From a virus, in IMG/VR virus record IMGVR_UViG_3300025853_000441, positions 1 through 29,861 of that record: a stretch of 29,861 nucleotides of DNA; one strand, given 5' to 3'. The notes below the pieces were generated by a model, which was given only the letters and a program-made list of their open reading frames with translations, had not been told where the DNA came from and did no database searches. Positions within the stretch are counted from its first letter, which is position 1. The number at the start of each line of letters is the position of its first letter. The translations under genes were made by a program, and so were the position numbers. Positions 1 through 29,861 of the stretch are shown one piece after another.

Positions 1-16
1 GTGGTGAGCGGAAACC
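1..16. repeat. 16-bp terminal direct repeat, left copy
   Basis: The 16 bases starting GTGGTGAGCG are identical to the last 16 bases of the window (29846-29861). Such an overlap shows the molecule is circular or has cohesive or repeated ends. The position is notable because it falls between the last early gene and the small terminase gene, where lambda-type phages carry cos. It may be only an assembly overlap. Confidence 0.9.
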
Positions 17-28
17 TGTCTTTTTTGA

Positions 29-61
29 GGGGGTAATAGATTCCTTGTGGGGGGGGTGGGG
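29..61. other. G-tract cluster / C-rich transcript end
   Basis: The plus strand has G5 at 29-33, G8 at 49-56 and G4 at 58-61, directly after the stop codon of the last early minus-strand gene. The plus strand could form a G-quadruplex. The minus-strand transcript would be C-rich and G-poor here, as Rho-loading sites are. Which of these matters is inference. Confidence 0.35.
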
Positions 62-274
62 TCAGAGTATCAGCTCAGTTATGCAATACTCCTCAATGAG
101 ACTGTCAATGGTGTCGGCATTCTCCACATAGCGCCTCAACTCTGTGTTGTTCCTAACTATCAGGTTAATGGCACCAAACACCTCAGCAACGTGCTGAGTG
201 TCGTCTGGGTCAAACCCAACCAATGGCGCTATGCGCCTGAGAAACTCCTGTTGTAGCTCTAGCTTATCGGACAT
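62..274 (-). CDS. small hypothetical protein, last gene of early operon
   Basis: This is a 70-residue acidic, probably all-helical protein (starting MSDKLELQQEFLRR) with no recognised domain. I chose the ATG at 274; a GTG at 280 would add two residues (MD). Neither start has a clear Shine-Dalgarno sequence. The start overlaps the end of the HTH gene (stop at 264), so the two are probably co-translated. It is the last leftward gene before the cos-like junction and the terminase genes. Function is unknown. Confidence 0.6.
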   Translation of the reverse strand: MSDKLELQQEFLRRIAPLVGFDPDDTQHVAEVFGAINLIVRNNTELRRYVENADTIDSLIEEYCITELIL

Positions 275-542
275 GTCCACGGTGGTAGTCTCGCCCTAGC
301 TCACGGGCTAGAACCTTAATGTTTCGGTAAATGCCTTTGCGTTGTATGCCGTAGTAGTCAGCAGCCTCAGTCACACTCAGCCTGCCCGTCACCACCTGCA
401 GCGCTGCAATCCTGTTGAGTGCAGACAATAGGCAGGGCTGAGGCATTTGGAGGAATTCCACAATGGCAAGCAGTGCTTCACTGCAAGCCTTGAGGCAGTC
501 CTCCTCCTCAGGGTCAATGAATTTGGGGTAGTGGTTAATCAA
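264..542 (-). CDS. helix-turn-helix protein, possible early/late regulator
   Basis: This is a protein of about 92 residues if it starts at the TTG at 542, whose last two bases overlap the upstream stop (TTGA). An alternative GTG at 605 would give 113 residues but overlap the upstream gene by 67 bases, and its extra N-terminus looks like out-of-frame sequence. The C-terminal half holds a helix-turn-helix-like segment, RLSVTEAADYYGIQRKGIYR, followed by a helical tail and a basic end. Its place at the end of the early operon, just before the terminase region, is where lambdoid phages carry late regulators such as Q. Regulatory function is inferred from motif and position only. Confidence 0.6.
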   Translation of the reverse strand: MINHYPKFIDPEEEDCLKACSEALLAIVEFLQMPQPCLLSALNRIAALQVVTGRLSVTEAADYYGIQRKGIYRNIKVLARELGRDYHRGHVR

Positions 543-1252
543 GCAACGTGGTGGAGGAATCGTGGGTTGAAGCTTGGCTCTACCTTTGAAGCCCAGGCAC
601 CACACACAGCCCTGAGCGTGTCTTCTGTTCCTTCTGGATACCAGACCTCCTTGACCTCGCCGTTATCAGGCTTCCAGACCCTCACACAGGTGACGTGCCT
701 CTGGTCATTCTCGCCCACAAACACAACCGTGAAGCCTTTGTTTGCTACTAGGTTGTAGAGTCCTTTTGTTTGCCCACCGTGCGCCCGTGTCTCTGGGCTC
801 ATGTTTCGGATGGCATAATCATACTTGTGCTCCAGCCTTAGGAACTCGCCATTTAGCTCAATTTCACCGTCTGCGTCTGTTGGAAGAATGCCCCTTGGGA
901 ATGCGCCCTTGAGGTATGAGTAGACTTTAAGTTGTTTGGACAAAATGAACTTCAGAGGGTCACGAATACCCACAGCCATGCAGTCATTGAGAAAGCCACT
1001 CACAGCCTCATTCAACAGGTTCTGCTGTTGCTTCAAGGCCTGTATGTAGAACCAAGCGTCTATGACCTCCTCCTCCATGTTGTCCAGTAGCCCAGGTTTT
1101 TCCCACAGGTTACCCCCATGCTCCTTTTGGCCTGCTTCATACTTGGCTGCTGCCATTTCTTGGAACCTGACCAATGCAGAGTCCCTGCTGGCTGCTTGTT
1201 CTGCGCTCAAGACGCTTTTGTCTGACCCCAGCTCTAGTTGTGTTGTGCTCAT
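539..1252 (-). CDS. MazG-like nucleotide pyrophosphohydrolase-related protein with C-terminal extension
   Basis: The protein has 237 residues. Residues 37-50 (KYEAGQKEHGGNLW) followed by E60, E61, E62 and D65-A66 match the pattern of phage MazG-like/dATP-dGTP pyrophosphohydrolase proteins, where acidic residues bind Mg2+. Such enzymes hydrolyse (d)NTPs or alarmone-type nucleotides. The roughly 150 residues after this helical core are not recognised and make the protein longer than a minimal MazG-like domain. The ATG at 1252 is preferred because a CAGGAGAGA Shine-Dalgarno lies upstream. It overlaps the helicase stop as ATGA, suggesting coupled translation. Catalytic activity is inferred from the motif. 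Confidence 0.65.
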   Translation of the reverse strand: MSTTQLELGSDKSVLSAEQAASRDSALVRFQEMAAAKYEAGQKEHGGNLWEKPGLLDNMEEEVIDAWFYIQALKQQQNLLNEAVSGFLNDCMAVGIRDPLKFILSKQLKVYSYLKGAFPRGILPTDADGEIELNGEFLRLEHKYDYAIRNMSPETRAHGGQTKGLYNLVANKGFTVVFVGENDQRHVTCVRVWKPDNGEVKEVWYPEGTEDTLRAVCGAWASKVEPSFNPRFLHHVA

Positions 1253-2547
1253 AATGTGTCCGTCTCTCCTGTTGCCACTAAATCCTTGAACCTGTTGCAT
1301 GACTTGTCCCACAGCAGGTAGGTGTTGCCTTTCCCGTGGTGTCTGTTTTTAGCTATGACTACCCCTAGCGTGTCTGGGTCCTCCTCGGCCTGCTTGGGTG
1401 GCTCGTAAAGCATGGCACAGAGGTCAGCGTCCTGCTCAATTGCTCCAGACTCCCTCAGGTCGCTCAAACGTGGTTTAGGGTTGTCCCTGTGCTCCACTTC
1501 ACGGTTGAGCTGGGAGAGGAGGAAAATGACTGCCCCAGTCTCTTGTCCTAATAGCTTCACCTCACGGCTCAACTCACTCACTTCGGTTGTGCGGTTGGTT
1601 TCCCTTTGCCTTCTTTTGGGTGGTATGAGCTGGAGGTAGTCTATGACAATGACTTTTGCCCCTTTGTCCTTCACGTAGCGCCTTGCTGTGCTCTTCAGTT
1701 CAGAAATCCCGCAGTCAGCTTTGTCCTCTACGTAGAGGGGCAGCCTTCTCAAGTCTCTCACTGCTGCCGCAATGGCTGCCCAGTTACCCTGGCCAGTTTC
1801 ATGCACTGAGGACATTTCCTCCCCAGTAGCTGAGGCAACCAGCCTGTCAGCCAGTTGGCTGAATGGCATTTCGTATGAGAAGAAGACAACCCCATGGCCT
1901 GCCTGGGCACAGTGGAGGGCAATTTGCAGGCCAAGGGCAGTTTTGCCATTGCCAGGACGAGCTGCAATGACATTGACTGAACCAGGACGGAAGCCCCTGA
2001 CAATGCGGTCAAGGTTGTAGAAACCGCTTTTGAGTCCCAGGGGCTGACCATTAGGTCTGCATGAGTCTAGGTTGTCTTGGTAGGCCTCCCATTTGGCTGC
2101 TTGGTCCTGCACTGAGGAGGAGTTGTTGGACAGTTGGAAGTAGTCTGCCTCAATTCGCTCCAGAATGGCTTCTGTGGGGGTTTCAGAGCCAACAAGCTCT
2201 AGAGTGTTGTAAGCAATGTAAAAAGCTTTCCTGCGGGCTTCTAGGGCCCTTAGCACAGGCAACCAGAAAGCAATGTTCGACTTGGTTGGTGCCTTGTCTG
2301 GTAGTTCAGTGAGGTAGAAAAGCAAACCCTTGCCCGCCCGCTTCTCCACATTGGGTAGGTTTATTTCGAGTTTGTCGTCATAGAGGTCATAACAGGCATT
2401 CCAAATTCGTTTCAGTTGTATGTCATAGAAGGAGTCCTCAGACACTCCCCCTCTTAGTGCGTCCTCCATGGCTCCAAGGAGCACACAACCTATAACTCCT
2501 TCCTCTGCTGCCTTGTCATAGGGTATGGTTGTCAGCCTGTCATTCAT
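1249..2547 (-). CDS. dnaB-like: replicative DNA helicase, DnaB family
   Basis: This is a 432-residue hexameric replicative helicase, slightly shorter than bacterial DnaB. The N-terminal domain (about 1-110) starts with the usual AAEEGVIGCVLLG helix. The RecA-like core carries Walker A ARPGNGKT at 196-203, the catalytic glutamate region SYEMP near 226, Walker B VIVIDYLQL at 299-307, and the SQLNREVE segment. The ATG at 2547 has a GGAGGAG Shine-Dalgarno six bases upstream and overlaps the preceding stop as ATGA. The upstream gene is a winged-helix protein carrying origin-like repeats, so together they look like an initiator-helicase replication module. No separate helicase loader was recognised. 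Confidence 0.95.
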   Translation of the reverse strand: MNDRLTTIPYDKAAEEGVIGCVLLGAMEDALRGGVSEDSFYDIQLKRIWNACYDLYDDKLEINLPNVEKRAGKGLLFYLTELPDKAPTKSNIAFWLPVLRALEARRKAFYIAYNTLELVGSETPTEAILERIEADYFQLSNNSSSVQDQAAKWEAYQDNLDSCRPNGQPLGLKSGFYNLDRIVRGFRPGSVNVIAARPGNGKTALGLQIALHCAQAGHGVVFFSYEMPFSQLADRLVASATGEEMSSVHETGQGNWAAIAAAVRDLRRLPLYVEDKADCGISELKSTARRYVKDKGAKVIVIDYLQLIPPKRRQRETNRTTEVSELSREVKLLGQETGAVIFLLSQLNREVEHRDNPKPRLSDLRESGAIEQDADLCAMLYEPPKQAEEDPDTLGVVIAKNRHHGKGNTYLLWDKSCNRFKDLVATGETDTL

Positions 2548-3029
2548 AGGTTTCTCCTCCAGGTGTAAAACTCAGTTTTAAGGTCCTCTTCTTCCCCATA
2601 GTTATCCTTCATAGTTATATACATAGTTCCAGGCCCTGTGCAGGGCCCATGAGACGTCCTGTGCAGGGCCTCTTGAGGCGTCCTGTGCAGGGCCCTTGCA
2701 AACCTATCAGCCCTGTTTTTGGTAGGGGTAGAACGGGCAATTTTTTCCCCTTTATTGGACACCCTGAGGACCATGGTTTTTGCTTCCCACGACTTGAGCA
2801 GCCACCCAAATTCCACCAACTCGTCCACAGCTTTTTTAAGTGTGGACTTATTGCAGCCCAGGTAGGTGGCCATGGTCTTTTTGGCGTCCGTGCACTTCTT
2901 GCCCCTCATGGCCACAAAGCAGAGGACGTCCCTCTGGAGCGGTGTGAACCCGTTTGCGTAGAGCCATGAGGGCACCAGGAGAGGAGGAGGGCCAGTAACC
3001 TGTCCCTTGGCAGAAATTGCAGTCTTCAT
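2544..3029 (-). CDS. winged-helix replication initiator-like protein
   Basis: The protein has 161 residues from the ATG at 3029, preceded by a strong GGGAGGGGA Shine-Dalgarno. A GTG at 3047 (overlapping the previous stop as GTGA) is the alternative. Residues 20-95 form a winged helix-turn-helix: LVPSWLYANGFTPLQRDVL, then LGCNKSTLKKAVDELVEFGW. This fold is common in phage replication initiators and primosomal organisers. The region encoding residues about 113-135 contains three GC-rich repeats and the 3' end contains AT-rich repeats, as in lambda gene O, which houses the origin. It lies directly upstream of and overlaps the helicase. The initiator role is inferred from fold, repeats and neighbour. 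Confidence 0.75.
   Translation of the reverse strand: MKTAISAKGQVTGPPPLLVPSWLYANGFTPLQRDVLCFVAMRGKKCTDAKKTMATYLGCNKSTLKKAVDELVEFGWLLKSWEAKTMVLRVSNKGEKIARSTPTKNRADRFARALHRTPQEALHRTSHGPCTGPGTMYITMKDNYGEEEDLKTEFYTWRRNL
2598..2628. other. AT-rich 12-13-base-spaced repeats, possible DNA-unwinding element
   Basis: ATAGTT occurs at 2598-2603, 2611-2616 and 2623-2628, spaced 13 and 12 bases, in an AT-rich patch right beside the GC-rich iterons. AT-rich 13-mers next to initiator-binding repeats are the classical layout of an origin melting region. Function is inferred. Confidence 0.5.
2635..2694. repeat. three palindromic iterons, probable origin
   Basis: Three copies of CCTGTGCAGGGCC lie at 2635-2647, 2658-2670 and 2682-2694 (spacing 23 and 24). 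Copies 2 and 3 match over 16 bases. The first copy forms a palindrome GGCCCTG-TG-CAGGGCC. Because one spacing is 23, the repeat is read in a different frame in one copy, so the DNA rather than the peptide appears conserved. The repeats sit inside the initiator-like gene, as in the lambda origin. Confidence 0.7.
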
Positions 3030-3066
3030 AAAGGTCCCCTCCCTCACACAGTTGGCAGACTGCCAT
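2848..3066 (-). CDS. overlapping CxxC zinc-knuckle small protein
   Basis: This is a 72-residue reading frame that starts MAVCQLCEGG and has a second CNFCQGTGYW motif. The paired CxxC with CxGxG resembles DnaJ-type zinc knuckles. The ATG at 3066 has an AGAGG Shine-Dalgarno. It overlaps the 3' end of the 3044-3238 gene and, in another frame, about 180 bases of the winged-helix gene. The cysteine-rich first 30 residues look real; the last 40 look like out-of-frame sequence. It may be a true overlapping gene, a truncated peptide, or the N-terminus of an initiator joined by a frameshift. Confidence 0.4.
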   Translation of the reverse strand: MAVCQLCEGGDLYEDCNFCQGTGYWPSSSPGALMALRKRVHTAPEGRPLLCGHEGQEVHGRQKDHGHLPGLQ

Positions 3067-3238
3067 ATCCCAACCTCTTCTTTCTTTCAGCAATGCGCTG
3101 CCTCAATGAGTAAACAATGCCTTTTGCTTCAAAGTATGCGCTTGCCCGCCTGTCCACCTCTGACCAACTCATGCCACTGTTGCTGTAGGCAATGTTTGTC
3201 TCCCCGTTGATGTGTTCCAATGCCTCCTCCTTGGTCAT
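3044..3238 (-). CDS. small hypothetical early protein
   Basis: This is a 64-residue protein (starting MTKEEALEHINGET) with helical, charged sequence and a basic end (RQRIAERKKRLGYG). The start is well supported by a perfect AAGGAGG Shine-Dalgarno, and the ATG overlaps the upstream stop as ATGA. It lies between the exonuclease-side genes and the replication initiator, so it belongs to the early DNA-metabolism operon. No family is recognised. Confidence 0.7.
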   Translation of the reverse strand: MTKEEALEHINGETNIAYSNSGMSWSEVDRRASAYFEAKGIVYSLRQRIAERKKRLGYGSLPTV

Positions 3239-3519
3239 TTTATCCTCCTTTTCAGTTGCTTCCTTAATTCCTCAGCCCGTGCCCCAGCTCCCTTGAGCCC
3301 CTCCAGCATGGCCCTCAGTTGTCCCTGAGGTGGCTGCCCATGCAGTTGCTTGTTGCAGTAGTCCATGTAGGACCCCCATTCATCTGGTGGGTGACTCATG
3401 GCCACCAAGTCACTAGGCCAATTGCCACCCACCAGAATCTCCCTGACTCTGAATTGCTTGGTTGCATATTTCAGCACCCCAGGGAGTCTCTCCCAACCTA
3501 ACCGTGAGAGTGTTTTCAC
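3235..3519 (-). CDS. hypothetical early protein
   Basis: This is a 94-residue protein starting at a GTG that overlaps the exonuclease stop (GTGA). Its middle (HPPDEWGSYMDYCNKQLHGQ) and its basic C-terminus (ELRKQLKRRIK) give no recognised domain. Tight coupling to the RecE-like exonuclease gene upstream and the small gene downstream makes a role in phage recombination or replication plausible but unproven. Confidence 0.65.
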   Translation of the reverse strand: MKTLSRLGWERLPGVLKYATKQFRVREILVGGNWPSDLVAMSHPPDEWGSYMDYCNKQLHGQPPQGQLRAMLEGLKGAGARAEELRKQLKRRIK

Positions 3520-4343
3520 CAGTCCAGCTCAACCACTCCACCAGTGGTCCATGAGGGCCAGTAGTCCTCAGCCAGACAGTGGGTGAGTGTTTGCATGTAG
3601 TTGTGAATGGTTGACCCAGCTTTCACCATGCGGTCCTTTGAGTAGGTGTAGGTTGCCGCTTGGTAGAAACCACCTGTTTCAACCACTAACCACAGCCAGC
3701 GCCTGACCCTAAGGCCTTGGTTGGCCAGTATGTGGGTGTAGTTCCATTGCTGCAGGTCATACTGGAATTCCCGTGACTTGTTCTTAAAGCCTCGGAAGCT
3801 GGCAGACCCTGGGCTAGTTGTCTTAATGTCAATGACTGTCTCTGTCTCTGGGTGGTATGCGTCCACCCTGCATTTGCTAGGAATGGGCCAAGCGTCTTGA
3901 GAGAAGACGCTCACCTCAGTCTCACATGCCTCCAGCAAACTGTAGGCTTCCTCCTGCTTCACAGCTTCCAGCATTCGCTGCAGTTGGGTTAGGTCGTCCT
4001 CGGAAATGAGTTTGAGGCCTTTCTCCTCCTGCTCAGCTTTCCACTCCTTGTTTGCCTTGAGCCTCATGTTGCTCCGCTCGTCAGGCATGACTAGGTGCGT
4101 CTGCTCAAACAACTCAGGCTCCAGTAGGTAGGTGTGAAACATGGTGCCCAAGGACATGGCAGGGGTCTGCCGCTTGGCATAGCGCCTGTCCATGTTGGCC
4201 TTGAACTCAGCAGGGCACCTCATGAGCTTGAGGTCAGAGGTGCTCAATGCAGGCTCTGCCCTGTAGGTGGCCTCAGGCATTGCCTGGACCACCCCCTCCA
4301 TGGTGGAGCAAAAGCGGGGGCTCCTAGAACTCGTCAGTTTCAC
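3516..4343 (-). CDS. RecE-like exonuclease, PD-(D/E)xK family
   Basis: The protein has 275 residues and resembles the phage PDDEXK exonuclease family related to exodeoxyribonuclease VIII (RecE). Motifs in order are a conserved H70 in the GTMFHTYLLEPE segment, D161 in KCRVDAY, D172-I-K174 (the DxK catalytic pair) and the QQWNY helix near 199. Such enzymes resect double-stranded ends for recombination. The GTG at 4343 is preferred over the ATG at 4301 because GGGGGAGGTGA lies at ideal distance upstream. It overlaps the OB-like gene by 20 bases. No RecT/Beta-type annealing protein was seen; the adjacent OB-like protein may fill part of that role. Confidence 0.85.
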   Translation of the reverse strand: MKLTSSRSPRFCSTMEGVVQAMPEATYRAEPALSTSDLKLMRCPAEFKANMDRRYAKRQTPAMSLGTMFHTYLLEPELFEQTHLVMPDERSNMRLKANKEWKAEQEEKGLKLISEDDLTQLQRMLEAVKQEEAYSLLEACETEVSVFSQDAWPIPSKCRVDAYHPETETVIDIKTTSPGSASFRGFKNKSREFQYDLQQWNYTHILANQGLRVRRWLWLVVETGGFYQAATYTYSKDRMVKAGSTIHNYMQTLTHCLAEDYWPSWTTGGVVELDW

Positions 4344-4917
4344 CAGTCACCTCCCCCTTGGCTTGTTTGAACTCAGCGCTTAGCCGTATGTCGTCCTGGT
4401 AGAAGCTGGGCAACTTGTCCCAGTTAGTGTTTGGGTCGCTGGGGTCGTAGCTCCAAACCTCTCCATGCGCCTCTATGCCTGCTGCCATTTTAGGGGGCAT
4501 TGCAGAAATGTCCGTGACCTTTGCATAGGTGCCCTTGTTGCCCTTTTCATGGCTAATGGTCAGCAAGGCAGGCCTGCCTCTGAGGGCTTCTTGCAGGGTC
4601 GTGCCTTTCTTGGCTAACTCGTCATAGTTGGTCAGCCATTTGCCTAAATGTTTCTTAATGGACCTGCCAACTTGGTAGGGCTCTGAGCGCAGGTAGACCT
4701 TCTTGTAGACTGACTGGGGCACCTCCTCGCCATTTATGGTTATCGTCGAGTCTGGCAACTCAAAACCAAGGGCAAATATGTTGACCAACCTCTCATTTTC
4801 ATAGGTGTTGTCCACTGTGGTGCCTAGCTCAATAACGCTAGTGCATATTGCTGTCTGCGCTGCCCCTTCTGGAGCCAGCGTCTTTTCTGTTTTTGTTTTT
4901 TCTTCTAGTATTACCAT
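4324..4917 (-). CDS. OB-fold-like ssDNA-binding protein
   Basis: This is a 197-residue acidic protein. The pattern NTYENERLVNIFALGFELPD, then the KKHLGKWLTN block, then LLTISHEKGNKGTYAKVTDI and an acidic tail is one I associate with phage proteins annotated as single-stranded DNA-binding or OB-fold proteins next to recombination nucleases. The ATG at 4917 has a CAGGAGA Shine-Dalgarno. Its neighbours are an Hjc-like nuclease upstream and a RecE-like exonuclease downstream, which fits a recombination module. The assignment rests on remembered family pattern and context, so moderate certainty. Confidence 0.65.
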   Translation of the reverse strand: MVILEEKTKTEKTLAPEGAAQTAICTSVIELGTTVDNTYENERLVNIFALGFELPDSTITINGEEVPQSVYKKVYLRSEPYQVGRSIKKHLGKWLTNYDELAKKGTTLQEALRGRPALLTISHEKGNKGTYAKVTDISAMPPKMAAGIEAHGEVWSYDPSDPNTNWDKLPSFYQDDIRLSAEFKQAKGEVTGETDEF

Positions 4918-5282
4918 TTGTTTTTCTCCTGTTGTTTTAGTTGTTCACGTAATGCCTCTAAGTCTGTGAGGCACAAAATTTGAATGAGGTGCTCAAGCGT
5001 CAGGGTGACATGCCACGCCATGTGGTTTTTTCTCCATGCCACAACTGGAATTTGGTCCTCTTTGGCGTCCCCTTTAGCCTGCGCCAACCAGTCCAGCATC
5101 TTGAGAGTTTGGCAGCGCTTAGCTTCCCAGTGGATAGGCAGCTCAGGACAGTCCACGTCTGCTGCGTCATGTCCCTTCTGGGACTGCATGAAGCCTGTCC
5201 TACGGGCAGCCCAGCCACCCATGTGAAAGAGTATGGACGCCAGCTCCCGCTCACCTCGTTTGCCCTTGTCTTTGGAATTCAT
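4911..5282 (-). CDS. Holliday-junction resolvase-like nuclease (Hjc/PD-(D/E)xK)
   Basis: This is a 123-residue protein with the layout of small Hjc-type resolvases: basic N-terminus KGKRGERELA with E11, then HDAADVD (D42/D44), then the HWEAK motif (E53-x-K55) and a following helix with LDWLAQAKGDA. These acidic and lysine residues form the PD-(D/E)xK metal site that cleaves branched DNA. The ATG overlaps the upstream stop as ATGA. The stop overlaps the next gene by seven bases. In phages such enzymes resolve recombination or replication intermediates before packaging. Confidence 0.8.
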   Translation of the reverse strand: MNSKDKGKRGERELASILFHMGGWAARRTGFMQSQKGHDAADVDCPELPIHWEAKRCQTLKMLDWLAQAKGDAKEDQIPVVAWRKNHMAWHVTLTLEHLIQILCLTDLEALREQLKQQEKNKW

Positions 5283-5548
5283 GCCTTGAGTAAGGACCTT
5301 TCCTTAATGCGCTCTGCCTTGAGCCTCCTGACGTGTTCCACGTAGGCTTCATAGCGGGCCTGCGCCTTAGCTAACCTCAAGCCCTCAAGTGCTCCCTCAG
5401 CCTCTAGGTCAGCCCAATCCCGTGGCTTCTGCACCGTGCCCACCTCAGCCTTGTAGTGGGACTCCTCAAACCACTGGGACACCTCTGACCTATGCACCCG
5501 CTGAAAGGGCAGAAGGGTGAATGAGTAGGTGTCCTGTTCAGTGTTCAT
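5279..5548 (-). CDS. hypothetical protein opening the early operon
   Basis: This is an 89-residue protein with a mixed N-terminal half and a long helical basic C-terminus (AKAQARYEAYVEHVRRLKAE). No domain is recognised and no Shine-Dalgarno is visible before the ATG at 5548. It is the first gene after the hairpin-rich leader and overlaps the resolvase-like gene as ATGA. The position suggests an early function, perhaps nucleic-acid binding, but this is not shown by a motif. Confidence 0.6.
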   Translation of the reverse strand: MNTEQDTYSFTLLPFQRVHRSEVSQWFEESHYKAEVGTVQKPRDWADLEAEGALEGLRLAKAQARYEAYVEHVRRLKAERIKERSLLKA

Positions 5549-5720
5549 TTAGAAATTCGGGCCCCACTCAGGGCCCAGCCCTGCTGGGGTATTAAGCCTA
5601 AATTGTTTGAGTTTTTAATAAGCCCAGCGGGGCTTGAAAGTTGAAGAAGGGGCTGCAGCCTCTGACGTAAACCAGACCCCTTTGAGCATGTATCCTATTC
5701 GGTAGCTGCAGCCCCATGAA
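5549..5720 (-). promoter_or_regulatory. hairpin-rich leader of the early operon
   Basis: This 172-base gap holds several inverted repeats. GGGCCC pairs with GGGCCC at 5559-5576. CCCAGC pairs with GCTGGG at 5574-5588 and shares bases with the first, so only one can form. AAGCCC pairs with GGGCTT at 5620-5635. A 10-base pair GGGGCTGCAG/CTGCAGCCCC lies at 5649-5658 and 5706-5715. Leftward transcripts from the switch promoter must cross them before the early operon, so an attenuator or processing role is plausible. Confidence 0.45.
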
Positions 5721-5837
5721 CTATTTGCGGGTAGTGGTTGGGCCTTTGCAGGCTGCTCGCCCGTCAGGGGTTGAGCTGATGTAGCCAGAGGCAGCGCAGG
5801 CTGCCAAAAGTGTCATGCCTAGAATTAAAATAATCAT
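5721..5837 (-). CDS. 38-residue lipoprotein
   Basis: This tiny gene starts at an ATG overlapping the upstream RHH stop (ATGA), with an AGGAGG Shine-Dalgarno five bases upstream. The N-terminus MIILILGMTLLAAC is a short hydrophobic signal ending in a good lipobox (L-A-A-C14), followed by a short polar tail with one more cysteine (C30). It would be processed to a lipopeptide of about 25 residues anchored in the cell envelope. Co-transcription with the putative repressor would make it lysogeny-expressed, as expected of superinfection-exclusion lipoproteins (compare T5 Llp) or an entericidin-like peptide. The function is inference. Confidence 0.65.
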   Translation of the reverse strand: MIILILGMTLLAACAASGYISSTPDGRAACKGPTTTRK

Positions 5838-5977
5838 TTAGCCCTCCTGATTAGTTCACGAACCATGTCTGCCCTGTTGCGGTGCTCACGCTTTGCGAGC
5901 CTGTTGAGTTTTTTGTCCAGCCCGTCAGGCAGCGGCACTCCTACTTGTTTTCTAGTCCTTAGCTGTGTTGTGCTCAT
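5834..5977 (-). CDS. Arc-like ribbon-helix-helix regulator
   Basis: The protein has 47 residues: a short strand (KQVGVPLP, about 10-17) followed by two helices (DGLDKKLNRLAKREH and RNRADMVRELIRRAK). This is the complete ribbon-helix-helix fold of Arc/CopG proteins, which bind operators as dimers of dimers through the N-terminal strand. The ATG at 5977 lacks a Shine-Dalgarno and lies about 15 bases from the predicted transcription start. The gene is divergent to a second RHH gene across two direct-repeat operators. By analogy with P22 Arc/Mnt it is a candidate switch regulator; which of the two maintains lysogeny cannot be told. Confidence 0.8.
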   Translation of the reverse strand: MSTTQLRTRKQVGVPLPDGLDKKLNRLAKREHRNRADMVRELIRRAK

Positions 5978-5983
5978 GTATTA

Positions 5984-6014
5984 AGTGTCTACACATTACG
6001 TAGTGTCTACACAT
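5984..6014. repeat. two 13-bp direct-repeat operators
   Basis: AGTGTCTACACAT occurs twice, at 5984-5996 and 6002-6014, 18 bases apart. The copies occupy the core of the divergent promoter region. Tandem direct repeats are typical binding sites for RHH dimers, so one of the two flanking RHH proteins is the likely ligand. Confidence 0.75.
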
Positions 6015-6021
6015 CTGTCAA
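5993..6021 (-). promoter_or_regulatory. sigma70-type promoter of the leftward switch operon
   Basis: On the minus strand, TTGACA (6021-6016) is a perfect -35, followed after 17 bases by TAATGT (5998-5993) as -10. Transcription would start about 15 bases before the RHH gene at 5977. One 13-base operator repeat lies in the spacer and the second covers the -10, so binding there should repress this promoter. Confidence 0.7.
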
Positions 6022-6038
6022 ATATTGTTTGATATTTG
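6019..6038. promoter_or_regulatory. inverted-repeat operator
   Basis: The arms CAAATAT (6019-6025) and ATATTTG (6032-6038) flank a six-base centre. The left arm touches the -35 of the leftward promoter and the right arm lies ten bases before the rightward RHH start. It is a second operator type, distinct from the direct repeats. Confidence 0.6.
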
Positions 6039-6047
6039 TTTTAAAAA

Positions 6048-6302
6048 ATGTTTCATGAGGCTGTGGTCCAACGAGGCAAAGATAGGCGAGGAGTCCACTT
6101 CTACGTTGATAAAGCAACGGTTGAAGAGTTGGACGCTATTGCCAAAGCTACTCAGCGCTCAAGGACTCAGGTAGTTGAGATGGTGATTGCTGAAGCCTAC
6201 AAAAAGAGTCGTGAACAAGGTTTGCTAGAAGGGCCTCAGGGCTTGTTTCCTGAGCCTCAGCCAACTCCAGCAACCAAGAAGCGTAGGGTTCGAAAAGCTT
6301 GA
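6048..6302 (+). CDS. ribbon-helix-helix regulator, divergent partner
   Basis: The protein has 84 residues. A basic lead (QRGKDRRG) is followed by the strand VHFYVDK and helices ATVEELDAIAKAT and RTQVVEMVIAEAYKK, a ribbon-helix-helix DNA-binding fold in residues 14-55. The proline-rich, basic C-terminal tail ends KKRRVRKA. The ATG at 6048 has no visible Shine-Dalgarno and lies just right of the operators. It is the first rightward gene and is followed by attP and integrase, so it may autoregulate and influence integration as well as repress the leftward promoter. It is larger than the opposite 47-residue RHH protein and not an obvious copy of it. Confidence 0.8.
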   Translation: MFHEAVVQRGKDRRGVHFYVDKATVEELDAIAKATQRSRTQVVEMVIAEAYKKSREQGLLEGPQGLFPEPQPTPATKKRRVRKA

Positions 6303-6313
6303 CTGACTGCATG

Positions 6314-6332
6314 CCCCAAGCCTGCCTTGGGG
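6314..6332 (+). other. hairpin after the rightward regulator gene
   Basis: CCCCAAG (6314-6320) pairs with CTTGGGG (6326-6332) around a five-base loop, a few bases after the RHH stop. No T-run follows, so it is at best a weak terminator or an mRNA 3'-end stabiliser. Confidence 0.35.
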
Positions 6333-6363
6333 GGTAGGTCAAAACCTGTCCAACCATGATTTT

Positions 6364-6552
6364 GTGAATAACTTTGATGACATAGACAACCACGGGCCCA
6401 CATACATGAGGACCCAGCAGACCCATGTGCTACAGGAAGTAGAGGCACTGGTTGCAGAAGCAGTAGAGCAGGGTAAGGAGGGCTTTGCCGCAGTAGAACT
6501 TAGAAAAGCATTCCAAGCCCTAGCAAGGGCAAGGGCATTTCTGAGGGAATGA
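6364..6552 (+). CDS. small helical hypothetical protein
   Basis: This is a 62-residue protein from a GTG at 6364; an ATG at 6406 would give 48 residues. Neither has a Shine-Dalgarno. The conserved-looking part is a long amphipathic helix (VLQEVEALVAEAVEQGKEGF, then RKAFQALARARAFLRE). It lies between the RHH regulator and the attachment site on the same strand as the integrase. An excisionase or integration accessory role would fit the place, but no motif supports it. Confidence 0.45.
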   Translation: MNNFDDIDNHGPTYMRTQQTHVLQEVEALVAEAVEQGKEGFAAVELRKAFQALARARAFLRE

Positions 6553-6593
6553 AGGGACAGCAGGCGCTAGGCGGAACATAGAGACGCCTTGGG

Positions 6594-6650
6594 CTTGAGG
6601 TCGTAGTGGGAGATAATCCCGTGAAGGTTCGAATCCTTTTAGCCGCACCA
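6594..6650 (+). other. attP: attP core: 3' half of a tRNA-Leu gene with CCA end
   Basis: The segment contains a tRNA-Leu-like long variable arm (GGGA...TCCC), a T arm GAAGG-TTCGAAT-CCTTT, an acceptor strand TAGCCGC, discriminator A and encoded CCA. A GAG anticodon-like triplet lies at 6597-6599 but its stem does not pair. The 5' half is degenerate: the matching acceptor GCGGCTA is missing, although GGCGGAAC...AGACGCC upstream still resembles a D arm. This is the usual design of a phage attachment site that rebuilds the 3' part of a host tRNA-Leu after integration. The integrase begins 33 bases downstream. Confidence 0.75.
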
Positions 6651-6682
6651 TAGAAACACACCTCTCCAGTCAGGACCTATCC

Positions 6683-7543
6683 GTGGTCCAAGACGTGTGG
6701 GCCCATGACCTCTCCCTGGTAGAGGTCTGGCGGGCCTACAAGCGCCTGCACCTTGTTGACTCCCAAGCCTTTGCCAGTCTTATCCCCATGTATCTGCAGC
6801 ACCTGGAAGACATGGGCAGAACCCCTGCCTACATCAAGTCCATGGGCTGGGTTTTGGGAGAGTTGGCTCGGCATGTTGGTGCCTCAAAAACCCTCGCTTT
6901 TCACACTACCAGAACTGTGCAGTCATGGCTTTCTGAGACCAAAAACGCACGGCACAAGGCCACCCGATTGAAGACATTCTATCTGTGGGCCAGGGACAAC
7001 CACCACATGGTAGAGGTGCCCAAGCTTAACCTGCCAAAAGTGAGCACCAAGGACACTCAATTGGGCTTCCTAACCATCCCAGAATGTGCCTCGTTAATCA
7101 GCGCCTGCCCTTCAGAACTTCAAGGGCACCTCTGGCTCAGGCTGTGCATGGGCTTGAGGGTAGCAGAGGCGGGCAGGGTGGAGGACTTGGAGGAGCGAGA
7201 CGGCTTCCTCATAGTCGGGGCCAAGGCTGCCAAGACTCGCACAAGGCGGGTCATTGAGCTATTGCCTGGGCATGTGGGTTGGTGGCTAAAGGTGCGCCCG
7301 CTCAAGTCCCTTCGTGAGCGCTTTGAGGCTTTGCGCCATGAGGCAGGCCTCACCCACTGGCCCAATAATGCCATGAGGCACACAGCAGCCAGCCACTGGC
7401 TCAACTACTACCAGGACGAGGGCAGGGCAGCTCTGCACCTGGGCAACTCGCCCACCATGCTACACAGGCACTACAAGGCATTGGTCACCAGGGCTGACTC
7501 TGAAAAGTTCTTCAAATTGTGGGAAATAAACTCCCAGGGCTAA
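6683..7543 (+). CDS. int: tyrosine recombinase / phage integrase
   Basis: The protein has 286 residues. The N-terminal SAM-like core-binding part (about 28-105) is followed by a catalytic domain with R159 (GLRVAE), K184 (AAKTRTRR), R232 in NAMRHT and nucleophile Y264 in HRHYKAL. The usual first histidine of HxxR is N229, and the second His/Trp position is N255 (LGNSP). I recall this N/N variant from integrases of Verrucomicrobiota and relatives. The GTG at 6683 has a weak CAGGA upstream. It lies next to the tRNA-derived attP and catalyses integration and probably excision. Confidence 0.93.
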   Translation: MVQDVWAHDLSLVEVWRAYKRLHLVDSQAFASLIPMYLQHLEDMGRTPAYIKSMGWVLGELARHVGASKTLAFHTTRTVQSWLSETKNARHKATRLKTFYLWARDNHHMVEVPKLNLPKVSTKDTQLGFLTIPECASLISACPSELQGHLWLRLCMGLRVAEAGRVEDLEERDGFLIVGAKAAKTRTRRVIELLPGHVGWWLKVRPLKSLRERFEALRHEAGLTHWPNNAMRHTAASHWLNYYQDEGRAALHLGNSPTMLHRHYKALVTRADSEKFFKLWEINSQG

Positions 7544-7600
7544 TGTTTCCCTTGACACGCTGAAAATGGGCCCAAGTGCCTTTCACTCGCACTTTTTACT

Positions 7601-7615
7601 CCCGCAAGCGGGTTT
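7601..7615 (+). terminator. small terminator-like hairpin between converging operons
   Basis: CCCGC (7601-7605) and GCGGG (7608-7612) with loop AA are followed by TTT. It lies 57 bases after the integrase stop and before the end of the converging late operon. The stem is short and the T-run weak. The rest of 7544-7737 shows no gene; a 7-base inverted repeat (7710-7716 with 7740-7746) spans the end of the late operon. Confidence 0.4.
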
Positions 7616-7737
7616 CATAGCGTCATTTCACTCCCTGGAGCTAAATCATGGGTGTTTTTGTGGCTCAAGGGGGCTTTGTTTTAATATGGTAAAATTGTGC
7701 TTAACCCAGAAGTGGTTTGATTGGATAAGCCTAATGC

Positions 7738-8058
7738 TTACCACTTTCCAAGCGGGCACCCCCAAGCCTCAAGCGCTGCCTTAAAGCGCAGCACACACCC
7801 GCACTGACTGCAGCGCTCAAACTTGCTCCCCTTGTCCATCAAGTGGGGGCATGTTCTGCATATAGCCAAGCGCCTTTCCTTCTCCTCCCTGCCTGCAGCC
7901 TTGAACCCCCCTTGCAGGAGTTCCTTGGCTGACTCAATCAGGCTTTTAGCCATGACACCCACACTTGGGGCCTTGTCTTCTTTGACACGGGTCAGGCCTG
8001 GGTTGCGCTCAGTCTTGGTGAATGATACCCGTCTAGGTCCCCTTGGTTCTGTCGTCAT
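7738..8058 (-). CDS. phage zinc-ribbon protein, last late gene
   Basis: This is a 106-residue protein with a basic N-terminus and a C-terminal zinc-binding module: C67-x2-C70, C83-x2-C86-x-C88 and C101 in the ending CPLGKW. This C..CP...C..CGC...CPLGKW arrangement recurs in small proteins at the end of phage structural operons; its role is not established. The start overlaps the FN3-like gene by 26 bases. It is the last leftward gene before the terminator-like region facing the integrase. Confidence 0.75.
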   Translation of the reverse strand: MTTEPRGPRRVSFTKTERNPGLTRVKEDKAPSVGVMAKSLIESAKELLQGGFKAAGREEKERRLAICRTCPHLMDKGSKFERCSQCGCVLRFKAALEAWGCPLGKW

Positions 8059-8500
8059 ACCTGAATTGGGTCCGCTGTTCGTGCATTATTCTATGTTCAG
8101 AGGCTAGGGCAATGGAGGCGGTGTCATTGCTGTAGGTGTTGCTGACAGTAACCGTGCCGCTTGAGGTGTTGAACTCATGGTCTAGGGCCCCCACGGTCTG
8201 CACGTTGCTTGTCGTGAGGTCTGGCATGGTGGCAGTGTCATACAGCCCACTTGCCTCTCCTGCAGAGTCCCATGCCTTGAGCAGGTAGTCATATTCCAGA
8301 GGTGAGCTACCTGACCCAAAATTGCTGACATAGTCCGTGAAGCTGAAAGTCCCACTGTCCCCTTCAAATACCATACGGTAAACAGAGCCCGTGCTCAACT
8401 TCCTGTAGACCCTGTAGGTGGTTGCACCAGCGCTTGTCCAGGTGCATAGCACTCTGCCAAGGTTCGCATATACCACAAAGCTTGAGGGGTTGCTTGCCAT
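8033..8500 (-). CDS. fibronectin type III-like structural protein
   Basis: The protein has 155 residues. The first 90 read as one FN3-like beta-sandwich: alternating strands such as GRVLCTWTSAGATTYRVYRK, TFSFTDYVSN and YDYLLKAWDSAGEASG. The rest is serine/threonine-rich strand sequence with a charged end. FN3 domains on virions usually mediate weak surface attachment. The ATG at 8500 overlaps the stop of the 1242-residue gene as TAATG. It probably works with that protein as a virion surface or fibre-tip component. Confidence 0.65.
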   Translation of the reverse strand: MASNPSSFVVYANLGRVLCTWTSAGATTYRVYRKLSTGSVYRMVFEGDSGTFSFTDYVSNFGSGSSPLEYDYLLKAWDSAGEASGLYDTATMPDLTTSNVQTVGALDHEFNTSSGTVTVSNTYSNDTASIALASEHRIMHEQRTQFRYDDRTKGT

Positions 8501-11500
8501 TATGTTTTCAGTGGCACAGTGACAAAGGCTTGAGCGCTGGAGGCATATATTGCTCGCCTACCCTCTGCAAAGGTTCCATTACCACCAGAGCCTGTGCCCC
8601 CAGTGTCCACGTAGTCAGACACAGGCACGTCTGGTGCCTCCACCTCACCCCCGTTGCTGACTTCACAGGTGTTGTAATAGACAATGCCTGAGGAGTTGGT
8701 TGATGGGTTGGGAGTCTCCACCCAGTCATGGTAGGACCCGTCGTGGTAGTAGTCGTCTGGGTCTGTGCTGTTGCCCACCCACCCGTTGTAGCTATTAGCC
8801 ACTGCAGTTTTAATGGTGGGCGTGGTGCTGTAGCCATTGGCCACCCCAAAACCAAGCTTGCTAGTGTCCTGCACCAGGGTGGCAAGGTCTGGGTGCATGG
8901 CGTCAGTGGCAAACCTGTCTAGGCCCACCGTAAACTCACCGTCCTGCCTGTCACACTCTAGCACACAGTTGCCAGCAGAGTCTTGGTCAATACGGCAGCG
9001 CTTGGTGGTAACCAGTCCAGGGTAGGAACTGGTTTGCCATGACCCATAGGTCTTGCCTGTCCAGGTTGGGGTGGAGGTTAGGTTATTTGCCCACACTGCA
9101 CCCCCTGAGCAGTTTGGGGTTGCCTCATTGCTTCGAATGGACCCGTTAATGACTTGCTGGCTGACTGAATAGTTTATGGTTCGGTATTTGAAGCTTAAGG
9201 GCAGGTAGAGCCTCGCCTTGGTCAGCAGGTTGACTGCCCTGGATATCTGGTTGAAGTGGTCAGCATAGGCAGGCTGCCCTGGCAGTGGGCCATGCCCTTT
9301 GACCTCGTCAGTCCTTAAGTCACTTGTCAGGCTTCTAAAGTGCTGCTTGGAGTTTGCCTGCAGCATGAGGTTTTCAAACGTGTAGTCATAGAGACGTTTG
9401 TCCTCACAGGTAGCCAAGCTTGTCACTGGGTCAATGGTTTCTAGTTGCTCGGCAGTGCTGGCTGAGTCTACATACCCTTCACAAATACTCCTTAAAATGG
9501 TTTCGGCCCATGACATATGCTCGGTTTTCATGAGCGTGTCTGTGGAGTCATAGCTAGAGTTGCCGTCCTCATACACCTTGGGCAGGAGTTGCGTGAAGAA
9601 GAAGCGAGGCATGCAGGCCCCGTTAATGGCTGTGTCAAAAGGGGCGTCTGGGGCTGTGTCTCCTATGCGCTGCCCACAGTTGGCTCCATTGTCCACCACA
9701 TAGCGCAAGTATTCCACCACGGCATTTTCGTCTGTGCGGTAGCCCCCATAGGTTGCCCCTGTGCTGTCGCTTGAAATGTAGCTTGCCCTGCTTGCTGAGG
9801 TGTTTGCAATGGTTCCTGGGGCGTCCTCGTTATGGTCCAACCTTGTGGTGAGGGTTATTTTAATTTGCGGCAACTGGTTAGGGCCCGCAGGCTCCACTCG
9901 TTGAGCACTCTCAATTTGGTAGTCAGGCCTGTAAATTTTGCACGACTTCCAGTGCCCTCTCATGCCCGTGCAGTTGCCCTCACTGCCGTCCTCCTCCAAT
10001 GGGTCGCACACGTCATTGTTTGGGCTGCCGTCACCGTTTGCCTGGGCTATGAGGTTGCCGCTTGCGTTGTAGCCCTCGTCTGGTGTGTGAGTGCCCAGCA
10101 GGTAGCGGTAGCCTGGGGGGTTTTCTGAGCGTTGCAAAATGCCAGAGGGCAGGGGGGTGACATGCTTGAGGATTTCCTTGGCATAAGCTGGGCTTGGGCT
10201 TGTCCAGGCTTGGCTCCACATGGCGCACCTGTCATGTTTATAGCCTATTATGTCTGTGTAACTGTCAGGCTTGTAAGCGCTGGACTCAGAGGGCTTGTAG
10301 GACATGCTTTCCATGTGCATGAGCCAGCGGTTGTCATAGCCTGCAGGCTCTGCTGTGGCCCTTATGCCCTCATTCTCATACACCTCCTCACTTCCTGCTT
10401 TGGTGTAGGTGTCCACACCAGACACTGCTGTGAATGTGGAGCCTGCGTTGACTGTGCCACCGTTGTAGGTAATGGAGGTTCCACCCACCACCTTGTAGGT
10501 CCTGCCTGCTATGAGGTTGCCTGAGGTTATGATTGAGTTGCTAGGGCCCAGTCCGTCAAACATGTCAGCCACAGACAACCCGAAAGCCTCCCGCTTGAAG
10601 TAGAAAACAGACTTGCCTGCCCCGTTAACCTCATAGCCAAGCAGCCCATGGCGGTCCACCATTTTGAGCCTTGAGGAAACCTCCCTAGCTACCGCCCTGT
10701 AGACAGGGTTTGCATTGAGGGCCGTGTTGTCATCAGCCACGTCTGCCCTGTTCGGGTTGTGCACCATTCCATGCCTAAAGTAGGCATCAGAAATGTCTTT
10801 AGGCGTGGAGGCGTCTTTGCCTTCAGCGTCATACGCTAGGTTGCTGGCAGAGCCTAACCTCAGCACTAGGTAGGCGTCCTCATTGCTGGGCAGGTATTCC
10901 ATTAGCTCAGCACACTCAACCTCCAGCACGTCAGAGGCACCCATGGAGTCCAGGCACCTGACAGACACAGTGCCGTTGTGTGGGCTTGCAAACCACTCGC
11001 TTTTCGAGTCGTCCCCATTGGGCAAGGTTACAGTTGTAACTACAGCCCCGTCTACAAGCACCTCAAAGCGCTTTTCCCCTGTGCCTCCCTGGCGCTGCAC
11101 TAGCACACCTGCAAGACAAAAGCCTGAGGCAGTAGCGAAGCTTGTGGAGGAGGTTGCATTGAGGGTGCCCAGAGCGTTGGCGCTGGTGTTACTGCCCCAG
11201 TTGAAAATATTGTAGACTGCGTCCACACCTCCGCTGCCATTGGCTACACCACGGGCAGGGGCTAGGAAGTATTGCTGTTGGAGGAAAGTGTCAAAGTCAA
11301 AGGCCTTGTCCTGCACCTTGTAGCCACTTGCTGCCTGCTCGGCTGCAGTGCCTCTGAATGGCTGAATAAAGTAGTTGAGTGCCCTGTTGAGTTGCTCACC
11401 GTTTGGGTGTTTGAGGTAAGCATCAGAGGTGTAGGGCCCTTCTGTGTAGTCCGACACAGGCAGCCTTGTTACCGTGCCGTCCCAGTTGAGGAGAATGTAG

Positions 11501-12228
11501 TCCTTCTGCCCCCTGTAGTAGGAGTAGACACCAGAGCCAGGACAGGTGCTGTAGGTGGTTGTTGTGCTGGTGCTGGTGTTGGTGAATTTGAGGGTGTAGT
11601 CAGGCAACTCTGAATAGTTGCTGCACTGGCCCTGGTATTCTGGGCCAGCCATGAAGCCTCCATAACTCCTGTGGACCCAGTGGTGGAAGCCCATGGAGAA
11701 ATGAGCCCTTGCTGCCACCAGTGCATTGGCGTAGGAAAGGTCGTCTAGGTTGGTTTCAAGCACTGCCCCCCTTTGCTCAATGCCCACCGCCCACTTGCGT
11801 GAGTCATTCAGCGGGTTGCCTCCCGTGTCATGGAGGAGCACACCTTGCCCGTCTGCACTGTCGTAGGAGAGGCGGGCAGCCTCGCTTTTTATGTCTTGGG
11901 AAGGGTTACCAAAGACGAAGCCGTTTATGGGGTTTGAGAGGCTGGCACCCTCAGGCTGGCCTGCAGCAACTACAGGAAAAGTGTGGCTTGTGTCTACGTG
12001 AGCGTAGATTTTCCACCACTCGTCCTCAGGGGCGTAGCTGAAGCCAGAGGCGTCAGGGTTGCGTAGGTTTCGGAAAAGGCTGTGCCACAGCCAGTGCAAC
12101 CTCCATGTGGGGTCTGCCACACCCTTAGAAAGCCTGTCATTGAGTGCGTCACAAAGCCCATTCCACTGAGAGGAGGTAATTGCTGCACCCTTGGCAACCG
12201 TGGGCGCTTCTGTGTATTCCAGCGCCAT
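8500..12228 (-). CDS. giant virion structural protein, probable host-contact protein
   Basis: At 1242 residues this is the largest gene, about one eighth of the genome. No enzymatic domain is recognised. It opens with a short helical segment (SSQWNGLCDALNDRLSKG), continues as Asn/Ser/Thr/Tyr-rich, strand-type sequence with many scattered cysteines, and has near residues 570-620 a LIAGRTYKVVGGTSITYNGG...AGSTFTAVSG module that I know from marine phage surface proteins. It follows the fibre and lysis-like genes and precedes an FN3-like gene. An adhesin, receptor-binding or capsid-fibre role is likely. An embedded lytic domain cannot be excluded by eye. Confidence 0.7.
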   Translation of the reverse strand: MALEYTEAPTVAKGAAITSSQWNGLCDALNDRLSKGVADPTWRLHWLWHSLFRNLRNPDASGFSYAPEDEWWKIYAHVDTSHTFPVVAAGQPEGASLSNPINGFVFGNPSQDIKSEAARLSYDSADGQGVLLHDTGGNPLNDSRKWAVGIEQRGAVLETNLDDLSYANALVAARAHFSMGFHHWVHRSYGGFMAGPEYQGQCSNYSELPDYTLKFTNTSTSTTTTYSTCPGSGVYSYYRGQKDYILLNWDGTVTRLPVSDYTEGPYTSDAYLKHPNGEQLNRALNYFIQPFRGTAAEQAASGYKVQDKAFDFDTFLQQQYFLAPARGVANGSGGVDAVYNIFNWGSNTSANALGTLNATSSTSFATASGFCLAGVLVQRQGGTGEKRFEVLVDGAVVTTVTLPNGDDSKSEWFASPHNGTVSVRCLDSMGASDVLEVECAELMEYLPSNEDAYLVLRLGSASNLAYDAEGKDASTPKDISDAYFRHGMVHNPNRADVADDNTALNANPVYRAVAREVSSRLKMVDRHGLLGYEVNGAGKSVFYFKREAFGLSVADMFDGLGPSNSIITSGNLIAGRTYKVVGGTSITYNGGTVNAGSTFTAVSGVDTYTKAGSEEVYENEGIRATAEPAGYDNRWLMHMESMSYKPSESSAYKPDSYTDIIGYKHDRCAMWSQAWTSPSPAYAKEILKHVTPLPSGILQRSENPPGYRYLLGTHTPDEGYNASGNLIAQANGDGSPNNDVCDPLEEDGSEGNCTGMRGHWKSCKIYRPDYQIESAQRVEPAGPNQLPQIKITLTTRLDHNEDAPGTIANTSASRASYISSDSTGATYGGYRTDENAVVEYLRYVVDNGANCGQRIGDTAPDAPFDTAINGACMPRFFFTQLLPKVYEDGNSSYDSTDTLMKTEHMSWAETILRSICEGYVDSASTAEQLETIDPVTSLATCEDKRLYDYTFENLMLQANSKQHFRSLTSDLRTDEVKGHGPLPGQPAYADHFNQISRAVNLLTKARLYLPLSFKYRTINYSVSQQVINGSIRSNEATPNCSGGAVWANNLTSTPTWTGKTYGSWQTSSYPGLVTTKRCRIDQDSAGNCVLECDRQDGEFTVGLDRFATDAMHPDLATLVQDTSKLGFGVANGYSTTPTIKTAVANSYNGWVGNSTDPDDYYHDGSYHDWVETPNPSTNSSGIVYYNTCEVSNGGEVEAPDVPVSDYVDTGGTGSGGNGTFAEGRRAIYASSAQAFVTVPLKT

Positions 12229-12238
12229 GCAGGTAGGC

Positions 12239-12628
12239 CTAGCTCATGGTGTAGCGCTTAATGACTAGAGCGCTGCAGTCTGACCCACTGACGTCCAGGT
12301 AAACATACCCGTCAGCCTTTTTGTAGCGGGAGTCTAGGTTGACCAGGAAAATGGAGTTAGCATTAACCGTGTAGGTTTTGTCCGTGAAGGTGACGCCAAG
12401 CTTGCTGTATTCGGTGGGCTCTTCTAGGACAATGGTGAAAGTCCTGCTTGCTGCGTTGTCATTTCGAAGCAAAAGCCACCCAGCGGAGTTGAACTCAAAA
12501 TAAATACCATTGCCTGACCCGCTTGTCAGGTTCACGTATTCAAGGGAGTCAGTCACCTGCAAGCCTGGGCCACCTAGCCCAGAGGTGGAGAAGTCTTTGA
12601 AAAATGTCGTGTTGTGAAGTGTGCTCAT
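12239..12628 (-). CDS. small beta-rich structural protein
   Basis: This is a 129-residue protein of short strands and turns (GNGIYFEFNSAGWLLLRNDN; TYTVNANSIFLVNLDSRY; GYVYLDVSG) consistent with a jelly-roll or fibre-tip domain. The start overlaps the lipoprotein stop as ATGA, and its stop lies ten bases before the 1242-residue gene, suggesting they are expressed and perhaps assembled together. No family is recognised. Confidence 0.65.
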   Translation of the reverse strand: MSTLHNTTFFKDFSTSGLGGPGLQVTDSLEYVNLTSGSGNGIYFEFNSAGWLLLRNDNAASRTFTIVLEEPTEYSKLGVTFTDKTYTVNANSIFLVNLDSRYKKADGYVYLDVSGSDCSALVIKRYTMS

Positions 12629-13080
12629 AGTTTGCCTAGAATGCTTTTAATAAGGGCCCAGGTGCCTGCTGCTTTTTGCTGCGTCTTGAGGTTGCCCAGA
12701 ATGTTTTCCAGCTTGCCCTTAGCATTGGACTTGCCCAGAGCTGCCTTGAATTCCTGAGCTGCCTCCACACCACTGACTGCCGCTTTCTTCCACTGCCGCC
12801 CACGCACAAATGCACCCACGCTGAGCAGGGAGAGCAGAGCAGTGGACACTATACCACCTAGGGGTTGAGGGGCAATCTGCCCACCTATGGTGACGCCTGC
12901 CTCAATGTTTGGCTTGGTTACCCAGTTGGTGGTAGTGACAGGCACCCCGTCAATGGTTTGGGTGCTTACCTCAGCCTCATACACCCAGTCCCCAACAGAC
13001 TTGAGTTGAGTGCAACCAGACAAGGCAACAAGGGCCCCACATAGGAGGGCTATTTCAAGAAGGTTTTTTAGTCTTTTCAT
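12625..13080 (-). CDS. lipoprotein with internal membrane segment, possible lysis protein
   Basis: The protein has 151 residues. Basic MKRLKN, a hydrophobic stretch and lipobox L20-S-G-C23 form a clear lipoprotein signal. A second hydrophobic segment at about 73-92 (PLGGIVSTALLSLLSVGAFV) is followed by basic residues and a helical, lysine-rich C-terminus. It directly follows and overlaps the holin-like gene. Phage lipoproteins next to holins are often outer spanins, but those normally lack a second membrane helix, so the lysis role is only a suggestion. Confidence 0.7.
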   Translation of the reverse strand: MKRLKNLLEIALLCGALVALSGCTQLKSVGDWVYEAEVSTQTIDGVPVTTTNWVTKPNIEAGVTIGGQIAPQPLGGIVSTALLSLLSVGAFVRGRQWKKAAVSGVEAAQEFKAALGKSNAKGKLENILGNLKTQQKAAGTWALIKSILGKL

Positions 13081-13252
13081 TTCGTTTTCTTATGAAGTCC
13101 AACCAAGCAGACCCTGCCTTGGCTATGGTGTAGGCGAAGGTGGCAAACCCAATGCCAAGCCTGAGCCACTCGTCCATTGTGCTGCCTGACACTGTGAAGC
13201 CTATTGCCCCCACTAACCCCACTTTTAGGCTTTCAGTCCAGGTCTGCTCCAC
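13055..13252 (-). CDS. holin-like small membrane protein
   Basis: This is a 65-residue protein with two hydrophobic segments (about 9-22 and 29-46), an intervening acidic WL-containing turn and a highly basic C-terminus (IRKRNEKTKKP). This is the topology of small class II-type holins, which form membrane lesions at the time of lysis. The GTG at 13252 lies just after the upstream stop; no better start exists upstream. It overlaps the lipoprotein gene. No endolysin lies beside it, which is unusual. Confidence 0.65.
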   Translation of the reverse strand: MEQTWTESLKVGLVGAIGFTVSGSTMDEWLRLGIGFATFAYTIAKAGSAWLDFIRKRNEKTKKPS

Positions 13253-13256
13253 TCAC

Positions 13257-13586
13257 TCAGGCCCAGACTCTTGCTGGGGTGTTAGGGGTTACGGCATAAG
13301 CTTCCAAGGCAGTAGTGTCCTCGCCAGGAAGCGCTCTGACATTGACGTGGTAGAGCGGGCTGTAGACTGGGGCAACTAACTCCTCGCCCGTCTCAGGGTC
13401 ATACTGGCCAACCTGCTCAGCAATGAGGGGCAGGGTGTCAATGTTGCGGAAGTTGGGCCTCAACTCAGTCTCAGTCACCACTGGGTTTTCTGGGTCAGTG
13501 TTGTCCCAGGCAATAGGTGTGTCTGTGTAGAGCACACCCTCAGCAGTGGCTTTGTCTGGGAATGCTAGGTAGTAATCTGTGAACAT
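13257..13586 (-). CDS. small conserved tail-region protein
   Basis: The protein has 109 residues beginning MFTDYYLAFPDKATAEGVLY, with an RPNFRNIDTLPLIAEQVG core and a final segment SPLYHVNVRALPG. Proteins of this pattern (aromatic start, NID, then a HVNVR end) occur beside tail fibre genes in many phages and lack a known function. It lies between the 613-residue fibre gene and the holin-like gene. Base usage here looks like the rest of the genome, so the foreign-looking fibre cassette seems to end just before it. Confidence 0.6.
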   Translation of the reverse strand: MFTDYYLAFPDKATAEGVLYTDTPIAWDNTDPENPVVTETELRPNFRNIDTLPLIAEQVGQYDPETGEELVAPVYSPLYHVNVRALPGEDTTALEAYAVTPNTPARVWA

Positions 13587-13609
13587 AGATTGAGTGTCTG
13601 TTGCTAGAA

Positions 13610-15451
13610 TCAGGATGTGAGGGCAGCGGCGTTAGTCGCGCTTACCGGTTCAGAAAAAACTGCTACCCGTTTGATGTGGCCGTTTAGGTGATTGCCACTT
13701 GTGTTCAGCACCCCCAGATGTATTTGAGACATTGCTGGAATATTTAAATCGGTGTCGGTTGAACCAATCTGCGAGCCGTTCACGTAATACTTGGCCTCGG
13801 TCGGACCAAACGAAACACATTGCTTATGGTATGTGTTTGCTGTAAACGCGCCACCAATCATGTTTGCCACCGCCGTGCCACCGCTTTTGATTTCCGTTCG
13901 AAAATTTGAGCCAATGCCAAACATCTGAACGATGTTTGAATTCGTCCCGTCATCAACCGAAAACACACCGTTGTATGTGAGTATGGCGTTCCGGCTTGCC
14001 TCGGCATACAACGTGCCACCGCCGTTATCGAACAGGTCCGAGCTAACCACTGATAACGACTCAGCTGCTCTGGTGGTGGCCGAGCCGTTGCTTGAAATCA
14101 GCGAACTCGCATGACTGGCATTGGCCTCAATCTGAATGCCCCATAATAAAACTCCGCTGTAGCTATCGCCGCTATACGTGAACGACCCGTTCGCGTTGGC
14201 GAGATACAACGTGATTTGCCCAACACCAGATGCCTGAGCAGTGCGAGTCGCAATGCAGCGATACCAACCGTTGCCGCAACTTTCGATGGACGCAGTGATG
14301 TCGCTATCAGTCGTCCCGACTGCCCCGTTTTCAACGTCAAAGTACACGTCATCGCCGGGAAAAACTCCGTCGGATGTTACAGAAAAACGCAGCTTAACAT
14401 GAGTTCGTCCCGCAGCTTTTGCGTAAAAACTAATCGTCTGAGGTGTGGCCCCTCCAGAGCTATAGGTCCAATACAAGCTATGGTCCGTGTTAGGAGAGCT
14501 TGAGTCATCTCTCAGCAAGTCTGCGGTCAATGTACCATCTGGCGCGATGGCTACATTGGAATCTCGGTTAGACTGGTATGCCGAGAAAAACGACTGAGTG
14601 ATGTCAGAGCTATAGGGCGCTAAGTTGGTGCTGGCCCCCTCAATGAGAATTCCGAGACTCGTACCGGCTGATTGCCCATCAGTTGAGTAATCAAAGCGGC
14701 CCACGTTGTTTGATTTACTGACCAAACTAGGGGCATACTCCCGATGAATTTGGGTTGTGGTGGCGTTGTAGTCAGTCGCCCCAGTTGTCGAGAGGCTGGC
14801 AAATGCAACGTCCAGCGAGCTAGAGCCATCGCCAGTGTATAAAACCAAACCGTAATTGTTCGACGCGGGTGTTGCCGCATCGCCCAACGATATGGTGAAA
14901 GACGTGGCGGTAGTAGCTGTCGCTTTAAAAACGCATTTGTAGTAGCCATTGCCAGACGCAGTCTGGGTGGCTGACAAATTAGTCAGCGTGCTGGAAGCCC
15001 CGTTGGATGTATGGGTAGCCCCACCAGCTAGGTCAAACGTAGCTAGGCCAGCCCCAGTTGACGATGCGGACGTGGCAATCGTTAGATTTAAATATCGCGA
15101 CCCAGCGTTGCGTTTAGCGTAGACGGTTAACGCCAGCTCACCATTGGTTGCAATTGACTGGGCGATTCGGTGAAAATTTGTCGCACTATCCTCCAACAAC
15201 GTAAACCCGCTCGTCCCACCAGACGGGTCAGTCTGACCTCCGGTTCTTGAGGTCAACCCCTGACTAAACCACGTAGTGTCAAAGTCACTCGACTGGAGGA
15301 GGAGGTTGTCGCTGGAGAGGTGTTTTGAACCGTCCCACACGTTGGCAGTGCTAGCTCTGGTGAAAGTTGCCCGTGGGTCAATGCGGCCACCGTTGGCAAA
15401 GTCCGCTTGGAACACGGGCCTCTGTGCTGGGAAGTTGTCGCTATAGGCCAT
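13610..15451 (-). CDS. tail spike/fibre protein with carbohydrate-binding-like repeats and LamG-like end
   Basis: This is a 613-residue protein. The N-terminus (NFPAQRPVFQADFANGGRID) resembles head or tail spike attachment regions. Two beta-sandwich units share the hallmark GNGYYKCVFKAT and GNGWYRCIATRT, typical of carbohydrate-binding-like phage spike domains. The C-terminal 130 residues (GTLYAEASR...NGHIKRVAVFSEPVS) read as a LamG/concanavalin-type fold. It probably recognises a surface glycan. The DNA has visibly more CpG and different codon choice than the flanking genes, indicating recent acquisition. Confidence 0.8.
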   Translation of the reverse strand: MAYSDNFPAQRPVFQADFANGGRIDPRATFTRASTANVWDGSKHLSSDNLLLQSSDFDTTWFSQGLTSRTGGQTDPSGGTSGFTLLEDSATNFHRIAQSIATNGELALTVYAKRNAGSRYLNLTIATSASSTGAGLATFDLAGGATHTSNGASSTLTNLSATQTASGNGYYKCVFKATATTATSFTISLGDAATPASNNYGLVLYTGDGSSSLDVAFASLSTTGATDYNATTTQIHREYAPSLVSKSNNVGRFDYSTDGQSAGTSLGILIEGASTNLAPYSSDITQSFFSAYQSNRDSNVAIAPDGTLTADLLRDDSSSPNTDHSLYWTYSSGGATPQTISFYAKAAGRTHVKLRFSVTSDGVFPGDDVYFDVENGAVGTTDSDITASIESCGNGWYRCIATRTAQASGVGQITLYLANANGSFTYSGDSYSGVLLWGIQIEANASHASSLISSNGSATTRAAESLSVVSSDLFDNGGGTLYAEASRNAILTYNGVFSVDDGTNSNIVQMFGIGSNFRTEIKSGGTAVANMIGGAFTANTYHKQCVSFGPTEAKYYVNGSQIGSTDTDLNIPAMSQIHLGVLNTSGNHLNGHIKRVAVFSEPVSATNAAALTS

Positions 15452-15454
15452 CGC

Positions 15455-15796
15455 TTATGCCTTGGTTGCTGTTGTCGAAGTTGGCTGAAACGATGATAAC
15501 CCAGAAGCTGGTTCGTCGGCATTAGCGTCTGATTCTGGCTCAGTTGCCATAGCAGCAGCATCAGCGGCTTTCTTCGCTTCCCAGTCAGCTTTGACTTGGT
15601 CCGTGAACACTGCATTGCAGATGGCTTGCACGTTAGGCTCGGCCTGACTCCAGTCTGAGTCTGGGTGCATCACGCAACGCTCAAACGAGGCAGCGAGTTC
15701 GTTGCCGTCTTCGACAACGCTGATGCGTTTGCGGCACTGAACGGCGTATGGAGGGACAAATTCGATTTTGTCGCACTTAATAATTTTCTCAATCAT
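15455..15796 (-). CDS. small protein of the fibre cassette, possible fibre chaperone
   Basis: The protein has 113 residues from the ATG at 15796; a TTG at 15823 would add nine. The first half (IEKIIKCDKIEFVPPYAVQC...HPDSDWSQAEPNVQAICNAV) resembles small proteins encoded next to phage fibres. The second half is an alanine/glutamate-rich tail that may be flexible or helical. It is sandwiched between two fibre genes and shares their unusual base usage, so it probably moved with them. A fibre-assembly role is plausible. Confidence 0.6.
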   Translation of the reverse strand: MIEKIIKCDKIEFVPPYAVQCRKRISVVEDGNELAASFERCVMHPDSDWSQAEPNVQAICNAVFTDQVKADWEAKKAADAAAMATEPESDANADEPASGLSSFQPTSTTATKA

Positions 15797-15845
15797 AGTA
15801 GTAGTTTTGGTGGTCCGTCCCAATCATCCGATTGGGATAAATTGG

Positions 15846-17066
15846 TTAGGAGGTGGTGTAGGTGACGGAAATCATCACATTGTTTTGCTGGCCAGCGGCT
15901 GTGTTCAGGTCTGACACGTTGCCAGCACTCACAGGGCCGCTAATTGATGTAGAGCGGTTGGCCAGTATGAGATAGCTAGTCCCGTCCTGAGTGTAGCCCC
16001 CAGCGGGTTGACCTATCCAGTTGACAGCATAGCCGACCGCAACTGCATTGAAGCCAATCGCAGAAAATGGCAGCCCAGTAATCGTCACAGGCCCGCTGCC
16101 CCCAGAGGTGTTCAGCCCGTTTGTGTTAATGTAGCACGTAGCTATAACCCTGTTGCCAATTTTGGTGTATCTAGCGCTGGTCACCACCATTGTGATTGAG
16201 GTGAATGAGCCGGACTGTGGCGCAAATACTGGACTCCAAGTGCCAGTCTCGTAATCATCGAGCAACTCTGAGGTAGCTCCGGGTGCATTAGCGTTAGACC
16301 CGAAATCAATTGCTGTCCCATTGGCGACTAGGTTGCCCGATGAGTTGATGGTCCAGCGAGTTGCCATTGTCCCACCACTGTCTTTGGTGAGAAATTTAAT
16401 CTGCCCCTCGTATATGTTGCCGCCAGTCGCCGCTTGAATTCTGGCGATGTCGAAGCCACTCGAATTGGTGTTTTTCCAGTTGATTGACTGGACATCTGTA
16501 TTAATCGAGCTGGGAACTTGAAGCTGAATATCGCCAGAGTCGACTGTCAGCTTATGGCTCGGCGAGGATGTCCCGATGCCGACTCGGCCCGATGAGTCCA
16601 CTGCCAAGCCAACATTTGAGCCAGTGGTCAAAAACGCATTATTTACGCCTTTGACGACAATGTTGCCCCCCATCCGAATCTGCGTGTCAGCATACGGTCC
16701 CTGTATGGTCGATTCGTCGGCGGTTAGGTGAATGCAGTCATTTGTTGCATCTGTGATTGTCAGCCGTGCATCAGTTGGGCTGGCGTTTAAGCCAGCGTTT
16801 TCGCCCTGTAATTTAGCAACTGATATGCCCTCAGACGATTGGTAGGCCATATCGCCCAGCATACCATTGACGGGTATTTCATTGGGTGCCGTCCCTACAT
16901 CTGCTTGCACCAACCCCTCAGCGTCTGGGCTGACCTCTAGGGCTGTGCGTATGGCTGACTTGTCTGAGCCTGTGGGTGGTTCCTCATCCAGAAACCTAAC
17001 AAGGCGACCTTTCAGCCTGACTAATGAACCGTCCTCCTTATGGACAAAGAATTTCTCGCTTGGCAT
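15846..17066 (-). CDS. tail fibre protein, chimeric
   Basis: The protein has 406 residues. The N-terminal 70 or so (starting MPSEKFFVHKEDGSLVRLKG) look like the tail-attachment part and have the genome's normal base usage. From about residue 80 on, sequence and base usage change. The middle contains the fibre motif SSGRVGIGTSSPSHKLTV known from many marine phages. The C-terminus from TGTWSPVF is a beta-sandwich tip domain. It likely forms a trimeric fibre that binds the host. The change of composition inside the gene suggests replacement of the distal part by recombination. Confidence 0.8.
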   Translation of the reverse strand: MPSEKFFVHKEDGSLVRLKGRLVRFLDEEPPTGSDKSAIRTALEVSPDAEGLVQADVGTAPNEIPVNGMLGDMAYQSSEGISVAKLQGENAGLNASPTDARLTITDATNDCIHLTADESTIQGPYADTQIRMGGNIVVKGVNNAFLTTGSNVGLAVDSSGRVGIGTSSPSHKLTVDSGDIQLQVPSSINTDVQSINWKNTNSSGFDIARIQAATGGNIYEGQIKFLTKDSGGTMATRWTINSSGNLVANGTAIDFGSNANAPGATSELLDDYETGTWSPVFAPQSGSFTSITMVVTSARYTKIGNRVIATCYINTNGLNTSGGSGPVTITGLPFSAIGFNAVAVGYAVNWIGQPAGGYTQDGTSYLILANRSTSISGPVSAGNVSDLNTAAGQQNNVMISVTYTTS

Positions 17067-17177
17067 TGCTTTAAACTGTAGCGGGCCCAGGAGAGTCCAG
17101 GCTGAATGCCTGGGGCAGGTGTGTCTCCAAATTTGGACAAAGCCAACTAGAGCCCTTCACAGTAGGGCCCCAGTGTG
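17067..17177 (-). other. intergenic region before the fibre genes
   Basis: This 111-base gap is long for the late operon. It holds a perfect 12-base palindrome TCCAAATTTGGA (17126-17137) and a hairpin CCAGGC/GCCTGG (about 17101-17117). No gene is visible. It may hold an operator or a processing site separating fibre expression from tail expression. Confidence 0.4.
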
Positions 17178-17393
17178 TCACTGCCAGCGGGCTGGCTGGT
17201 CTGATGTGGGGGCTGCACCCCCTGAGGACTTGGTTGCCCTGCTTGCCCTAATTGTGGTGCCCTTGGGGCTCTGGTTAATCAGGGTGCCTGAGCTCTTCAT
17301 GGGCTGCAGGGCTAAAACTGCGTCTTGCAGCTCCTTAATGGCCTGCAAAACTGCTTGGACGTTGAATTGACGTAGGCGCTTGAAGGCTATCAT
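17178..17393 (-). CDS. small protein before fibre genes
   Basis: This is a 71-residue protein from the ATG at 17393, which overlaps the upstream stop as ATGA. A short helix (FNVQAVLQAIKELQDAVLAL) is followed by a flexible, basic, glycine/serine-rich tail containing NQSPKGTTIRAS. Small proteins of this type are common upstream of fibre genes in phage tail modules; their role is unknown. The helix could trimerise. Confidence 0.6.
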   Translation of the reverse strand: MIAFKRLRQFNVQAVLQAIKELQDAVLALQPMKSSGTLINQSPKGTTIRASRATKSSGGAAPTSDQPARWQ

Positions 17394-18328
17394 GCTCTGC
17401 CGTAGTAAGGGTAGAGGAGGCTTGAGAGTTCCCCATACTTGTAGTTGACCCACTCTTGCACCACCTCGAATTTGCCACCTTGCACCTCATGAATGACTGG
17501 GGCCTCTTTAAACCAATAGCTCTTGTCTGCAGCAGACGCTCCCCAGAATGTGTTTGCAATGTCACCTATGAGGGCATACTTGCTGACACTGGCAATGCTG
17601 TTGTCTGTAATGTATGCAACTACCTCAGGGGTGGTCCATTGAGACTCTACTTGAAAATGGCTCAAGCTGAGGTTTGTGTTTCCTGGCACCACCTTTGTGT
17701 TCCTCAGAATGTAGCGTGAGGTTTCATAGGTGTCTTTTCCAGCAAGTAGCATGAGGACTAGGTCTAGGGCAATTTGCTTTTGTGCGTCACTCAAACCGCC
17801 ATAGACATTCACTCCAGTGTCCCACTCCTTCAGTTTGTCGTGCAAGTCCACCTTGGACTCGTCCTTTGTGTTGGACTCAAAGTTGGCTTGCACTGCTGCA
17901 AGGTAGGCCTCCACTGCAGTTCTAATGCGGTATTTTGTGCCCCTCAATGTGGAGGCTGAGTTGTTGCTAGAAGTGTAGACCTGCCTGCTGTCGTCCAATG
18001 AGTCAAAATATGGGTGCTCCCAAATGTTTGCTTGGTATTTGCTTGGCTGCAGTGTCCAAGTGTCAGTCTCTTCCTGGTAGGACTGGACGTTTGCGTCTGT
18101 GTTGTCCTCTGCTGCAAAGCTGACTTCCAGCACCCCATATCCACCAGCCTCCTGTCTTGCGTCTATTCTGGAGGCATTCTGGACATATGCAGAACCGTTG
18201 AGGGCTGCCTCTACGTTGGCCCAGGTGCCCTTGTAGCGGTAGGTGGACTCCCAGCCTGTGGCTTGAGTCCATGACCTGTTCTCACTCTCCAGAGTCAGGG
18301 CTGAAGTCCCTTTCAGTATGACACTCAT
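17390..18328 (-). CDS. distal tail / baseplate-like protein
   Basis: The protein has 312 residues. It follows the tape measure gene with an ATGA overlap, where distal tail or baseplate proteins are encoded. The first residues MSVILKGTSAL resemble the MSKILKG-T/S-A start of the two tail-tube-like proteins, hinting at a shared tube-type fold. The middle is helical (YLAAVQANFESNTKDESKVD; DAQKQIALDLVLMLLAGKD) and the end is aromatic (VQEWVNYKYGELSSLLYPYY). No named family is recognised. Confidence 0.65.
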   Translation of the reverse strand: MSVILKGTSALTLESENRSWTQATGWESTYRYKGTWANVEAALNGSAYVQNASRIDARQEAGGYGVLEVSFAAEDNTDANVQSYQEETDTWTLQPSKYQANIWEHPYFDSLDDSRQVYTSSNNSASTLRGTKYRIRTAVEAYLAAVQANFESNTKDESKVDLHDKLKEWDTGVNVYGGLSDAQKQIALDLVLMLLAGKDTYETSRYILRNTKVVPGNTNLSLSHFQVESQWTTPEVVAYITDNSIASVSKYALIGDIANTFWGASAADKSYWFKEAPVIHEVQGGKFEVVQEWVNYKYGELSSLLYPYYGRA

Positions 18329-19176
18329 TTGCTCATTCGGCTGACCCCGTCAGCAATGTTTTTGAGGGCTCCATTGTTTTCCCGTTCCTGCTTCTTCCTC
18401 TCCAACTCGTTTTCCATTTGCATGGTTCTCATGGTGTTGCCCGAAAAGAGGTTGGAAAGCATTCCAAGAGGTGTCCCAGCTTTGCCCAGCAAATCCCAAG
18501 TGCCTGACAGGAAATCAGCCCCAAGTCCCTTGAGGCCCTGCAGCCATGAGTTCAGCATTTCTGCTGTGTCTGCCAGGAGTCTTATGTCCTCGCTCTTCCA
18601 CAGGACTTGCCCCTGGCTTATGTTGTTGAACTTGCCTTGAGTCAGTGCTGCCGTTAGCTCAGCCCCTGGGTCACTCATTAAGTCATCCAAGTCAGCCAAA
18701 ATTTGCCCCATTCGCCCTGTCTCTTGTCCTGCTTCATTAACTGCCTGGGCGAAGCTTTGAAACATTTCTACAGGGGACTTGTCTCTCAGGTCGTCGAGCG
18801 TGAAGCCATAGCGCTCAAACACAGCAAGCCACGACTTGCTGCCGTTGAGTGCTTCATGCTGTTTGACTGCTAGGTCTTTGACTGCGTCATAGAACCTGTC
18901 CACGGGCATTCTGGCTGAGTTGGCTGCTGCAGCCATTTTCTGGTAGGTGTCCGTGTCCGTGTCGTAGGTAATGGCAGCGTCTCTTATTTGTGCTGCGTTG
19001 GTGTAAAGGTTGCTTATTCCTTTAGCAATGGACTCCACAGCCATCATTCCAGCAAACTGTCCAGCAAAGCCTTTAGCGCTTTCCTTGACATAGTTGTTCA
19101 TGCCCGCCCTCATTTTCTTGATGGAGGAGTTCCATGAAGAAATGTCGAGGAAGACTTTGGAAAATATGTTAGGCAT
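18325..19176 (-). CDS. short tape measure protein
   Basis: The protein has 283 residues from the ATG at 19176, preceded by AAAGG. Upstream in-frame codons overlap the previous gene and look unrelated. An N-terminal SKVFLDISSWNSSIKKMRAG segment, a glycine/alanine membrane-like stretch (FAGQFAGMMAVESIAKGI), then TDTDTYQKMAAAANSARMPVDRFYDAV and a helical body are typical of tape measure proteins. At about 1.5 angstrom per residue the tail would be only about 42 nm. The order (tube, chaperone-like protein, tape measure, distal tail) fits a siphovirus. Confidence 0.8.
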   Translation of the reverse strand: MPNIFSKVFLDISSWNSSIKKMRAGMNNYVKESAKGFAGQFAGMMAVESIAKGISNLYTNAAQIRDAAITYDTDTDTYQKMAAAANSARMPVDRFYDAVKDLAVKQHEALNGSKSWLAVFERYGFTLDDLRDKSPVEMFQSFAQAVNEAGQETGRMGQILADLDDLMSDPGAELTAALTQGKFNNISQGQVLWKSEDIRLLADTAEMLNSWLQGLKGLGADFLSGTWDLLGKAGTPLGMLSNLFSGNTMRTMQMENELERKKQERENNGALKNIADGVSRMSK

Positions 19177-19741
19177 TTGCTTTTTGCCTTTCTGCTTGCA
19201 GGCGCTCCAGCTCAGCAATACCTGCCGCAAGTTGCCCGTCTATTATTTTGGCACCCCCGTGCTGCTCGTTGTATGCCAAGCAGTCCCACATGAGCTGCAA
19301 GAGCCCTGAGTCCATCATTTCTGAGGGAGTGTAATTCAGTTTGCTCAGAGCAACTGTCCTGAGTGTTTGCAATACAGGTGCCCCGTATTTTGCCCCAGTG
19401 GCATGTCCTTTGCCTTCAACCTCTAAGAGTTCTGGCAGTTGCATGTTGCTCTGAATGTAGACAAGTGCCTCAGCAAGCGCCTTGGTTCTGTTTTTTGGCA
19501 TTGGCTTCCTGGTGTAATACCATTGCCCAAGCGGGCTCAGGAACCAATCCAACCAATTGCAACCACTCTTGAAGTCCCGTTGGCAAATGCCAACAAACCC
19601 CCAGAACTCTAGGGGTGTCAGAATTTCAGAAATACCAACTCGCTCAAGCAGCACCGCATGTCCATAGGTCAAAGCCTTAAGCTTCTGTCCACCTACGTAG
19701 ACAGGCCCAGGCACTGCTGCTGCTGCCCAAGTGGAGGACAT
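19169..19741 (-). CDS. tail assembly chaperone-like protein
   Basis: The protein has 190 residues from the ATG at 19741, which overlaps the tube-like gene's stop as TAATG. It lies between tail tube and tape measure, the conserved position of tail assembly chaperones (gpG/gpGT in lambda). The sequence is mostly helical with LKALTYGHAVLLERVGI at the start and a charged helical end (IAELERLQAERQKANA). No slippery sequence for a programmed frameshift was obvious by eye. The assignment rests mainly on position. Confidence 0.6.
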   Translation of the reverse strand: MSSTWAAAAVPGPVYVGGQKLKALTYGHAVLLERVGISEILTPLEFWGFVGICQRDFKSGCNWLDWFLSPLGQWYYTRKPMPKNRTKALAEALVYIQSNMQLPELLEVEGKGHATGAKYGAPVLQTLRTVALSKLNYTPSEMMDSGLLQLMWDCLAYNEQHGGAKIIDGQLAAGIAELERLQAERQKANA

Positions 19742-20169
19742 TAGTTGGTCACGTTTTCGTATTCGATTGCCGCAATGGTCCACTCAGCGTAGTTGCTGCT
19801 GGACCTTGTTTTTTCGGCGCTGGTTATAATGTAGTTGCCCGACCCGTCATCCACCTCAGCCCACTCAGTCAGGTCAATGTCTAGCGACTGGCCCACCAGG
19901 AAGGTGGTGGCAAAGTTGCTGTCTGCGTTGCTTACATCAGTGCCGCTTACAATGCCTGTCAGGTTGAGCACTTTGCGCTGGTTGTAGCTACAGTGGGAAA
20001 TGACTTCCCCGTTGCTGTTAGTTGCAGTGTTAGTGTCTCCCTCATAGCTGAGCCTTAGCTCAGTTGGGAAAATGGAAATTGCTGTGCCCCCGTTAATGCT
20101 GACACTGAGGGCTGTGCCGTCTGTCTTTGTGCCGTAGGTAAAGGCACTACCTTTGAGAATTTTGCTCAT
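19741..20169 (-). CDS. tail-tube-like protein, second copy
   Basis: The protein has 142 residues. It is clearly paralogous to the upstream 189-residue protein: both start MSKILKG, share LRLSYEGD, NSNGEV or NSDGEV, RKVLNLTGIV and the final EKTRSS/EKTRSA...YAEW/FAEW block. Beta-rich, position-conserved proteins before the chaperone and tape measure are usually tail tube subunits. This copy lacks an insertion of about 40 residues present in the other and is probably the more canonical tube subunit. It overlaps the chaperone-like gene by one base. Confidence 0.7.
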   Translation of the reverse strand: MSKILKGSAFTYGTKTDGTALSVSINGGTAISIFPTELRLSYEGDTNTATNSNGEVISHCSYNQRKVLNLTGIVSGTDVSNADSNFATTFLVGQSLDIDLTEWAEVDDGSGNYIITSAEKTRSSSNYAEWTIAAIEYENVTN

Positions 20170-20183
20170 TGAATGTCCTTGGT

Positions 20184-20753
20184 TTAATTGTTCGAGTCGT
20201 CAGCGTTGTTTGCCCCGTCATAGTCAATCGGAATATGTTCCACTGCTGTTATGCTCCACTCTGCAAAGTTGCCCGCTGACCTAGTTTTTTCGGCACCAGT
20301 TATGTGGAAGTCCCCATAGCTAGGGGCACCATGCACACCTCCTGGGTTACTGGTAGAGCCCCAGCCAGCGCTCCCTGACTTGTTGACCTCAGGCCATTCA
20401 TTGTTTGACCCGTAGCTTATCCATAAGTCACAGCCCACCTTGAATGGGGCAGAAAATGCGAGGTTGGCATTAGTCACACTGTCCACACCTCCAGCGTTTG
20501 GAGTCTGGCTAGTGGCAAGCACAATGCCCGTCAGGTTGAGGACTTTGCGGTGGTTGAAGCTGACCACACTGACCACTTCACCGTCACTGTTGTTAGCGGT
20601 GGCTTGGTCGCCTTCATAGGACAGGCGAATTTCTGAGGCATACATCTCGCCAGAAAATTTGACTCCTGAGTCATCTGAGACTCTGACCTGTATGACTCCA
20701 CCGCCTGTGCGGCTGCCGTATGAAAAAGCTGTGCCCTTAAGTATTTTGCTCAT
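20184..20753 (-). CDS. tail-tube-like protein, first copy with insertion
   Basis: This is a 189-residue paralogue of the next gene downstream. The shared framework (MSKILKGTAFSYG, EIRLSYEGD, RKVLNLTGIV, EKTRSAGNFAEW) is interrupted by a glycine/asparagine-rich insertion (about residues 125-150) and extended by an acidic asparagine-rich tail. The insertion and tail could form a surface decoration on the tube or mark a tube-terminal subunit. It starts at an ATG overlapping the upstream terminator-like gene. Confidence 0.7.
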   Translation of the reverse strand: MSKILKGTAFSYGSRTGGGVIQVRVSDDSGVKFSGEMYASEIRLSYEGDQATANNSDGEVVSVVSFNHRKVLNLTGIVLATSQTPNAGGVDSVTNANLAFSAPFKVGCDLWISYGSNNEWPEVNKSGSAGWGSTSNPGGVHGAPSYGDFHITGAEKTRSAGNFAEWSITAVEHIPIDYDGANNADDSNN

Positions 20754-21172
20754 GAAAAGTTGCCTGCCGCACTGGCTAGGGTAATGGTTATGGTTTCAGT
20801 TAGGACTCCCTCGTCCATGTCTCTGGTGCTGCCCTGGTGTTCTGTTACACCGAAAAAGTGAAAGTCTGTTGAGTAGTTGTTGAGGTCATTGAGGCCCGTG
20901 TAGAACAAGGCGTCCTCAACTTGGGTAAGGGTTGTGTCATGCGTGTCCAGTGCCCCAGGCTGTGCCTCACCGTCCACCTCACTCTGCACCATGACAGACA
21001 ACTGGACGTCCATGTTGCCTGTGTGTGGTGGGTTTTCAGTGCCGCCCTCAAAAGCCACCACAACACAAGGAAGCCCTTTTATTTCGTCACGGGTTGCAGC
21101 GTAGACTGGGACACCTACTTTGCTCTGCAGGTAGTCCCTCATGGCTTCTTCTGACTGTTTGCGATAGCTCAC
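20750..21172 (-). CDS. tail terminator / completion-like protein
   Basis: The protein has 140 residues from a GTG that overlaps the upstream stop (GTGA). The pattern of an N-terminal helix (SEEAMRDYLQSKVG), then GLPCVVVAFEGG, a beta hairpin and a final strand TETITITLASA resembles small tail terminator proteins (gpU or DUF3168-like) that cap the tail tube. Its place just before the tail-tube-like genes supports this. Confidence 0.6.
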   Translation of the reverse strand: MSYRKQSEEAMRDYLQSKVGVPVYAATRDEIKGLPCVVVAFEGGTENPPHTGNMDVQLSVMVQSEVDGEAQPGALDTHDTTLTQVEDALFYTGLNDLNNYSTDFHFFGVTEHQGSTRDMDEGVLTETITITLASAAGNFS

Positions 21173-21846
21173 TTGTTCTTATTGGTTCGTTGCCAGTCCT
21201 CACGGACTTTTCTTTTGAGGTAGACAAGCATGTCTCTGGTTTCTGCTCTGACTGCCTTTTTCAGTCCATTGACTGCTGCGGGCACTTTGTCCGACCAAGC
21301 CACCCCGTGGGTGACTTTTGCCCATGGCTTTAAGGCTCCATACCGTGCATGAATGCCTGTGCCCTTTCTTCTAAAACTGCTTTGGCCTTTTGGTTTTGGT
21401 TTCGGCTTCGCCAAGTAGGGCCTTATGTCGTCTGCTGCCCCCAGCCAACCCGCTTTCATAAATCCTCTGCCCCTCTGTCTGGACCTAATGTTTTTGTCTA
21501 CTTGGGCCTGCATGGCCTTGCCGTGCAACCCAGGTTCACCACGCTTGCCTCTAGCGTAGTTGATTAAAATTGCTGCCACTGGTGCTTTTTTGCGTCTGCC
21601 TTTGCCTGCTCCTCTCTTGCGCTTCTTGCGTGGTGCTGGCTGTGTTTTTGCACCTTTCAGTAAGTCCCTCTGAATGCGTTTGTCAGTAGCACTTTTGGTG
21701 TGGCGTATGCTTTTGAGGCATATGTTGAAAGCTCGTTTGTTGACCTCGTCTGTCCAGCTTTTGCCTGTCCTGGTTAGGTATTTCATCAGGACTTTGTTGA
21801 AGCGTTTGCCGTCCACCTCAAGCCTAACCATGGAGGCACTAGCCAT
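21169..21846 (-). CDS. highly basic tail completion / HK97 gp10-like protein
   Basis: This is a 225-residue, strongly basic protein with an unusual arginine/lysine tract (PAPRKKRKRGAGKGRRKK, about residues 70-88) and a second basic proline-rich stretch (PKPKPKGQ). The start (VRLEVDGKRFNKVLMKYL) and the final helix (AETRDMLVYLKRKVREDW) resemble tail completion or minor tail proteins of the HK97 gp10/lambda Z type, which occur at this position. It overlaps the upstream gene by eight bases. The basic tract could contact DNA near the neck. Confidence 0.6.
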   Translation of the reverse strand: MASASMVRLEVDGKRFNKVLMKYLTRTGKSWTDEVNKRAFNICLKSIRHTKSATDKRIQRDLLKGAKTQPAPRKKRKRGAGKGRRKKAPVAAILINYARGKRGEPGLHGKAMQAQVDKNIRSRQRGRGFMKAGWLGAADDIRPYLAKPKPKPKGQSSFRRKGTGIHARYGALKPWAKVTHGVAWSDKVPAAVNGLKKAVRAETRDMLVYLKRKVREDWQRTNKNK

Positions 21847-22486
21847 GCTTTTTCATCAGGCCCAGTTCAAAGGCCCCGTCATTAGTCACCACCGTCTCAA
21901 CCTTAAACCTTTTGCCCCCACGGGTAAGCACTGCCCCCACAAGGGGCCTCATGTTTTGGTCTGCCCACTGTTTGCGTGAGGTGGTTATGGTTACGTCATA
22001 CCCCTCCAAAATGCCTCCCTCTTCCATCTGCTTGGTGTCTGTGCGTCCTGACTCCACGCCTCTGAACAAAGTCCCTGAGTAATCGAATATGCAGCCCAGG
22101 CTTCTCTCTAGTTCAACCTGCTGCTCATGGGCAAAGCGGGCCCTGTGGTGGCCTGCCTCAATGGTGTTGGTTGCACTGACTGACCCATAGCCCCCGCTGA
22201 CTGCTAGGTTAAAATAGTCTGTCCTGCTGTTGCCGTTGCCTTGAGGCACGTCCAGTGTGACTGTCTTGGCTGTGGCATAGGCCAGTGCGTCCGTGTAAAC
22301 CTTTACCGTGTAGGCTGTGGAGTCATACTGGGCAGAGTCTGCCGTGACTCTCAAAATAACTTCAGCGCTTGCCGTGTAGGTTAGGTCCTGAGACGTGTCC
22401 ACAGTGGTCCACACAGTAGGCGCTGCCGCCGTGGCTTTCTCATAAAGCCACCCCTCTCTCCAGCCTGTCACATGAATTGCAGCCAT
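21839..22486 (-). CDS. neck / head-tail connector region protein
   Basis: The protein has 215 residues from the ATG at 22486, the first start after the terminator hairpin; a GTG at 22522 lies inside the hairpin and is unlikely. The N-terminal half is beta-rich (DLTYTASAEVILRVTADSAQ) and the C-terminal part contains an RARFAHEQQVELERSLG helix and the strand FKVETVVTNDGAFELGLM. It is the first gene downstream of the capsid-block terminator and starts the tail module. Function is inferred from position. Confidence 0.55.
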   Translation of the reverse strand: MAAIHVTGWREGWLYEKATAAAPTVWTTVDTSQDLTYTASAEVILRVTADSAQYDSTAYTVKVYTDALAYATAKTVTLDVPQGNGNSRTDYFNLAVSGGYGSVSATNTIEAGHHRARFAHEQQVELERSLGCIFDYSGTLFRGVESGRTDTKQMEEGGILEGYDVTITTSRKQWADQNMRPLVGAVLTRGGKRFKVETVVTNDGAFELGLMKKHG

Positions 22487-22490
22487 AAGC

Positions 22491-22529
22491 AAAAGGCCCA
22501 GGCGGGCAGTGTCCCGCCACACCTGGGCC
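22491..22529 (-). terminator. strong Rho-independent terminator after the capsid block
   Basis: On the minus strand GGCCCA and GGCGGG (22529-22513, with a five-base bulge) pair with CCCGCC and TGGGCC (22506-22495) around a six-base loop, directly followed by TTTT (22494-22491). The GC-rich 12-bp stem plus T-run is a classic terminator. It lies between the last capsid-block gene and the tail genes, inside an otherwise continuous operon. Confidence 0.8.
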
Positions 22530-22544
22530 AGTCACAACAGGAGG

Positions 22545-22781
22545 TCAGGCGCTCTTCTTAGAGGCCTTTTTTTTGGGCGCTGGTGCTGCTTGGTCAGTGG
22601 AAAGTTTGGCCCGTTTCCAGTAAGGGGGCTTGCGGTAGACAAACAGGTCAACGAATTTGCCGCTGGGTTTTTCCCGCTCGGCTAGGAAAGCCTGCTTGCA
22701 CAGTTCAGCATCTCCAACCTCAAGGACCTGTGAGGACCCGTCTGGGAGAATGCCAATGGTTATGGAGGGTTTTTGAATCAT
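22545..22781 (-). CDS. small lysine-rich head-region protein
   Basis: The protein has 78 residues. An N-terminal strand-rich part (SITIGILPDGSSQVLEVGDA) and aromatic-basic middle (FVYRKPPYWKRAKL) are followed by an alanine/proline/lysine tail (PAPKKKASKKSA). It lies 15 bases after the second capsid gene and is the last gene before the strong terminator, so it is probably made in similar amounts to the capsid proteins. A head-stabilising or head-completion role is possible. Confidence 0.6.
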   Translation of the reverse strand: MIQKPSITIGILPDGSSQVLEVGDAELCKQAFLAEREKPSGKFVDLFVYRKPPYWKRAKLSTDQAAPAPKKKASKKSA

Positions 22782-22796
22782 GGTAATTAGTTTTCT

Positions 22797-23681
22797 TTAA
22801 GGTGTTAAAATTCGGACTCCGCAAGTGGTGTTGCCCAGGGCTACTCCCCAGAGGCATGAGACGCTGAGCATTGTCTTGCCTAGCGTTGCATCGTAGTGCT
22901 TGCGGAATTGGACAGGCAGGCCTGTCCTTGGTTCTACGGTTGAAAGCGTTTCCACCCTGCCTCCTGTTGAGGGCTCAGCCACATGGCGGGCTGCCATGAC
23001 TAGGGCTGAAGGGTGACAGGCAAAGCCTCTCAGGTTGTTGGCCGTGGGAATGCCTTGGTATTCCACAACCCCCATGCCAAAAACGTCCATAACCTCACCA
23101 GTCAGCAGTGGGTCCCTGCTGCCGTATTGGTCAGAATAAATCATAGAATCCTTCATGAGGCTGGCTGTGTAGTCCGTGCCCAGCAAAATGGACCTCATGG
23201 ACTTTGGTGCCCTGGCTGTGCTGAGCAACTGCTGCGCTTGGGCTATTTCGTCAGTGTCAAAGTCTGCTGCTGATTTGGTAATTGCTGTGGGGAAGTTGCT
23301 GGGGGTTATGAGGCCAAGCAACGAGTCAGCAAAAGACTTTGCAACTGCGTCCACGGCAGGCATGGCAAACACGTTGAAAATAAAATCAGCGCTTTTTGCC
23401 TTACTTACTTCGAGGTCTGAGAGGCCAATGACGAAACCTTTCATGTGGTCCAATGACACACTGACCTCAGTTGTCTCAATGTCTCCAGGGGAGTAACTAC
23501 CAGAAAGGTCCATGGCATTGAGTGCCAAAGGAATTCTAGTAGTTACCCCGTCCCCACGTTGCCTCACCCCGTCCGAAAAGTTGCGGGCGAAGTGGGCAAA
23601 CATGGGGAAGGAATACCCCAAGTGGTCCAGTGTTAAACTGGCCACCATGCTGAGGTTTAGACCCTGGAGTGAGTTAGCCAT
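22797..23681 (-). CDS. major capsid protein paralogue 2
   Basis: The protein has 294 residues. It aligns along its whole length with the upstream 303-residue protein: MAN-LQGLNL, LDHLGYSF, ARNFS, RGDGVTTR, DLSGSYSPGDI, a GLSDLEVSKA block, a central SILLGTDYTASLMKDS and the final YDATLGKTMLSVSCLWGVALG. Gene order after protease and scaffold makes both HK97-fold capsid candidates. Base usage is typical of this genome, unlike that of the first copy. Two expressed capsid paralogues could occupy different lattice positions (for example hexons and vertices). Confidence 0.75.
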   Translation of the reverse strand: MANSLQGLNLSMVASLTLDHLGYSFPMFAHFARNFSDGVRQRGDGVTTRIPLALNAMDLSGSYSPGDIETTEVSVSLDHMKGFVIGLSDLEVSKAKSADFIFNVFAMPAVDAVAKSFADSLLGLITPSNFPTAITKSAADFDTDEIAQAQQLLSTARAPKSMRSILLGTDYTASLMKDSMIYSDQYGSRDPLLTGEVMDVFGMGVVEYQGIPTANNLRGFACHPSALVMAARHVAEPSTGGRVETLSTVEPRTGLPVQFRKHYDATLGKTMLSVSCLWGVALGNTTCGVRILTP

Positions 23682-23686
23682 TTGGC

Positions 23687-24598
23687 TTATGCAGACTTAA
23701 TGCGCTGCAAGCTGTCGCCATGGCCTTTGGCTACACCGTATAGGCAGGCCACAGAAACCATGTGTTTCCCAGCAGTGGCGTCATACCAGCTTCTAAGCTG
23801 GAGCGGAGTCTGGCTGACGTCAGGTGAAGTCAAATTCAAGACTTGAACGTAGGAGTCAGCAGGAGCGGCAGGGAATCGGGCTGCTACAGCAATGGCGCTG
23901 GGGTGCAGAGCGAAGCCTTGCAGGTTTTCTGATGTCGTGGTTGCGGAAGCACCGTTAATGGCTCCAGTGTATTCCCACAGGTTCATGCCGTGGACACGGG
24001 TGCCAGAGTATTCCCGCACAGCTTCAGTTCCACCGTAGGTATTGGCTGCCCCGACCACGGAGTCCTTTTGGACGGCTGCATAGTAAGAGGGCGACAAAAT
24101 GACGTTTCGGTCACCCCTAGGGACCTTGCGTCCGCTCATGGCGCTTGAAATATCGGCAATATCGTCTGAATCGAATGCGGAAGCAGTTGAGGTCGTTGCG
24201 TTTGTGTAGTTCGAGGAAACCACCAGCTTGACAATGTCCGTGAAAATCGAATCAAGGACGGTTTCGTAGGCAGGCTGCAAGAAAATCGAAGTCAGCCACT
24301 GCACGTCTCCTGCAGCTCGGCTCACCTCGAAATCTGAAAATCCCATGCTATACCCACGGAGCTGGTTAAGCTGGACGGTTACAGACGTGCTATTTATGTC
24401 GTTTGCAGCGTAACCACCAGACAAGTCCTGTGCGGTTAGGCCTGCAGCGTAACGAGTCACGACAGACTCTCCACGTCCGCTAGGGTCACCTGTGAAGTCA
24501 CGGGCAACTGCTGAGAGAGGGGCAAAGGTTTGCCCCAAGAAATCGAGTGACAATTCGGCAATCGCCTCAAGGTTCACTCCCTGGATGTTGTTGGCCAT
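23687..24598 (-). CDS. major capsid protein paralogue 1
   Basis: The protein has 303 residues. It is the first gene after the scaffold, the canonical position of the major capsid protein. It shares with the next gene the blocks IQGVNLEAIAELSLDFLGQT, RGESVVTR, DLSGGYAANDI, GFSDFEVSRA, NLQGFALHPSAIAVAARF and WYDATAGKHMVSVACLYGVA. A UUCG-capped hairpin lies just upstream. Codon choice is richer in CpG and visibly different from the second copy, which may reflect selection for high expression or separate acquisition. It is probably the main shell subunit. Confidence 0.8.
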   Translation of the reverse strand: MANNIQGVNLEAIAELSLDFLGQTFAPLSAVARDFTGDPSGRGESVVTRYAAGLTAQDLSGGYAANDINSTSVTVQLNQLRGYSMGFSDFEVSRAAGDVQWLTSIFLQPAYETVLDSIFTDIVKLVVSSNYTNATTSTASAFDSDDIADISSAMSGRKVPRGDRNVILSPSYYAAVQKDSVVGAANTYGGTEAVREYSGTRVHGMNLWEYTGAINGASATTTSENLQGFALHPSAIAVAARFPAAPADSYVQVLNLTSPDVSQTPLQLRSWYDATAGKHMVSVACLYGVAKGHGDSLQRIKSA

Positions 24599-24617
24599 CT
24601 AAGTTTCTTTCTAATAA

Positions 24618-24636
24618 CCACTTACCGAAGTAGTGG
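24618..24636 (-). promoter_or_regulatory. cUUCGg-capped hairpin upstream of the first capsid gene
   Basis: On the minus strand CCACTAC and GTAAGTGG pair with one bulged A around the exceptionally stable C(UUCG)G tetraloop, immediately after the scaffold coding region and containing its stop codon. A 5' hairpin here could protect capsid mRNA. It lacks a good T-run, so it is not a typical terminator. Confidence 0.5.
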
Positions 24637-25044
24637 CTTTATGTTTTTGAGGTAGTAAGCCCTGCGCTCCTGGTTTCCTTCCAAGGTGCGGTAGTGCTGC
24701 CAGTGCTCTGCCTGGGTCAGCTCTGCGGTGGGCTCTGGTTCGGTTGCTTCCTCAACTGGCTCTGCCCCGCACTGGGCCACAATGTCTGCGGCCTGCTCGC
24801 TTGCGGTGGCCTGCGCCTGCTCAAGCAAAAGGTTGGTCTCTTCCAACAAGGCGACCTTGGTTTCAAGGGCCTTGAGGTCTTCTTCATGCTGTGCGCCAAG
24901 CTTGGCGACTTCTTCAGCATGTTTGCCTGCCAGCTCCTCTAGTTGAGCCTGCAGGGTTTGGTTGCCAGCAAGGGCCTCATCCAGCTTGGCGCTCAAGCTG
25001 TTTAGCTCCGTGTTGGCTTTGACTAAATCCAGAATGGTTTTCAT
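24622..25044 (-). CDS. coiled-coil capsid scaffold-like protein
   Basis: The protein has 140 residues from the ATG at 25044; upstream in-frame residues lie inside the protease gene and look unrelated. Residues about 8-100 are a long, alanine/glutamate/leucine-rich coiled coil (ELNSLSAKLDEALAGNQTLQ...), followed by an acidic hinge and a basic end (RRAYYLKNIKPLLR). This is the build of phage scaffolding proteins, and it sits between protease and capsid as Nu3 does in lambda. Unlike Nu3 it is a separate gene rather than an internal start in the protease gene. Confidence 0.75.
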   Translation of the reverse strand: MKTILDLVKANTELNSLSAKLDEALAGNQTLQAQLEELAGKHAEEVAKLGAQHEEDLKALETKVALLEETNLLLEQAQATASEQAADIVAQCGAEPVEEATEPEPTAELTQAEHWQHYRTLEGNQERRAYYLKNIKPLLR

Positions 25045-25060
25045 GTGTTTTTGGTATTGG

Positions 25061-25843
25061 TTAAAGGTTCGCCATGAGCGCCAAGACACTGTCCAGGTCA
25101 TTGACTACTGCGTCGGCTAGGGTTGGCACCGCTTCCATGCCCTCATAGGTCAAGCCAGTCATGACGGACTCTGGGGCTGTGCGTTTGAGGTTTATGTCCG
25201 ATTTGAACCTGTCATGCCACTTGGTGACATTGGCTTGAAGGCGGGCTTGCGCTTCCTCGGAGAGTGGCTTGAAGTCAGCCAAGTCCAGCTTGTTTTCACC
25301 TGAGCTGATGGCGTTGACTTTAAAGCCATTCATCGCCAAATGTTCAGACTGGTCCAGCAATGCAATGTAGACTCCCACACTGCCCACCTCTGCTGACTCG
25401 GACAAAATCACACTGTCTGCAGTGCTGGCTATCCAGTAGGCTGCAGAGGCTGCCATGCCCTCTGTGTAAGCCACCAAAGGCTTGCTGACGTTGCGAAGCT
25501 TTGCAGCCAGTTCTGGGAGGCCTGTAATGGTCCCACCAGGGCTGTCTATGTGGAGCAGAATGCTGGTGACGTTTGGGCTGGCTTCTGCCTCGGACACCTG
25601 CTGCCAGATGTCGTCATAATCAGTCATGCCCAGCATTTTCTCCCATGGGCCTAGCATTTTGCCCAGGGCGCCGTGAATGTGAATAATGGCTACTCCATCC
25701 ACCTCTTGGGGTGGTCGGTTTGGCTCAATCGTGTATTCCTCGTCCTCGTCAAAGTAAGCAGAGGCTTCAGTCAATGCAGAGTGGTAGTCTGGGCGAATTG
25801 CCCACACCTCATTCTGCAGTTTGTGGGTCAATCGGTGTTTCAT
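25061..25843 (-). CDS. head maturation protease, S49/SppA-type
   Basis: The protein has 260 residues from the ATG at 25843 (a TTG nine bases upstream is the alternative). Serine peptidase features are VAIIHIHGALG near 51-61, HIDSPGGTITG at 99-109, nucleophile S133 in EGMAASAAYWIAS, the GSVGVYIAL strand and the catalytic-lysine region K185 in SSGENKLDLADF. It corresponds to lambda gpC, which degrades the scaffold and trims head proteins during maturation. It overlaps the portal gene by 35 bases and precedes the scaffold gene. Confidence 0.9.
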   Translation of the reverse strand: MKHRLTHKLQNEVWAIRPDYHSALTEASAYFDEDEEYTIEPNRPPQEVDGVAIIHIHGALGKMLGPWEKMLGMTDYDDIWQQVSEAEASPNVTSILLHIDSPGGTITGLPELAAKLRNVSKPLVAYTEGMAASAAYWIASTADSVILSESAEVGSVGVYIALLDQSEHLAMNGFKVNAISSGENKLDLADFKPLSEEAQARLQANVTKWHDRFKSDINLKRTAPESVMTGLTYEGMEAVPTLADAVVNDLDSVLALMANL

Positions 25844-27269
25844 TGTCTGCAAAAACTGGGTTGGGTGTGCGTTGTGAGAGGAGGTGCATGGCAGTTTCCA
25901 TGCTCACCCCATACTCACTGGAAAGCCTCTTTGCCCGCTGGAGCAGGTCCACTGCCTCAGCCTCCACTTGGCCTCTGACTTCTTGCCAGTCCATGCCTAG
26001 CTCACCCACGTCCTGGGACATGGTTCTAAGGCCTAGCTTTATGGAGTCATGGTTGGACTTGGCCTCTCTACCTAAGTCCACAGTAATTCTTTTGGGTGTC
26101 TGCCAGCGCACTTTCCACCAGTTGTCTGAGGGTGGCAGGTCGCCCCGCTTAATCCCCCTAGCTATCACCCAGCTCCACACTCTGCTGCAGAGTTTGGTGG
26201 CTATGAGGTTTTGTCTCTCTTCAAAGCGGCGCTGGGCTTTCTCTAGGACAAAACGTGAGGCACTGCCTGTGCCCTTGGAAATGTCCCAGACAAACTCATA
26301 GGGTAGGCCTAGTCCTGTAGCCACTTCCCTGATGAGGTGCTCAATGAAGCCCACAAAAGTGGGGGAGGGGCGGTTGCTTGCGAATGACTCAATGGACTCT
26401 CCAATTTTGAGGCGTGGAATCATTCCAGGCTCAAAGGTCTGCCAAGGGAGGTCGCCAGTGTCTGCTGCTGAGTAGCCGTCCTCAATCAAAGCGCTGCCAT
26501 CGTCTACCACGCCACCCTGGCTTGTAATTGCCATGCCAATGGAGGCATTGAGTTTGGTCCCGACTAGCTCGAATTCCAACAAGTCGTCCATGTCCCTCAG
26601 GTGGGCAATGGCGTGGGCAAGGCTTGTGACACCTCTGAGCTGGCTGACCCGCTCTGGGTCATACATCAGGATGAAATTGTTTGAACTTATGCGGCGGTAG
26701 TCACTGTCCCCGTCCCTTACCTCATAGGCCACAGGCCTGCCTGCTGGACTAGTGTGGACACCGTCATGGGCCTTGGCGTCATACGTCTCAGACTCAATGC
26801 GGTGGGCCTCTACAAGCTGAAGCTGTGGGAAGCTGTTGCCAGTTCCCACCATTATGAGGCCAATGTCCCCGTCTATGTCCATGCGCCTAGACACTAGGCT
26901 CTGGAGTTGTCCAAAAGTGAATTGCCCTGTGACCTCTGCAATTTGACTCCATTGCTGAAAGTAGTCCTCATAGGCTTGGGCTTCTGCTGACTGGGCTTGA
27001 GGCCTCAGCCCTGAGCCCACTGAGTAGCGTGTCAAGTCTGACACTGCGCCTTTGACTAGCCCGTTATTGTTAAACAAATGGCGGGCAAACCCCATGAGGC
27101 TGCGCCTCTGGCTTCTGTTTAGGGTTTGCTTGGAGTCGCTGACCGTGTAGGGGACATAGGTTCTGTAGCGTCCCATCTCGGTGCCCCTGTAATGCCCACT
27201 AAAGCTGTTAGCTCTTTTCTTCTTGGGCGTCAGGTCTAGGACTCGCCCGTTGTGGTCGTAGAGTTCCAT
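25809..27269 (-). CDS. portal protein, lambda gpB family
   Basis: The protein has 486 residues. The start region with DSKQTLNRSQRRSLMGFARHLFNNNGLVKGA is typical of lambda-type portals, as are the VEAHRIESE, IMYDPERVSQLRGVTSLAHAI and GLGLPYEFVWDISKGTGSASRF segments. The portal forms the 12-fold ring at one capsid vertex, docks terminase and joins the tail. It is followed by the protease gene, with which it overlaps, and preceded four bases upstream by the gpW-position gene. Confidence 0.92.
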   Translation of the reverse strand: MELYDHNGRVLDLTPKKKRANSFSGHYRGTEMGRYRTYVPYTVSDSKQTLNRSQRRSLMGFARHLFNNNGLVKGAVSDLTRYSVGSGLRPQAQSAEAQAYEDYFQQWSQIAEVTGQFTFGQLQSLVSRRMDIDGDIGLIMVGTGNSFPQLQLVEAHRIESETYDAKAHDGVHTSPAGRPVAYEVRDGDSDYRRISSNNFILMYDPERVSQLRGVTSLAHAIAHLRDMDDLLEFELVGTKLNASIGMAITSQGGVVDDGSALIEDGYSAADTGDLPWQTFEPGMIPRLKIGESIESFASNRPSPTFVGFIEHLIREVATGLGLPYEFVWDISKGTGSASRFVLEKAQRRFEERQNLIATKLCSRVWSWVIARGIKRGDLPPSDNWWKVRWQTPKRITVDLGREAKSNHDSIKLGLRTMSQDVGELGMDWQEVRGQVEAEAVDLLQRAKRLSSEYGVSMETAMHLLSQRTPNPVFADNETPIDPQTAE

Positions 27270-27272
27270 GGA

Positions 27273-27524
27273 CTAACGTGAAAACCTTGCAAAGGTCATT
27301 CGGGCGGGTTTACTGCCTGTGGCTAGGCCCTTCTCATGCAGCACGTCTGTGAGTTGGGAGGCTAGTTCCTCAGTGGGCAAAACTAGCTCACGGGTGCCGC
27401 TTTGGGAGGCATTGGAGAAGGAGGTGGTGACTGCACCAGAAAGCACAGCGTCTGCCACTCTTTCCTTGAGTGTCAGAAGCCACGCATCAGTCTGGAGCCT
27501 TAAGAAGCTACGCAAGTCCCCCAT
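27273..27524 (-). CDS. gpW-position head-tail joining protein
   Basis: This is an 83-residue protein located between the large terminase and the portal genes, exactly where lambda encodes gpW. The sequence is helical at both ends (FLRLQTDAWLLTLKERVADA; EELASQLTDVLHEKG) around a serine-rich loop, and ends basic. Length and position fit a gpW-like connector, but the sequence match is not obvious by eye, so the call relies on gene order. Confidence 0.6.
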   Translation of the reverse strand: MGDLRSFLRLQTDAWLLTLKERVADAVLSGAVTTSFSNASQSGTRELVLPTEELASQLTDVLHEKGLATGSKPARMTFARFSR

Positions 27525-27545
27525 TCATAGAAGGGGGGCAGTGTG

Positions 27546-29270
27546 TCACTCATCCATCAGCAACTTGGCAATGCAGGCAGCCACCACCTGCATGCACTCA
27601 CAGTCCCAGGCATGGTTTGCCCTAAAAGACACCCAGCGCATTTCTGCCCTTCCGTGCTTGTCTATGACTTCCTTTTTGCGCTCAGAGTCCAGTTGCTTGG
27701 CATATTCCTCAGCCAGCTCAGGGTCCATTTTGCACACCTCCCACGGCTGGGCCTTGCCAGCCTTGAGGGCTGCCAAAATGTCTTTGGTGCTTGGGTTGCT
27801 CCAGCGGAAGACAGGAGGGGCTACTCTGCCAGTTGAGGACACCCTCGTGGGTTTGCTGTAAAGCCTGCGGATGGTTCGCCCGTTGCCAGTGTGGGCAAAG
27901 TCAACGCTGGGCTCCCCTCTTAAGCCTACCCAGCCAAACCTGCCACATTGGGCAAGGACTCTTGCCCTCTGGTAGCCCACGTCTAGGAATGTCCGTTGGG
28001 GGGCAACCTCAAACTCTTTGCGTAGTTCCTCCACCTCGTCAAACGAGCTGACCCGTCGAAATGCCAAGAGCCTTGAGGCACCGCCCTTGCTCCAGGCTCT
28101 GACTATGCAGAAAAACTCCTCTAGGTAGTTCTGACAGTCCACCGTCATGAATCGGGTGTGCTCGTCCTCCCATGCGTCCTCAGGCCTGTAAGCGTCACTC
28201 ACCTCAATCCTCTCGGTCTCCATATGGTTGGAAGGCTTCCAACTTTCGGCAAGCCTCAGTGTCACAAACTCCCTGAGGGGTTGTGTGTAGCCTGCAGCGG
28301 CATGTTGTTTAGCCTTGAGGAAGTCTATAACCAAGTCACTCCATGGCATGACGCTTGGAGGGAGTGTCAATTGGTTAAAGCTGAAGCTTCGCACCCGTGG
28401 GGTGGGGTTGTCATTGGTGGGCACATACCCACCCTTCACCATTTGCCTCCAGTTTGCCTCGGTGTTGCGGTGGGCGTGGTCGCAATGACTGCAGGCCATG
28501 GTGACAGTCTTAGCTACCTCCTCATAGTTCCACACACCTCCTGGCTTGGTTGTCTCGTTAGACTCCCACCTCATGCAATCGTAGAAGCTGGGGGCAAATA
28601 GCTTGCCACAGCTTTGGCACTTTAGGTGCCACACTTCACAGGTGCCGCTCCTGTATTCGGTGTCAAAGTCGTCCCCAACTAGCTCAGGGGTGGAGCTGAA
28701 CCAGTGCTTCCTGTTCCAGTAACGGGTTGTCCTCGCCTTGGCCCTGGCTAACATTCCAGGCCTCCATGCGCTGACCTCGTCACCGTAGAGAAATCGAATG
28801 CTCCATGAGCGCAAGAATGAGTTGTTGGCTGGGCCTAGCTTGAGGGTGCAGGAATGGAAGAAAACCTCACTTATGGTTTTCCTGTGCCTGTCGCTTGGCC
28901 ATTGGTCCTTGAGGGCAGGGCAGGACTCCAGAATGGGCTGCAGTCGCTCCTTCGAGTAGTCTTTGTAGGAGTCCTCGTCTTGGAAGGTGACAAGGTGGGG
29001 GCTGGGGTTTTGGCTTAGGCTGTAGGCAATAGCCACAGACATGGACACAGTCTTGCCTGTCTGTGCTGCACATGACATGACCACTGTCTGGTTGCCTGGG
29101 TCAGCGTGAGCAGCCAGTGGCTCCAGTAGCCATGGAGTCTCATCTGCTCTAAATTGCCCGCCATAGGGGGACTCCCTCAGCTTCACGTTGTCCAAGGCCC
29201 AGTCTGCTATGCCTCCAGCATTGCGCTCAGCCAGGGCTGACAGGACGCATTCGTCAACGAGTTTGTCCAT
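27546..29270 (-). CDS. terminase large subunit, lambda GpA family
   Basis: The protein has 574 residues. The ATPase has a Walker A variant CAAQTGKT (67-74), Walker B FLYGDE (160-165) and the SSTP coupling segment (192-195). A zinc-ribbon insertion has C218/C221 and C260/C263. The nuclease part has D378 (FMTVDCQ), D430 (FLDVGYQ) and D556 (NHAWDCE). GpA-type enzymes cut cos sites and package DNA by ATP hydrolysis. It overlaps the small subunit by 17 bases. The family predicts cohesive ends, in line with the terminal repeat near this locus. Confidence 0.95.
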   Translation of the reverse strand: MDKLVDECVLSALAERNAGGIADWALDNVKLRESPYGGQFRADETPWLLEPLAAHADPGNQTVVMSCAAQTGKTVSMSVAIAYSLSQNPSPHLVTFQDEDSYKDYSKERLQPILESCPALKDQWPSDRHRKTISEVFFHSCTLKLGPANNSFLRSWSIRFLYGDEVSAWRPGMLARAKARTTRYWNRKHWFSSTPELVGDDFDTEYRSGTCEVWHLKCQSCGKLFAPSFYDCMRWESNETTKPGGVWNYEEVAKTVTMACSHCDHAHRNTEANWRQMVKGGYVPTNDNPTPRVRSFSFNQLTLPPSVMPWSDLVIDFLKAKQHAAAGYTQPLREFVTLRLAESWKPSNHMETERIEVSDAYRPEDAWEDEHTRFMTVDCQNYLEEFFCIVRAWSKGGASRLLAFRRVSSFDEVEELRKEFEVAPQRTFLDVGYQRARVLAQCGRFGWVGLRGEPSVDFAHTGNGRTIRRLYSKPTRVSSTGRVAPPVFRWSNPSTKDILAALKAGKAQPWEVCKMDPELAEEYAKQLDSERKKEVIDKHGRAEMRWVSFRANHAWDCECMQVVAACIAKLLMDE

Positions 29271-29763
29271 GGGCCTGCCTTATGGTGGCTAACAGGGACT
29301 TGTTGTAGCCGTCAATGACACCTTGAATGTCTTGAGGCTCTAGGCCTGCCACCAGGGGGGGCAACTTGGCTGCCTGTTCCTCTAGGTGTTTGCGGAACTC
29401 CATTGCCAGCTTCATGACACCCTCCCGCACCTCGTCCACTGGTATGACCTGCGCCTTTAGCTTGTCCAACTCATGGTCCAGCTTATCAACCTGCCGCTTT
29501 AACTTCTCCACTTCATACCACTCACGGCTCCCCTCCTCAGCATGGTTGCCAGTGTTGCGGGTTTTTTTGAGGGCTTCCTGCACCTTCTCAGGGTCATAGT
29601 ATTTGTCCCCCCGTGCAGTCTGTTTTGCCACTGGCACCATGCCTAACAGGTTGCGGGCCTGAGCCATAGAAAAATGGAGCTGCTCACACACGTCAGCGGT
29701 TGACCATAAACCCTTTGGAATTCGGGGCTTAGCTTTCTTTGTTGTCTGGGTTTTTTCTGGCAT
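29254..29763 (-). CDS. terminase small subunit, Nu1-like
   Basis: The protein has 169 residues. An N-terminal helix-turn-helix-type segment (LWSTADVCEQLHFSMAQARN) followed by a beta-wing-like stretch would bind cos DNA. A charged coiled coil (WYEVEKLKRQVDKLDHELDKL) suits dimerisation, and the C-terminal helices with KHLEEQAAKLPPLVAGLEPQ are common in Nu1-like subunits. It starts the late operon beside the joined ends of the genome, with a 13-base palindrome just upstream. Confidence 0.85.
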   Translation of the reverse strand: MPEKTQTTKKAKPRIPKGLWSTADVCEQLHFSMAQARNLLGMVPVAKQTARGDKYYDPEKVQEALKKTRNTGNHAEEGSREWYEVEKLKRQVDKLDHELDKLKAQVIPVDEVREGVMKLAMEFRKHLEEQAAKLPPLVAGLEPQDIQGVIDGYNKSLLATIRQAHGQTR

Positions 29764-29768
29764 GTCTT

Positions 29769-29781
29769 GCTAGGGCCTAGC
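29769..29781. promoter_or_regulatory. palindrome upstream of terminase, possible cosB element or operator
   Basis: GCTAGG-G-CCTAGC is a perfect inverted repeat with a one-base centre, six bases before the small terminase start codon. Together with the AT-rich tract (about 29832-29841) and the terminal repeat it forms the likely cos/late-leader region. Whether terminase or a regulator binds it is unknown. Confidence 0.45.
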
Positions 29782-29845
29782 TTGCTTGAGCCCGTGTAAC
29801 TCTCTCATATTCAGTTGGTTGTGACACTTATGACATTTTTTCGCG

Positions 29846-29861
29846 GTGGTGAGCGGAAACC
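29846..29861. repeat. 16-bp terminal direct repeat, right copy
   Basis: This is identical to bases 1-16. Joining the ends over this repeat places the 3' end of the early operon about 145 bases upstream of the small terminase start, with no gene interrupted. Confidence 0.9.

Follow-up and report, generated by a model that had tools for sequence, protein, structure and literature searches.

Our data point, with moderate confidence, to an ancient tandem duplication of the capsid gene in a lineage of phages of about 30 kb, followed by long co-retention of both copies and a division of labour in which copy 1 would build the hexamers and copy 2 would serve at a low-copy position. The window, that is the whole stretch of DNA analysed, is an entire virus record of 29,861 bases. 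Its two ends share 16 bases (1-16 and 29846-29861), and the genome is therefore probably complete. The features of the head region are as follows.

27546-29270, minus strand: terminase large subunit, GpA type (PHROG 15, 9e-70; Pfam GpA_ATPase, 4e-34)
27273-27524, minus strand: small protein of 83 aa in the gpW (head-tail joining) position, assigned by position alone
25809-27269, minus strand: portal protein, lambda family (Pfam Phage_portal_2, 7e-56)
25061-25852, minus strand: head maturation protease, S49 family (PHROG 53, 1.7e-63; Pfam S49, 4.9e-21)
24622-25101, minus strand: scaffold-like protein of 159 aa, coiled, assigned by position and composition, with weak profile matches only
23687-24598, minus strand: MCP1 (copy 1), 303 aa, putative major (hexamer) HK97-fold shell protein (PHROG 283, 2e-22)
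23682-23686, minus strand: gap of 5 nt from the MCP1 stop to the MCP2 start, with no clear Shine-Dalgarno
22797-23681, minus strand: MCP2 (copy 2), 294 aa, putative minor or vertex-like shell protein, an HK97-fold paralogue (38% identity to MCP1; PHROG 283, 8e-24)
22545-22781, minus strand: 78-aa gene immediately past MCP2, its position kept in the clade that carries the pair

In reading order the terminase gene, the small gene, portal, S49 protease, scaffold-like gene, MCP1 and MCP2 are followed by head-tail and tail genes. Homologues of the scaffold-like gene are present at the same position throughout the pair clade. The sole tape-measure-like gene found in the window (18325-19230, minus strand) has a product of just 301 aa; a tail of that length would be very short.

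The first-pass annotation had described two full-length paralogues directly past protease and scaffold and had taken both for HK97-fold shell proteins, and this description holds. The two proteins align over their whole length (301 positions, BLASTP E 3e-67), and both match PHROG 283/267, 'major head protein', at the E-values listed above, which places both in a capsid family by sequence. Structure prediction was run for both. AF2 modelled each protein as a monomer from 41 homologues, with intermediate confidence (mean pLDDT 75.8 for MCP1 and 79.7 for MCP2). By Foldseek both matched HK97-fold capsids, the best being Douge gp8 (E 6e-14 for MCP1, 3e-16 for MCP2), and VIA-align to the P22 procapsid protein gave Z of 17.0 and 18.8, respectively. 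Overall the two models match P22, T7-like, HK97 and encapsulin shells with Z of 17-19. The fold was judged by the N-arm, E-loop, spine helix and A and P domains. Neither model has lost a domain, and that of MCP2 shows the HK97 fold at full length, E-loop, spine helix and A and P domains included, to which no domain has been added. MCP1 and MCP2 are thus both predicted to be HK97-fold shell proteins.

The gap between the capsid genes is 1-16 nt in the clade, 24 nt in one divergent pair (L091), and no promoter or terminator was seen between MCP1 and MCP2 in the window; it is therefore very probable that they are co-transcribed as one operon. MCP2 is mostly without a Shine-Dalgarno, which makes translational coupling to MCP1 probable; other genes of the same phage also lack one.

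Viral contigs were searched for the same tandem pair, and those with the capsid site visible were counted. All 68 of the 68 environmental contigs of the pair clade, window included, carry both copies in identical order; both are complete in 59 of them, giving 38 distinct protein pairs. The more distant relatives have a single copy (95 distinct contigs overall), in line with the earlier remark that most phages of this size use one. These single-copy loci include L019, L097-L107, L020-L026, phage P8625 and three Verrucomicrobiota MAG loci. A second profile scan found a single copy at 80 of 80 loci, at least 1.2 kb downstream being visible in 67; eight of the 80 were contigs already fetched, hence the figure of 95. 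All relatives that the scan of the genome collection turned up lay in Verrucomicrobiota MAGs and had a single copy; a prophage carrying both genes was not among them. The capsid pair is the mark of one clade.

A link between the 78-aa gene and the capsid duplication was rejected because many relatives with a single MCP also carry this gene. The window contains a second tandem paralogue pair, tail-tube-like by position (20184-20753 and 19741-20169, minus strand; 189 and 142 aa, 43% identity). This duplication is shared by the window's group, L047 and L058, most other relatives having a single gene, and its link to the capsid duplication was rejected as the distributions differ. In some distant relatives a ClpP-like protease, a scaffold-like region and the capsid lie in one ORF of about 770-830 codons (L020:4273-6732, L023:1310-3700, L024:4075-6564, L026:2445-4742).

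Among 92 capsid proteins placed in a tree, copies 1 and 2 of 37 pairs form separate clades (SH-aLRT 99 and 98), which indicates one old duplication with subsequent joint retention for all pairs except L091. The tree joins the two copies of L091 to each other. Its alternative placements gave p of 0.029 and 0.129 in the AU test, and about half of the diagnostic residues still sort as copy 1 versus copy 2. Identity between the copies falls stepwise, from 65-68% in the basal groups to 46-52% in the sister group and 38-41% in the window's group. Of 8 columns that distinguish the copies, the single-copy outgroup agrees with copy 1 at four and with copy 2 at none, which makes copy 2 the derived one. 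Copy 2 evolves faster in most comparisons, with L043/L048 and L054/L083 as exceptions in which it is slower. Amino-acid change is well under synonymous change in both copies (dN/dS 0.02-0.2 where measurable), and both are under purifying selection. A decaying second gene, which the first-pass annotation had considered, was rejected on account of this constraint and because both copies are intact wherever visible.

When the window is compared with L032/L015, identity in the flanks is for the most part 90-100%, but it drops to 66-83% over about 23300-24650. This stretch spans the end of the scaffold-like gene, MCP1 and the 5' half of MCP2, and is a recombination block by which capsid alleles are swapped.

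It had been noted that the first copy is visibly richer in CpG. This was borne out: MCP1 has 57 CpG sites and MCP2 28, with observed/expected values of 0.86 and 0.46 against 0.50 for the genome. In every examined member of the window's group copy 1 has a higher value (0.52-0.86) than its surroundings (0.3-0.5), and in the sister groups CpG is normal in both copies. CpG depletion is a trait of the window's group which copy 1 has partly escaped, and the difference between the copies fits expression tuning. The other proposed source of the difference, a separate acquisition of copy 1, was rejected by the capsid tree; the presence of the CpG excess in every examined member of the group also speaks against it. 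The depletion is genome-wide in the window's group and absent from the sister groups, and may perhaps reflect a change of host, or host methylation or restriction. A block at 13500-16800 has normal CpG (0.7-1.4) amid the CpG-poor genome (0.2-0.6). It holds the gene of a tail protein that has a LamG-like domain, together with adjacent genes, and is perhaps an exchanged host-recognition module.

The claim that the two genes use different codons stood in part. An omnibus test of synonymous codons found no significant difference between MCP1 and MCP2 (chi2 44.6, 41 df, p 0.32; permutation 0.33), whereas directed measures of high expression differ consistently across the clade. Two such measures were used, each set against the other genes of the same locus: the index P2, which scores pyrimidine-ending codons favoured in translation, and the choice of CGT/CGC at arginine positions, given as the fraction of poor arginine codons. 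In the window P2 is 0.58 for MCP1 over a background of 0.39, and that of MCP2 equals the background (0.39). The comparison was extended to 41 non-redundant pairs, whose rows share kinship, so that the counts are not independent trials. P2 minus the locus background was +0.138 in single-copy MCPs (positive in 77 of 79), +0.089 in copy 1 (39 of 41) and -0.023 in copy 2 (15 of 41), and the poor-arginine fraction minus background was -0.37, -0.26 and +0.01, respectively. The unequal signature has the same direction in all three sub-clades, the P2 excess being missing from copy 1 in L043 and L047. Copy 1 retains the high-expression codon signature of the single-copy relatives and copy 2 has lost it, in line with the earlier suggestion that the first copy was tuned for high expression.

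Codon bias reads expression and not position in the shell. The measure was calibrated on T4, Aeh1, Acj133, Margaery and phiAS4, in which gp23 has a P2 of 0.75-0.83, far over background, and gp24 is near background; this contrast of a strong signature in gp23 and none in gp24 parallels copy 1 and copy 2. By this proxy, calibrated on five T4-like phages, the two genes are apparently produced unequally, copy 1 at a high level and copy 2 near background. This yields a codon-usage rule, checked in T4-likes, by which a bulk shell gene and a minor paralogue could be told apart in metagenomes.

Copy 1 probably keeps the ancestral role of bulk production and hexamer building. Copy 2, which has diverged further and no longer shows the codon signature of a bulk protein, would take a low-copy site in that shell; the eleven pentameric vertices are the likeliest, like gp24 beside gp23 in T4. 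Both genes are very probably part of one operon, in which they come after portal, protease and scaffold. Heads of T=7 with a single portal vertex are usual at a genome size of about 30 kb, and for such a head the model gives an expected count of about 360 for MCP1 and 55 for MCP2. Both proteins would then be in the virion, the stoichiometry and vertex position of MCP2 being those that the model gives. The shell of hexons and vertices proposed in the first-pass annotation by analogy with T4 is thereby supported as an inference. In T4 the paralogous HK97-fold proteins gp23 and gp24 are thought to derive from gene duplication, gp23 being the major head protein that forms the hexamers and gp24 the pentameric vertex protein (PMC9958956). 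The T4 order portal-protease-scaffold-23-24 matches the head module of the window, where likewise two paralogues, born of duplication, are neighbours past protease and scaffold. However, T4-likes have genomes of more than 150 kb and prolate heads and the window phage has about 30 kb; and gp23 and gp24 align only partly, with 28% identity, whereas MCP1 and MCP2 align end to end and lie 5 nt apart. The vertex role is weighed against by single-copy relatives of like genome size, which manage without a separate vertex protein, and the split by the absence of a ratio-setting terminator between the genes, whereas Margaery has one.

The main rival is a mixed shell, in which both proteins would enter the same capsomers together, neither having a fixed place. 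The two-component Family 2B encapsulin of Streptomyces lydicus is built of shell proteins about 70% alike that mix freely (PMC12407261), and such adjacent HK97-fold paralogues give a precedent for mixed, irregularly tiled shells (PMC12407261). As here, its paralogous genes are adjacent in one operon. The probable co-transcription across a 5-nt gap and the 65-68% identity kept by basal pairs agree with mixing, which is nevertheless unlikely: in the 41 pairs copy 2 codons are at background and those of copy 1 high, as better fits a low-copy part, and the window copies are merely 38% identical, the copies of the clade having separate conserved residues. The encapsulin is a compartment of the cell that has no portal and packages no DNA, whereas the window has terminase, portal, protease and tail genes and does not encode an encapsulin of this type. 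Copy 2 could also be a low-copy virion or assembly protein elsewhere, such as a portal-vertex ring, a nucleation part or a head-size setter. Its background-level codon signature would suit any such role and it is conserved in all clade members, yet a full-length HK97 fold with no added domain argues for an ordinary lattice position and makes such a role quite improbable.

The first-pass annotation had also raised an alternative capsid, i.e. a shell made from either protein according to conditions or host. The presence of two complete capsid genes would allow it, as would the recombination block between relatives, by which capsid alleles do move. But the gaps between the genes measure 1-24 nt, in the window neither a switch nor a promoter or terminator was seen there, a lone copy was never found within the clade, and the codon signature is unequal in all sub-clades, so that this reading is very improbable. 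Duplicates of bulk proteins can be retained for dosage. Copies only 38-68% identical, of which copy 2 has lost the bulk codon signature, are the opposite of what dosage predicts, and a redundant duplicate kept for this reason is hardly to be expected. The division between hexamers and a low-copy site is the reading we prefer. The wider proposition, that two HK97-fold paralogues form a true mixed shell or else that a hexamer/vertex split evolved separately at about 30 kb and has left living intermediates, is a doubtful one.

The duplication appears to be separate from that of T4 and to lie within a PHROG-283-like capsid family, since its sequence relatives are single-copy capsids of the PHROG 283 type. 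When the phage collection was searched by tblastn with MCP1 and MCP2, P8625 and Gordonia VanLee were found and no T4-like phages; the T4-derived nanocage 7mh2 was among the fold-search matches. The nearest named relative of the capsid family is Verrucomicrobia phage P8625, from a Puniceicoccales host. P8625 and its environmental kin share the capsid family (33-40% identity), the gene order and a similar genome size with the window phage but have one capsid gene only. Mycobacteriophage Douge gp8 (8zdh, 8zdk), the best profile and Foldseek match among solved capsids, differs in being a single major capsid protein, the second named protein in the shell entry being gp113. The literature searched, which covers few subscription journals, yielded no description of a small siphophage whose HK97 MCP is duplicated; this lends weak support to novelty.

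In most tailed phages a single protein makes both hexamers and pentamers, and T4 is the textbook exception. The two-component HK97 shell would apparently have arisen separately in this clade, whose phages of about 30 kb are akin to Verrucomicrobiota phages. If true, a second shell protein would have evolved separately at about one fifth of the genome size of T4, and the intermediates at 65-68%, 46-52% and 38-41% identity would allow a step-by-step comparison. With its single-copy outgroups and its graded series of pairs, the clade would offer a small and tractable case of one self-assembling protein splitting into two.
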